Shown piece by piece: positions 1 through 51,073 of a stretch of DNA of 51,073 bases. The notes below the pieces were generated by a model that was not told the origin of the DNA, did no database searches, and worked only from the letters and a program-made list of their open reading frames with translations. Position 1 is the stretch's first letter, and each line of letters begins with the position of its first letter. The position numbers and the translations under genes are program-made. This DNA is from a candidate division WOR-1 bacterium RIFOXYB2_FULL_42_35 (GTDB taxonomy: Bacteria > Margulisbacteria > WOR-1 > O2-12-FULL-45-9): positions 1 through 51,073 of the forward strand of contig MEUC01000023.1 of assembly GCA_001771545.1 (NCBI GenBank), in the 5' to 3' direction.

Positions 1-262
1 CATTATTTTTACTGTTTTTTAGTCCCTCAAATATTTTTTGAAACGGCTCATACAAAAAAGGGACAATTCGCGAATTCGCCGCCGCGTTCCCGGAACCTGC
101 GCCGCCGTGTCTAACTTCTTTCTCTTGCTAGTCATAAGAGTCCAGAGCCTTTTATCTTTGTCTAAAAAACAAAAGCCGGCTTGGCTTATCCATTCTTAGA
201 ATGGTTTCTTCTCCAAAGACGCCGTCTTTTGTTATTCCGATTTCATCGGAATCGCAGCTGAA
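1..262 (-). pseudogene. Decayed C-terminal fragment of a second serine recombinase
   Basis: Read on the minus strand, bases 1-92 are identical to the last part of the neighbouring recombinase region (1851-1942). Bases about 93-165 match 1730-1800 imperfectly, with substitutions, small indels and loss of about 50 bases. Further in, the translation (…TKDGVFGEE…) still resembles KNGVLRGEE of the intact protein. No complete reading frame remains. The fragment continues to the window edge and includes the bases that precede miaB, so more of the repeat probably lies outside. An identical end joined to a diverged body suggests gene conversion or a true second copy rather than a simple fold-back artefact. 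Nothing else is seen before the promoter at 270. Confidence 0.7.
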
Positions 263-269
263 TTTTTTC

Positions 270-298
270 TTGACAACGATTATTAATGAAAGTAAAAT
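270..298 (+). promoter_or_regulatory. Sigma70-type promoter of the serine recombinase
   Basis: TTGACA at 270-275 and TAAAAT at 293-298 are separated by 17 bases, a near-consensus housekeeping promoter. The predicted start of transcription lies about 50 bases before the chosen ATG at 352. This argues against the upstream ATG at 286, which sits inside the promoter. Confidence 0.65.
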
Positions 299-351
299 TC
301 CCTCAGAGGTTAGCTAATAACCTTGGGGATGGGGAAGAGGAGGTGGACATT

Positions 352-2007
352 ATGAAAACTGCTATCTATACCAGAGTCAGCACCGATGATCAGGTCAGAG
401 AAGGATATTCCCTCGAAGTTCAAAAAGAATACCTTATCAACTATTCCAAGCAGCAAGGTTATGAGTCCTATGATATTTATACTGACGAGGGAATTAGTGC
501 TGGTAGCCTACAGCGGCCTGCTTTACAAAAATTGCTTAAAGATGCGAAGCTTGGAAAATTTGATCTTGTCCTTGTTTACAAAATTGACCGCTTCAGCCGC
601 AAACTAAAAGACCTTTTAGAATTATTTGAAAGGTTAGAATCTTGTGGGGTTGGTTTTAAATCTGTAACAGAACCTTTTGATACTACTAACGCAGCCGGTA
701 AATTAATGTTCCAACAGTTAGGTAGTTTTGCTGAGTTTGAACGGAATCGTTTAGCCGAGCGTGTTTTTCCTGGCATGCTCAAAAGTGTCCAGGCTGGCAA
801 CTGGCACGGCGCAAGATATAGTCCTTTTGGTTACACTTATAATAAGTCGGCTAAATTACTGGAAGTTAATGCGGCTGAAGCGGAAATTGTCAGATTGATC
901 TATAGATTGTATCTTGAGGGCAAGAGTGTTTTTGATATTACAGAGTTTCTTAATAGGAAAAAGTTAAAAACCCGTAACGCTAAACAATTTTATATTAAGT
1001 TTGTTAGCTCGATCTTAAGCAACCCTATATATATAGGCAAGATAGTTTGGAACAAATTTTTTTATGACAAGAGCAAGAAAACTAAAAAAGGTTGCCGTTA
1101 TGTAAAGCAGGATCCTTCTAAGGTTATTACTGCCAAAGGTAAACAAGCCCCGCTTATTTCAGAGCAGGATTTTTATGCTGTCCAGGAAATTATGAAAAGT
1201 CGCTGCCCTAAACGAAGAAGGACTAATCCTCGTTCCTATTTATATACTGGTCTGCTTTTTTGTGATAAGTGCAATCATAAATTGTATGGCCGCTCTATTG
1301 TTTCCAATCATCGCACAGGCAAACATAAATTATGGTATGAATGCTCTGGGCCCAGGCATCATTTTGTTAAGTGTAGCAATAGAGCGGTTAAATCCGAGGA
1401 TGTTGAGCCAATCATCCTGGGTATTATGCAAAATATGCTTGAGAGTGATAGAATAAAAGACAGCCGTTGGTTAGCAGCGACTTTTCATAAAGCCGGTACA
1501 AATCAGCCGATTAGTGATTTTTTAAAAATTGACCCTGCTGGCTTAAAAAAAGAGTTAGAAATTAACCGGCAAAAACAGTTAAAACTAACTGATTTGCACC
1601 TTAATAATTTGTTGTCAGAAGCGACTTTTAAAGAAAAGAATGGGGTCTTGCGAGGGGAGGAGGAGGAATTTCGGATAAGATTGGCGGGTCTTGAATTATT
1701 ACTGTTAGAAAAGGAAAATTCAGCTGCGTATTTAGACAAAGTAAAAGACTTTCTGGACTCTTATGACAGCAAGAAGAAAGAGCTAGACACGGCGGCGCAA
1801 AAACAAATTTTTGGGCTGCTTTTTAAAAAAATAATTGTTAAGAATTGTGTCGGGAACGCGGCGGCGAATTCGCGAATTGTCCCTTTTTTGTATGAGCCGT
1901 TTCAAAAAATATTTGAGGGACTAAAAAACAGTAAAAATAATGATAAAAGAAGGAAAAAATCGACGCTATTTTATAAAAACTTACGGCTGCCAAATGAACA
2001 TTGTTGA
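352..2007 (+). CDS. Large serine recombinase (site-specific integrase)
   Basis: This is a site-specific DNA recombinase of the large serine (resolvase/invertase-like) family. The catalytic domain covers about residues 1-150, with the nucleophile Ser10 in YTRVS and a later arginine-rich helix (FERNRLAERV). A recombinase domain follows, then a zinc ribbon with Cys304, Cys307, Cys331 and Cys341 and a coiled-coil-rich C-terminus. The start at 352 is preferred because AGGAGG lies at 338-343 and homology begins here; an upstream ATG at 286 would add 22 unrelated residues within the promoter. The last 27 or so residues (from 1923) are read, in another frame, from a duplicate of the miaB 5' end, so the native C-terminus was probably different. 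It may still be active. The matching inverted fragment at the window edge suggests repeated integration at this locus. Confidence 0.9.
   Translation: MKTAIYTRVSTDDQVREGYSLEVQKEYLINYSKQQGYESYDIYTDEGISAGSLQRPALQKLLKDAKLGKFDLVLVYKIDRFSRKLKDLLELFERLESCGVGFKSVTEPFDTTNAAGKLMFQQLGSFAEFERNRLAERVFPGMLKSVQAGNWHGARYSPFGYTYNKSAKLLEVNAAEAEIVRLIYRLYLEGKSVFDITEFLNRKKLKTRNAKQFYIKFVSSILSNPIYIGKIVWNKFFYDKSKKTKKGCRYVKQDPSKVITAKGKQAPLISEQDFYAVQEIMKSRCPKRRRTNPRSYLYTGLLFCDKCNHKLYGRSIVSNHRTGKHKLWYECSGPRHHFVKCSNRAVKSEDVEPIILGIMQNMLESDRIKDSRWLAATFHKAGTNQPISDFLKIDPAGLKKELEINRQKQLKLTDLHLNNLLSEATFKEKNGVLRGEEEEFRIRLAGLELLLLEKENSAAYLDKVKDFLDSYDSKKKELDTAAQKQIFGLLFKKIIVKNCVGNAAANSRIVPFLYEPFQKIFEGLKNSKNNDKRRKKSTLFYKNLRLPNEHC
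1923..2001 (+). repeat. Duplicate of miaB 5' end (copy 1 of direct repeat)
   Basis: Seventy-nine bases are identical to 2967-3045, including the A-rich stretch before miaB and its first 20 codons. After one mismatch five more bases agree (2003-2007). The stop codon of the recombinase reading frame falls at its end. It marks a boundary of the DNA inserted at the miaB start. Confidence 0.92.
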
Positions 2008-2010
2008 CTC

Positions 2011-2077
2011 AGGTCTACGAAGACCTAAAACGAAGGTCACATGACCTAAAGCAAGGGTCGTTGACGATTGAAGACCC
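2011..2077 (+). promoter_or_regulatory. Three tandem GGTC dyads, probable operator
   Basis: Three inverted repeats lie in a row: AGGTCT/AGACCT (2011-2026), AGGTCA/TGACCT (2034-2047) and GGGTC/GACCC (2055-2077). The third encloses the -35 hexamer of the promoter at 2061. The arrangement fits autorepression by the winged-helix protein encoded just downstream, as AbiEi-type antitoxins do by binding inverted repeats in their own promoters. A role as a recombinase attachment site is an alternative. Confidence 0.6.
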
Positions 2078-2089
2078 AAGTGCTAAAAT
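2061..2089 (+). promoter_or_regulatory. Promoter of the HTH/nucleotidyltransferase pair
   Basis: TTGACG at 2061-2066 and TAAAAT at 2084-2089 are spaced by 17 bases. Transcription would begin around 2096, two bases before the ATG at 2098, so the message would be leaderless. There is no Shine-Dalgarno sequence before that ATG, which agrees. Confidence 0.55.
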
Positions 2090-2097
2090 TATTTATC

Positions 2098-2427
2098 ATG
2101 CTAGAAGCGTTGTTTAATAGTAAGATTAAAGAAAGAATTTTGCTGACTCTCCTTGTTAGAAAAGAACTCTACGCCAGAGATCTTGCTGCGATATTTAGTG
2201 GCAGCCTTTCTCCGGTACAGAATCAATTAAAGAAACTGGAAAAGGGTGGGGTGGTGGTTAGTCGTCTCAAAGGTCGAACACGATTGTATTCATTTAACCC
2301 TCGCTATCCCTTTCTTAAACAAATTGAAGGCTTATTGACTAAGGTTTTAAGTTTTGTCCCTGCTTATGAGAGAAAGAAATATTATACCCCTAGGTTGCGT
2401 CCCAGACGGGCAGGAAAACCTCTTTGA
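2098..2427 (+). CDS. Winged-helix transcriptional regulator, probable antitoxin
   Basis: A small DNA-binding protein of about 109 residues with an ArsR/MarR-like winged helix. The recognition-helix region is LSPVQNQLKKLEKGG and the wing is GRTRLYSFNP; the C-terminal tail is very basic (RLRPRRAGK). An in-frame TTG at 2068 would add ten residues but lies in the third dyad and before the predicted transcription start, so ATG 2098 is chosen. It overlaps the next gene by four bases (TTGA). The pairing of an HTH protein with a nucleotidyltransferase resembles AbiEi/AbiEii and related toxin-antitoxin systems, and it would repress its own promoter through the dyads. Function is inferred from architecture only. 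Confidence 0.75.
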   Translation: MLEALFNSKIKERILLTLLVRKELYARDLAAIFSGSLSPVQNQLKKLEKGGVVVSRLKGRTRLYSFNPRYPFLKQIEGLLTKVLSFVPAYERKKYYTPRLRPRRAGKPL

Positions 2428-2978
2428 AAAGAAAGCCACTTGTTAATCTGTCAATTAAAGAACTAGCTGCTATTGTTGGTAGTAAACTTAAGGAACATGG
2501 AATTGATGCTGTTCTAACTGGTGGGGCTGCGGTGACCATCTATTCAGATAATCGGTACCAATCGTTGGATCTTGATTTTGTTGCTAATGCGGTTGAATAT
2601 CAGCCTAAAGAGATTAATACAGCAATGGCAGAGCTTGACTTTGAATTGCAAACTGAAGGTTTTTTTGAACATGTAGATTGCCCCTATGTTGTTGAGTTTA
2701 TTCAACCACCATTAGCCGTTGGTCAGGAGCCAGTTAAGAAGATTGTTACCCTTAAGACAAAACGAGGTAATTTTCGTATATTGAGTACTACTGATTGTGT
2801 TAAGGATCGTTTAGCAGCTTATTATCACTGGAATGATCTTCAATCATTAGACCAAGCCTTAATGGTTGCCCGAAGACATAAGGTAGATCTGAAAGAAATA
2901 AAACGCTGGTCCAAAGTAGAAGGGCACCTTAAAAAGTGTCAGAAATTTTATACTCAACTTGAAACAAAAAAACAGTAA
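2424..2978 (+). CDS. Nucleotidyltransferase-fold protein, probable AbiEii-like toxin
   Basis: A protein of 184 residues starting at TTG 2424, which overlaps the upstream stop codon. The nucleotidyltransferase signature is visible as TGGAA near residue 32 followed by SLDLDFV, with candidate metal-binding Asp49 and Asp51. The C-terminal part (VKDRLAAYYHW, then helices) matches the architecture of DUF6036/AbiEii-type proteins. Such enzymes can add nucleotides to tRNA or other acceptors and act as toxins beside an HTH antitoxin. Target and toxicity are not shown by the sequence. It lies directly before miaB, a tRNA-modification gene, and ends inside the A-rich edge of the miaB repeat. Confidence 0.75.
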   Translation: MKRKPLVNLSIKELAAIVGSKLKEHGIDAVLTGGAAVTIYSDNRYQSLDLDFVANAVEYQPKEINTAMAELDFELQTEGFFEHVDCPYVVEFIQPPLAVGQEPVKKIVTLKTKRGNFRILSTTDCVKDRLAAYYHWNDLQSLDQALMVARRHKVDLKEIKRWSKVEGHLKKCQKFYTQLETKKQ

Positions 2979-3045
2979 AAATAATGATAAAAGAAGGAAA
3001 AAATCGACGCTATTTTATAAAAACTTACGGCTGCCAAATGAACAT
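2967..3045 (+). repeat. miaB 5' end (copy 2 of direct repeat, in the intact gene)
   Basis: This is the second copy of the exact 79-base repeat, here continuing into the full-length miaB reading frame. The two copies bracket the HTH/nucleotidyltransferase pair. Confidence 0.92.
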
Positions 3046-4333
3046 CGTTGATAGCGAAAAGCTAGCAGCTATCTTTGAAGCAGCTGGTTATCAACCAGCA
3101 AAAAGTCGTAAAGAGGCTGACTTCCTTCTGGTCAATACCTGCGTCGTTCGCCAAGGTGCCGAAGATCGCGCAGTCGGCTATGCCTTTACTGCCAAAGGTT
3201 TGCGAGAACATAAGCCTAATCTCAAAATCGGCCTCTGCGGTTGTATTGTCACCGAACCAGGTCGCGATATCAAAAAACAATTCCCGCATATCGATGTTTT
3301 TGTGCCGCCACATAGTCCGGAAGTACTGGCGGACTTTCTTAAATTAGAAAACCCCTCTCCCTCTGGGAGAGGGGGGGTGTGCTCTTCCGTTGGACGGGGT
3401 GAGGGCATAACGAAGTACATCACCATCATGCACGGTTGCGACAACTACTGTTCCTACTGCGTGGTTCCATACGTGCGGGGGAGAGAACATAGTCGTCCAA
3501 TTGCTGACGTATTAGAGGACGTCCGGCAGTCCGGCAGTCCGGCAGTCAAAGAAATCTTTCTCCTTGGACAGAACGTCAATTCCTATAAGTATGGACTTGC
3601 TAAACTTTTGAAAGAAATAGAAATTCTCATTACTCATTACTCATTACCCATTACTCGGATCCGCTTCATGACCAATCATCCCAAAGATATGTCCGACGAA
3701 ATCATTCAAGCAGTAGCCGACTTGCCCCGTGTTTGCGAATTCTTTCATCTACCAATCCAGCATGGTTCAGATCGCATTCTTAAGCTAATGAATCGTGGTT
3801 ACACTGTTGATTATTATAGAAAATTGGTCGAAAAAATCCGTGCCAAAGTTCCTGGTGCCGCTATTACTGGTGATATTATTGTCGGTTTTCCTGGGGAGAC
3901 TGATGAGGACTTCCGCCTCACACTACGTATAGTAGAGCAAATAGGCTTTGATGCCTGTAATACCCTGATGTATTCCCAACGGCCAGGAACCGCTGCTTCT
4001 AAACTCGAAGATGATGTCCCCCAAAAGGTTAAAAAAGAACGACTCCATCAGCTAATGAAACTAGTTGATTCTGTCTGTATCAAGAATAATAAAAAACTAG
4101 TTGGCACTGTTCAAGAAGTCCTAGTTGATAATTCTTCACTTTCTCACCCTCTCTCTCTTTCTGAGAGAGAGGGGGCAGGGGGAGTGAGTTCTTATACCGG
4201 CCGCACCCGCACCAACAAAATCGTTAAGTTTCCTTCTGAAAGGAAGGACTTGCTCGGACATACTGTCAGTGTTAAAATAACTTCAGCGCTAAGTTGGCTA
4301 TTAAAAGGAGAACTTGTTAATGAAGAACACTGA
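2984..4333 (+). CDS. miaB: tRNA-2-methylthio-N6-dimethylallyladenosine synthase MiaB
   Basis: A radical-SAM methylthiotransferase that adds the 2-methylthio group to i6A37 of tRNAs. The N-terminal UPF0004 domain supplies cluster ligands Cys17, Cys53 and Cys87. The radical-SAM ligands are Cys152, Cys156 and Cys159 (CDNYCSYC). The C-terminal TRAM region binds tRNA. Family members differ in the last domain, but YGCQMN, LLGQNVNSY and YSQRPGT fit MiaB. The gene is remarkable for four in-frame repeat intrusions, at about residues 123-142, 180-188, 215-224 and 387-402, yet the reading frame stays open and all cluster cysteines survive. It overlaps prs by 14 bases. Its first 20 codons are duplicated upstream. 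Confidence 0.95.
   Translation: MIKEGKNRRYFIKTYGCQMNIVDSEKLAAIFEAAGYQPAKSRKEADFLLVNTCVVRQGAEDRAVGYAFTAKGLREHKPNLKIGLCGCIVTEPGRDIKKQFPHIDVFVPPHSPEVLADFLKLENPSPSGRGGVCSSVGRGEGITKYITIMHGCDNYCSYCVVPYVRGREHSRPIADVLEDVRQSGSPAVKEIFLLGQNVNSYKYGLAKLLKEIEILITHYSLPITRIRFMTNHPKDMSDEIIQAVADLPRVCEFFHLPIQHGSDRILKLMNRGYTVDYYRKLVEKIRAKVPGAAITGDIIVGFPGETDEDFRLTLRIVEQIGFDACNTLMYSQRPGTAASKLEDDVPQKVKKERLHQLMKLVDSVCIKNNKKLVGTVQEVLVDNSSLSHPLSLSEREGAGGVSSYTGRTRTNKIVKFPSERKDLLGHTVSVKITSALSWLLKGELVNEEH
3352..3408 (+). repeat. Palindromic CCCTCTCCC/GGGAGAGGG element inside miaB
   Basis: A perfect dyad CCCTCTCCC-TCT-GGGAGAGGG is followed by a GC-rich tail ending GGGGTGAGGG. It is translated in frame between the N-terminal and radical-SAM domains. 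Elements of this type are familiar from many bacterial genomes as short interspersed palindromes (recollection, not checked). Confidence 0.75.
3521..3547 (+). repeat. Octamer microsatellite (GTCCGGCA)3 inside miaB
   Basis: Three exact tandem copies of GTCCGGCA plus GTC, read in frame. The same octamer in reverse complement (GACTGCCG) begins a degenerate octamer array at 41030. Confidence 0.85.
3627..3654 (+). repeat. Heptamer array TCATTAC inside miaB
   Basis: Four tandem heptamers (TCATTAC three times, then CCATTAC) encode a THYSLP-like peptide in a loop after LLGQNVNSY. The same heptamer array interrupts homoserine dehydrogenase at 6664. Short tandemly repeated heptamers of this kind are known from filamentous cyanobacteria (recollection). 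Confidence 0.85.
4143..4188 (+). repeat. Second palindromic element inside miaB
   Basis: CTCAC (4143) and GTGAG (4184-4188) enclose a long dyad of alternating CT and GA, CCTCTCTCTC/GAGAGAGAGG. It is read in frame within the C-terminal TRAM region and is related in design to the element at 3352. Confidence 0.75.
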
Positions 4334-5264
4334 TCTACGGATCTTTTCCGGTACTTCCCATCCTCAATTAGGCGAAGAAATTTCTAAACACCTCGGTATT
4401 AATTCGGGTAAAATTAAAATCTCTCGTTTTGCCGGTGGTGAAATCTATGCCAGAATTCTTGAAAATATCCGTGGAAGAGATTGTGTTGTTTTGCAATCCT
4501 GCTCCGATAACGTCAACGATGAGCTAATGGAGCTTTTCATAATTATCGATGCCATGAAAAGGGCTTCGGCTAAAACAATCACAGTGGTCATGCCTCACTT
4601 CGGTTATGCTCGGCAAGATCGCAAAGCCGCCTCTCGCGAACCTATTTCTGCTAGGTTGTTAGCAAACCTAATCGAAACTGCTGGGGCTGATCGAGTTGTG
4701 ACTATGGATCTACACTCTGATCAAATCCAGGGTTTTTTCAATATCCCTATGGATACTTTAACAGCTATGCCGCTCTTTACGAATTATTTAATTAAGAAAA
4801 AACTCAAAGACATGGTTGTTGTTGCCCCTGATACTGGTCGGGCTAAAGTTGCTAAAAAACTGGCCGATCGTATTGGTGCTAGACTAGCTATTTTACATAA
4901 AGTCCGGGCAGAGCATCACAAATCGGCAGTTACCCATTTGGTTGGTAGTGTTAAAGAGAAAACGGTCATTATTACTGATGACATGATTGATACTGCCGGC
5001 ACAATTACTGCCGGTGTGGAGGCTTTACGTAAAAAAGGCTGCAACAAAGATATTTATGTTGTGGCTACTCATGGTTTGTTGTCAGGTCCTGCCGTTGAGC
5101 GGATGAGCGGGGTTGGGTTTGCTGAAGTTGTGGTGACTGATTCTGTTCCTGTTCCTAAAGAAAAACAATTTAAGGGTTTAAAGATCCTTTCTTCAGCCGA
5201 GCTTTTGGGTGAAGCTATTCGTCGTAACTTTGAACACCAATCAATCAGCTCGTTATTTGACTAG
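4320..5264 (+). CDS. prs: Ribose-phosphate pyrophosphokinase (PRPP synthetase)
   Basis: Makes 5-phosphoribosyl 1-diphosphate from ribose 5-phosphate and ATP for nucleotide, His and Trp synthesis. It is 314 residues, the usual length. Motifs are FSGTSHP near the N-terminus, the catalytic flexible loop FGYARQDRK, DLHSDQIQGFF, and the PRPP loop DDMIDTAGT. ATG 4320 is chosen because AAAAGGAG lies at 4303-4310; a TTG six bases earlier is less likely. It overlaps the end of miaB by 14 bases, suggesting translational coupling. Confidence 0.96.
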   Translation: MKNTDLRIFSGTSHPQLGEEISKHLGINSGKIKISRFAGGEIYARILENIRGRDCVVLQSCSDNVNDELMELFIIIDAMKRASAKTITVVMPHFGYARQDRKAASREPISARLLANLIETAGADRVVTMDLHSDQIQGFFNIPMDTLTAMPLFTNYLIKKKLKDMVVVAPDTGRAKVAKKLADRIGARLAILHKVRAEHHKSAVTHLVGSVKEKTVIITDDMIDTAGTITAGVEALRKKGCNKDIYVVATHGLLSGPAVERMSGVGFAEVVVTDSVPVPKEKQFKGLKILSSAELLGEAIRRNFEHQSISSLFD

Positions 5265-5269
5265 GGAAA

Positions 5270-5301
5270 GGGTTCAAGGTTTCTAGGGTCCTAGGTTTCA
5301 A
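5270..5301 (+). repeat. Four tandem degenerate octamers, left flank of four-helix-bundle gene
   Basis: GGGTTCAA, GGTTTCTA, GGGTCCTA and GGTTTCAA lie in exact 8-base register. They are the inverted counterpart of the array at 5677-5708. Confidence 0.85.
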
Positions 5302-5314
5302 GTGAGGGGAATAA

Positions 5315-5680
5315 GTGCAGTTAAGGACTTTCAAAGATCTAAAGGTTTGGCAGAAATCGTATTTGCTTGTTCTTGAAATATATAAGGTCTCTAAGGTTTT
5401 TCCTAAAGAAGAAAGATTTGGGCTTACTTCTCAGATTAGACGAGCTGCAGTATCAATTCCCTCTAATATTGCAGAAGGATATGCCAGAAGCTCTTTAAAG
5501 CAATACATAAATTTTCTTTTTATTGCTTATGCTAGCGGGGCTGAACTTGAGACACAATTAATGTTGGCAAAAGATTTGGACTATTTTACAGAGAATAAGT
5601 TTGAAGATATAATTGGGAAATATTATGAAGTTGAAAGAATGTTAATGGCTCTGATCAGGTCATTAGAGAAAAAGACTTGA
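5315..5680 (+). CDS. Four-helix-bundle protein (S23/IVP family)
   Basis: A helical protein of 121 residues with the family pattern: FKDLKVWQKS at the start, FPKEERFGLTSQIRRAAVSIPSNIAEGYAR in the middle, and a final helix pair. Relatives are encoded in intervening sequences of 23S rRNA and as scattered single genes, and some act as accessory proteins of diversity-generating retroelements. No reverse transcriptase lies nearby. Start is GTG 5315 with GAGGGGA just upstream. The gene sits between prs and hom and is framed by four octamers on each side in opposite orientation, the right array overlapping its stop codon. Together they look like a discrete insertable unit. Molecular role is unknown. 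Confidence 0.88.
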   Translation: MQLRTFKDLKVWQKSYLLVLEIYKVSKVFPKEERFGLTSQIRRAAVSIPSNIAEGYARSSLKQYINFLFIAYASGAELETQLMLAKDLDYFTENKFEDIIGKYYEVERMLMALIRSLEKKT

Positions 5681-5708
5681 AACCTTGATCCCTTGGTTCC
5701 TTGAAACC
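5677..5708 (+). repeat. Four tandem degenerate octamers, right flank of four-helix-bundle gene
   Basis: TTGAAACC, TTGATCCC, TTGGTTCC and TTGAAACC follow each other without gaps. The outer units are exact reverse complements of GGTTTCAA in the left array. The first unit contains the stop codon of the gene. Confidence 0.85.
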
Positions 5709-5725
5709 TAAAAGAGAGGAATATA

Positions 5726-6976
5726 ATGAGTAGAAAAATTACTATCGGCATCATCGGTCTCGGAAACATTGGCTCAGCCTTAGCTGGGGTGTTGTCTACT
5801 AATCATCAGGTCATTCTACGTAACTCCGGTGTTGATATTCGAGTCAAGAAGGTTTGCGACATTAAGAAACGCAAAACTCCTTTCTCTTTCACCTCAAATC
5901 CGTATGATATTATCAATGATCCTGAGATAGATGTGGTAGTCGAATGTATCGGTGGCGTTAACCCCGCCCTCAAGTTAGTTCTAGCTGCCTTATATAATAG
6001 TAAGCATGTTGTCACCCCCAATAAAGAACTTGTGGCCAAGCATATGAAGCAATTGCAAAAAGTTGCTGGTGAAAACAAAGTTAGCCTTATGTTTGAGGCT
6101 TCAGTTGGTGGTGGTATTCCGATAATTCAGCCGATCAAAGAATGTTTGCCGGCCAATAACATCACCGAGATCTATGGCATAGTTAATGGCACGACTAATT
6201 ATATTCTTAGTCAAATGACTGAAGCCGGGAAAGAGTTTTCCGATGCACTTAAAGAGGCTCAGGCCAAGGGTTATGCTGAGCCAAACCCAAGTGCTGATAT
6301 CAATGGCAATGATGCTGCTTATAAAGCGGCAATTTTAGCTTCAGTGGCTTTTCAAATTGAAGTTAATATGAAAGATGTCTATTTTGAGGGGATAACTAAG
6401 GTGGCTCAAGAAGATATTCAATATGCGGCTGACATTGGTTACCTAATTAAGCTTCTAGCAATAACTAAAAAGGTTGGCAAAGAGGTCGAAATTCGTGTTC
6501 ATCCAACTTTAGTTCCCAAATGGCATCCGCTAGCCGCTGTTTCCGATAACTACAATGCGATTTATGTTAAAGGGACCCCAATGGGTGAGTTGATGTTCTA
6601 CGGTCAAGGGGCAGGGGGTGGACCAACCGCGTCAGCTTTAGTGGCGGACCTAATTTCAATTGCTCATTGCTCATTACCCATTACTCATTACTCATTACTT
6701 AAGAGTAAGATCCGCAACATCTCCCAAGTCCAAAGCCGTTATTATATCCGCTTACAGGCGCCGGACCGTTATGGTGTCTTGGCTGGCATCTCCAAAGCCT
6801 TTGCGAAGAAGAAAGTCAGTATTGCTGCTGTAGTGCAAAAAGAGATGGTTGGTAACGTTGCTACTATTGTAATTATGGTTCACACTGTGGCAGAGAGAAA
6901 CCTTAAGGCTGCACTAGCAGAAGTTAAGAAGCTTTCAGTTGTTCGTAAAGTTTGTAATGTGATTAGGATTGTATAA
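5726..6976 (+). CDS. hom: Homoserine dehydrogenase
   Basis: Reduces aspartate semialdehyde to homoserine with NAD(P)H on the route to Thr and Met. The N-terminal Rossmann motif is GIIGLGNIGSALAG. The catalytic domain includes TPNKELVAKH, GIVNGTTNYIL and the substrate region DINGNDAAYKAAIL. A C-terminal ACT domain (about residues 340-416, DRYGVLAGIS) allows amino-acid feedback. A heptamer repeat array is translated in frame at about residues 313-325, exactly in the linker between catalytic and ACT domains. ATG 5726 follows AGAGAGGA. The downstream gene has its own promoter. Confidence 0.95.
   Translation: MSRKITIGIIGLGNIGSALAGVLSTNHQVILRNSGVDIRVKKVCDIKKRKTPFSFTSNPYDIINDPEIDVVVECIGGVNPALKLVLAALYNSKHVVTPNKELVAKHMKQLQKVAGENKVSLMFEASVGGGIPIIQPIKECLPANNITEIYGIVNGTTNYILSQMTEAGKEFSDALKEAQAKGYAEPNPSADINGNDAAYKAAILASVAFQIEVNMKDVYFEGITKVAQEDIQYAADIGYLIKLLAITKKVGKEVEIRVHPTLVPKWHPLAAVSDNYNAIYVKGTPMGELMFYGQGAGGGPTASALVADLISIAHCSLPITHYSLLKSKIRNISQVQSRYYIRLQAPDRYGVLAGISKAFAKKKVSIAAVVQKEMVGNVATIVIMVHTVAERNLKAALAEVKKLSVVRKVCNVIRIV
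6664..6698 (+). repeat. Heptamer array TCATTAC inside hom
   Basis: Five tandem heptamers (TCATTGC, TCATTAC, CCATTAC, TCATTAC, TCATTAC) are read in frame. They are the same family as the array in miaB at 3627. Confidence 0.88.
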
Positions 6977-7004
6977 TATCTCCAAATTTTTTCCAAATTT
7001 CCTC

Positions 7005-7034
7005 TTGACAGACCCCACTCTTTTGGTGTAAAAT
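7005..7034 (+). promoter_or_regulatory. Promoter of the ribosomal/RNA-polymerase supercluster
   Basis: TTGACA at 7005-7010 and TAAAAT at 7029-7034 are spaced by 18 bases, leaving a leader of about 110 bases before rpmG. It is the only near-consensus promoter I noticed at the head of the cluster. Confidence 0.65.
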
Positions 7035-7090
7035 AAATCTTCGTTGTCTCACGAGATTGAATAGAAATTATTTTTTGTCGAGGTTAAAAC

Positions 7091-7125
7091 TAGCCTTTGA
7101 TCCCCGGAAATAGGGAAAGAGGCTA
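7091..7125 (+). promoter_or_regulatory. Hairpin in the rpmG leader
   Basis: TAGCCT (7091-7096) pairs with AGGCTA (7120-7125) and the inner TCCC pairs with GGGA. No T-run follows, so it is not a simple terminator. It could be a regulatory or processing structure of the leader; I recognise no known family. Confidence 0.35.
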
Positions 7126-7151
7126 TTAACGTGTCTTGAGAGGATTTTTTT

Positions 7152-7304
7152 ATGAGAGAAACAATTCACTTGGCTTGCACAGAGTGTAAAAGAAAAAATT
7201 ACACCACAGAAAAAAGTAAAGATAATACTAAAGACCGTTTGGTCTTGAGTAAGTATTGTGCCTGGTGCGGTAAGCACACGGATCATAAAGAGGAGAAGAG
7301 TTAG
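7152..7304 (+). CDS. rpmG: 50S ribosomal protein L33
   Basis: A 50-residue zinc-ribbon form of bL33 with two cysteine pairs, CTEC near the N-terminus and CAWC near residue 37. It starts the supercluster after a leader of about 110 bases. Its TAG stop (7302-7304) directly touches the first base of the tRNA-Trp gene, so both are probably released from one transcript by processing. Confidence 0.95.
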
Positions 7305-7375
7305 GGGTCTGTCGGTTAATGGCAAACCACCGGTCTCCAAAACCGGGACTCCCCGTTCGAGTCGGGGCAGACCCG
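7305..7375 (+). tRNA. tRNA-Trp (anticodon CCA)
   Basis: The cloverleaf folds fully: acceptor GGGTCTG/CAGACCC; D-arm with GGT/ACC; anticodon stem CCGGT/ACCGG with loop CTCCAAA, giving CCA; T-arm CCCCG-TTCGAGT-CGGGG. The 3' CCA is not encoded. A tRNA-Trp between rpmG and secE is a common bacterial arrangement. Confidence 0.96.
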
Positions 7376-7407
7376 AATCTAGGTAGTAGATAGTTGAACG
7401 TAGGAAA

Positions 7408-7602
7408 ATGAAAAATATTTTTGAGCAGCTTGTTAAGTTTATAAAAGAGACCAGGGCAGAAACAAGAAAGGTTGTTTGGCCGGATCGCCGCTATGTGATG
7501 GTAGCCACTGTCATAATACTCGTGCTGGTTTTTATTACTGGAGCTTACATAAGTCTAATTGATTTTATTTTTTCGAAAGTGTTTAGGTTATTGTTGCGAT
7601 GA
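7408..7602 (+). CDS. secE: Preprotein translocase subunit SecE
   Basis: A 64-residue single-span SecE. The amphipathic region ETRKVVWPDRRYV precedes one membrane helix at about residues 30-52. It clamps SecY in the SecYEG channel. The stop overlaps the nusG start as ATGA. Confidence 0.94.
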   Translation: MKNIFEQLVKFIKETRAETRKVVWPDRRYVMVATVIILVLVFITGAYISLIDFIFSKVFRLLLR

Positions 7603-8528
7603 ACATTGAAGGTGAAAAGTTGAATAACGAAGAAAGTTCGCAGGAGCAATCTGTCGAACAAAAAAATGAAGCAGTAACACCTGATGCGAATCAGGCTGAA
7701 GGTCCCAAAGAATCTATTGATGAGGACAAGAACCTTGAAGAATCAAATAGCGAGCCAGTAGCCAGTGAGCCAGAGCAACCAGTAGTTCCGGACTTTAGTC
7801 CGGCAAATGAGCCAAACTTGGCCCCGGCACAGGAAGCTGTTCCTGCAGAGGAAGCAAGCCCTGCTGAAGAACTAAGGTCTGATCCTGCGCCAGAAACAAC
7901 GGAAACAGTTCCTGATCAGGAAGATAAAACTGCTGAGGAATCAGTTGCTCCTGTATCAAGCGAAGAAGTTGTTGAGGCAACCCAGCCAGAACGGCCTAAG
8001 GGTGAGTTCAGGTGGTATGTTATTCAAACCTTTACTGGCAAAGAAGATGTTGTTAAGCAAGGGATTGAGCAAACAATTGGTTTATACGCGGCACTAAAGG
8101 CGAAAGTTGCCCAAGTCCTAGTACCAACTGAAGAAATTGTAGAAATCAAGGCTGGAAAAAGGGTTGAAAAGATTAAGAAAATGTTTCCGGGTTATGTTTT
8201 TCTGGAAATGATCCTAGATGAAGAGTCCTGGTACTTAATCCGCCAGACCGTTGGGGTCTCCCGTTTTATCGGGACCAAGGTTAGACCAACCCCGGTTTCT
8301 GAAAAGGAGATGCAGCGGGTTCTAAAACAGCTTGGTAAAGAAGAAAGATTAGAAATTACCTTTGAAAGAGGCGAGGGCGTCCGGGTAATTTCTGGTCCTT
8401 TCCGCGGTTATACCGGCACAGTTGATGAAGTCAATCCGGAAAAGGGAAAACTCAAGGTTCTTATTAATATTTTTGGACGAGACACGCCGGTTGAAGTCAA
8501 TTTTGAGCATGCGCAGAAGATTTCTTAA
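7599..8528 (+). CDS. nusG: Transcription termination/antitermination factor NusG with long acidic N-terminal extension
   Basis: NusG links RNA polymerase to ribosomes or Rho. The NGN domain begins at WYVIQTFTGKE (about residue 140) and includes FPGYVFLEM; the KOW domain (VISGPFRGYTG) closes the protein. Ahead of the NGN domain lie about 138 residues rich in Glu, Pro, Ala and Ser with no predicted fold. No in-frame start lies near the core and the ATG at 7599 is coupled to secE, so the extension is very likely translated. Typical bacterial NusG is about 180 residues; this one is 309. Confidence 0.94.
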   Translation: MNIEGEKLNNEESSQEQSVEQKNEAVTPDANQAEGPKESIDEDKNLEESNSEPVASEPEQPVVPDFSPANEPNLAPAQEAVPAEEASPAEELRSDPAPETTETVPDQEDKTAEESVAPVSSEEVVEATQPERPKGEFRWYVIQTFTGKEDVVKQGIEQTIGLYAALKAKVAQVLVPTEEIVEIKAGKRVEKIKKMFPGYVFLEMILDEESWYLIRQTVGVSRFIGTKVRPTPVSEKEMQRVLKQLGKEERLEITFERGEGVRVISGPFRGYTGTVDEVNPEKGKLKVLINIFGRDTPVEVNFEHAQKIS

Positions 8529-8540
8529 GGAAGTATAAAA

Positions 8541-8975
8541 ATGGCTAAGAAAAATAAAAAAGAAGTTAAGGCGAAAATAAAATTACAAATCAAAGCAGCG
8601 GCAGCTAATCCAGCTCCTCCTGTTGGTCCGGCGTTAGGTCAACATGGCCTAAACATTATGGAATTTTGTAAGCAGTTTAATGCCGCTACAAAGGATCAAG
8701 CTGGATATATTATCCCAGTAGAGATATCCGTTTATAAGGATCGTTCTTTCAGTTTTATTACCAAAACGCCTCCAGCTGCCGATCTGTTAAGAAAAGCTGC
8801 CGGCATAGAAAAGGGTTCGGGTGAACCAAATAAAACTAAGGTTGGCAAGGTTACTGTGGAGAAGATTCGGGAAATTGCCAAGACAAAAATGAGCGACCTA
8901 AATGCTAATGATGTTGATGCTGCCGCTAAAATTGTATCTGGCACAGCCCGTAGCATGGGGATTATTATAGAATGA
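8541..8975 (+). CDS. rplK: 50S ribosomal protein L11
   Basis: A uL11 protein of 144 residues forming the GTPase-associated centre with 23S rRNA and the L10/L12 stalk. The proline-rich N-terminal motif [20 protein letters not shown] and the C-terminal RNA-binding domain are both complete. AAGGAAG lies before the ATG. It overlaps rplA by four bases. Confidence 0.97.
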
Positions 8976-9682
8976 GAAAAACTAGCAAAAAGTTTCAGGC
9001 TAAAGCCAAATTGGTGGACAGAAGAAACTACTATGCTCCTCAAGAGGCACTGGACCTGCTTAAGCAAACGATCTGGGCCAAGTTTGATGAGAGTGTTGAT
9101 TTGGCTGTCAAGTTAGGGGTTGATCCTAAAAAGCATTCCATTCGGGGTACGGTTACCCTCCCGTCTGGTTCCGGTAAAACTAAAAGAGTGGCAGTAATTT
9201 CTAAACCGGATAAGGTTAAGGAGGCTGAAGAAGCTGGAGCCGATCTATTTGGTTCTGATGATTTGGTCAAGAAAATAAGCGAAGGCTGCCTTGATTTTGA
9301 TATTTTAATAGCTACTCCTGACATGATGGGGGCGATGGGTAAGTTAGGCAAGGTTTTAGGTCCTAAGGGTTTAATGCCCAATCCAAAATCTGGCACTGTT
9401 ACTCAGGAGGTTGCTAAAACGGTCAAAGAATTTAAAGGCGGTAAGGTTGAATTCAAAATGGATAAAACCGGGGCACTACATATGATTTTAGGCAAAGTAT
9501 CTTTTGAGTCAAAAGCGCTAGAAGATAACTTTTTTGCTGCTTTAGCGGCAATTTCAACACAAAAACCGAGCGGGCTTAAAAAGCCTTTTTTACAGTCCAT
9601 TACAATTTCCTCTACCATGGGCCCGGGGATTAAAATTAATTCTAAGATTGTGGCCGAAAAACTAGAAAAAGGTGGTTTCTAA
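8972..9682 (+). CDS. rplA: 50S ribosomal protein L1
   Basis: A uL1 protein of 236 residues forming the mobile L1 stalk at the E site. The conserved stretch [20 protein letters not shown] is intact. It often represses its own operon in bacteria by binding an mRNA mimic of the rRNA site; I did not identify such a site. It shares one base with the rplJ start (TAATG). Confidence 0.97.
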
Positions 9683-10212
9683 TGTCTGTTGAAACATTAA
9701 AGAAAAAAAAGCAGCAGGTAGCTGATCTTAAAATTAAGATTGAAAAGGCCAAGGTTTTAGTCTTGTCCGATTATCGCACCTTTAATGTGCAAGAAATTAC
9801 CGAGTTGCGCAAAAGTTTATATAAAGATCAATCAGAGTTAAGGGTTTTCAAAAATACTATCTTAGAAAAGGCCCTCAAGGAGTGTGGTATCGAGTCTTTT
9901 GCGGAGCATCTTCATGGGCCAACTGCGGTCTTGTTTGGTTACGGAGATCCGGTTCTGCCGCTCAAGTCTTTGGTGGAATTTTTTAAGGATATCGAAAAGG
10001 GAGCGGTTAAGGCTGGTGTTGTAGAGGGTAGCGTGGTTGATAATAAACAGCTTACTGTGATCGCCAAGTTGCCTACTAGAGAAGTTTTGTTGGCCAAGGT
10101 TGTTGGCAGCTTGCAAGCACCAATTTCTGGTTTTGTGAGAGTCCTACAAGGTCCAATTAACAAGTTGGTTTATGCTCTTAGCGCGATTAAAGACGCTAAA
10201 GGGAACAATTAA
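9682..10212 (+). CDS. rplJ: 50S ribosomal protein L10
   Basis: A uL10 protein of 176 residues, base of the L7/L12 stalk. The N-terminal rRNA-binding domain ([18 protein letters not shown]) and the C-terminal helix that holds L12 dimers are present. There is no space before it for the usual L10-binding leader, since it overlaps rplA. Confidence 0.96.
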
Positions 10213-10229
10213 AAAGGGGGTGTATAGAA

Positions 10230-10598
10230 ATGGCAAAAGTTGAAGATATCTTAACGACGGTGGAAGGAATGACGGTACTTGAGTTGGCTGATTTAGTCAA
10301 AAAGTTAGAAGAAAAGTTTGGTGTCTCCGCAGCTGCTCCGGTTGTAATGGGTGGAGCTGTAGCTGGTGGCGAGGCAGAAGAGGTTAAGGATGAGTTTGAC
10401 GTAATCTTAACAGATGCTGGAGCCAAAAAGATCCAGGTTCTTAAAGTCTTGAGAGAAGTAACTGGTTTGGGTCTAAAAGAAGCTAAAGATTTAGTCGATT
10501 CAGCACCAAAGCCTGTCAAGCAAGGGGTTAAGAAAGAAGAAGCTGCAGAAATTAAGAAAAAATTAGAAGCTGAAGGTGCAAAGGTAGAAGTGAAATAA
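10230..10598 (+). CDS. rplL: 50S ribosomal protein L7/L12
   Basis: A 122-residue stalk protein with an N-terminal dimerisation helix, an Ala/Gly-rich hinge (about residues 34-49) and the C-terminal factor-binding domain with [25 protein letters not shown]. It recruits EF-G and other GTPases. A strong Shine-Dalgarno run (AAAGGGGG) fits its high required copy number. Confidence 0.97.
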
Positions 10599-10600
10599 AT

Positions 10601-13600
10601 ATGGCAGAGAAAACCAAGTTAGTTAGTTTCAAGCAAAAAACCATTATGGAGCCGCCGGATTTATTGGAGCTGCAAAAGGATTCTTTCCGTTGGTTTATGC
10701 AAGAGGGTCTTGCCGAAGAGCTGCGGATGATTTCTCCAATCAGGGGTTACGAGGGTAAGTTGGAGCTTTCCTTTAGCGGTAAGTTTGTTTTGGGTAAACC
10801 TAAGTATTCTACTCGTGATTGTCTTATCCGTGAAACTACCTATGCTTTGCCGCTGAAGGTAGAAGCGAGATTGCTCAATAAAAAAACTAAAGAGGTTAAA
10901 TCTCAAGAAGTTTTTATTGGTGATCTGCCGATGATGACGGATCGAGGCACTTTCATCATTAATGGAGCGGAAAGAGTCATAGTGACCCAATTGGTCAGAT
11001 CTCCTGGAGTCTATTATCGAGAAACCAGGAAAGTGGACAGAACTGGTGGCAAAGTATTTTACTATGCCACGGTTATTCCTGATCGGGGTTCTTGGCTTGA
11101 GCTTGAAACTGATGCTGGTGGAGCAATTTATGCTCGGATTAACCGGACCAGGAAAATTCCTATTGCCATGTTCCTGTCGGCGATTAGTTGCAGTGAAAAA
11201 GAAATACTTGAGGCTTTGTCAGAAGGAGAGTTCCGCCGCAAATCCCTCAAAGAGTGCCCGATCTTGGCTAAAGATGAGGCCTTGATCGAGGTTTACAAAA
11301 AATTGCGCCCCGGTGATCCTGTTACTCAAGAAGGTGCCCAGGTTTACCTTAACAATTTGTTTTTCAATGTACGTCGTTATGATTTAGGCAAAGTTGGCCG
11401 CTATAAGATGAATAGAAAACTAGGCATCAATGTGGCCGAAGACAAGTTTGTTCTAACTAAAGCTGATATTTTGGCTATGGTTAAGTATTTAATTTCTATT
11501 AATTCTGGTGAAGGCATTGCCGATGATATTGACCATCTGGGTAATCGCCGAGTTAGGGCTGTGGGAGAGTTGTTACAGCGACAAATCAGAATTGGACTGG
11601 CTCGCATTGAGCGCTTAGTCAAAGAGCAGATGATGATTAAAGGTGATGAAGCAGTTGTGCCTGGCCAGTTAATTAATATTCGGCCACTGCAAGCTGTAGT
11701 TAAAGAGTTTTTTGGTTCTAGTCAACTTTCGCAGTTTCTGGATCAAACCAACCCTTTAGCTGAGATAACTCACAAGAGAAGGCTTTCCGCTTTAGGACCA
11801 GGTGGATTAAGTCGAGAACGAGCTGGCTTTGAGGTGCGTGATATTCATCCATCTCACTATGGCCGTATTTGTCCTATTGAAACTCCAGAAGGTCCCAATG
11901 CAGGTTTAATTTCTTCATTGGCCACCTATGCTAAAACTAATAAATTTGGTTTTATCGAGTGCCCTTATCTTAAAGTAGAAAAGGGTGTCATTACCAATAA
12001 AGTTGAATACATAACCGCTGATGTGGAAGATTTTTACAAAATTGCCTCCAGTGATGTTAAGCGTGATAATAAGAATAGAATTGTAGAAGACGAAGTTCCT
12101 GTTCGTTTTCGCCGTGAATTTATTTTTGCCCCTGGCCGAGATATTGACTATGTTGGAGTTTCTCCAGAACAGATAGTCGGTATAACTACTGCCATGATTC
12201 CTTTTCTTGAACATAATGACGCTAACAGGGCTTTAATGGGTGCAAACATGCAAAGACAGGCTGTGCCTTTGCTCAATCCAGAAGCTCCTTTGGTTGGCAC
12301 TGGTTGGGAAAGCAAAGTTGCGGAAGATTCTCGTACTTTAGTGCGAGTCGAAAATCCTGGCAAAGTAGTCAATGTCAGTGCAGAAGAAGTTGTGATTAAA
12401 ACTAATTCAGGCAAAAAAAATGTCTATCAACTCATCAATTTTAGCCGCAGTAACCAAGATACCTTGGTTCATCAGCGTCCAGTTGTCTCTGTTGGTGATA
12501 AAGTTAAAACTGGCGATCTTATTGCTGATGGTTCAGCAACGCAGGGTGGTGAGCTAGCTTTAGGAAGAAATGTTTTAACCGCTTTTATGCCTTGGGAAGG
12601 CTATAACTATGAAGATGCTATTTTGCTTTCAGAAAGATTAGTGAAATATGATCTTTTTACTACTGTTCATATCCAGCGCTTAGAGGTTGAGGTTAGGGCA
12701 ACTAAGTTAGGAATGGAAGAAATCACTCGCGAGATTCCTAATTTAAGTGAAGAGGCCCTAGCTGATTTGGACGAAAAAGGGATTATCACGCCTGGCTCCG
12801 AGATAAAACCAGGTGACATTTTGGTTGGTAAAGTTACGCCAAAGGGTGAAACCGAATTGCCGGCAGAAGAAAAACTCTTGCGGGCAATTTTTGGTGATAA
12901 AGCCAGAGACATGAGAGACACCTCTCTTAAGGTTCCTCCAGGTGAACATGGCAAGGTTATTGCTGTTCGAACATTTTCACGTGCTAAAGGAGACGAATTA
13001 CCTCCTGGGGTTCATGAATTAGTACGGGTTTACCTGGCCCAGAAGCGCAAAGTTAGTATTGGTGATAAAATGGCTGGTCGTCATGGTAATAAAGGTGTTA
13101 TTGCTAAGATTTTACCGGAAGAAGAGATGCCTTATTTGCCGGATGGTACCCCGATTGACGTTATTCTAAATCCTTTAGGTGTTCCTTCTCGTATGAATAT
13201 TGGCCAGGTCTTTGAGCTGCTTTTGGGTCAAGCTGGTCATCTGTTAAATGAACGCTACAAAATCCCTGCCTTTGATGAGTTTAGCGGTGAAAATGCTTCA
13301 GAAAATAATCTCGCTGATAAATTAAATGAGGCTGCAAGAGTAAACAATCTATCATGGTTAGACAAGTCCGGCAGGGTAGAGTTACGAGACGGTCGTACAG
13401 GCAAACCATTTGGTCGCAAGATTGCAGTTGGCTACATGTACCTGATGAAATTGATCCATTTGGTTGATGACAAAATGCATGCCCGCTCAACTGGGCCTTA
13501 CTCTCTAATTACTCAGCAACCCTTGGGTGGTAAAGCCCAATTTGGTGGCCAGCGTTTTGGAGAAATGGAAGTTTGGGCGCTAGAAGCATACGGGGCTGCT

Positions 13601-13873
13601 CATACTTTACAAGAATTATTAACTGTTAAGTCCGATGATGTGATTGGTCGTTCCAAGGTTTATGAAGCAATTATTAAAGGCAAACCGATGGGCAAGCCTG
13701 GAATTCCAGAATCATTTAAGGTTTTGATGAAAGAATTACGCAGTTTAGGTCTTAATTTAGTTACTTTAAGCAAGGATGGAAAAGAAGTCAATATCGATGA
13801 AGAAGGCAAAAGCAAGAAACGCATGCCGCGGATTTTCGAGAAGAGTGGTGTCGGCCGTAAAAGGAGGTTTTAG
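10601..13873 (+). CDS. rpoB: DNA-directed RNA polymerase subunit beta
   Basis: A beta subunit of 1090 residues, on the compact side for the family. Visible landmarks are the rifampicin-pocket region ([20 protein letters not shown] and [10 protein letters not shown]), [13 protein letters not shown], the active-site region [27 protein letters not shown] and the C-terminal clamp motif. It begins two bases after rplL and carries the ribosome-binding site of rpoC (AAGGAGG, 13861-13867) in its last codons. Confidence 0.98.
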
Positions 13874-13875
13874 TT

Positions 13876-16800
13876 TTGCCATTAGATAATAAACCGATGT
13901 TTGGTAGCAATCCGGTGGAAAAAGAGTTTGAAACAATTCGCATTTCGCTAGCTTCTCCGGAGAAGATTCTTAGTTGGTCTTTTGGTGAAGTGGAAAAGCC
14001 GGAAACCATTAATTACCGCACCTTTAAACCTGAGCGAAAAGGGTTGTTTTGCGAGAAAATCTTTGGACCGGTTAAAGATTGGGAATGTCATTGCGGAAAA
14101 TATCGCCGAGTTCGCTATCGTGGCATAGTTTGTGAACGCTGTGGAGTGGAAGTAACAACTTCTCGGGTTCGTCGTGAACGCATGGGACATATCCGCTTAG
14201 TTGAGCCAGTAGCCCACATTTGGTTTTTGCGTGGTGTCCCCGGTTATATGAGTTTGTTCTTGGATGTGACTACCAAAGCGTTGGAAGAAGTTGTTTATTA
14301 TGATGCTTTTATTGTTACGGAAGTCGTTGGTGAGATCAAGAAATTAAATGTTGGGATGATCTTGCGCGAATCAGAATATCAAGATTGCTTAGAAAAGCAT
14401 GGTAATAAATTTAAAGCCGAAACCGGAGCAGGGGCGGTCAGACGCTTATTGGAAAAGATCGATTTACCCCAGATGGTTAGTAAGTTGCGTCGCGATCTAA
14501 AGAAATCTACCGGTCAAAAACGTCTCAAGATAATTAAACGTTTACGAGTGGCTGAAGCTTTCCTCAAATCAGAAAACCGACCAGAGTGGATGATTTTCGA
14601 ATCTATTCCGGTTATTCCGCCAGATCTTAGGCCAATGGTTCAGTTGGAAGGTGGTCGTTTTGCCACTTCCGATTTAAATGATTTATATCGCCGGGTTCTT
14701 AATCGTAATAATCGTTTAAAGAAAATGATTAATATGGGTGCCCCGGAAATGATCATCCGCAATGAAAAACGGATGTTGCAGGAGTCTGTTGATGTTCTAA
14801 TTGACAATGGTCGCAGAAAGAAATCAGTCACAGGTTCAAATGGTCGTCCGCTAAAATCTTTAACTGACATTATTGAAGGCAAACAAGGCCGTTTTAGACA
14901 AAATCTTTTAGGTAAACGGGCTGATTATTCCGGCCGTTCAGTTATTGTCGTTGGTCCGTCTCTTAAACTGCATCAGTGTGGTCTGCCTAAGGCCATGGCT
15001 TTGGAGTTATTTAAACCATTTGTAATCCGTAAGTTGGTTGATCGAGGCATGGCTCAAAATGTTAAATCAGCCAAGCGCATGATTGATATGCATGATATTG
15101 TGGTTTGGGATATTTTAGAGGAAGTTATCAAAGGACACCCAGTTTTGCTCAACCGTGCGCCTACCTTGCACAGATTGGGTATTCAGGCTTTTGAACCGAT
15201 TTTGGTCGAAGGAAAAGCAATTCAGATTCATCCCTTGGTCTGTCCCGCTTTTAACGCTGACTTTGACGGTGACCAAATGGCGGTGCACGTGCCGCTTTTA
15301 ACTGAAGCTCGTGTTGAAGCCCAGATATTGATGCTGGCTTCCAATAATATTCTTTCTCCGGCTTCTGGCCGACCGGTTGTTACCCCAACCCAAGATATGG
15401 TTTTAGGAACTTACTATCTGTCGGTTGAAGAAGATGCTCCTCTTCCAGGAGATGGCATGACCTTTGCTAATGATTGGGAAGCTATGGTTGCCAATGATCT
15501 TGAAGTGCTTCATCTTCATGCCAAAATCAAGGTGCGTAGAGGAACGGAAATAATTGCGACTACTGTTGGAAGAGTAAAATTCAATTTTGCCCTTAACCGA
15601 GTCTTGCAAAAACATGGTATCAAAGAAGAGTACCCCTTTCTAAATGAGATTATCAATAAAAAGGGCTTGGAAAAGTTAATTATTGATAGTTTTAAAAAGT
15701 ATGGCAGCGTTGTTACTGCGGAAATTGCCGATGAGATCAAACGCTTGGGCTTTAAATATGCAACTTTAGCAGGTGTTTCTATTGCCATCGACGATCTAAT
15801 TGTGCCTCCAGACAAAAAAGAGATTGTTGACAAGGCTAGTAAGCAAGTGGCTGAGTTGGAAAGGCATTTCCGAGCTGGCACATTGTCCGGTAAAGAAAAA
15901 TTTATTCGCTCACTTGATATCTGGAGCGCTGTAACAGAAAAAGTCACTCAGAGCATGCTTAAGGGGTTGGATGTTCTCAATTCAGTTTATATGATGGCTT
16001 TCTCTGGTGCCCGCGGCAACATTCAACAGGTTCGGCAGCTTTCCGGTATTCGTGGTTTAATGGCCGATCCTTCCGGAAATATTATTCCAATTCCAATTAA
16101 AACCAACTTTAAAGAAGGTTTATCGGAAACCGAATATTTTATTTCTTCTTATGGTGCTCGTAAAGGTTTGGTTGATACTGCGCTGCGTACTGCTGATTCC
16201 GGTTATTTAACCCGTCGCTTGGTTGATGTTTCTCAGGATGTTTTAATTACAGAAAATGATTGTGAGACCAAAGAAGGCATTATGTTAGAAACCATTCGTG
16301 AGGGTTATGAAGAGGTTATTCCTTTATCGCAAAGATTAGTTTTCCGTACGCCAGTTAAGAATGTGCTTGATCCAATTTCTAGCAAGGTTTTGGCTAAGGC
16401 TGGAAAGATGATTGATCGTGAAACTGCCGAAATAATCGCTGAGGCTGGAATTGAAAGAGTAGAAGTTCGCTCACCCTTATCTTGTAAAACAAAGAAGGGG
16501 ATTTGTCAAAAATGTTACGGGCTTGATTTGTCTAGTCTTGAGGTGATTAATATCGGTGAAGCGGTTGGAACCATTGCGGCTCAGTCCATCGGTGAACCTG
16601 GTACTCAGTTAACCATGAGAACTTTTCATATTGGTGGGGTTGCCTTGCATAAAGGTGCGACTATCGAGATTAAGAGTAAACATGCTGGCACCTTGCATTT
16701 TGGTGAGGGGATGGAAACAAGAAGCATTATCGATGAAACCGGAGAGAAACAGAATTTAATTACCCGTAGTTCCAAGGTTTATATCAAGATTAAAGACAAA

Positions 16801-18051
16801 AAAGAAGAGTACACCTTGCCAATGGGAGCAACCATGGTGGTCAAGGATGGCGCCAAGGTTAAGGCAGGAGAAGCCCTGGCCCTTTATGATGCATCATATG
16901 AATATGTTGTTTCCAGTGCTGCTGGGAAGGCTTTATTTATCAATCTGACCACTACTCATCGAAGAAACGAAGATATTGCTAAGGGTGATGGCGAAATTTT
17001 TATTTACAACCCCAAAACCAAGAAAGAATATAATGTTCCTAAGGATGCTAATGTTTTTGTTAAATTTGGTGATAAGGTCAAAGTTGGCGACGAAGTTGCT
17101 GTTGGAGTGGTCTGTAAGACTCCTGGCATCATTCTTGAAGCTACTAAGAAAAGTGTTGTTGTTGCCCCTGGCGAAAACTACCAGATCATTGCTGGTTCTA
17201 GAGTCTATCTCAAAGATGGTGACAGCATTGATGGTTATGATGTTATCGCTAAAGTAGAGTCGATTCGTCGTGACCCTAGTAAGACACGCGATATTATTCA
17301 AGGTTTGCCTAAGGTAGAGCAATTGTTTGAAGCCCGTCGTTCAAAAGATCCAGCCATTCTTTCCGAGCTTGATGGTGTGGTTGAAGTCAGCGAGAGTGAA
17401 GGCATGCGCTTGGTCACTGTTGTTGGTGATAAGGATGAGAAAAAAGAATATTTAGTTTCTTATGAGACCAGATTAAAGGTTATTTCTAATGATAAGGTTT
17501 ATAAAGGGATGCAGTTAACGGAAGGAACCATTAATCCTCATGAGGTTTTGAGAATTGAAGGGGTGGCTGCTGTCCAGCGCTTCCTGGTCGACGAGATCCA
17601 GAAAATTTATCGTGGTCAAGGAGTAACTATTTCGGATAAACATATTGAGGTGATTACTCGGCAGATGACCAGAAAAGTCCGCGTTGTACTGCCTGGCGAT
17701 ACAACCCTTTTACCGGGAGAGTTGATCGATATTAACGCTCTTGATGAAATCAATGCTGATAACAAGGGTGAACAAGCTACGGCTACAGAGGTCTTACTAG
17801 GTATTACTAAGGCTTCCTTGAGAACCGAAAGCTTTTTCTCGGCAGCTTCTTTCCAGGAAACAGCTCGGGTTCTAACCGATGCCGCCGCTAGTGGTAAAAC
17901 AGATGAAATGTACGGGTTAAAGGAAAATATCATTATCGGTAAACTTATCCCTGCTGGAACAGGTTTTCATGGCTATCGTTATTTAGAGTTAGTTCCAACA
18001 GTTGGTTTAGCCGAACATTTAGACGTAGCATCTAAGGCTGAGGAGAAATAA
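13876..18051 (+). CDS. rpoC: DNA-directed RNA polymerase subunit beta'
   Basis: A beta-prime subunit of 1391 residues. Zinc-ribbon ligands are Cys71, Cys73, Cys86 and Cys89. The catalytic magnesium loop NADFDGD has Asp462, Asp464 and Asp466. The second zinc site ([11 protein letters not shown]) and the trigger-loop region ([15 protein letters not shown]) are present. Start is TTG 13876, placed nine bases after AAGGAGG; the product begins with the usual family N-terminus. It is co-transcribed with rpoB. Confidence 0.98.
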
Positions 18052-18052
18052 A

Positions 18053-18439
18053 ATGCCAACATTGAATCAATTGATCAAAAGGGGTCGAACGAAGAAAAAG
18101 AAGAAAAATAGGGTACCTGCTCTTCAAGGCAGTCCGCTTAGGCGCGGAGTCTGCGTGAGAGTCTACACTACTACTCCAAAAAAACCGAATTCGGCTCTGC
18201 GTAAAGTGGCGAGGGTAAGGTTAACTACTGGTAGTGAAGTTAGTGCTTATATTCCGGGCGAAGGACACAATTTGCAAGAGCACTCAGTGGTATTGGTTCG
18301 TGGAGGTAGGGTAAAAGATTTGCCTGGCGTTCGTTATCACATTGTGAGAGGCTCTTTAGATACTTTAGGTGTTGAAGGGCGCAATCAAAGCCGTTCAAAA
18401 TATGGCGCAAAAAGACCGACAAAAGGAGGGGCAAAATAG
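18053..18439 (+). CDS. rpsL: 30S ribosomal protein S12
   Basis: A uS12 protein of 128 residues at the decoding centre. The decoding loops [17 protein letters not shown] and [12 protein letters not shown], the classic sites of streptomycin resistance, carry the ordinary residues. Its stop overlaps the GTG start of rpsG by one base. Confidence 0.98.
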
Positions 18440-18909
18440 TGCCTAGACATGGTAATGTTCCTCGCAGGCCAGCCATAGCTGATGCTGTTTATGACAGTGT
18501 GCTGATCCATAAGTTTATTTGTAAAATTATGATTGATGGTAAAAAAAGCATTGCCGAATCTATTGTCTATAAGGCGCTAGAAGCTGTTAAAGAAAAACTC
18601 AATAAATCTCCGATGGAGGTTTTTGAGAAAGCCTTGGCCAATGTTACTCCAATGTTAGAGGTTAAGGCTAGAAGGGTTGGCGGCGCTACTTATCAGGTTC
18701 CGGTAGAAGTTTCCCGAACTCGTGGTCAAGCTAAGGCCATGTCGTGGCTCAAAGAAGTTGCCCAAAATCGTGGTGGTAGATCAATGATAGAAAATCTTTC
18801 AGCAGAATTAATCGATGCTTATAACGGGGTCGGTGGAGCAATTAAAAAAAGAGAGGATGTTCATAAAACAGCAGATGCCAACAAGGCTTTTGCTCATTTT
18901 AAATGGTAA
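18439..18909 (+). CDS. rpsG: 30S ribosomal protein S7
   Basis: A uS7 protein of 156 residues, primary organiser of the 30S head. It starts at GTG 18439 with AAAGGAGGGG just upstream. The stretch [16 protein letters not shown] and the C-terminal [20 protein letters not shown] are typical. Confidence 0.98.
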
Positions 18910-18916
18910 ATTAATT

Positions 18917-21016
18917 ATGGTTAGAGAACACGCAATGGATAAATATCGGAATATTGGTTTTGCAGCTCACATTGATGCTGGCAAAACCACTACCACAGAG
19001 CGAGTGCTCTTTTATAGCGGACGGCTGCACAAAATCGGTAGTGTTGATGATGGAACCGCAACGATGGATTGGATGATACAGGAGAAAGAGCGAGGTATCA
19101 CTATTACCTCAGCAGCAACTACTACTATCTGGAAAGATCACCGCATTAATATTATTGATACACCAGGGCACGTTGATTTTACTGTTGAAGTAGAAAGATC
19201 TCTGCGTGTTCTAGATGGTGTGGTCGTAATTTTCTGTGCTGTTGGCGGTGTTCAGCCACAATCAGAAACTGTCTGGCGCCAAGCTACTCGTTATGGTGTT
19301 CCACGAGTTGCTTATATTAACAAAATGGATCGGATTGGCGCAGATTTCTTTCGAGTGGCAAAACAAATTGGTGAAAGGCTGTTGGCTAAGACAGTCCTCT
19401 TGCAGATTCCCATTGGTTCTGAAGATAATTTTCAAGGCATGATTGATTTGGTGGAAATGGAAGCCATTGTTTATGAAGATGAACTAGGTTTAACGTTTAA
19501 TCGTAAGCCTATTCCGGATGATTTGAAAGAAGCGGCAGAAAAGGCTCGCGAACAGATGGTTGAAGCTGCGGCAGAAAGCGATGATGTGCTGTTAGAAAAA
19601 TATTTAGCTGGCACAAAGTTGACAAAAGAAGAGATAAAAATCGGTCTCAGAAAAGCTGCAATTTCCGCTCAAATTGTTCCAGTGGTCTGTGGTTCCTCTT
19701 TTAAAAATCGTGGAGTTCAACCACTTTTAGATGTGGTAATTGATTATCTCCCTTCGCCGCTGGAAAAGAAAGCTATCATGGGTCTTAACCCCGAGACTGG
19801 TGGAGAGGAAGAACGCCTGGCCAACGATGAAGCCCCATTTTCAGCTTTAGCTTTCAAGATAATGACCGATCCCTATGTTGGGCGGCTAACATTTTTTAGG
19901 GTTTATTCAGGAATGCTTGAATCCGGTTCCTATCTTTTCAACTCGGTCAAAAACAAGCGGGAAAGAATTGGGCGGATATTGCAGATGCATTCTAATAAAC
20001 GCGAAGAAATAAAAGAAATCAGAGCAGGAGATATTGGTGCGGCAGTTGGACTCAAGGACACTTCCACTGGGGACACTCTTTGTCTGGCCGATAATCCGAT
20101 TATCCTAGAATCAATCCAGTTCCCGGAGCCGGTTATCTTTGTCGCGATTGAGCCTAAGACCAAGGCAGATCAAGAAAGATTAGGTATGGCTTTGGCTAAA
20201 CTTGCAGAAGAGGATCCAACTTTTAAAGTTAAGGGTGACCAGGAAACAGGGCAAACAATCATCTCCGGAATGGGTGAGTTACATTTGGAAATTATTGTTG
20301 ATCGGCTCTTACGGGAATTTAAGGTTGAGGCTAATGTAGGTAAACCTCAGGTAGCCTACAAGGAAACCGTTAAGGGGAGCGCAGAATCAGAAGCGAAGTT
20401 TATTCGTCAAACTGGTGGTCGTGGTCAATATGGTCACGTACTATTAAGGGTTGAACCTAGTGAGCCTGGTAAGGGCTTTGAATTTGTTAACGAAATTGTT
20501 GGTGGGGTAATTCCTAGGGAATATATTCCTGCTGTAGAGGCTGGAATTAAAGAGGCCTTAACTGGTGGGGTTATTGCTGGTTTTCCAGTTATCGATGTCA
20601 AAGTTTCTCTTTATGATGGGTCTTATCATGACGTTGATTCATCAGAAATTGCTTTTAAAATTGCCGGTTCAATGGCCTTTAAGAGTGGGGTTCTAAAAAG
20701 TAACCCGGTCTTGCTTGAGCCGATCATGAAGGTTGAAGTTGTAGTGCCAGAACAATATATGGGTGAAGTAATTGGCGATCTCAATGGTCGGCGTGGTCGG
20801 ATAGAAGGAATGGAAGCTCATATGGGTATTCAAACGATACAATCTAAGGTGCCTTTGGCAGGAATGTTTGGTTATTCGACAATATTACGTTCGTTAACTC
20901 AAGGAAGAGGAAATTATAGTATGGAATTTGCCGATTATAACGAAATGCCCAAAGCCTTGGCTGAAGGAATAATAGAGAAATCCGGACCAAAGAGCCGGTC
21001 ACAGGAGAAAAAATAA
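18917..21016 (+). CDS. fusA: Elongation factor G
   Basis: A translocation GTPase of about 699 residues. G motifs are AHIDAGKTT (G1), DTPGHVDF (G3) and NKMDR (G4), followed by domains II-V. An open frame continues 34 codons upstream into rpsG, but the family N-terminus begins near DKYRNIGF, so ATG 18917 (or 18935) is the start. No tuf gene follows; rpsJ begins two bases after the stop, which departs from the common fusA-tuf-rpsJ order. Confidence 0.97.
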
Positions 21017-21017
21017 G

Positions 21018-21329
21018 ATGAAGAGACAGAGAATCAGAATAAAACTAAAAAGTTATGATCATCGGATTTTAGATCAATCAGCGGCGATCATTGTGGAGAC
21101 GGCCAAGCGGGCAGGAGCCTGTGTTTCCGGACCAGTCCCTTTGCCAATGAAGATACAAAAGTTTTGTGTTTTGCGTTCACCCCATGTTGACAAAAAGTCG
21201 CGGGAACAGTTTGAGATTCGTACCCACAAACGTTTGATCGATATTCTTGATCCGCCACCACAAACTGTGGATGCGCTGATGCAGCTTGATTTGCCGTCCG
21301 GAGTTGATGTCGAAATAAAGATGGGATAG
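21018..21329 (+). CDS. rpsJ: 30S ribosomal protein S10
   Basis: A uS10 protein of 103 residues, head of the S10 operon and also the NusE antitermination partner of NusB. The sequence [18 protein letters not shown] and the loop around the conserved [13 protein letters not shown] are intact. It sits only one base after fusA. Confidence 0.98.
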
Positions 21330-21341
21330 GGGATAATTAGA

Positions 21342-21983
21342 ATGGATAGTTTAATTGGTAAAAAAATTGGTATGACCCAGATTTTTGATCAGGCAGGAAA
21401 TTTAATTCCTGTCACGGTAGTTGAGGCAGGTCCTTGTGTTGTGACTCAAGTTAAGACCATTGAGAATGATGGTTACTTGGCTGTCCAGTTAGGCTTTGGC
21501 ACTAATAAGAAAAACAACAAACCTAAAAAAGGTCATCTTAAAGAAGCAACTTCCAGGTATCTTAAGGAAATTAGGTTGAAAAAAACTGAGGAACTCGAGG
21601 TTGGCCAAGAGATTAAGGCTGAAATATTTAATCCTGGAGACATTGTTTCTGTCACAGGTAATTCTATTGGTAAAGGTTTTGCTGGTACAATTAAGAAGTT
21701 TCATTTTAGTCGCGGACTTATGACCCATGGTTCAAAGTCTCATCGTATCACCGGTTCAATTGGTGCTGGAACTACCCCAGGCAGAGTTTTGAAGGGCAAG
21801 AAAATGCCAGGGAGAATGGGAGCCGTTAGGGTTTCTGTTCCAAGTCTAACTGTTGTTCAGGTAGATCCTGAAAATAATGTTGTTTTGTTGAAGGGGTCGG
21901 TACCGGGAAAACCTGGTAGTATTATTATGATCAACAGAACAAGGGCAGCCAAACCTGCTGCAGCAGCAAAGGATAAAAAATGA
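21342..21983 (+). CDS. rplC: 50S ribosomal protein L3
   Basis: A uL3 protein of 213 residues that reaches the peptidyl-transferase centre. The [10 protein letters not shown] start and the central [15 protein letters not shown] loop are conserved. The stop overlaps rplD as ATGA. Confidence 0.97.
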
Positions 21984-22603
21984 CACAACTACCAATTTTT
22001 GATTTGGAGGGGAATGATTTAGGACAATTTGATGGTCCAGATGATGTTTTTGGTCGCAAGCCAAATGAATCTTTGGTTCATTCTTGTTTAGTCTGGTACT
22101 TAGCTTCCAAGAGACGGGGTACTCATAGTACAAAAACCAGGGCGGAAGTCAGTGGTGGCGGCAGAAAACCTTGGAAACAAAAAGGGACTGGTCGGGCTAG
22201 AGCAGGCAGTATTCGTTCTCCTCTGTGGAGAACAGGTGGAGTAATTTTTGGACCAAAACCAAGAAGTTATACCTATGCTTTCCCTAAGAAGATGAGAAAA
22301 TCGGCCTTAAAATCCGCTCTTTCTGATAAAGTTCAAAATGGCAAATTCAAAATAGTTGCCGATCTCACACTTACTGCAGCTAAGACAAAAACTGCTTTAG
22401 CTATCTTAAAAAAATTGGGTGTGGCCGGTAAAAGTTTGATTATTTTAGAAGATAAAAACGAGCTTTTCATGAAAGCGGCCAGAAATATTCCCGGCGTAAA
22501 ATTAATTTATATCAACGACTTAAACATTTTTGATTTAATCTATTCAGACTGGTTAGTTGTGGAAAAAAGTGTGCTAGCCAAGTTGCAGGAGGCTTTAAAC
22601 TAA
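21980..22603 (+). CDS. rplD: 50S ribosomal protein L4
   Basis: A uL4 protein of 207 residues lining the exit tunnel. The long loop with GGGRKPWKQKGTGRARAGS is present. Overlaps at both ends (ATGA with rplC, TAATG with rplW) imply coupled translation. Confidence 0.97.
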   Translation: MTQLPIFDLEGNDLGQFDGPDDVFGRKPNESLVHSCLVWYLASKRRGTHSTKTRAEVSGGGRKPWKQKGTGRARAGSIRSPLWRTGGVIFGPKPRSYTYAFPKKMRKSALKSALSDKVQNGKFKIVADLTLTAAKTKTALAILKKLGVAGKSLIILEDKNELFMKAARNIPGVKLIYINDLNIFDLIYSDWLVVEKSVLAKLQEALN

Positions 22604-22884
22604 TGCAGCCAGAACAAATTATTATTGCACCGGTGATTACCGAAAAAGCGGTCGGTTCAAGAACAGAATCACGCTATGTCTTTTTTGTTAATCCGAAGGC
22701 CACCAAGGTTGATGTTGCTCAGGCAATAGAGAAAATTTATAAGGTTAAGGTTACAGCAGTAAACACTTGCAGCGTTCGTGCTAAAAGGAAAGTTGTCGGG
22801 CAGTCAATTGGCCGAACTTCAGCCAAGAAAAAGGCCTATGTTTCGCTTGCAGCTGGCCAGAAAATAGAGGAGATTGAGGCATAA
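22603..22884 (+). CDS. rplW: 50S ribosomal protein L23
   Basis: A 93-residue uL23 protein at the tunnel exit, docking site for trigger factor and [12 protein letters not shown] near the start and the hairpin [13 protein letters not shown] are typical. It overlaps rplB by one base. Confidence 0.97.
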
Positions 22885-23708
22885 TGGGACTAAAAAAGAA
22901 AAATCCAGTTACCGCTGGTCAAAGATTCCAAATTGCAGATGATTTTGCCGATATTACCAAAAAGAAACCGGAGCGATCGCTATTGGTTCCCTTGCAAAGA
23001 AGTTATGGTCGTGACAACAAGGGCAGGATTTCGAGCCGGCATCGTGGTGGCGGCAACAAACGTAAATATCGGCTAATCGATTTTAAACGTAATAAAGATC
23101 TCTCAGCAACTGTTTTGGGTGTAGAGTATGATCCTAATCGCAATGCCAGGATTGCTCTTTTGGAGTATACCGATAAAGAAAAGAGATATATTTTGGCTCC
23201 TTTAGGAATCAAGGTTGGAGAAAAAATCGACTCAGGCCCAGAGGCTGATATTAAACCGGGTAATGCGCTACCTCTTTCGTCGATTCCAGTTGGTACAGTA
23301 ATTCATAACATTGAATTAGAGCCAGGCTTTGGTGGACAGCTTGTGCGTGCAGCTGGAGCTGGAGCCATGTTGGTAGCCAAAGAAGGTAAATATGGGATAG
23401 TCCGCTTGCCTTCTGGTGAGCAGCGTATGATCCACCTCTTGTGCCGGGCAACTGTGGGCCAAATAGGCAACTTAGATTCTAAAAATATTGTTCTTGGAAA
23501 AGCTGGCAGAATGCGTCATCGTGGCTGGCGACCAAAGAATCGGGGAGCTTCAATGAATCCTTGTGATCATCCGCATGGTGGTGGCGAAGGTCGGGCAGGA
23601 ATTGGCCGTGAAGGGCCGTTGTCTCCTTGGGGCAAGAAAACTCTTGGTTTGAAAACTAGAAAACCAAGAAAACGTGGTGACTCTAAGATTTTAATAGCAA
23701 GGAGCTAG
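22884..23708 (+). CDS. rplB: 50S ribosomal protein L2
   Basis: A uL2 protein of 274 residues, one of the main rRNA binders near the peptidyl-transferase centre. The central RRYRLIDF-type region ([11 protein letters not shown]) and the C-terminal [14 protein letters not shown], with its conserved histidine, are intact. Confidence 0.98.
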
Positions 23709-23717
23709 GAGGTAGTA

Positions 23718-24002
23718 ATGGGACGTTCAAGACATAAAGGACCATATATTGACGAGAAATTGTTGAAGAAGATTCAGAAGATGGAAGCTTCCGGTGCAAA
23801 AACGATTATAAAAACCTGGGCCCGGAGTTCGACGGTTATTCCGGATATGATTGGTTATACTTTTGCTGTTCATAACGGTAAAAAACATATCCCAATTTAT
23901 ATTACCGAAAATATGGTGGGACATAAATTGGGCGAATTTTCCCACACTCGTAATTTCCGGGGGCATAGTGCTCCCGCTGATAAATCGGCGACACTAACAT
24001 GA
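23718..24002 (+). CDS. rpsS: 30S ribosomal protein S19
   Basis: A uS19 protein of 94 residues in the 30S head. The motif [20 protein letters not shown] and the tail [12 protein letters not shown] are conserved. A clear AGGAGG precedes the ATG; the stop overlaps rplV as ATGA. Confidence 0.98.
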
Positions 24003-24358
24003 CAAAAATAAAAGCGCAAGCAAAAAATATTAGAATCGGACCACGTAAATTGGCGCGGGTATTGGATAGTATTAGGGGGATGTCTGCCCAGAAGGCTATG
24101 GAGGTTTTAACCTTTATGCCACAAAAGGGCGCTGACATTCTTTTAAAAGTTATCAAGTCGGCAGTTGCTAATGCTAAGAATAATTATAAGTTGCCGGAAG
24201 CCGGCTTATTTATTGCCGAGGCTTTTGTTACTAAGGCTGTTACTATGAAACGCTGGCGGGCTCGGGCCCGTGGTCGCGTTGGCCCTATTTTAAAAAGAAA
24301 CAGTCATTTAACTGTCTGGATTGCTGCGCCAGAAGTTACAGCTAAGGAGGAATCTTAA
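23999..24358 (+). CDS. rplV: 50S ribosomal protein L22
   Basis: A uL22 protein of 119 residues whose long hairpin lines the exit tunnel. The [20 protein letters not shown] stretch is the tunnel loop. It shares one base with the rpsC start. Confidence 0.97.
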
Positions 24359-25128
24359 TGGGACAGAAGTGTCACCCAAAGGGTCTGCGGATAGGAATAA
24401 TTGAAAACTGGGAAAGTTTTTGGTATGCCGATAGGGGTGAATATGCCAAAATGCTGGCAGAAGACCTTGACCTGCGCAAATATTTAAAAGACAGTTTATT
24501 TCGGGCTGGAATTTCCAGAATTTTCATCGGTCGAAAAGCCAATCAAATTTCTGTTGATCTTCACACCGCTAAGCCTGGACTGATCATTGGTAAGGGCGGC
24601 AAAGAGATTAACGCCATTAGAGAAAAATTAATGAAAAGAACGGGCAAGCAGATCCAGATGAATGTCCATGAAGAGTCTCGGCCTGAATCTTGTGCGATTT
24701 TAGTGGCAGAGTATGTTGCTTCTCAGTTGGAAAGGCGTATTTCTTATCGCCGGGCCATGAAGCAGGCTGTTTCCAAGGCTCTGCGGTCTGGTGGTAAAGG
24801 GGTCAAAATAATGTGTGCGGGCAGGTTGGGCGGTTCAGAAATTGCTCGCTGTGAATGGTATCGTAATGGTCGGGTTCCCTTGCAGACTTTACGGGCAAAA
24901 ATTGATTATGGTTTCACTGAAGCCATGACCCTTTATGGCAAGATCGGGGTTAAAGTTTGGATTTATAAAGGTGACGTGTTGAAAGAAAAGGCTAAGGCGA
25001 ATGTTGAAAATCAAGGCAGTATTGAAAGCACAGGAGTTTCTGACGCTAAAGAATCTCTGGTCAATAATCCCACAAACGATAATGCCGAACATGGCCTAGG
25101 GATAAATAAAGAAAAGGAAGCGGCTTAA
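24358..25128 (+). CDS. rpsC: 30S ribosomal protein S3
   Basis: A uS3 protein of 256 residues at the mRNA entry. The KH domain contains [11 protein letters not shown], and the C-terminal half carries [17 protein letters not shown]. The last 45 or so residues form a polar tail with Asn, Glu and Lys, longer than the usual end of the family. Confidence 0.97.
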
Positions 25129-25539
25129 ATGGGTCTAGTACCAAAAAAAACTAAATTTCGCAAGCATCAGAGAAGAAGACTTCGTGGTAAGGCGACAAGG
25201 GGAGCAACAGTCAGCTTTGGTGAATTTGGTCTCCAGGCGTTAGAGTCGGCTTATCTAACCACCAATCAAATCGAAGCGGCCAGAAAGGCTTTAACTCACT
25301 ATTTGAAAAGGGGTGGTAAGGTCTGGATCCGGCCATTAGCCGATAAAATTATTACTGCCCGAGCCGCTGAAACGCGGATGGGTGGAGGCAAGGGAGCCCC
25401 AGTTGCTTTTGTTGCTCCGGTTAAAAGGGGACACATTATTATTGAGATTGCTGGTGTTAATAAGGAAGATGCGAAGGTTGCTATGCGTCTGGCAGATAGT
25501 AAATTACCAATTGCAACCAGATTTGTGGAGAAAATATGA
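25129..25539 (+). CDS. rplP: 50S ribosomal protein L16
   Basis: A uL16 protein of 136 residues near the A site. KFRKHQRRRLRGKATRG and TRMGGGKGAP are diagnostic. The start follows the rpsC stop without a gap and the stop overlaps rpmC as ATGA. Confidence 0.97.
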   Translation: MGLVPKKTKFRKHQRRRLRGKATRGATVSFGEFGLQALESAYLTTNQIEAARKALTHYLKRGGKVWIRPLADKIITARAAETRMGGGKGAPVAFVAPVKRGHIIIEIAGVNKEDAKVAMRLADSKLPIATRFVEKI

Positions 25540-25733
25540 AAACTCAAGAACTAAGAGAACTAAACGTTGAAGAATTGAAGAAAAAGGCTGCAGATTTAAG
25601 GCGGGAGCTTTTAAATGCTCGAGTAGCCAAGGCCAATCAACAGCTTAAAAACCCCTTAAAATTAAGGGCGTTGCGACGTGACATTGCGCGGGTATTAACA
25701 GTAATCAGGGAGAGTGAAAATGCGAAAAACTAA
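25536..25733 (+). CDS. rpmC: 50S ribosomal protein L29
   Basis: A uL29 protein of 65 residues forming two helices at the tunnel exit. [19 protein letters not shown] and the C-terminal [11 protein letters not shown] match the family. It overlaps rpsQ by 14 bases. Confidence 0.96.
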
Positions 25734-26025
25734 GCAAGGAGTTGTAGTTAGCAATAAGATGGAGAAGACGGTGGTTGTGCTTGTTGAACGCAAATTTCCA
25801 CATCCATTTTATGGCAAGATTGTTTCTGCGAAGACCAAGTTTAAGGCTCATGATGAAAAGAATGAGTGCCAGATTGGTGATGTGGTCGAAATTAGTGAAA
25901 CCCGTCCCATCTCTCGGGATAAACGTTGGCGGATAACTAAGATTATGGGCAAGACAGTGATTAAAAAACAGCACTTACCCAAAACGACCAAAAAGGAGGA
26001 GTCCGGTGATTCAGCCACAAAGTAA
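25720..26025 (+). CDS. rpsQ: 30S ribosomal protein S17
   Basis: A uS17 protein of about 101 residues with the OB-fold signature [14 protein letters not shown] and [16 protein letters not shown] 25720 is chosen after AGGGAGAG; a GTG at 25714 would add two residues. The C-terminal tail overlaps the rplN start by 20 bases, unusually long for this cluster. Confidence 0.96.
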
Positions 26026-26374
26026 GCTTAAGGTTGCCGATAATAGTGGCGCCAGGGAAGTAATGTGTATTCGTGTGCTGGGTGGGTCTAACCGTCGCTA
26101 TGCTGAGATTGGTGACATTATTGTTGCTGTTGTTAAGGATGCAATACCTAATATGACAGTCAAAAGAAGTCAGGTTGTTCATGCTGTTGTAGTTCGCACG
26201 GTTAAATCGATTTCCCGACCGGATGGTTCTTATGTGACTTTTGACGACAATGCTGTGGTAATTATAACTCCAGAAAAAAATCCCATTGGCACCCGGGTTT
26301 TTGGTCCGGTGGCCAGGGAATTGCGTGATAAGGATTTTATGAAAATTATTTCTTTGGCAGTTGAGGTTCTTTAA
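26006..26374 (+). CDS. rplN: 50S ribosomal protein L14
   Basis: A uL14 protein of 122 residues on the subunit interface. It starts at GTG 26006 (AAGGAGGA upstream) with [16 protein letters not shown]. The product has the normal length. Translation must begin inside the rpsQ reading frame. Confidence 0.97.
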
Positions 26375-26686
26375 ATGAAAATAAAAAAAGGTGATACAGT
26401 TATCGTTTTGTCCGGGAAAGATAAGGGTAAGAAGGGCAAGGTTCTAGAAGCTAGACCCCAAGATCAAGAAGTTATAGTTGAAAGGGTTAATGTGGTTAAA
26501 AGACACATGAAGGCAACGCGTGAATTTCAAGGCGGCATTATCGAGAAAACAAGGCCTATCAAGGTTTCTAAAGTAATGTTGGTCTGTCCTAAGTGCAATG
26601 AGCCGAGCCGCACTAAAACAAAAGAGGTCGAAAATAAAAAGGTCAGAGCCTGCGTAAAATGTAATGAGGTAGTAGATAAGGTATGA
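26375..26686 (+). CDS. rplX: 50S ribosomal protein L24
   Basis: A uL24 protein of 103 residues, an assembly initiator. The KOW motif KKGDTVIVLSGKDKGKKGKV opens it. Two CxxC pairs (CPKC, CVKC) at the C-terminus suggest a zinc-binding form. It abuts rplN and overlaps rplE by four bases. Confidence 0.97.
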   Translation: MKIKKGDTVIVLSGKDKGKKGKVLEARPQDQEVIVERVNVVKRHMKATREFQGGIIEKTRPIKVSKVMLVCPKCNEPSRTKTKEVENKKVRACVKCNEVVDKV

Positions 26687-27228
26687 GCACACTAGAGAAA
26701 GATTTTAAAAATAAGGTTGCTGAAGAGTTAATGAAGACAGGAGAATTTAAAAACCCTTTTCGGGTGCCGCACTTGATTAAGATTGTTATTAATCGTGGTG
26801 TTGGTGAAACCAGAGAAAACAGTAAGGCGATTGATGTTTCTGCCAAGGAATTAGCTGAAATCACTGGCCAACAACCTTTGATTATAAAGGCAAAAAAAGC
26901 TATTGCTGCTTTTAAGTTGCGTAAAGATCTGCCGATTGGCCTTAAAGTAACTTTGCGTGGACGTAGAATGTATGGCTTTTTACTTAAGTTTGTCAATGTT
27001 TGTTTGCCAAAAATTCGTGACTTTAGAGGGGTTAGTACCAAATCTTTTGATGGCCGAGGCAACTACAATATGGGGATTCGTGAACAGCTAATTTTTCCGG
27101 AAGTTGATTATGAAAAGATTGACAGAGTTAGGGGCATGGATATAACTTTTGTAACTTCAGCCCGGAATGACAAAGAGGCCCGCCAGCTTTTGCAAGCTTT
27201 CGGGGTGCCTTTCAGAAAGGACGGCTAA
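26683..27228 (+). CDS. rplE: 50S ribosomal protein L5
   Basis: A uL5 protein of 181 residues in the central protuberance, contacting 5S rRNA and the P-site tRNA. Family motifs include [10 protein letters not shown] and the region [20 protein letters not shown]. Confidence 0.97.
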
Positions 27229-27230
27229 TT

Positions 27231-27416
27231 ATGGCAAAAAAATGTTGGATAGAAAAGTGGAAGAGTGAGCCAAAATACTCGACCCGGAAGAAAAATCGCT
27301 GTTTTCTCTGTGGCCGGAGCCGATCTTTCATCCGCAAGTTTGGGATCTGCCGTCTTTGTTTTAGAAAACTAGCGCACAACGGGCAATTGCCTGGTGTGAC
27401 AAAGTCAAGTTGGTAA
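27231..27416 (+). CDS. rpsZ: 30S ribosomal protein S14, zinc-binding type
   Basis: A short uS14 of 61 residues. The zinc ligands are CFLC and CRLC, separated by [12 protein letters not shown], which marks the type Z form. It contacts the 30S head. AAGGAGG after its end serves rpsH. Confidence 0.97.
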
Positions 27417-27426
27417 GGAGGAAACC

Positions 27427-27819
27427 ATGACTGATCCGATTGCTGATATGCTGAGTAGAATAAAAAATGGTCTTAATACCAGGGCTGAGATCGTGGATGT
27501 GCCGCATTCAAATATTAAGGAAAAGCTGGCTCAAATTATCAAGTCCGAAGGTTATCTTGCTAAAGCAGAGACTTTAAGCAAAATGGGCAAAAAGTATCTT
27601 CGCTTAAGGCTAAAATATGGAGCAGCTAAACAGAGTGTAATTGAAAATCTTAAGCGGGTCAGCAAACCTGGGCGAAGAGTTTATTGTGATGTTAAGTCGA
27701 TCCCTCGAGTGCAAGGTGGCTTTGGTGTTGTAATCATTTCCACCTCTCGCGGAATTATGACTGGAGCGTCAGCTCGCAGTCAAAAATTAGGCGGAGAAAT
27801 TCTCTGCTATGTATGGTGA
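27427..27819 (+). CDS. rpsH: 30S ribosomal protein S8
   Basis: A uS8 protein of 130 residues. It begins with TDPIADMLSRIKNG and ends with the motif STSRGIMTGASAR followed by GGEILCYVW. In many bacteria S8 represses the spc operon; no target site was identified here. Confidence 0.97.
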   Translation: MTDPIADMLSRIKNGLNTRAEIVDVPHSNIKEKLAQIIKSEGYLAKAETLSKMGKKYLRLRLKYGAAKQSVIENLKRVSKPGRRVYCDVKSIPRVQGGFGVVIISTSRGIMTGASARSQKLGGEILCYVW

Positions 27820-27825
27820 ACAATC

Positions 27826-28377
27826 ATGGGTAAAATAGGTAAAAGAATCTTACAAATACCACAGGGTGTTGAGGTCAAAGTTGCTGATGGGAAGGTCATT
27901 GTTAAGGGACCGAAGGGGACTTTAGAACAAAAATATTTGCCCCAAATTAAAGTTGAGGTTAAAGATAAAACAGTTGTAACCCTGATCTTGTCCGGTGATC
28001 CTAAGGCCAATGCTTTGCAAGGGCTTTATAATAGTTTAATAAGCTCGATGATTGAAGGTGTTACCAAGGGTTTTGAGAAAAAGCTTGAGATGGTGGGGGT
28101 TGGTTACCGTGTGGCTAAACAAGGCAGCGGCTTGCAACTCCAAATTGGTTTTTCTCATCCAGTTGACTTTGCCGCACCGCCTGGAATTGTCTTTGACACA
28201 GAGGGAACCAACAAGATCATTATTAAAGGTATGGATAAGCAGTTGGTTGGTGAAATGGCAGCCGAAATTAGAATGACCAGAAAACCGGAGCCTTATAAAG
28301 GCAAGGGTATTCGTTATGTTGGGGAAATTGTCAGGAAGAAGGCTGGTAAGGCGGCAAAAGCAGCTGGAGGAGCGTAA
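27826..28377 (+). CDS. rplF: 50S ribosomal protein L6
   Basis: A uL6 protein of 183 residues with two similar domains. [11 protein letters not shown] and the C-terminal [11 protein letters not shown] are diagnostic. A short Lys/Ala-rich tail ends it. Confidence 0.97.
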
Positions 28378-28382
28378 AAATC

Positions 28383-28697
28383 ATGGCTAAGAAAAACAGA
28401 AAAAGGAAAGTTTCTGGCACTAAAGAGCGACCCAGGTTGTGTGTTTTTCGCAGTCTTAAAAACATTCATGCCCAAGTTATCGATGATGTTGAGGGCAAAA
28501 CATTGGTGTCTGTTTCTTCTTTGAAATTAGATCGGGGTGGCAATATTCAGGCAGCAAAAGAGGTCGGGGTAATTGTGGCAGAAAAATTAAAGGCTGCTAA
28601 AATAGAAAAAATTGTTTTTGACCGTGGTTCTGCTCTTTATCATGGCAGGGTCAAGGCTTTGGCAGAGGCTGTCCGAGAAGGAGGAATTAAGTTTTGA
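28383..28697 (+). CDS. rplR: 50S ribosomal protein L18
   Basis: A uL18 protein of 104 residues that binds 5S rRNA. The basic N-terminal arm is about a dozen residues shorter than usual; the core ([21 protein letters not shown] through [18 protein letters not shown]) is complete. It overlaps rpsE by four bases. Confidence 0.97.
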
Positions 28698-29209
28698 GCG
28701 AAGAAAGAGATAGAAATTCTGAATTAAAAGAAAAAGTTGTCCAGATTCGTCGAGTTACCAAAGTAGTTAAGGGTGGGAAAAAGATGGGTTTTAGGGCAGT
28801 TGTTGTTGTTGGTGACTTGGCTGGTTCTGTTGGTTTGGGTATTGGCAAAGCTATTGAGGTTGCTTCTGCTATTCGTAAAGGGGTTGAAGCTGGCAAGCGA
28901 CAACAGGTTTCTATTACCCAAGTTGGCGGGACTATTCCTCATGATGTTATTGGTCGATTTGGGGCTAGTAAAGTGGTCTTACGACCGGCTCCACTAGGAA
29001 CAGGGGTAATCGCTGGTGGTGCTGTTAGAACGATCCTTGAGTTGTGTGGTTTAAAAAATGTGGTGGCAAAATCAATTGGTTCTAATAATGCTATCAACGT
29101 AGCGCGGGCTACACTTAATGGCTTGGTGGCTCTCAAAGATTTAGAGGAACAGAAGATCTTAAGGGGAAAGGATATAAAAGTTAAATATGTTGGCATTAAA
29201 GAATCCTAA
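28694..29209 (+). CDS. rpsE: 30S ribosomal protein S5
   Basis: A uS5 protein of 171 residues at the mRNA channel. It starts at TTG 28694 overlapping the rplR stop, with GAGAAGGAGG upstream. RNA-binding GRRMGFRA-type ([13 protein letters not shown]) and [15 protein letters not shown] motifs are present. The stop lies 23 bases inside rplO. Confidence 0.96.
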
Positions 29210-29678
29210 ACCAAAAAAAGGTTCTACAAAAAATAAGAAAAGGGTTGGCCGAGGCACTAGTTCTGGAATGGGCAAAACTTGTGGCAGGGGACATAAGGGA
29301 CAAAAAAGTCGCAGCGGCGGTACCAAAGGGATTCGTTTTGAAGGCGGGCAAACCCCGCTGTACAGACGATTACCAAAAAGGGGCTTTAGTAACTCTCTTT
29401 TTAGTTTAAAGTACACAGCAGTTAATGTTAAAGACCTTAATGCTTATGATAGTGAAGTTAATAAGGACACCCTAAAAGTTTGTGGTACTTTGAAAATCTT
29501 AGGGGACGGAGAAATTAAAAAAGCTTTAACGGTTACAGCCGATAAGTTTAGTAAGTCAGCTAAGGAAAAGATTGAGAAAGCTGGCGGAAAATGTATTTGT
29601 ATTTTACAGCCTGAGAATAAGATGCTCAGATCCAAAAAAAAGAAGGAGACTGGAAACCGCGACGCTCGCCTTGCCTGA
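29187..29678 (+). CDS. rplO: 50S ribosomal protein L15
   Basis: A uL15 protein of 163 residues with [20 protein letters not shown]. It overlaps rpsE by 23 bases, leaving no room for rpmD (L30), which usually lies between them. The last 14 or so residues after the Lys-rich stretch are encoded by a hairpin-forming repeat (29659-29703) and look like a recent C-terminal addition. Confidence 0.96.
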
Positions 29679-29703
29679 CGCAAGTTGAGGTAGGCTTAGT
29701 CGC
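29659..29703 (+). repeat. Hairpin-forming repeat at the rplO 3' end
   Basis: GCGAC (29659) pairs with GTCGC (29699-29703) and an inner GCCT with AGGC. The rplO stop lies inside it. It belongs to a loose set of GC-rich palindromes found at gene ends in this window. Confidence 0.55.
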
Positions 29704-29720
29704 TGCTTTCTATGCTTTAA

Positions 29721-30983
29721 ATGTTTAACACAATTTCCGGTATTTTTAATATTGCTGATCTAAGGAAAAAGATAGTTTTTACTTTGGGAATGATTATCCT
29801 TTTTCGCTTGGGCGCCTATATTCCAGTAGCGGGGATTGATGCCGCTCGCTTAGCGACATTGTTTGGCAAAGGTAATATTTTGGGTTTTCTTGATTTGTTT
29901 ACCGGTGGAGCCTTGATGCGCTTCTCAATTTTTGCGCTGGGGATTGTTCCTTACATTAATGCTTCCATCATTATCCAGTTGCTGACTGTGGTGATTCCTC
30001 ATTTGGAGGAATTATCAAAAGAAGGGGACGCAGGTCGCAAGCAAATTGCCAGTTATACACGTTATTTAACTGTGGCAATTGCCGGTTTCCAGGCCTTAGG
30101 CATGTCTTTCTGGTTAAAAGGGGCAATGCTAGATGGCTATAGTTTTATCTTTTTCTTGGCCGGAACAATAGTTGCTTTAACTGCTGGCAGTACCTTGATA
30201 ATGTGGTTTTCTGAACTTATTACGGAAAATGGTATCGGTAATGGGGCCTCACTTTTAATCTTTGCCGGTATTGTGGCTCGTATTCCTGCTTATGTTGCCC
30301 AAACGGTTACATTGGTTAGAGGAGGCGCTTCTATTGTTGGGGTGATCATTTTGCTGGCTTCATTCTTGTTGATGATAATGGCTATTGTTATTGTGCAGGA
30401 GGGGCAGCGTCGTATTCAGGTACAATATGCCAAACGCATTGTGGGTAGAAAAATGTATGGTGGTCAAACCACCTATATTCCTTTGCGCATTAACCAGGGC
30501 GGAGTTATTCCGATCATCTTTGCTTCATCCGTGTTGCTTTTCCCGGCTACAATTGCTCAGTTTATTCAGCATCCCTTGATGCAAAAAATGGCCGGTTTAA
30601 TTTCTCCTTCAGGTTTACTTTATATGCCTTTTTTCTTTTTCTTGATCTTTTTCTTTACTTATTTTTATACGGCCATAACCTTTAATCCTACAGAGCTAGC
30701 GGAAAATATCAAGAAATATGGTGGTTTTATTAGTGGGATCAGACCAGGAAAACCAACAGCAACCTATTTGGAATATGTTATTACCCGCTTAACTCTGGTT
30801 GGGGCTTTGTTCCTGGCTATGGTGGCTATTGTGCCTACTATCGTAGAGGGGGTTACACACATAACCTCGTTTCAAGGTTTGGGGTCAACGGCTTTGTTAA
30901 TTGTGGTTGGCGTGGCCATGGATTTGGTTAGACAAATCGAGACCCACTTGGTAACCAGACAATATGAAGGACTTTTAGCATGA
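29721..30983 (+). CDS. secY: Preprotein translocase subunit SecY
   Basis: The channel subunit of the Sec translocon, 420 residues with ten hydrophobic spans. GAYIPVAGID near the start, the plug region, and the cytoplasmic loops with QEGQRRIQVQYAKR and ISGIRPGKPT are conserved. The ATG lacks a strong Shine-Dalgarno. It overlaps adk as ATGA. Confidence 0.97.
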   Translation: MFNTISGIFNIADLRKKIVFTLGMIILFRLGAYIPVAGIDAARLATLFGKGNILGFLDLFTGGALMRFSIFALGIVPYINASIIIQLLTVVIPHLEELSKEGDAGRKQIASYTRYLTVAIAGFQALGMSFWLKGAMLDGYSFIFFLAGTIVALTAGSTLIMWFSELITENGIGNGASLLIFAGIVARIPAYVAQTVTLVRGGASIVGVIILLASFLLMIMAIVIVQEGQRRIQVQYAKRIVGRKMYGGQTTYIPLRINQGGVIPIIFASSVLLFPATIAQFIQHPLMQKMAGLISPSGLLYMPFFFFLIFFFTYFYTAITFNPTELAENIKKYGGFISGIRPGKPTATYLEYVITRLTLVGALFLAMVAIVPTIVEGVTHITSFQGLGSTALLIVVGVAMDLVRQIETHLVTRQYEGLLA

Positions 30984-31624
30984 GGAGTAATGTTTTTGTT
31001 TTTTTGGGACCACCAGGGTCAGGTAAAGGGACTCAAGCTGAACGTTTATGCAGCAAGATGAATTTACCGCATATTTCTTTAGGTGATATTTTACGTAAAG
31101 AAGTGCGCGAAGAATCTGAGATTGGCAAACAAATTAAAGACATTTTAAGTGCCGGAAATTTGGTGCCAGATGAAATAACCATTGGACTAACTAAGGTTAG
31201 GGTTGTGATGGAAGACTGTAGGGCTGGGTTTGTCCTGGACGGTTTTCCTCGTTCAGCGCCACAGGCCGAGGCTTTTGATGAAATGCCTGTAGTCCTTGAT
31301 AAAGTGATTTATTTTGATTTAACCGAAGAAGAAGTTGTGAAAAGACTTTCTGGCCGTAGAAGCTGTAAAAGTTGCGGGGCTGTTTATCACGTGGCTTTTA
31401 AGGCTCCTAAGGCAGCAGGGATCTGTGATCGTTGTGGAGCAGAGCTTTATCAGCGTTCTGATGATGTTGAGGCGGCGATTAAGAATAGGTTTAACGTTTA
31501 TGGTCAGCAAACTATGCCGTTGATTAATCATTATGAGCAACTTAATAAGTTGGTTAGAATTGATGCCAATGGCTCAATGGATGAGGTATTTACGCGACTT
31601 GAAGCAGTAGTTAATGGCCAATGA
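30980..31624 (+). CDS. adk: Adenylate kinase
   Basis: Interconverts AMP, ADP and ATP. It has 214 residues with P-loop GPPGSGKGTQ, AMP-binding LDGFPRS and a long LID carrying four cysteines (CKSC…CDRC), so a zinc-stabilised LID. Its place after secY is the classic spc position. Confidence 0.97.
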   Translation: MRSNVFVFLGPPGSGKGTQAERLCSKMNLPHISLGDILRKEVREESEIGKQIKDILSAGNLVPDEITIGLTKVRVVMEDCRAGFVLDGFPRSAPQAEAFDEMPVVLDKVIYFDLTEEEVVKRLSGRRSCKSCGAVYHVAFKAPKAAGICDRCGAELYQRSDDVEAAIKNRFNVYGQQTMPLINHYEQLNKLVRIDANGSMDEVFTRLEAVVNGQ

Positions 31625-32382
31625 GTCAAATATTGATTAAATCTCTTGATGAGATTGAAAAGGTAAAAAAAGCCTGCAGAATTGTAGCTAAAGTATTAGC
31701 TGCAGTTGGCAAGAAAGTCAAAGCGGGCATTTCTACCGAGGACCTTGATAAAATTGCCGATGAGTTAATCAGAAAACAGGGGGCGGAGCCGGTTTTTATT
31801 GGTTATCGTGGCTATCGGCATGCAACTTGTATTTCGGTTAACGAAGAAATTGTCCATGGCATCCCTGGGAAGAAGATTTTACAAGAAGGGGATATTGTTA
31901 GCCTAGATGTTGGCGCCAAGATTGGTGGCTACTGTGGTGACACGGCAGCGACCTTTCCGGTAGGCAAGATCTCCAGAAAAGCTGCTCGATTGGTGCGCTT
32001 TTGCAAGTCCGCTTTACAAGCGGGGATCAGGCAGGCTAGGGCTGGGAATCATTTAGGGGATATTTCTGCTGCAGTAAAAAATGTGGCTGATCAGGCAGGT
32101 TATTCGGTAGTGCGAGAACTTTACGGTCATGGAATTGGTAAAGATTTGCATGAGGAACCCCTAATTCCTAATTTTGGTAATCCTGGTGAGGGCCCAAAAT
32201 TAAGAGCTGGGATGGTTTTGGCGATTGAGCCGATGTTAAATATTGGCGGCTGGAAAATAAGAACGCTCTCGGATGGTTGGACGGTTGTAACTGCCGATCA
32301 AAGTCTGTCCAGTCATTTTGAGCATACGATTTTGATTACAGAAAAAGGACCGGAGATTCTGACCTTAAGAGGAAATGAATGA
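31621..32382 (+). CDS. map: Methionine aminopeptidase type I
   Basis: Removes the initiator Met. A protein of 253 residues with the metal ligands spread over [34 protein letters not shown] and [11 protein letters not shown]. It overlaps adk and infA by four bases each. Confidence 0.97.
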
Positions 32383-32600
32383 TAAAACAGCAAGATGTTA
32401 TTGAGTTAGAAGGGGAGATTACTGAGGCTTTGCCTAACGCGCTTTTTCGGGTGCGCTTAGAAACAGGGCAGCTAATTCTTGCCCATGTGTCTGGAAAAAT
32501 TAGAAAGCATTTTATCCGTATTCTGCCGGGTGATAAGGTTAAAGTTGAGCTTTCGCCTTATGATTTAACCCGCGGTCGGATAACTTTTAGGATGAAATAA
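32379..32600 (+). CDS. infA: Translation initiation factor IF-1
   Basis: An OB-fold protein of 73 residues that blocks the A site during initiation. [34 protein letters not shown] and the ending [10 protein letters not shown] are typical. A palindromic repeat follows directly after the stop. Confidence 0.97.
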
Positions 32601-32638
32601 TCCGCCTGCGTCCGCCTACGGCGGACTTCGGTGGACAG
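32601..32638 (+). repeat. CCGCC-type palindrome between infA and rpmJ
   Basis: A perfect stem GTCCGCC-TAC-GGCGGAC (32610-32626) lies inside a weaker outer pairing of TCCGCC with GGTGGA. There is no T-run. It resembles other GC-rich palindromes at 35961, 39892 and 46639. Confidence 0.75.
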
Positions 32639-32648
32639 GGGGAGATAG

Positions 32649-32762
32649 ATGAAAGTAAGAACGTCAGTTAAGAGAATTTGTGAAAAATGTAAAGTAGTTA
32701 GAAGACACGGTCGAGTTTATGTTATTTGTGAGAACCCAAAGCACAAGCAAAGACAAGGTTAA
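32649..32762 (+). CDS. rpmJ: 50S ribosomal protein L36
   Basis: A 37-residue zinc-binding bL36: [20 protein letters not shown] followed by a third Cys and a His ([11 protein letters not shown]). A GGGGGAGA ribosome-binding site precedes the ATG. Confidence 0.97.
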
Positions 32763-32774
32763 GAGGAGGTAGTA

Positions 32775-33167
32775 ATGGTTAGACTTGTAGGAGTTGATTT
32801 GCCGAATAATAAAAATCTTGAGGTTGCCCTGACCTATATTTTTGGTATTGGGCCGAGTTTAAGTAAGAAAATACTTAATTTAGCTGGAGTTGACCTTAGG
32901 GCTAAGGTTAAAGACTTAACAGATAATCAGGTTGTGGCACTTCGTGATGCGATCAAAGAAGTTACTTTAGTTGAAGGAGATTTGAGAAGGGAAATCAACC
33001 TTGATATTAAACGCTTAATTGAAACAGGTTGTTATCGTGGTTCTCGGCACCGAAAAGGTTTGCCGGTTCGTGGTCAACGCACTAAAACCAATGGTCGTAC
33101 CAGGAAAGGGAAGAGAAAGACTGTTGGTATGGGTAAGCAGAAAGAAGTAAAAGGAGGCACAGATTAA
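32775..33167 (+). CDS. rpsM: 30S ribosomal protein S13
   Basis: A uS13 protein of 130 residues in the 30S head contacting L5 and P-site tRNA. It begins with [20 protein letters not shown] and ends in the basic [16 protein letters not shown] tail. AGGAGG lies before the ATG. Confidence 0.98.
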
Positions 33168-33172
33168 TTAAT

Positions 33173-33577
33173 ATGGCTGAAGAAAATCAAAAACCAAAAG
33201 TAAAACCAAAAAAGAAAAAGGACAGGAAGATCCCTTCTGTGGGAATTGCACACATAAAGGCAACCTTTAATAATACAATTATTTCTATTACTGATGGTAG
33301 TGGGGGTGTTGTGGCCTGGTCTTCTGCTGGGGGGGTTGGCTTTAAAGGAACGAAAAAGGGGACTCCCTTTGCTGCTTCTTCTGCAGCTGAAACTGCGGCT
33401 AGAAAAGCTTTAGAATTGGGAGTTCGAATGGTTAATGTCTATGTCAAGGGACCTGGCGCTGGCAGAGAAACAGCTATTCGTGCCCTGCAATCCGCCGGTC
33501 TAGAAATTAACTCTATCAAGGATGTTACACCCATACCACATAATGGTTGTCGTCCACCAAAAAGGAGAAGGGTCTAA
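33173..33577 (+). CDS. rpsK: 30S ribosomal protein S11
   Basis: A uS11 protein of 134 residues in the platform. [15 protein letters not shown] and the C-terminal [18 protein letters not shown] are diagnostic. It shares one base with the rpsD ATG. Confidence 0.98.
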
Positions 33578-34194
33578 TGGGGCGACATACTACAGCAACC
33601 TGCAAGCTTTGTCGCAGGGAAAATGAAAAATTATTTCTCAAAGGGGAAAAATGTTCCACGGAGAAATGCCCCTTTACCAGGCGTTCTTATGCTCCTGGTC
33701 AGCATGGCAAAAGGCCGATTCGTCCTTCTGAATATGGTGTTCGTTTAAGGGAAAAACAAAAGGCTAGAAGGATCTATGGATTAACGGAAAGTCAATTTGA
33801 AAAATATTTTGATGAAGCTTCCAGTCGAAAGGGTGCCACGGGCGAAAAACTACTGGAATTTCTGGAAAGGCGTTTAGATAATGTTGTTTTTCGTTTGGGT
33901 TTTGTAACTTCAAGGCAAGCTGCCCGTCAGCTGGTTCATCATGGCGGAATAGTTGTTGATGATACTAGGGTTGATGTGCCGTCGTTTCGAGTTAAGACCA
34001 ACCAGGTGATTAAAGTAGGAGCCAAGGGAGTTCAGCTGGTTAAAACCATGATGGAAAAATTGCCCGACCATACGCCACCGGTTTGGTTAACCCTGACCGG
34101 AGAACAAGAGGGTAAGGTCTTGGCCATGCCGAAGCGTGAAGATATCGATACAGTCTTAGAGGATCATTATATCGTTGAGTACTATTCTAGATAA
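33577..34194 (+). CDS. rpsD: 30S ribosomal protein S4
   Basis: A uS4 protein of 205 residues, a primary 16S binder. The N-terminal zinc form has CKLC followed by two more cysteines (KCSTEKC); the S4 RNA-binding domain carries RLDNVVFRLGF and RQLVHHGGI. ATG 33577 overlaps the rpsK stop and follows AAAAGGAG; an upstream open frame is ignored. Confidence 0.98.
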   Translation: MGRHTTATCKLCRRENEKLFLKGEKCSTEKCPFTRRSYAPGQHGKRPIRPSEYGVRLREKQKARRIYGLTESQFEKYFDEASSRKGATGEKLLEFLERRLDNVVFRLGFVTSRQAARQLVHHGGIVVDDTRVDVPSFRVKTNQVIKVGAKGVQLVKTMMEKLPDHTPPVWLTLTGEQEGKVLAMPKREDIDTVLEDHYIVEYYSR

Positions 34195-34215
34195 GGAAAT
34201 AAAGGAGGAGTTTAC

Positions 34216-35163
34216 ATGGTAAGTATCGGAGAAAAACCTTGGGTGAGGATTGTTGAATCAAGTGATACATATGGGCAATATGTGGTTGAGCCGCTTGATA
34301 GAGGCTATGGTTCAACTTTGGGAAATTCTTTAAGAAGGGTGTTGCTTTCTTCCCTTTATGGTGCGGCCATTACCGCTGTCAAAATTGAAGGGATCGATCA
34401 CTCTTTTTCAACTATTCCTGGGGTAGTAGAAGATGTCCTGCAGATTATGCTTAATTTAAAAGAGGTAGTTATTCGTTCTCATTCCGAACAACCCAAAACG
34501 GTTAAACTGAAAGTTAAGGGCAAGGGTGAGGTTACTGCTGCCGATATTGAACACGATGCGGAAATTGAGATTGTTAATCCAGACCATAAAATCGCAACCC
34601 TGGATACTGCCGGGAAGCTCGAGATGGAAATAATTATTGAACGGGGAAAAGGTTATGTGCCTTCAGAGAGGAATAAAAAATCCACCTTGGCCGTCGGTTT
34701 TCTACCGACAGATTCAATTTTTACTCCTGTCCTTAAGGTCAATCTCGCAACTGAGGAAGTTCGAGTTGGTCAGGAAATTAATTATGACCGTTTAGTTCTT
34801 TCTGTTTGGACTAATGGTTCAGTTAATCCTGATGCAGCAGTCAAAGAAAGTGCTAATATTTTGGCTAAGCATGTTGAGCTTTTTGTCCATTTAGGTGAAA
34901 AAGTGGAGATTCTTGGCATTGGGCCGGAAAAGAAAGATGAGATTGGCGAAGGGATCTTAGAGATGAATGTTGAAGACTTAGAACTCTCGGCCCGATCTCT
35001 TAACTGTTTAAAGAATGCCGGTCTCAATACTGTTGGTGAGTTGATCGCTAATTCATTGTCCGATTTAATGAAATTTAAAAACTTTGGAGCCAAGTCTCTT
35101 GATGAAGTGCAGGAAAAGCTCACAGAATATAAATTGACTTTAAAAGGAGAGAGAGGGGCATGA
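34216..35163 (+). CDS. rpoA: DNA-directed RNA polymerase subunit alpha
   Basis: An alpha subunit of 315 residues. The N-terminal dimerisation domain includes PLDRGYGSTLGNSLRRVLL; the C-terminal domain includes LELSARSLNCLKNAGLNTVG, able to bind UP elements and activators. AAAGGAGGAG precedes the ATG. It overlaps rplQ by four bases. Confidence 0.98.
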   Translation: MVSIGEKPWVRIVESSDTYGQYVVEPLDRGYGSTLGNSLRRVLLSSLYGAAITAVKIEGIDHSFSTIPGVVEDVLQIMLNLKEVVIRSHSEQPKTVKLKVKGKGEVTAADIEHDAEIEIVNPDHKIATLDTAGKLEMEIIIERGKGYVPSERNKKSTLAVGFLPTDSIFTPVLKVNLATEEVRVGQEINYDRLVLSVWTNGSVNPDAAVKESANILAKHVELFVHLGEKVEILGIGPEKKDEIGEGILEMNVEDLELSARSLNCLKNAGLNTVGELIANSLSDLMKFKNFGAKSLDEVQEKLTEYKLTLKGERGA

Positions 35164-35510
35164 GGCATCGCAAAGGCAATAAAAAATTAGGCAAGCCGGC
35201 AGATCAGCGAGTAGCAATGTTGAAGAGTATTGTGCGGTCTTTGTTTATTTATGGCAAGATAGAGGTTACTCTCTTGCGGGCCAAAGCGGCTAGAAAAATG
35301 GCCGATAAACTTATTACCGAGGTTAAGAAGAACACTCTTTTTGCCAGAAGAAAGGTTGAATCAGTCTTAGCCGAAAAAGCACTTGTGACCAAGATTTTTA
35401 AAACTTTTCCGGAACGTTTTGAAGGCAGATCGGGGGGGTTTACTCGGATGGTAAAGACCCGTATCCGTAAGGGTGATGCTGCCTCAATGGCGATGCTGGA
35501 ATTGTTGTAA
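35160..35510 (+). CDS. rplQ: 50S ribosomal protein L17
   Basis: A bL17 protein of 116 residues. MRHRKGNKKLGKPADQRVAM and GFTRMVKTRIRKGDAASMA fit the family. It closes the alpha operon proper. Confidence 0.97.
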   Translation: MRHRKGNKKLGKPADQRVAMLKSIVRSLFIYGKIEVTLLRAKAARKMADKLITEVKKNTLFARRKVESVLAEKALVTKIFKTFPERFEGRSGGFTRMVKTRIRKGDAASMAMLELL

Positions 35511-35522
35511 GGGGATAAGTTT

Positions 35523-35960
35523 ATGAAAAAAAATAAAACTGTTTACGCAAAAAAAGAAACCATTAAAAGAGACTGGTTTATCGCCGATGCGGCGGGCCAG
35601 GTCTTGGGCAGATTAGCCGTTAAATTGGCCGCTCGTCTGCGAGGAAAACATAAGCCGATCTATTCTCCACATGTGGATTGTGGTGATTTTTTGGTCTTGA
35701 TTAATGCCGATAAAATTAGAGTGACCGGAAAAAAATCAAAACAAAAGATTTATTTTACCCATTCCGGTTATCCGGGTGGGGCCAAGATGCTGAGCTTTGA
35801 AAAAATGATGGAAAAGGATCCGACTAAAGTTATTAGGCTGGCTGTTTCTGGTATGTTGCCAAAAAACCGTTTGGGCCGACAGATGATCAAGAAATTGAAG
35901 ATTTATGTGGGCAGTGATCACCCGCATCAAGCCCAGAATCCGCAGAAATTTGAAGTCTGA
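35523..35960 (+). CDS. rplM: 50S ribosomal protein L13
   Basis: A uL13 protein of 145 residues, an early assembly protein. [21 protein letters not shown] and [20 protein letters not shown] are typical. It forms a pair with rpsI as in most bacteria. Confidence 0.97.
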
Positions 35961-35976
35961 TTCCGCCTATGGCGAA
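35961..35976 (+). repeat. CCGCC-type palindrome between rplM and rpsI
   Basis: TTCCGCC-TAT-GGCGAA forms a short stem with one mismatch right after the rplM stop. It is a member of the same loose palindrome family as 32601. Confidence 0.6.
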
Positions 35977-35994
35977 TAAACCGGGAGGATATAA

Positions 35995-36609
35995 ATGATA
36001 GAGAAGAAGAAAAGCAAGGCAGTAAAAAAAACAACTGCTGTAAAAAAGAAAACAACTAAGGTTGTTAAGAAAGCGGCAGAACAAGAGCCGGTTGATAAAC
36101 AAGCGGAAGAAACCGTCATAATTTCCTCGGAAGTAGAGGTAAGAAAGGCTCCGGTAGCTGCCGCTGCCAATGTACAGGCAACAACTCGTAAAAAGATTGT
36201 CAAACGTCGGAGTTCCGGAGTGCCGACTTATTATGGCACCGGCCGCCGTAAAGAAGCAACTGCGCGAGTCTTCCTGCAAGCAGGCAAAGGGCAAATTACT
36301 GTTAATGGTCGCGAATTTTCCGAATATTTTTGCAACAGGAAAGTTCTTGAATTTAAGGCCAGAAGACCTTTGGTTGTAACCAATAACCAAGAGCTTTTGG
36401 ATGTTAACGCTGAAACTTATGGTGGCGGTGTACCCGGGCAAGCAGATGCTATATCTCTAGGTATTGCTCGAGCATTGTTAAAACTTGATCCGTCTCTAAG
36501 GATTAAATTGAAGAGAGAAGGACTGCTCAAGCGTGATCCACGCATGAAAGAGCGCAAAAAATACGGGCTCAAAGGCGCTCGACGTGCTTTCCAATATACC
36601 AAGCGTTAA
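35995..36609 (+). CDS. rpsI: 30S ribosomal protein S9 with Lys/Ala-rich N-terminal extension
   Basis: The uS9 core begins at [17 protein letters not shown] (about residue 75) and ends with the conserved RAFQYTKR, whose C-terminal arginine touches P-site tRNA. Before it lie about 74 residues rich in Lys, Thr, Val and Glu with no family match known to me. The ATG at 35995 has GGGAGGAT upstream, and no start codon lies nearer the core. Total length is 204, against about 130 for typical bacterial S9. Confidence 0.96.
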
Positions 36610-36624
36610 GTTGGAGTTACCTAT

Positions 36625-37089
36625 ATGAAAAGACTTATTGTTTTATTTTTGATAATTATTTTTACTGCTAATGTTTGTATTGCTGCAGCTAAAACAGAGG
36701 CTAGTTTAGGTGTTGGGCTTTTTGGTGGTGGTGGTGGGTTAAAAACAATCTTAACCAAAAGAATTTCTCCTTTGTTAACCTTGGGAGTTGATCTGACTTA
36801 TGGTCTTGGCGGCTCAAGTCAGTCTTATTCCCTGTCTGGAATAGAGGTTTTTGCTCGTCGTGATATTAATGCAAAAGTATATTTTGCCGCAACTATTAGC
36901 CAGATAAGTTATTCCGAATCAGTTGAGCTGCAAGTTCTTAATAAAACGGTTCGCAAGGGTGGGTGTTTTGGCGGAGGAATTGCTGTTGGAATTAGGCCGT
37001 ACCTTTCTAGCCCTTTAGTTTTGGAATTGGGTTACCACACTACTTTAGGCATTAGTTTGACCGGCCAATTTAAAGTTTTTGAGCTTTAA
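36625..37089 (+). CDS. Small beta-barrel outer-membrane-like protein
   Basis: A protein of 154 residues with a signal peptide (KRLIVLFLIIIFTANVCIAAA, cleavage near residue 21). The mature part has Gly-rich strands with alternating hydrophobic residues (GVGLFGGGGG, LTLGVDLTYGLGG, LVLELGYHTTLGISL). This fits a small outer-membrane barrel. I do not recognise a named family. It follows rpsI by 15 bases and may be co-transcribed. Confidence 0.7.
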   Translation: MKRLIVLFLIIIFTANVCIAAAKTEASLGVGLFGGGGGLKTILTKRISPLLTLGVDLTYGLGGSSQSYSLSGIEVFARRDINAKVYFAATISQISYSESVELQVLNKTVRKGGCFGGGIAVGIRPYLSSPLVLELGYHTTLGISLTGQFKVFEL

Positions 37090-37097
37090 GAATTCAC

Positions 37098-37274
37098 AAT
37101 CGAAATTATATTGCTAAATGGGATGGGAGTTCTTGGTCAGCTTTTGGGGGAGGGGTTGTGGGGATCGTTCGAGCCCTGTATCTTAATGAGAATAATAATC
37201 TCTATGTTGCAGGAGAGCTTTCTTCAGCAGGAGGCAGTGCCGTTGTAAAAGTGGTTAAATGGGGTAAAAAATAA
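37098..37274 (+). pseudogene. Fossil of a beta-propeller repeat protein
   Basis: One frame from 37098 to the stop at 37272-37274 reads IAKWDGSSWSAFGGGV, then LYLNENNNLYVAGELSSAGG and a closing KVVKWGKK. This is the typical unit of kelch/WD-like surface propellers (KWDGSSWS…LYVGGxFxxAGG). It lacks a start codon and most repeats, so it appears to be the 3' remnant of a larger gene whose 5' part was lost or replaced by the preceding small outer-membrane gene. Confidence 0.65.
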
Positions 37275-37296
37275 AAAATTAGGAGGTTTACTGGGT

Positions 37297-38259
37297 ATGA
37301 TAAAAAGATTAATGGTTGTAATGATGGTTGTTTTGGTGGCAGGATTATTTGTGGTTGGTTGCGGATCATCGAGCCCAAGCGGCAGCACAGCATCCTGGAC
37401 AGTTCAAACTAGCCGGAGTACCGCACAATTAAATGAAGTCTTTTTTTATGACAGCTCTAACGGTTGGATAGCCGCTAATGGTAATTTAATTCTTAAGACC
37501 ACTAACGAAGGAACAACTTGGACTACTTATGAGGTTGCAGCTAGTAATCCTTACGATGAAAGAGCAATCTATTTTCTTAGCAGTATGGAAGGGTATATCG
37601 CTGGTGGTGCTGGTCGGATTTATAAAACCAGCAATGGCGGCCCAAATTGGACTAATGATGCTGCCGGCTCACCATCCGATATCTTTTATGGTCTTGTCTT
37701 CGCTAATTCAACCAATGGTTGTGCGGTTGGTAACGATGGTATTTATGTTTATGGTGGTTCAAGCTGGGCAGTGGTTTCTAGTGTGAGTATTTCTGAAATA
37801 TTATATGGTGTAACTTACAATACTTCTTCTACTCGATATTATATTGTGGGTGCTGATGGCAAAATAATGTATTCTAATGCTGGTCCTGATACCGCAACCT
37901 GGACAGATCAAACCAGCCCAACATCAGAAGCTTTGAAAGACATAACCTTTCCTACGACAACTACTGGTTGGATAGTTGGGGATAATGGTTTGATCTTAAA
38001 GACAGTTAATTCTGGAACAACTTGGAGTACTGTAACAAGCGGAGTTTCCGTTAACCTAAGAGGAGTTTCTTTCTCTACTAGTTTGGAAGGTTGGGTGGTT
38101 GGAAATAGCGGTACAATTTTACATACTACTGATGGTGGTACGAATTGGAATGCTCAAACCAGTGGCACCAGCGAAGATTTAATTGATGTTTTTGCTCTGT
38201 CTGGCCAGTCAAAAGCTTGGGCAGTTGGCACAACTGGCACAATACTTAAATACGAGTAA
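37297..38259 (+). CDS. Ycf48-like beta-propeller lipoprotein
   Basis: A lipoprotein of 320 residues: a lipobox VVGC (Cys22) follows a hydrophobic signal. The mature part is a row of about six repeats of the type GWIVGDNGLILKTVNSGTTW, the BNR/Ycf48 (photosystem II assembly factor-like) pattern, folding as a propeller. Relatives occur far outside phototrophs, and no photosynthesis genes are here, so a binding or scaffold role at the envelope is more likely. Start ATG 37297 is preceded by AGGAGG. Confidence 0.85.
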   Translation: MIKRLMVVMMVVLVAGLFVVGCGSSSPSGSTASWTVQTSRSTAQLNEVFFYDSSNGWIAANGNLILKTTNEGTTWTTYEVAASNPYDERAIYFLSSMEGYIAGGAGRIYKTSNGGPNWTNDAAGSPSDIFYGLVFANSTNGCAVGNDGIYVYGGSSWAVVSSVSISEILYGVTYNTSSTRYYIVGADGKIMYSNAGPDTATWTDQTSPTSEALKDITFPTTTTGWIVGDNGLILKTVNSGTTWSTVTSGVSVNLRGVSFSTSLEGWVVGNSGTILHTTDGGTNWNAQTSGTSEDLIDVFALSGQSKAWAVGTTGTILKYE

Positions 38260-38305
38260 GAGCTTTTTGTTAAAATTCGTGTTTCTTTATTGCCGCAATA
38301 ATTTG

Positions 38306-38314
38306 TGTTATAAT
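38306..38314 (+). promoter_or_regulatory. Extended -10 promoter before the small conserved protein
   Basis: TGTTATAAT is an extended -10 element; no good -35 hexamer lies at 17 bases. Transcription would start near 38321, leaving a short leader with AAAAGGAG before ATG 38342. It probably drives 38342 and the aminotransferase. Confidence 0.5.
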
Positions 38315-38341
38315 CTCTGTGATTATTAAAAGGAGTTTGCT

Positions 38342-38689
38342 ATGACAGGATCAGCCGCAAAAAGTTCAAGACGACATTATGAGGATTTTCGTGATCCGGA
38401 CAAAGTTGAAGAGGGTGGGGTGGTGAGAATTTCCGGAGCGTTTCTGCTGGATCATGAGGACGAGATTTTAAACCTTGTTAAGGAAGAAGGCAAACTTGCG
38501 GAAGCCAGGAATCCCAAGGCCAAGGTCAGTAGCATTACTAAAGCCGGGAATGGAATTGTGGTGGAAACTTCCAGCCATAACCTGGCGCTAAAGATCGGCA
38601 AGGCCCTGTCTCATGCTTACAAGGGTGAACACACCTATAAATTTCTTAAGGGCGAAAAGTTTGTTGAGGTTATTTGGCAGAGAGATTAA
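38342..38689 (+). CDS. Small conserved protein resembling the C-terminal half of BCAM0308-type proteins
   Basis: A soluble protein of 115 residues. The stretch EARNPKAKVSSITKAGNGIVVETSSHNLALKIGKALSHAYKG resembles, from memory, the C-terminal part of BCAM0308-family proteins, which usually have an N-terminal zinc ribbon with CxxC. Here no cysteines are present, so it would be a short, zinc-free variant. A link to ribosomes or RNA is only a guess. It lies 23 bases before the aminotransferase. Confidence 0.6.
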   Translation: MTGSAAKSSRRHYEDFRDPDKVEEGGVVRISGAFLLDHEDEILNLVKEEGKLAEARNPKAKVSSITKAGNGIVVETSSHNLALKIGKALSHAYKGEHTYKFLKGEKFVEVIWQRD

Positions 38690-38712
38690 TTTAATATAAA
38701 AGGAGAAAAGAG

Positions 38713-39876
38713 ATGACAGACAAAAAGCCCCTCAAACAGTACTTGATGATTCCTGGTCCGACCCCAATTCCAACTGAGATTTTATCGGCGATGAGCCATG
38801 AAATGATTGGCCATCGTGGTCCGGTATTTTCTAAGATATTGGCAGAAGTTATTGAAGGCTTAAAATGGGCTTATCAAACTAAAAATGATGTAATGGTTTT
38901 TCCTTGCTCCGGTACCGGTGGTATGGAAACAGCTGTAGTTAATACGTTATCGGCAGGGGATAAGGCTTTATTTGTAAACATTGGTAACTTTGGTGACCGC
39001 TGGATCAAAATTGCCAAGACTTATGGGGTTGATGCCATTGATTTAAAGGTTGAACGGGGGACAGCTTGTGATCCTAAGGTTTTAGCCGCTGAATTAGCCA
39101 AGGATTCTAACAAAGAAATCAAGGCTGTCTTTATGCAGCAAAATGAAACTTCAACCGGGGTTATTAATGATGTTAAGGCCTTAGCTGCTGTAGTGAGAAA
39201 GTCTCACCCGGATGTTTTAATTTTGGTTGATGCTGTTTCCGGTCTTTTAACCGCTGATTTAAAGTCTGATGACTGGGATCTAGACGTAGTTGTTTCCGGT
39301 TCACAAAAGGCTTTCATGGTTCCTCCGGGGATTGCGGCGGTTTCTATGTCTAAACGAGCTTGGAAGGCTTATGAATCATCAACCTTGCCCAAACACTATT
39401 GGGATATTAAAGTTCAGAAAAAATTTGCCGACAAGGGGCAAACATACACCACTCCGCCCGAATCAATTATTTTTGGTATGCATAAGGCTGTCGAAATGTT
39501 GAAAAAAGAGGGCTTGGAAAACATTTTTGAACGGCATGCCGAGAATAAGAAAATTGTTCGTGCCGGTTTAAAGGGAGTTGGTTGTAAGTTGTTGGCCGAT
39601 GATGTTTGTAGTTCACCAGCTGTAACTGCGATCTTCCCACCAGACGGCGTTGATGCAGAAAAGGTTCGCTCGGAAATGCGTAACCGTTTTGGTGTTGAGT
39701 TAGCACCTGGGCAAGGGGATCTTAAGGGTAAAATTTTCCGTATTGGTCATTTGGGTTATGTTGATAAACTGGAACTAGTTGCCACCATTGGTGCACTAGA
39801 GCTGCTCTTCTCTCAAATGGGGGCACCGGTTGAAATTGGCAAGGGGACTAAGGCGGCCTTGGAGCAGATTAAGTAA
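38713..39876 (+). CDS. Class V aminotransferase (alanine/serine-glyoxylate type)
   Basis: A PLP-dependent enzyme of 387 residues. MIPGPTPIPTEIL and GHRGPVFSKIL open the fold; the PLP lysine is Lys199 in SGSQKAF, preceded by DAVSGLL with the cofactor-binding Asp. Such enzymes interconvert serine or alanine with glyoxylate or pyruvate; some relatives were once annotated as a soluble hydrogenase subunit. The substrate cannot be fixed from sequence. AAAAGGAGAAAAG precedes the ATG. Confidence 0.92.
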   Translation: MTDKKPLKQYLMIPGPTPIPTEILSAMSHEMIGHRGPVFSKILAEVIEGLKWAYQTKNDVMVFPCSGTGGMETAVVNTLSAGDKALFVNIGNFGDRWIKIAKTYGVDAIDLKVERGTACDPKVLAAELAKDSNKEIKAVFMQQNETSTGVINDVKALAAVVRKSHPDVLILVDAVSGLLTADLKSDDWDLDVVVSGSQKAFMVPPGIAAVSMSKRAWKAYESSTLPKHYWDIKVQKKFADKGQTYTTPPESIIFGMHKAVEMLKKEGLENIFERHAENKKIVRAGLKGVGCKLLADDVCSSPAVTAIFPPDGVDAEKVRSEMRNRFGVELAPGQGDLKGKIFRIGHLGYVDKLELVATIGALELLFSQMGAPVEIGKGTKAALEQIK

Positions 39877-39891
39877 ATAGCCTCTAACTTG

Positions 39892-39906
39892 CCTGCCGTA
39901 GGCAGG
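39892..39906 (+). repeat. CCTGCC-GTA-GGCAGG hairpin after the aminotransferase
   Basis: A perfect six-base stem lies 16 bases past the stop codon. No T-run follows closely, though TTTTTT occurs about 35 bases later. It belongs to the GC-rich palindrome group and separates two converging genes. Confidence 0.6.
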
Positions 39907-39974
39907 TTACCCGAACTCGTTAATTGAGTGGTTGAAGGTTTTTTCCTGTGGTTGTTTAGACTATCCTCTTCACC

Positions 39975-39992
39975 GCAGATCACTAATATTAA
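39975..39992 (+). repeat. Shared 3' motif GCAGATCrCTAATrTT (copy 1)
   Basis: GCAGATCACTAATATT recurs, with two changes, at 41066 as GCAGATCGCTAATGTT. Each copy lies just past the 3' end of one of the two unrecognised minus-strand genes. Confidence 0.5.
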
Positions 39993-40042
39993 TAATGCCT
40001 AGTATATATTCAAGATGGGCGAGTAAATTTCAGTTTTTATTG

Positions 40043-40951
40043 CTATTCATCTAACATTGCTTGCTCGAATAATTCAGCAAATTTTGTTGGGGAATCAGTA
40101 AAACTAAAGTCTCTCGATTGGTTCTTACTTTGGTCAGTGATAGTAAGTTTTACGCCATTAGGATCATTATCGTCTTTATTAACTTCGAGACTGAATCTTG
40201 CCCCTGCAAATCGTAGGGTTGCGGTTATTCTTTGTTTGGACCAATTAAATATTGCTCTGGCTAAATATGAAAAAATTAATTTATCTATAGCGAGTGATCC
40301 AGTGCCATTGGTTGATGCATTGCCCGAGTTAAGGATTAATGCATTGTGGAGCAGAATATAAGGAGACCCTACTCTCCTTTTTTCTAAGCCAGTAAGTATG
40401 TTTTCTAATGTTTGTAAATTGTCCAAGGTTATATGAGGATTTTCGTCATTCCAAATAGCCTCAATGATTTCGTCCCTTTCTGGAAAACTTAATTCAAGGA
40501 CCATTGCCACATCAGCAACCTTTATTAGGAGTCTTGCTATTTCTCCTGCTAGCGTAGGGGTTTTTTCAATGTTCAGAGATAAAATTGTAGTGCTGGTATT
40601 GTAATTTAAGGTTTTTTTATCCATGGAAACAGAGACCACCCCTCCCAGGGTTCTAAATATAGCTGCAGCAGGTGCCCCTGCTGAACTATTATGGAAGAGG
40701 CCTTGTCCTTCTTCTAGCTGCAGGACATTTCCATCTATGCCAAATAACATGTCTACTCCTGTCTCAGCTGTTGGTTGATGGGGGGTGGTTGGTGGGGAAC
40801 AATGTGGTAGTGATCCTGCTCCTGGAGAAGTATATTTTAAGGCAGATGAAGAAGTTGAAGAAGTTCTCTCTCCTGGTCTTGGTTTGATTAGTGTTCTTGG
40901 TGTATTTGTTCTATTTCTAACTGCTGGAAATCTTGTACCTGATGATGGCAT
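40043..40951 (-). CDS. Unrecognised protein with Pro/Ser/Thr-rich N-terminus
   Basis: A protein of 302 residues that I cannot assign. The first 65 or so residues are disordered-looking, rich in Pro, Ser, Thr and Arg. The remainder is a mixed alpha/beta region with helices around residues 130-200 (IARLLIKVADVAMVLEL) and strands near the end (ITATLRFAGARFSLEV, GVKLTITDQ). No signal peptide or membrane span is evident. AAGGAG lies seven bases before the ATG on this strand. The upstream gene at 41087-42526 runs in the same direction and has a similar basic, Pro-rich N-terminus, so the two may be functionally linked. Confidence 0.75.
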   Translation of the reverse strand: MPSSGTRFPAVRNRTNTPRTLIKPRPGERTSSTSSSALKYTSPGAGSLPHCSPPTTPHQPTAETGVDMLFGIDGNVLQLEEGQGLFHNSSAGAPAAAIFRTLGGVVSVSMDKKTLNYNTSTTILSLNIEKTPTLAGEIARLLIKVADVAMVLELSFPERDEIIEAIWNDENPHITLDNLQTLENILTGLEKRRVGSPYILLHNALILNSGNASTNGTGSLAIDKLIFSYLARAIFNWSKQRITATLRFAGARFSLEVNKDDNDPNGVKLTITDQSKNQSRDFSFTDSPTKFAELFEQAMLDE

Positions 40952-41029
40952 TTTTTTCTCCTTGTCTATATAAGTCTCTCAAATACTACTCGTTACTTTT
41001 TGGCAAAAATTTCAATATTTTAAAAAAAA

Positions 41030-41069
41030 GACTGCCGGACTACCCGACTGCATGACCACCTGACAGCAG
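41030..41069 (+). repeat. Degenerate octamer array GACnnCnn
   Basis: Five consecutive octamers start with GAC: GACTGCCG, GACTACCC, GACTGCAT, GACCACCT, GACAGCAG. The first equals the reverse complement of the octamer repeated three times inside miaB. Confidence 0.65.
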
Positions 41070-41083
41070 ATCGCTAATGTTTT
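41066..41083 (+). repeat. Shared 3' motif GCAGATCrCTAATrTT (copy 2)
   Basis: GCAGATCGCTAATGTT lies immediately past the stop of the minus-strand gene at 41087 and partly overlaps the last octamer of the array at 41030. Its partner is at 39975. Confidence 0.5.
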
Positions 41084-41086
41084 AAG

Positions 41087-42526
41087 CTAAGCTTCTTGTT
41101 CTGCTGCAGCTAACTGTACTTCGTAGGCTTGGATAATAGCCTTTGAAGCCTGTGGATCATGTCGATCTAAGAGAACGTGAGTTCTTTTTTCTCCTTGAAG
41201 TCTGACGACTCTAAATACTTTTTCTTTGCCTTCAATAGTTATTGGGACACTATCAAGGATTGTTAGGGAATTGCCATTTTTGCCGGCATCGACAATTACT
41301 TTTTTGATTTCTGCGATGGGCCATTTCATTACTCTGGCCAAACCTATAAATTTAATATGTTGTAAAATGTCTGACTGTGAGTTTGCTCTTTGGGCTGTTA
41401 GAAGAAGTCCAAGAAGCCCTTGAACATGTTCTTGCTTCGCTTTTTTTGTGGCGGCAGGATCAAGTTCTTTTTCCTCCTCGGCTTTATAGAATATTCCTCC
41501 TCCTCCGTCATTTTGAAAAACACGAATAGCCTCCAAGTCTTTGACAGCTACCCCTAATATTTCCACTATTCTTTCTTGTCCATCATGAGCTTCTGTTAAC
41601 GCAACAAGTTTCTCTCTCATAACAGAAATGTTTTTTACTGGAATTCCCATGTCTTCAAGATGTTTTACCATTTGTTCTTCTAAACTAGCTGGTTCAGCTG
41701 CTTTTGGAGCCGGTGCTTCTGCTACCGGAGCTGTTACTGGTGGCTCGGGAGCAGGAACAGGAACAGGAACAGCAACCGGTTCTTCCCTGCGCGTAGAGTG
41801 CCACTTTCTTGGTAATCTAAAAAGGGGAGCTCCTTCAGCCAGTATAGTTGCTAAAGTTGTGGCTCTTGGGACTCTATTGTTAGGAACAGCCACAATCTCA
41901 ACTTTAAAATCAGCTTGGACTGATCTTGGAGCAAAAAAAGCTAACCTGCCTCGAGGCTCTTCTATCCTGAGGGCTGTAAATAAATATCTTCTAATCATTT
42001 CTTCACATTTTTCTGGAGAGTTTTTTTCTAATGATAATAATGATGATAAATAACTATTTATTGTTGTGATATTTTCATCTGCTTCCTCGTTTGAAAAATG
42101 TAAACAAGCATTTCTTAGGGCATCTTTAATTTCTCCACTTAATTTTAATTTAACCATTAACTCTTCATTTAGAGTTAATTCTTTGTCGTTTGGTTCGGCT
42201 GGAGGACAAGGTTCTGGGGCAGCTTGTGCGGCAGTGGGCCTTGCAGGTGCTATTTGACGAGAGCGAAAATCTAAAACAGCTTTACTGACAGCAATTTTTA
42301 GTCTATTAACACAGTCAACATCACCTATTAATTGATAGAGAGTTGCTAATATTTTATCCATCTCTTGATCTGGTAGTCTTGCTAAGATTTCAGCTGCTTT
42401 TTTTGTCTGCCCAGTTCGAATCATTTGAAGTAATTGTTCTCTTTGAGTGGACTGACCATATGTCTTTGGTGTAGGAGCAAGAGGTCTTGTCCTTGGGCTT
42501 GAAGGGTTTACACGAGTTGAATCCAT
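41087..42526 (-). CDS. Unrecognised multidomain protein with Pro/Ala linkers
   Basis: A protein of 479 residues with no family I recognise. The N-terminal 24 residues are Pro, Arg and Ser rich. A helical segment follows (about residues 25-90), then a helical region around 120-175. A Pro/Val/Ala linker covers about 245-280. The C-terminal domain (about 285-479) contains helices and a strand-rich stretch (SVPITIEGKEKVFRVVRLQGEKRTHVLLD). No signal or membrane span is visible, so it is probably cytoplasmic. AAGGAGG lies ten bases before the ATG. It may form an operon with the unrecognised gene at 40043-40951. Confidence 0.75.
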   Translation of the reverse strand: MDSTRVNPSSPRTRPLAPTPKTYGQSTQREQLLQMIRTGQTKKAAEILARLPDQEMDKILATLYQLIGDVDCVNRLKIAVSKAVLDFRSRQIAPARPTAAQAAPEPCPPAEPNDKELTLNEELMVKLKLSGEIKDALRNACLHFSNEEADENITTINSYLSSLLSLEKNSPEKCEEMIRRYLFTALRIEEPRGRLAFFAPRSVQADFKVEIVAVPNNRVPRATTLATILAEGAPLFRLPRKWHSTRREEPVAVPVPVPAPEPPVTAPVAEAPAPKAAEPASLEEQMVKHLEDMGIPVKNISVMREKLVALTEAHDGQERIVEILGVAVKDLEAIRVFQNDGGGGIFYKAEEEKELDPAATKKAKQEHVQGLLGLLLTAQRANSQSDILQHIKFIGLARVMKWPIAEIKKVIVDAGKNGNSLTILDSVPITIEGKEKVFRVVRLQGEKRTHVLLDRHDPQASKAIIQAYEVQLAAAEQEA

Positions 42527-42664
42527 TTTTTATTTCCTCCTTGTTTGTTTATCTGGCAGACTTTTACATCATATATATATCGATATTATTGAGGCTCGAT
42601 TTCAGGTTTGGGGAAAATAGTTGAAAAATATTTTCCCTGTCTTCTTTGTCAGGAAAGGGAGTGC

Positions 42665-42682
42665 TGACATGTTATAATGTCA
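42665..42682 (+). promoter_or_regulatory. Dyad enclosing an extended -10 promoter
   Basis: TGACAT-GTTATA-ATGTCA is a perfect six-base inverted repeat that contains TGTTATAAT (42670-42678), an extended -10. Binding of a dimeric regulator would block this promoter. It could once have served the first RRM gene, from which it is now separated by the IS200-like fragment. Confidence 0.5.
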
Positions 42683-42689
42683 CACTCGG

Positions 42690-43062
42690 GTCGGGTGTAT
42701 ATCCCTCGCCTTTAGGCGAAGACTTTAGTATGCTGTGAAGCATGAAAAATTACCGAACAGGGACGCATACGATTCACGACATAAAAATGCACTTTGTTTG
42801 GATCACGAAATACAGGAAAGTAATTCTGCGGGGAGGGGTGGCGTTGAGGTTTAGAGGCCTGATTCGGCAGATAAGTTTGGGCCTGGACGTAGAGATAGTT
42901 AGGGGTCATGTGGGGAAGGATCATGTTCATCTGTTTGTGTCATTGCCGACGGATATATCGGCAGGCAAAGATATGCAGAAGATAAAGGGAACGACGGCAA
43001 GGAAGTTGATGATTGAGTTCAGCGAGTTAAGGGAATGTTGCGAAATAGGGCTTTACAATACG
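42690..43062 (+). mobile_element. IS200/IS605-like insertion fragment
   Basis: A hairpin TCGCC-TTTA-GGCGA lies near the left end at about 42707-42720, as in the subterminal hairpins of IS200/IS605 elements. A truncated Y1 transposase follows. The 3' end and its hairpin are missing; the sequence passes directly into the leader of the first RRM gene. The exact ends are uncertain. Confidence 0.65.
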
Positions 43063-43068
43063 ATCTAG
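42742..43068 (+). pseudogene. Truncated IS200-like transposase TnpA
   Basis: The first 95 or so residues match Y1 transposases: MKNYRTGTHTIHDIKMHFVW, then KYRKVIL, and the HUH metal motif as HVH in DHVHLFVSLP. The C-terminal third, which carries the catalytic tyrosine and the WGxxxWARGYF-like region, is absent; about ten unrelated codons lead to the stop. At 108 residues, against about 140-150, it must be inactive. Confidence 0.85.
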
Positions 43069-43103
43069 AAGTGTCATACTTCACTATTGAAGAGTCGAAG
43101 TTA

Positions 43104-43214
43104 ATGGATATTGATCTAAAGATACTGCAATTTGATCGTGGAGAAGCCTCATTTATGTTGGCCTCACATTCCGTTAATCGCAGAAAAATTTTAAAAAGGA
43201 GATTATATAAATGA
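43104..43214 (+). other. Leader open frame upstream of RRM gene 1
   Basis: A 36-codon frame from ATG 43104 ends with a TGA that overlaps the ATG of the RRM gene (ATGA). The same frame with the same length exists in the second copy at 43687. Of the differing codons one is silent and three change residues, so protein-level constraint is unproven. The conserved leader may instead act as RNA, for example in cold regulation. Confidence 0.35.
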
Positions 43215-43507
43215 AAAGTATTTTTGTAGGCAATTTACCATGGTCCGCCAAAAGCGAAGACTTAGAAGCTAAGTTTTCTGAATTTGGTACGGTATCATCT
43301 GCTAGAGTCATGACCGACAAGATGACTGGAAAGTCCAGAGGCTTCGGTTTTGTTGATATGGATGATGCTGGTGCTGAAAAAGCTATTGCTGCCCTTTCTG
43401 ATTATGAATGGGACGGTCGCAAGCTAACTGTTAATGAAGCAAGACCAAGAGCCGAAAGATCTGACAGTCGGGACAGAGGTCCTAGACGCGATTCTTACGG
43501 TTTCTAA
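43211..43507 (+). CDS. RRM-domain RNA-binding protein (copy 1)
   Basis: A 98-residue protein with one RNA-recognition motif: RNP2 IFVGNL at residues 4-9 and RNP1 KSRGFGFV at 41-48. A short Arg/Asp/Ser-rich tail ends in GF. It resembles the cold-inducible Rbp proteins of cyanobacteria, which bind RNA as chaperones. AAAAGGAG precedes the ATG. A strong terminator follows. It is 87 of 98 residues identical to copy 2 by my count. Confidence 0.95.
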   Translation: MKSIFVGNLPWSAKSEDLEAKFSEFGTVSSARVMTDKMTGKSRGFGFVDMDDAGAEKAIAALSDYEWDGRKLTVNEARPRAERSDSRDRGPRRDSYGF

Positions 43508-43532
43508 TCTGGTTTAAAACAGATTTAATTAG

Positions 43533-43563
43533 GGCTCCGAGGTTAAACTCGGAGCCTTTTTTT
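43533..43563 (+). terminator. Rho-independent terminator of RRM gene 1
   Basis: The stem GGCTCCGAG/CTCGGAGCC has a six-base loop (GTTAAA) and is followed by seven T. The same stem and loop follow copy 2. Confidence 0.95.
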
Positions 43564-43644
43564 ATGTTTCTAATAACACTAATAGAAATAGAAAGTCCAA
43601 CTGTTTGATTTTTAGTCACTGACTGGTTGAATTTACTATACTTT

Positions 43645-43662
43645 ATGACAATAAGGTGTCAT
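43645..43662 (+). promoter_or_regulatory. Dyad ATGACA-N6-TGTCAT upstream of RRM gene 2
   Basis: A perfect six-base inverted repeat with a six-base spacer lies just after a possible -10 (TATACT, 43637-43642). It resembles the dyad at 42665 in arm sequence and spacing, suggesting the same regulator. A second dyad AGTCA-C-TGACT lies at 43614-43624. Confidence 0.4.
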
Positions 43663-43686
43663 ACTACACAGGTAGGGTCGAAGTTA

Positions 43687-43797
43687 ATGGATATTGATCT
43701 TAAGATACTGCAACTTGATCGTGTCGAAGCCTCATTTTTGTTGGCCTCACATTCCGTTAATCGCAGAAAAATTTTAAAAAGGAGATTATATAAATGA
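43687..43797 (+). other. Leader open frame upstream of RRM gene 2
   Basis: Counterpart of 43104-43214, same length of 36 codons, with TGA overlapping the RRM start. The last 60 or so bases before the RRM start are identical in both leaders. Confidence 0.35.
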
Positions 43798-44090
43798 AAA
43801 GTATTTTTGTAGGCAATTTACCATGGTCTGCCAAGAACGAAGACTTAGAAGCTAAGTTTTCTGAATTCGGCAATGTTACATCTGCCAGAGTTATGACCGA
43901 TAAATTCACTGGAAAGTCCAGAGGCTTCGGTTTTGTTGACATGGAAGATGCAGATGCTGAAAAAGCTATTGCAGCATTAGCTGATTATGAATGGGAAGGT
44001 CGCAAGATCACCGTTAATGAAGCTAGACCTAAAACCGAAAGATCTGACAGTCGGGACAGAGGTCCTAGACGCGATTCTTACGGTTTCTAA
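43794..44090 (+). CDS. RRM-domain RNA-binding protein (copy 2)
   Basis: A tandem duplicate of the gene at 43211, again 98 residues with RNP2 IFVGNL and RNP1 KSRGFGFV unchanged. The differences are mostly conservative (for example Asp/Glu, Leu/Ile, Arg/Lys), indicating that both copies are under selection. Leader and terminator are duplicated with the gene, so each copy can be expressed independently. Confidence 0.95.
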   Translation: MKSIFVGNLPWSAKNEDLEAKFSEFGNVTSARVMTDKFTGKSRGFGFVDMEDADAEKAIAALADYEWEGRKITVNEARPKTERSDSRDRGPRRDSYGF

Positions 44091-44115
44091 TCCGGTTTAA
44101 AACAGATTTAATTAG

Positions 44116-44145
44116 GGCTCCGAGGTTAAACTCGGAGCCTTTTTC
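44116..44145 (+). terminator. Rho-independent terminator of RRM gene 2
   Basis: GGCTCCGAG-GTTAAA-CTCGGAGCC followed by T residues, identical in stem and loop to the terminator of copy 1. Confidence 0.95.
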
Positions 44146-44186
44146 TTTCCTCTAATTGCTAGCATTTCTAATTTTAATTAGTATGA

Positions 44187-44195
44187 TGGTATAAT
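44187..44195 (+). promoter_or_regulatory. Extended -10 promoter of the phoB-phoR pair
   Basis: TGGTATAAT forms an extended -10. The expected transcription start coincides with the ATG at 44202, and no Shine-Dalgarno precedes it, so a leaderless message is likely. Confidence 0.5.
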
Positions 44196-44201
44196 ATTAA
44201 C

Positions 44202-44879
44202 ATGCTTAACATCTTAATTGTCGAAGATGAAAAAGATATCGTTGAAGTGATCGAATACAACCTGAAAAAAGAAGGCTTTAAAGTCTCCAAAGCTTTTGAT
44301 GGTAAAAAAGGCTTAAAGCTTGCCCAAGATAAACGTCCCGCTCTAATTATCCTCGATTTAATGCTGCCCGAACTAGATGGCCTAGAAGTTTGTAAGAAGT
44401 TAAAGGGTGATGTTCGAACAGCCGAAATTCCCGTTATCATGTTAACTGCTAAAGGTTCCGAGATCGATCGTATTTTAGGGTTAGAGTTGGGAGCAGATGA
44501 TTACATCACCAAACCTTTTAGCCTGCGGGAACTAATAGCTAGAGTGAAAGCTATTCTAAAAAGATGTTCTCAAAAAGCCAATGAGTCTCAGTCGGTACTT
44601 AGATTCGCTGATTTGGAGATCGATATCGATCGCCACGAAATTAAATCTTTTGGTAAAATTGTTGAACTAACTGCCAAGGAGTTTGCTCTTTTGCGGTATT
44701 TGGCCGAGAACAAAGATTTAGTAATGTCACGGGAAAAACTGCTTGATTATGTTTGGGGCATTGAAGTGGCCATTGAAACCAGGACTGTTGATGTTCATGT
44801 CAGACGCTTAAGAGAAAAATTGGGGAAATCTGGCAGTCATATCAAAACCCTGCGAGGGGTAGGATATAAATTTGTTTAA
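44202..44879 (+). CDS. phoB: PhoB-type response regulator
   Basis: An OmpR/PhoB-family regulator of 225 residues. The receiver domain has acidic residues near the start (EDEKD), phosphoacceptor Asp52 in ILDLMLPE, and Lys near residue 105 (ITKPF). The C-terminal winged helix ends with the typical RTVDVHVRRLREKLG and TLRGVGYKF. It overlaps the kinase gene by eight bases. With the pst genes downstream, it most likely controls the phosphate response through the repeat array at 46692. Confidence 0.92.
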   Translation: MLNILIVEDEKDIVEVIEYNLKKEGFKVSKAFDGKKGLKLAQDKRPALIILDLMLPELDGLEVCKKLKGDVRTAEIPVIMLTAKGSEIDRILGLELGADDYITKPFSLRELIARVKAILKRCSQKANESQSVLRFADLEIDIDRHEIKSFGKIVELTAKEFALLRYLAENKDLVMSREKLLDYVWGIEVAIETRTVDVHVRRLREKLGKSGSHIKTLRGVGYKFV

Positions 44880-46647
44880 AAAGCTTGAAACAGCCCTGTT
44901 TTTTTCTTTTATTGCTATTATCTTATTCTTTTTGTTGGTTTTTGCCTTAATTGCCACGCCGCGTATTAGGTCTTTAGCCATTAACCAAATTAGTACTGAA
45001 TTGGGTCAGCAAATGCAGTTAGAGGCCGAACGTTTTTCCTCTTTGATCGCAAGCAGACAGTCAACAGCTGTCATTCAATCGGCCAGCAACAAAACAGCCC
45101 AACTGGTTGACAGCCGAATTACGGTTATTGCGCTTGATGGTAGGGTGAGGGGTGATTCGGCTACCCCTTTAGCGCAGTTAGGTGAATTAGAGAATCATCT
45201 TAGTCGACCAGAAATTAAATCCGCTCTCAAGTTAGGCCAGGGGCAATCGGTACAGCACAGTACCACTATTGACCAAGATCTGATTTATGTGGCTATGCCG
45301 CTAACTAATCAGTCTGGTCAAATCAGCGGTTTTTTACGTTTTTCTGTTCCGGCAACTTATGCCAATCAGTTGGTTCTGCGTATTTATAAGTCGATGTTCT
45401 GGGCTTTTGTCGCGGCAATTTTTATTGCCATTGTATTGAGTATGGTCTTTTCCCGCTCTTTTGCCCGTCCCATAGTTAAACTGGTTGATGTTGCTAATAA
45501 TATTGCCAAAGGTTATTTTCCCCAAAATATCCTGCATAAGTCAAAATTTGAGGTGGGGAAATTAGAGCAGGCAGTGGAAGATATGAGCATTAAGCTGGCA
45601 GCTACTTTTGAAAAGCTATCTTTTAAGCGCAGTCAACTTTCGGCGATTTTGGCCAGCATGTCAGAGGGAGTGACGGCAGTTGACCTCAACCAAAAACTAT
45701 TTTTGGTCAATCCAGCCATGGAAAAAACGTTTACTGTTATTGAGCCGGAGATCTTGGGCAGAACCCTGCGGGAGGGTTTGCGCAATAATGAGATTGCTGG
45801 CTTGGTGGCGCAGGCTTTAGCGGAAGGTCGGTTTATTGAAAGGGAAATTGCCATAGTTACACCGGTGGAACGAACATTTTTGGCCCTAGCCAGCCCGATT
45901 AAAACTCAAGGACAAATTGTGGGGGTTGTTTGTGTGTTGCATGATATTACGGAATTAAGAAAGCTGGAAAGACACCGCTCTGAATTTGCGGCCAATGTTT
46001 CTCACGAGTTAAAAACACCTTTAACTGCTATTCGCAATTATGTGGAAACCCTATTGGATGGGGCAATTGATGACAAAAAACATAATATGGAGTTTTTACA
46101 AAAAATTGATAAACATGCCACTAACCTATCATCCTTAATCGATGATATTTTGGAAGTGTCGCGCTTGGAAACAAGAAAAGAGTTGGGCCAGTTTGTTAAG
46201 GTTGATTTGCACAAGTTGATTGAAGGAGCAATTGAAACCGTATCTAATAAGGTAAAGAAAAAAAATATACGGTTGATTCTATCTTGTCAGGGGACAGACC
46301 TCTTGGTTTCGGGTTTAGCAGAACATCTTTATCGAGCCATTCTCAACTTGTTGGATAATGCTGTTAATTATACTGCCGAAGGGGGCAAAGTAGAGATAAC
46401 TTGCCAGAAGTCTGATCAAGCTATTGCCTTAACTGTGGCTGATACCGGCTTTGGCATACCGGCAGAACATTTGGAGCGTATCTTTGAGCGCTTTTATCGG
46501 GTTGACCAAGCCCGCTCACGGGAGTTAGGCGGCACCGGTTTGGGTTTAGCGATAGTTAAACACGTGATGAATCTCCATAATGGTAATGTTTCGGTGGAAA
46601 GTGTCGAAGGCCAGGGCTCCAGTTTTACCCTTACTTTTCCTGCCTGA
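44872..46647 (+). CDS. phoR: PhoR-type sensor histidine kinase
   Basis: A membrane kinase of 591 residues starting at TTG 44872. Two membrane spans (about 8-30 and 172-195) enclose a periplasmic sensor domain; HAMP, PAS (about 250-365), HisKA with His378 in SHELKTPLTAIRNY, and HATPase with the N box LLDNAVNYT and G boxes DTGFGIP and GGTGLGLAIV follow. It would phosphorylate the PhoB protein encoded just before it. A GC-rich hairpin begins over its stop codon. Confidence 0.93.
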   Translation: MFKKLETALFFSFIAIILFFLLVFALIATPRIRSLAINQISTELGQQMQLEAERFSSLIASRQSTAVIQSASNKTAQLVDSRITVIALDGRVRGDSATPLAQLGELENHLSRPEIKSALKLGQGQSVQHSTTIDQDLIYVAMPLTNQSGQISGFLRFSVPATYANQLVLRIYKSMFWAFVAAIFIAIVLSMVFSRSFARPIVKLVDVANNIAKGYFPQNILHKSKFEVGKLEQAVEDMSIKLAATFEKLSFKRSQLSAILASMSEGVTAVDLNQKLFLVNPAMEKTFTVIEPEILGRTLREGLRNNEIAGLVAQALAEGRFIEREIAIVTPVERTFLALASPIKTQGQIVGVVCVLHDITELRKLERHRSEFAANVSHELKTPLTAIRNYVETLLDGAIDDKKHNMEFLQKIDKHATNLSSLIDDILEVSRLETRKELGQFVKVDLHKLIEGAIETVSNKVKKKNIRLILSCQGTDLLVSGLAEHLYRAILNLLDNAVNYTAEGGKVEITCQKSDQAIALTVADTGFGIPAEHLERIFERFYRVDQARSRELGGTGLGLAIVKHVMNLHNGNVSVESVEGQGSSFTLTFPA

Positions 46648-46679
46648 CGGCCCGCTTCGCCGCGAGGCGAGCAGGCAGG
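46639..46679 (+). repeat. GC-rich palindrome over the phoR stop codon
   Basis: CCTGCCTG (46639-46646) pairs with CAGGCAGG (46672-46679), and an inner TCGCC pairs with GGCGA. It may act as a weak terminator. It belongs with the palindromes at 32601, 35961 and 39892. Confidence 0.65.
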
Positions 46680-46691
46680 CCTCTTTCATAA

Positions 46692-46741
46692 TTTACCTCT
46701 TTTTAACATTTGCTTCATCAAGACTTAATCCTCTTTTTAGA
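46692..46741 (+). promoter_or_regulatory. Pho-box-like array of five hexamers at 11-base spacing
   Basis: TTTACC, TTAACA, TTCATC, TTAATC and TTTAGA begin at 46692, 46703, 46714, 46725 and 46736, exactly 11 bases apart. This is the geometry of PhoP/PhoB binding sites, and TTAACA is the Bacillus PhoP half-site. It lies upstream of the porin and pst genes and downstream of phoBR. Confidence 0.65.
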
Positions 46742-46796
46742 TAATTCAGTTCGTATGGAGGCAATAAAATTATTTAAGGGAGGTGATCAGGCAATT

Positions 46797-46862
46797 TTGT
46801 TTTCGTGCCCATTTTTATTTCCGTTTCTATTGTCAAAATATTTTAAGGAGAAAAAAAGATGA
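46797..46862 (+). other. Possible leader peptide frame before the porin
   Basis: AGGGAGGTGATC (46777-46788) nearly matches the full anti-Shine-Dalgarno complement, yet no ATG follows at the normal distance. An in-frame TTG at 46797 (or ATT at 46794) opens 21 codons that end in a TGA overlapping the porin ATG. The porin has its own AAGGAG, so this may be a coupled leader or chance. Confidence 0.3.
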
Positions 46863-47998
46863 GAAAATTTGTTTTGTTGTTGATTGTTGCAATGTTGTCT
46901 TTTGGCTTCGTCTCTCAAGCCAAAGCAGTCGATTCTATGGGAGCAGATGAGGATCAAGTTACTGCCAACCAAATGGCTGATTACAAAGAAGATGTCAATA
47001 AAGCTATTGCCGATTTAAACAGTAAGATCCAGGCAGTTGATGCCAAGGTGGATAAAGGGGCCACAGTATCTGGCCGAGCCTACATCGCTTATGAGAGCTG
47101 GCTAAAAAACGCCGGGGCAGCGCCTACTATATATAATAAGTTTGCTATTCATCGTGTTTATCTTGATTACAAAAAGAGTTTAGCCGATGATGCGGCAGTC
47201 AGAATTACCACTGACATGGGGAATGAGAGCACTTTATCTGCCCAGAACAATATTTACTTAAAATATGCTTATTTTGATCTTAGCAACTTTTCCAAGCATG
47301 TGCCTTTAACCTCTCTGATTGGTTTGCAAACAGTACGTCTGGGCCAATCTGCAACCCACTGGATTGATTTTATGCAGGAATTTTGGACCTTCCGCTACGT
47401 CGAAAAAACCCTGACAGACTATTATTCTTTCTTCGGCAGTGGTTCTGCTGATCTGGGTTTAGCTGCTTTGGGCTCTTTTAACCTTTTAGGGAACGCCCTT
47501 GATTATCATTTTACCCTAATGAATGGCGCTGGCTACAAGAGTGCGGAAACAAACACGTCCAAAAATATTGCTCTAAAAATAAAGGCTCAGCCATTTGCTT
47601 GGGATAAGAATAAGGTGACCGTGGCAGCCGGCTATGTTTACGAGGGCTTGGACTTGTCAAGCTTTAATACAGGGACCGCGACTAAAAAACTAACTGCTAT
47701 GGCAGCGCTTAATTTTGCCAGGGGGATCTTGTTTGCTGAATACGCTAATAATGCCGATAGTTCTACAACGCCCGGTGGTACCTCTGTTGGTGGGCAATAT
47801 GAACTTGTTGGTAATACTAACTTGTTTGGCCGCTTGGATAATTATAAAAAATCCGGCTCAAATTACGTCTATACCATTGCCGGGCTTGAATACAATTGGG
47901 GTAAAAACGTTAAACTAGCTCTGGATTACCGTAATGAGACTAAGGATGGGGCTGATTACAATAACGTGATGGCTGTTAATACTCGGGTCAAATGGTAG
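46859..47998 (+). CDS. Outer-membrane porin, probable phosphate-regulated
   Basis: A protein of 379 residues with a signal peptide (cleavage near SQAKA, residue 23). A short coiled-coil-like segment (DYKEDVNKAIADLNSKIQAVDAKV) follows, then a beta barrel with many alternating strands, ending in an aromatic residue (TRVKW), the mark of outer-membrane barrels. It lies behind the Pho-box-like array and just before pstS, so it probably brings phosphate or other anions across the outer membrane. Solute specificity is inferred from position. Confidence 0.82.
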   Translation: MRKFVLLLIVAMLSFGFVSQAKAVDSMGADEDQVTANQMADYKEDVNKAIADLNSKIQAVDAKVDKGATVSGRAYIAYESWLKNAGAAPTIYNKFAIHRVYLDYKKSLADDAAVRITTDMGNESTLSAQNNIYLKYAYFDLSNFSKHVPLTSLIGLQTVRLGQSATHWIDFMQEFWTFRYVEKTLTDYYSFFGSGSADLGLAALGSFNLLGNALDYHFTLMNGAGYKSAETNTSKNIALKIKAQPFAWDKNKVTVAAGYVYEGLDLSSFNTGTATKKLTAMAALNFARGILFAEYANNADSSTTPGGTSVGGQYELVGNTNLFGRLDNYKKSGSNYVYTIAGLEYNWGKNVKLALDYRNETKDGADYNNVMAVNTRVKW

Positions 47999-48024
47999 GT
48001 AATTTTTACAAAGGAGGGAAAGAG

Positions 48025-49032
48025 ATGTTTAAGAAATTAGGAGTTTTAATGCTGGCTAGTGTTTTGTTGATTGGTATGGCAGCTGCAGCGAATTTAAATG
48101 GTGCCGGTGCAACCTTCCCTTATCCGCTCTATATGAAGTGGAATAATGTTTATGCTAAAGAAACTGGGGTAAAGGTCAATTATCAAGGGATCGGTTCTGG
48201 TGGTGGACAACGTCAGTTTATTGCCGGGATCACTGATTTTGGCGGTTCTGATGCGCCAATGACAGATAAACAAATTAATTCTGCTGGTGGCGATGTGCTG
48301 CATATTCCGACTGTAATGGGAGCTGTGGCAGTTAGCTATAATTTGTCAGGGGTCGGTTCTCTTAACCTTGATGCCGATACTCTGGCCGGTATCTTTTTAG
48401 GCAAGATTAAGAAATGGAACCAGGTAGACAGCAGTTTCCCTGACAAGGATATTATTGTTTGCCATCGCAGTGATGGCAGTGGTACAACAGACATTTTTAC
48501 CAGCTATCTGGCCAAGGTTAGCTTAGACTGGGCTTCAAAGGTAGGGGCAGGTAATGCTGTTGCCTGGCCAGTTGGTTTAGGGGGAAAAGGGAATGCCGGT
48601 GTAGCAGGTTTGATTAAGGTTAATGATGGTTCAATTGGTTATGTTGAGCTATCCTATGCAATAGAGAATAAATTGACTGTGGCTGCTCTTAAGAATAAAG
48701 CTGGGATATATGTTGTTCCTTCTCTTGATTCAACCAGTGCTGCGGCTGATGGAGCTTTGAACTCAAAGAAAGTCAAACAACTGATTGCTTCCGGTGATTT
48801 TCGTTTGGATTTGACTAATGCCCTGGGTGCCAGATCTTACCCGATTGTAGGGATGACCTGGCTTTTGGTTCACAAAAAACAGGCTGATGCTAAAAAAGGC
48901 CAGGCTTTGGTTGATTATTTAAAATGGGTACTTAATGATGGGCAGCAATATGCGCCTGAATTGCTTTATGCGCCGCTGCCACAAAACATTAAGTCAAAAG
49001 TCCTAGCTGTGGTTGAGGGAATCAAGATTTAA
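48025..49032 (+). CDS. pstS: Phosphate ABC transporter substrate-binding protein PstS
   Basis: A periplasmic phosphate-binding protein of 335 residues. The signal peptide ends near AAAA (residue 20). The binding-site segments GAGATFPYPLYMKW, GSGGGQRQF, FGGSDAPM and HRSDGSGTTDIFTSYL are intact. ATG 48025 has AAGGAGG upstream; an ATG at 47992 overlapping the porin would add 11 residues before the signal peptide and is rejected. Confidence 0.96.
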   Translation: MFKKLGVLMLASVLLIGMAAAANLNGAGATFPYPLYMKWNNVYAKETGVKVNYQGIGSGGGQRQFIAGITDFGGSDAPMTDKQINSAGGDVLHIPTVMGAVAVSYNLSGVGSLNLDADTLAGIFLGKIKKWNQVDSSFPDKDIIVCHRSDGSGTTDIFTSYLAKVSLDWASKVGAGNAVAWPVGLGGKGNAGVAGLIKVNDGSIGYVELSYAIENKLTVAALKNKAGIYVVPSLDSTSAAADGALNSKKVKQLIASGDFRLDLTNALGARSYPIVGMTWLLVHKKQADAKKGQALVDYLKWVLNDGQQYAPELLYAPLPQNIKSKVLAVVEGIKI

Positions 49033-49035
49033 TTA

Positions 49036-49968
49036 ATGATTAAGCAACAGATACAGAAGCGAAACAAAGGGGATACCTGGTTTAAAGCCATTACTTTTAG
49101 CTTTGCAGCCAGTATCCCCCTGTTGCTCCTGGCCCTGGTAGTTGTTTTGATCAATAAATCCTGGCTGGGCTTTTCTGCTTTTGGCTGGGGTTTTGTTTTT
49201 AGCTCTGTTTGGGATCCATTGAATGATCATTATGGCGCCTTACCGTTTATTTTTGGCACTTTAATGTCAGCTTTTATTGCTTTGCTGATTGCTGTCCCCT
49301 TGGGGCTTGGTTGTGCTATTTATTTATCGGAAATATCACAATCAAAATTCAAGGAATATGTAGCTGTGATGGTGGAATTATTGGCGGCTATTCCTTCGGT
49401 TGTTTATGGTTTGTGGGGTATTTTTGTTTTAGGACCCTGGGTAGCAAAGGTGGTTCAGCCCTTACTGAAAAACACCTTAGGATTTTTGCCGATTTTTCAA
49501 GGGTCATATTCCGGTTCCAGTTTATTAACGGCAGGAATTATTTTGGCAATAATGATTTTGCCAACTATTACGGTTATTAGTCGTGAGGTTTTTCAAGTTG
49601 TACCGCATAGCTTACGTGAGTCAGCTTTAGCCTTAGGCGCAACGAGATGGGAAACTTTTAAGCTGGCTGTCTTTGGTCCAGCTACCTCTGGCATTATTGG
49701 CGCTGTTATTTTGGGTTTAGGCCGAGCATTAGGAGAAACCATGGCAGTTACCATGGTAATTGGCAACCGGCCTAAAATTGCGGCCTCTTTGTTTGCGCCG
49801 GCTTATACTTTGGCTTCAGTCATAGCCAATGAATTTGCCGAGGCAACCTCCTGGCTTAATCTATCGGTTTTAGTGGAATTGGCTTTGATATTGTTGGTGA
49901 TTACAATTTTTGTGAATGGTTTGGCTAGGTTATTAATATGGAAAACAACTGGGAAACTAATAAATTAA
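49036..49968 (+). CDS. pstC: Phosphate ABC transporter permease PstC
   Basis: An inner-membrane permease of 310 residues with about six spans and the coupling motif of the family (SLRESALALGATRWETFKLAVFGPA). It pairs with PstA. It overlaps pstA by 31 bases. Confidence 0.96.
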   Translation: MIKQQIQKRNKGDTWFKAITFSFAASIPLLLLALVVVLINKSWLGFSAFGWGFVFSSVWDPLNDHYGALPFIFGTLMSAFIALLIAVPLGLGCAIYLSEISQSKFKEYVAVMVELLAAIPSVVYGLWGIFVLGPWVAKVVQPLLKNTLGFLPIFQGSYSGSSLLTAGIILAIMILPTITVISREVFQVVPHSLRESALALGATRWETFKLAVFGPATSGIIGAVILGLGRALGETMAVTMVIGNRPKIAASLFAPAYTLASVIANEFAEATSWLNLSVLVELALILLVITIFVNGLARLLIWKTTGKLIN

Positions 49969-50792
49969 AACGTTATCTTAAAAATAACTTGTTTTTAGGT
50001 GCTGCTCTTGGCTGCGCCCTGGTTGCAGTTATCCCTCTTTTATCAGTGCTCGGATATGTTTTTATCCAGGGAGTAGGAGCGATTAATCTTGACTTTTTTA
50101 CCCGTTTACCGGCGCCGGTAGGAGATACTGGTGGTGGTATGGGTAATGCTATTGTCGGCACTTTTATTTTAGTTGGTTTAGCTTGTGTGGTTGGTTTGCC
50201 GATCGGTATTTTTGGCGGGATCTGGCTGGCATTGTATGGTAAAAGTAAACGCGGATTTTATATCAGATATGCGGCTGATGTTTTATCCAGCATTCCTACG
50301 ATTGTGATTGGTATTTTTGTTTACGTTCTCCTTGTGGCAACAATGAAAAAGTTTTCTGCTATTGCCGGTGGGGTTGCCTTGGGTCTTATTATGATCCCTA
50401 CTGTAACAAGGACAACAGAAGAAATGGTTAAAATGGTGCCCAGGACTTTGTATGAGGCAGGACTTGCTTTGGGTTTGCCGGAATGGAAAGTTACTATGAA
50501 AGTGGTCTTTCGCACTGCCTGGAATGGCATTTTTACCGGGGTCATTTTAGCTGTGGCTAGGGTAATGGGGGAGACAGCGCCGCTATTGTTTACTGCTTTC
50601 AACAGTATGTACTGGAATTTTCGGCCGGATGAACCAATGGCTTCTTTGACCGTGCAAATCTATAATTATGCGATTTCGCCTTATGCCGAATGGCAGGCGC
50701 AGGCCTGGGCAGGGTCATTAACTTTGGTCTTGATTGTTTTAACAATTACTTTGGTGGTGAGGCGGTTTTCTAAGAGAGTGACGTATGGCTGA
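49938..50792 (+). CDS. pstA: Phosphate ABC transporter permease PstA
   Basis: The second permease, 284 residues, with spans throughout and the coupling motif TLYEAGLALGLPEWKVTMKVVF. ATG 49938 lies inside pstC. The usual pstB ATPase gene does not follow; the next DNA is an antisense nucleotidyltransferase fragment whose 3' end overlaps pstA by 23 bases. The ATPase must be encoded elsewhere for the transporter to work. Confidence 0.95.
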   Translation: MENNWETNKLKRYLKNNLFLGAALGCALVAVIPLLSVLGYVFIQGVGAINLDFFTRLPAPVGDTGGGMGNAIVGTFILVGLACVVGLPIGIFGGIWLALYGKSKRGFYIRYAADVLSSIPTIVIGIFVYVLLVATMKKFSAIAGGVALGLIMIPTVTRTTEEMVKMVPRTLYEAGLALGLPEWKVTMKVVFRTAWNGIFTGVILAVARVMGETAPLLFTAFNSMYWNFRPDEPMASLTVQIYNYAISPYAEWQAQAWAGSLTLVLIVLTITLVVRRFSKRVTYG

Positions 50793-50992
50793 CTTTGCCT
50801 TCCTTGAGAATGAGGTCGATAAATTTTCCCTTTCTGTCACTGATATCAATCAAATCGACGTTTTTTGACAGGGACATAATGAGCTTACCGTAGAACGAGA
50901 AAAAATTGGCAGGGGCAATATCTGCCACGGCAAAATCGTAGTCATTTGCCTTGGCCGGACTTTTATATAATGAAGACCCAAATAGATAAAGC
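50770..50992 (-). pseudogene. Nucleotidyltransferase (MNT-like) fragment, interrupted by an insertion
   Basis: On the minus strand a frame from 50991 down to the TAG at 50770-50772 reads LYLFGSSLYKS, DYDFAVAD and KNVDLIDIS. This is the signature of minimal nucleotidyltransferases (GS, then DxD, then a third Asp). Such MNT proteins often act as antitoxins to HEPN proteins. The N-terminus is cut exactly where insertion-sequence-like DNA begins (50993), and a stop codon precedes the first codon. The 3' end overlaps pstA. Confidence 0.75.
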
Positions 50993-51073
50993 TGTCAACC
51001 CAAGATAGAAATGTTACATTCCTACCAAAGTAGAAATGTTACATTTATGGGGGGGTAGGTTCAATTTTTCCTT
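50993..51073 (+). mobile_element. Probable insertion-sequence end with tandem terminal repeats
   Basis: The segment starts with TGTCAACCC and carries TAGAAATGTTACATT twice, at 51006-51020 and 51031-51045, each preceded by CCAA-like bases and spaced by 25. Tandem subterminal repeats and a TG end are typical of IS21-like and some other elements. It interrupts the MNT gene and runs off the window, so the family cannot be fixed. Confidence 0.5.

Follow-up and report, generated by a model that had tools for sequence, protein, structure and literature searches.

The S23 unit, a stretch of about 430-570 nt in which a gene of the PF05635 family lies between inverted arrays of degenerate 7-8-nt words, is on balance probably a small mobile DNA whose movement would be guided by its S23 protein. 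Sequence comparison among loci indicates that the unit is mobile and that its word type is tied to the protein: copies occupy unrelated sites, empty versions of filled sites exist, arms occur without the gene, and the dialect of the words follows the protein.

The S23 unit between prs and hom

The window, that is, the whole stretch of 51,073 nt analyzed here from the candidate division WOR-1 bacterium RIFOXYB2_FULL_42_35 (contig MEUC01000023.1), carries such a unit at positions 5265..5711 (+ strand), in the gap between prs (4314..5264, +) and hom (5726..6976, +), two open reading frames whose names are based on the original prediction and on the sequence context. The prs gene, with full-length homologues 72-81% identical in relatives, ends in a TAG stop codon that borders the unit on the left, and hom, which directly follows prs in most relatives, has its ribosome-binding site just beyond the right edge. 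These borders, drawn from the arms and from junctions of relatives that mostly lack the unit, are approximate and the exact ends putative. The 5' arm (5270..5301, +) consists of the four octamers GGGTTCAA (5270-5277), GGTTTCTA (5278-5285), GGGTCCTA (5286-5293) and GGTTTCAA (5294-5301), and the 3' arm (5677..5708, +) of the four inverted octamers TTGAAACC (5677-5684), TTGATCCC (5685-5692), TTGGTTCC (5693-5700) and again TTGAAACC (5701-5708), the first of them overlapping the TGA stop codon of the S23 gene (5678-5680). Both direct reading of the letters and an inverted-repeat finder, which returned arms of 35 nt with 77% complementarity (5269-5303 and 5675-5709), confirmed the frame of four octamers, one gene and four inverted octamers exactly as it had been predicted.

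The framed gene (5315..5680, +; GTG start, 121 aa) encodes an S23/IVP four-helix-bundle protein that matches PF05635 (23S_rRNA_IVP) over its full length (E=1.1e-40; 138.5 bits, cut-off 33.8) and TIGR02436 (E=1.4e-38); the proposed kinship with the intervening sequences (IVS) of 23S rRNA is supported. Avd-type models matched weakly (PF22296 and NF033474; Avd model at 32.7 against a cut-off of 80 bits). Of the solved structures, XCC0516 (PDB 2GSC, E=4e-23), a homopentamer of four-helix bundles (PMC4990558), is the nearest. Seven PF05635 genes are present in the genome of the window (1.79 Mb, 51 contigs).

A Pfam scan detected no transposase in the unit, whose sole gene is that of PF05635, and a defence library gave no match to it. 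Across the whole window, Rfam at gathering scores returned one tRNA only, with no rRNA and no group I or II intron. A stable single-strand DNA fold of the whole unit was considered and discarded, as it scored no better than shuffled sequences (z=-0.28). A single octamer such as AAGGTTTC is not enriched in the window, with 4 occurrences against 3.3 expected; what stands out is that octamers form arrays, that the arrays mirror each other and that they recur around homologues. Elsewhere in the window lie a large serine recombinase gene (286-2007; Resolvase, Recombinase and zinc-ribbon domains) and an apparently truncated match to a Y1 (IS200-type) transposase (42772-43035; 88 of 121 model positions).

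Inverted flanks of S23 genes

For each gene, the 250-nt upstream flank was compared with the reverse-complemented 250-nt downstream flank and the best local match scored, in a first set of 94 S23 genes from the genome of the window and 19 relatives (strict cut-off 15.3) and in a second set of 96 from Bacteroidota, Desulfobacterota, CPR, Planctomycetota, others and viral contigs (cut-off 13). An inverted match between own flanks was found in 66 of the 94 genes (70%), with a median score of 17 compared to 8.5 for swapped S23 flanks and 9.0 for other genes, and in 76 of the 96 (79%), compared to 5.3% of 701 other genes and 3.4% of swapped S23 pairs. When the other-gene controls, which are simple open reading frame calls, were purged of S23 paralogues, 29 of 691 (4%) were framed (p=4e-62). 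Among the set-1 relatives no PIN gene was framed by inverted repeats (0/28). Y1 transposase genes, used as a positive control, were framed in 16 of 25 cases. The locus of the window scores 15.0, which is below the strict cut-off of its own set and above the value of 13 that 3-5% of controls reach.

Most of the seven S23 loci in the genome of the window have short-period repeats on both sides, usually inverted, and the word differs from locus to locus (TTTCGGG, ATATCAGA and GATCAAAA among them); the exceptions are L004, with a hairpin upstream only, and L005, whose flanks match in direct orientation. The octamer is not a fixed terminal repeat, as had been supposed, and represents one dialect among many 7-8-nt words. 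The expected association of octamer-type arrays with both sides of family members was recovered for most S23 genes; on the other hand, about 20-30% of them have no detectable inverted pair, and arrays also occur without the gene. The tRNA genes that adjoin S23 genes at L023, L036 and L076 have GTTAGTTGT-type arrays on their own flanks.

Arms and word dialects

An ungapped inverted match was present at 160 of 195 S23 loci, with a median arm length of 33 nt and a distance to the domain of about 35 nt on each side; the period was 7, 8 or 14 in 110 of 122 periodic arms, and the 5' arm was purine-rich in 126 of 152 units. Units have a median size of 479 nt (10th-90th percentile, 429-568 nt). Arms match better in register than after shuffling of words within arms (82 loci, p=1e-8), with individual significance at 0.05 in about a quarter of the loci; as the two arms correspond in order, they are related beyond a common consensus.

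In S23 locus pairs without shared neighbouring genes, with kin loci counted as separate observations, the proportion of similar arrays rose with protein identity from about 2% (<50%) to 14% (55-60%), 27% (60-70%) and 59% (70-80%), and similarity in the same orientation exceeded that in the opposite orientation throughout that range. Cross-phylum pairs with at least 55% identity also showed array similarity above that of relabelled arrays (5/2000 permutations). The GGNNTCRA words of the window-type S23 recur in Desulfobacterota/Proteobacteria MAGs, a second S23 type with the word GNNNCAAA is found in Flavobacterium, KSB1, Syntrophaceae and a deltaproteobacterial MAG, and a third with AGATTTGAG in Mucilaginibacter and a Bacteroidales MAG. 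These comparisons indicate that the word dialect goes with the S23 protein subfamily, even across phyla.

Empty and filled sites

Empty and filled versions of one gap were found at three sites of nostocalean plasmids (A, B and C), the best empty copies being about 92-95% identical to the filled plasmid where aligned, and at a fourth, nrdB/nrdA (site D), at 85.5% identity. At site B the empty copy reads AGGTTCTA followed directly by GGTTATGC, and the filled one AGGTTCTA followed by AATCAGGAGTCAG, the S23 gene, CTTCTGGATTCTA and then GTTATGC. The filled copy of site A lacks about 41 nt of the empty copies, and the same site carries L358 and L359, two elements that have inverted word arms but no S23 gene. 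In one strain (L364, 735-960) an S23-less element of the same words splits the S23 gene of site B; given an interior like that of L359 that matches many nostocalean plasmids, this insert may be chimeric and include a different repeat. No clear target-site duplication was seen at sites A-D, and TTCTA at site B is a possible one.

The 420-nt unit of site B was located at three unrelated sites, namely site B itself, Aulosira (L372) and Trichormus/Scytonema (L373 and L374, which share their context), and an internally deleted copy of 170 nt occupies a fourth site in Nostoc C052 (L375). Homology among the multi-site copies of the 420-nt unit ends at the arm ends. S23 units were also observed on cyanobacterial plasmids between cas6 and cas4 and between cas10 and cmr3 (L350, L354).

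Of the 24 loci compared at the prs-hom junction, most have hom starting within about 30 nt of the prs stop codon, so that junctions of relatives are mostly empty; a few carry other genes in the gap, and three (L053, L055, L059) an octamer array without S23. The prs stop codon is TAG or TGA in all four array-bearing junctions, that of the window included, and TAA in 18 of 19 array-free ones, and one more junction has a run of TTGA tetramers and a TGA stop; since the stop codon differs with the presence of the array, the insertion border would lie at the stop codon. The prs-hom and nrd loci are weaker empty/filled pairs than plasmid sites A-C. Taken with the Pfam scan of the gene, the empty/filled pairs and the multi-site unit largely support the original prediction of a mobile cassette without its own transposase.

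Arrays without S23 and other framed genes

Word arrays are common at places away from S23 genes. In the window, in-frame arrays of 7 nt (ATTACTC/CTCATTA), encoding ITHYSLPITHYSL-like peptides, were noticed in hom (6659-6699) and in gene 2984-4333 (3626-3656), and are probably solo copies of the same array class. Several nostocalean S23 units have heptamer arms, such as AGGGAGT, AGGGAAC and CTAAAAG, which resemble the cyanobacterial heptamer repeats called STRR. The function of STRR is described as unknown (PMC2670836), and Rehm et al. reported heptamers in Xanthomonas and Nostoc, generally without association to mobile elements, with 70-75 of those in each Xanthomonas genome lying in close convergent pairs (PMC4692102). 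We infer that S23 would explain both the STRR and the xanthomonad heptamer arrays.

In the set-1 relatives, 14 of 15 GxxExxY (PF13366) and 22 of 24 DUF559 (PF04480) genes lie inside inverted repeats of their own type (L269-L288, L318-L347), which suggests that small genes framed in this way form a broader group. Gene 2984-4333 of the window also has the peptide inserts NPSPSGRGG and SLSLSEREGAGG, which suggest insertions of the CCCTCTCCC/GGGAGAGGG palindrome found on both sides of DUF559 genes in relatives.

Proposed mechanism and alternative explanations

To our knowledge, S23 proteins have no catalytic motif or activity, and their role in movement is therefore one that we infer. The protein, a ring of five bundles in the solved homologue, would recognize the word dialect of its own unit, probably with the unit in a folded or single-stranded form, and would recruit host enzymes for cutting, copying and joining it. 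Its targets would be the unit that encodes it, in cis, and arrays of this dialect that lack the gene, in trans, a scheme like that proposed for RAYT proteins and REPINs; arm length would shift through gain and loss of words.

Another explanation, possible though unlikely, places the activity in the word arrays, short tandem repeats that would lengthen into hairpins by slippage and fold-back copying, with S23 as a passenger in the loop that moves by recombination between arrays. It would account for the many arrays without a nearby S23 gene, for the solo arrays in the prs-hom gap of three relatives and for the arrays around some tRNA genes, but not for the strong preference for S23 over other small genes (PIN genes being never framed), for a dialect that tracks the protein subfamily across phyla, or for the recurrence, at unrelated sites, of one unit whose ends are defined. 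Improbable, in turn, is an RNA route in which a stem-loop RNA bound by S23 is excised like an IVS and recopied by a reverse transcriptase acting in trans. In its favour, 23S rRNA IVS are built alike and RNase III excises them (PMC4990558), and S23 has a relative in the retroelement protein Avd; however, reverse transcriptase was undetected in G000 (the genome of the window, seven S23 genes), G014 (15) and G015 (12), which are 85-93% complete, with no PF00078 match in G000 (93% complete). The sense orientation of S23 in codirectional gene pairs within operons (117:16), which would agree with passage through RNA, had to be rejected as proof of it, because ordinary genes show an equal bias (582:81).

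That S23 units are non-autonomous cargo of IS200/RAYT-type Y1 transposases is highly improbable. Their organisation resembles that of RAYT-REPIN (PMC3116915), and 14 of 20 genomes have Y1 genes, which are similarly framed, but no Y1 match was obtained in G014 (90% complete) or G013 (three S23 genes), both incomplete genomes, and in G002 eight Y1 matches were obtained but no S23 gene. It is thus unlikely that a resident reverse transcriptase or Y1 transposase is required, as both were undetected in G014 and G002 has Y1 without S23. We give the smallest chance to a reading without a mobile unit, in which an ordinary gene has arms that serve as local stems for regulation or RNA processing: tight intergenic placement and proximity of the arms to start and stop codons agree with such stems, yet the clean empty sites and the multi-site unit whose homology ends at its arms contradict them. 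Regulation on top of mobility is possible.

Discussion

The mobile S23 unit proposed here shares with the 23S rRNA IVS of Coxiella and Leptospira the protein family, terminal inverted repeats and a similar size (428-444 nt in Coxiella), and mobility was proposed for these IVS long ago (PMC4990558). It differs from them in that the unit of the window lies between the protein genes prs and hom, in arms made of short words of many dialects, and in the documented empty sites and multi-site copies; a simple motif search found no S23 gene inside 23S rRNA among the compared loci. The 23S rRNA IVS are probably members of the S23-unit class. As in RAYT-REPIN systems (PMC3116915), the gene is flanked by its own repeat type, gene-less copies occur solo or paired, and the repeat type follows the protein lineage, whereas PF05635 stands in place of the Y1 tyrosine transposase and tandem 7-8-nt words in place of a 20-40-nt palindrome. 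STRR and the xanthomonad GGGAATC heptamers (PMC2670836, PMC4692102) are likewise short tandem intergenic words, sometimes in close inverted pairs, but the reports name no link to S23 and generally no association with mobile elements, and the unit of the window differs from STRR in its 8-nt words and its lineage. Measured against insertion sequences and MITEs, the unit of the window carries no known transposase. The Avd proteins of diversity-generating retroelements belong to a related four-helix-bundle family, as the weak profile matches reflect; in contrast to such retroelements, no reverse transcriptase was detected in the genome of the window.

The open literature, with preprints and most subscription journals outside the scope of the search, yielded no earlier description of S23, DUF559 or GxxExxY genes tied to such repeats, and judged against it the S23 unit apparently represents a small mobile unit of a new class, RAYT-REPIN-like but S23-based. 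The chances are about even that S23 proteins define a new class of mobile DNA that spans phyla and has left the 7-8-nt arrays (STRR and kin) of many bacteria as its footprints, with GxxExxY and DUF559 as sister systems. The proposal gives one testable origin for the purpose of S23/IVP proteins, the spread of 23S rRNA IVS and the heptamer and octamer arrays of cyanobacteria, xanthomonads and others. If true, a mobile element without a recognized recombinase would exist in many phyla, and word dialects would predict which protein reads which word.
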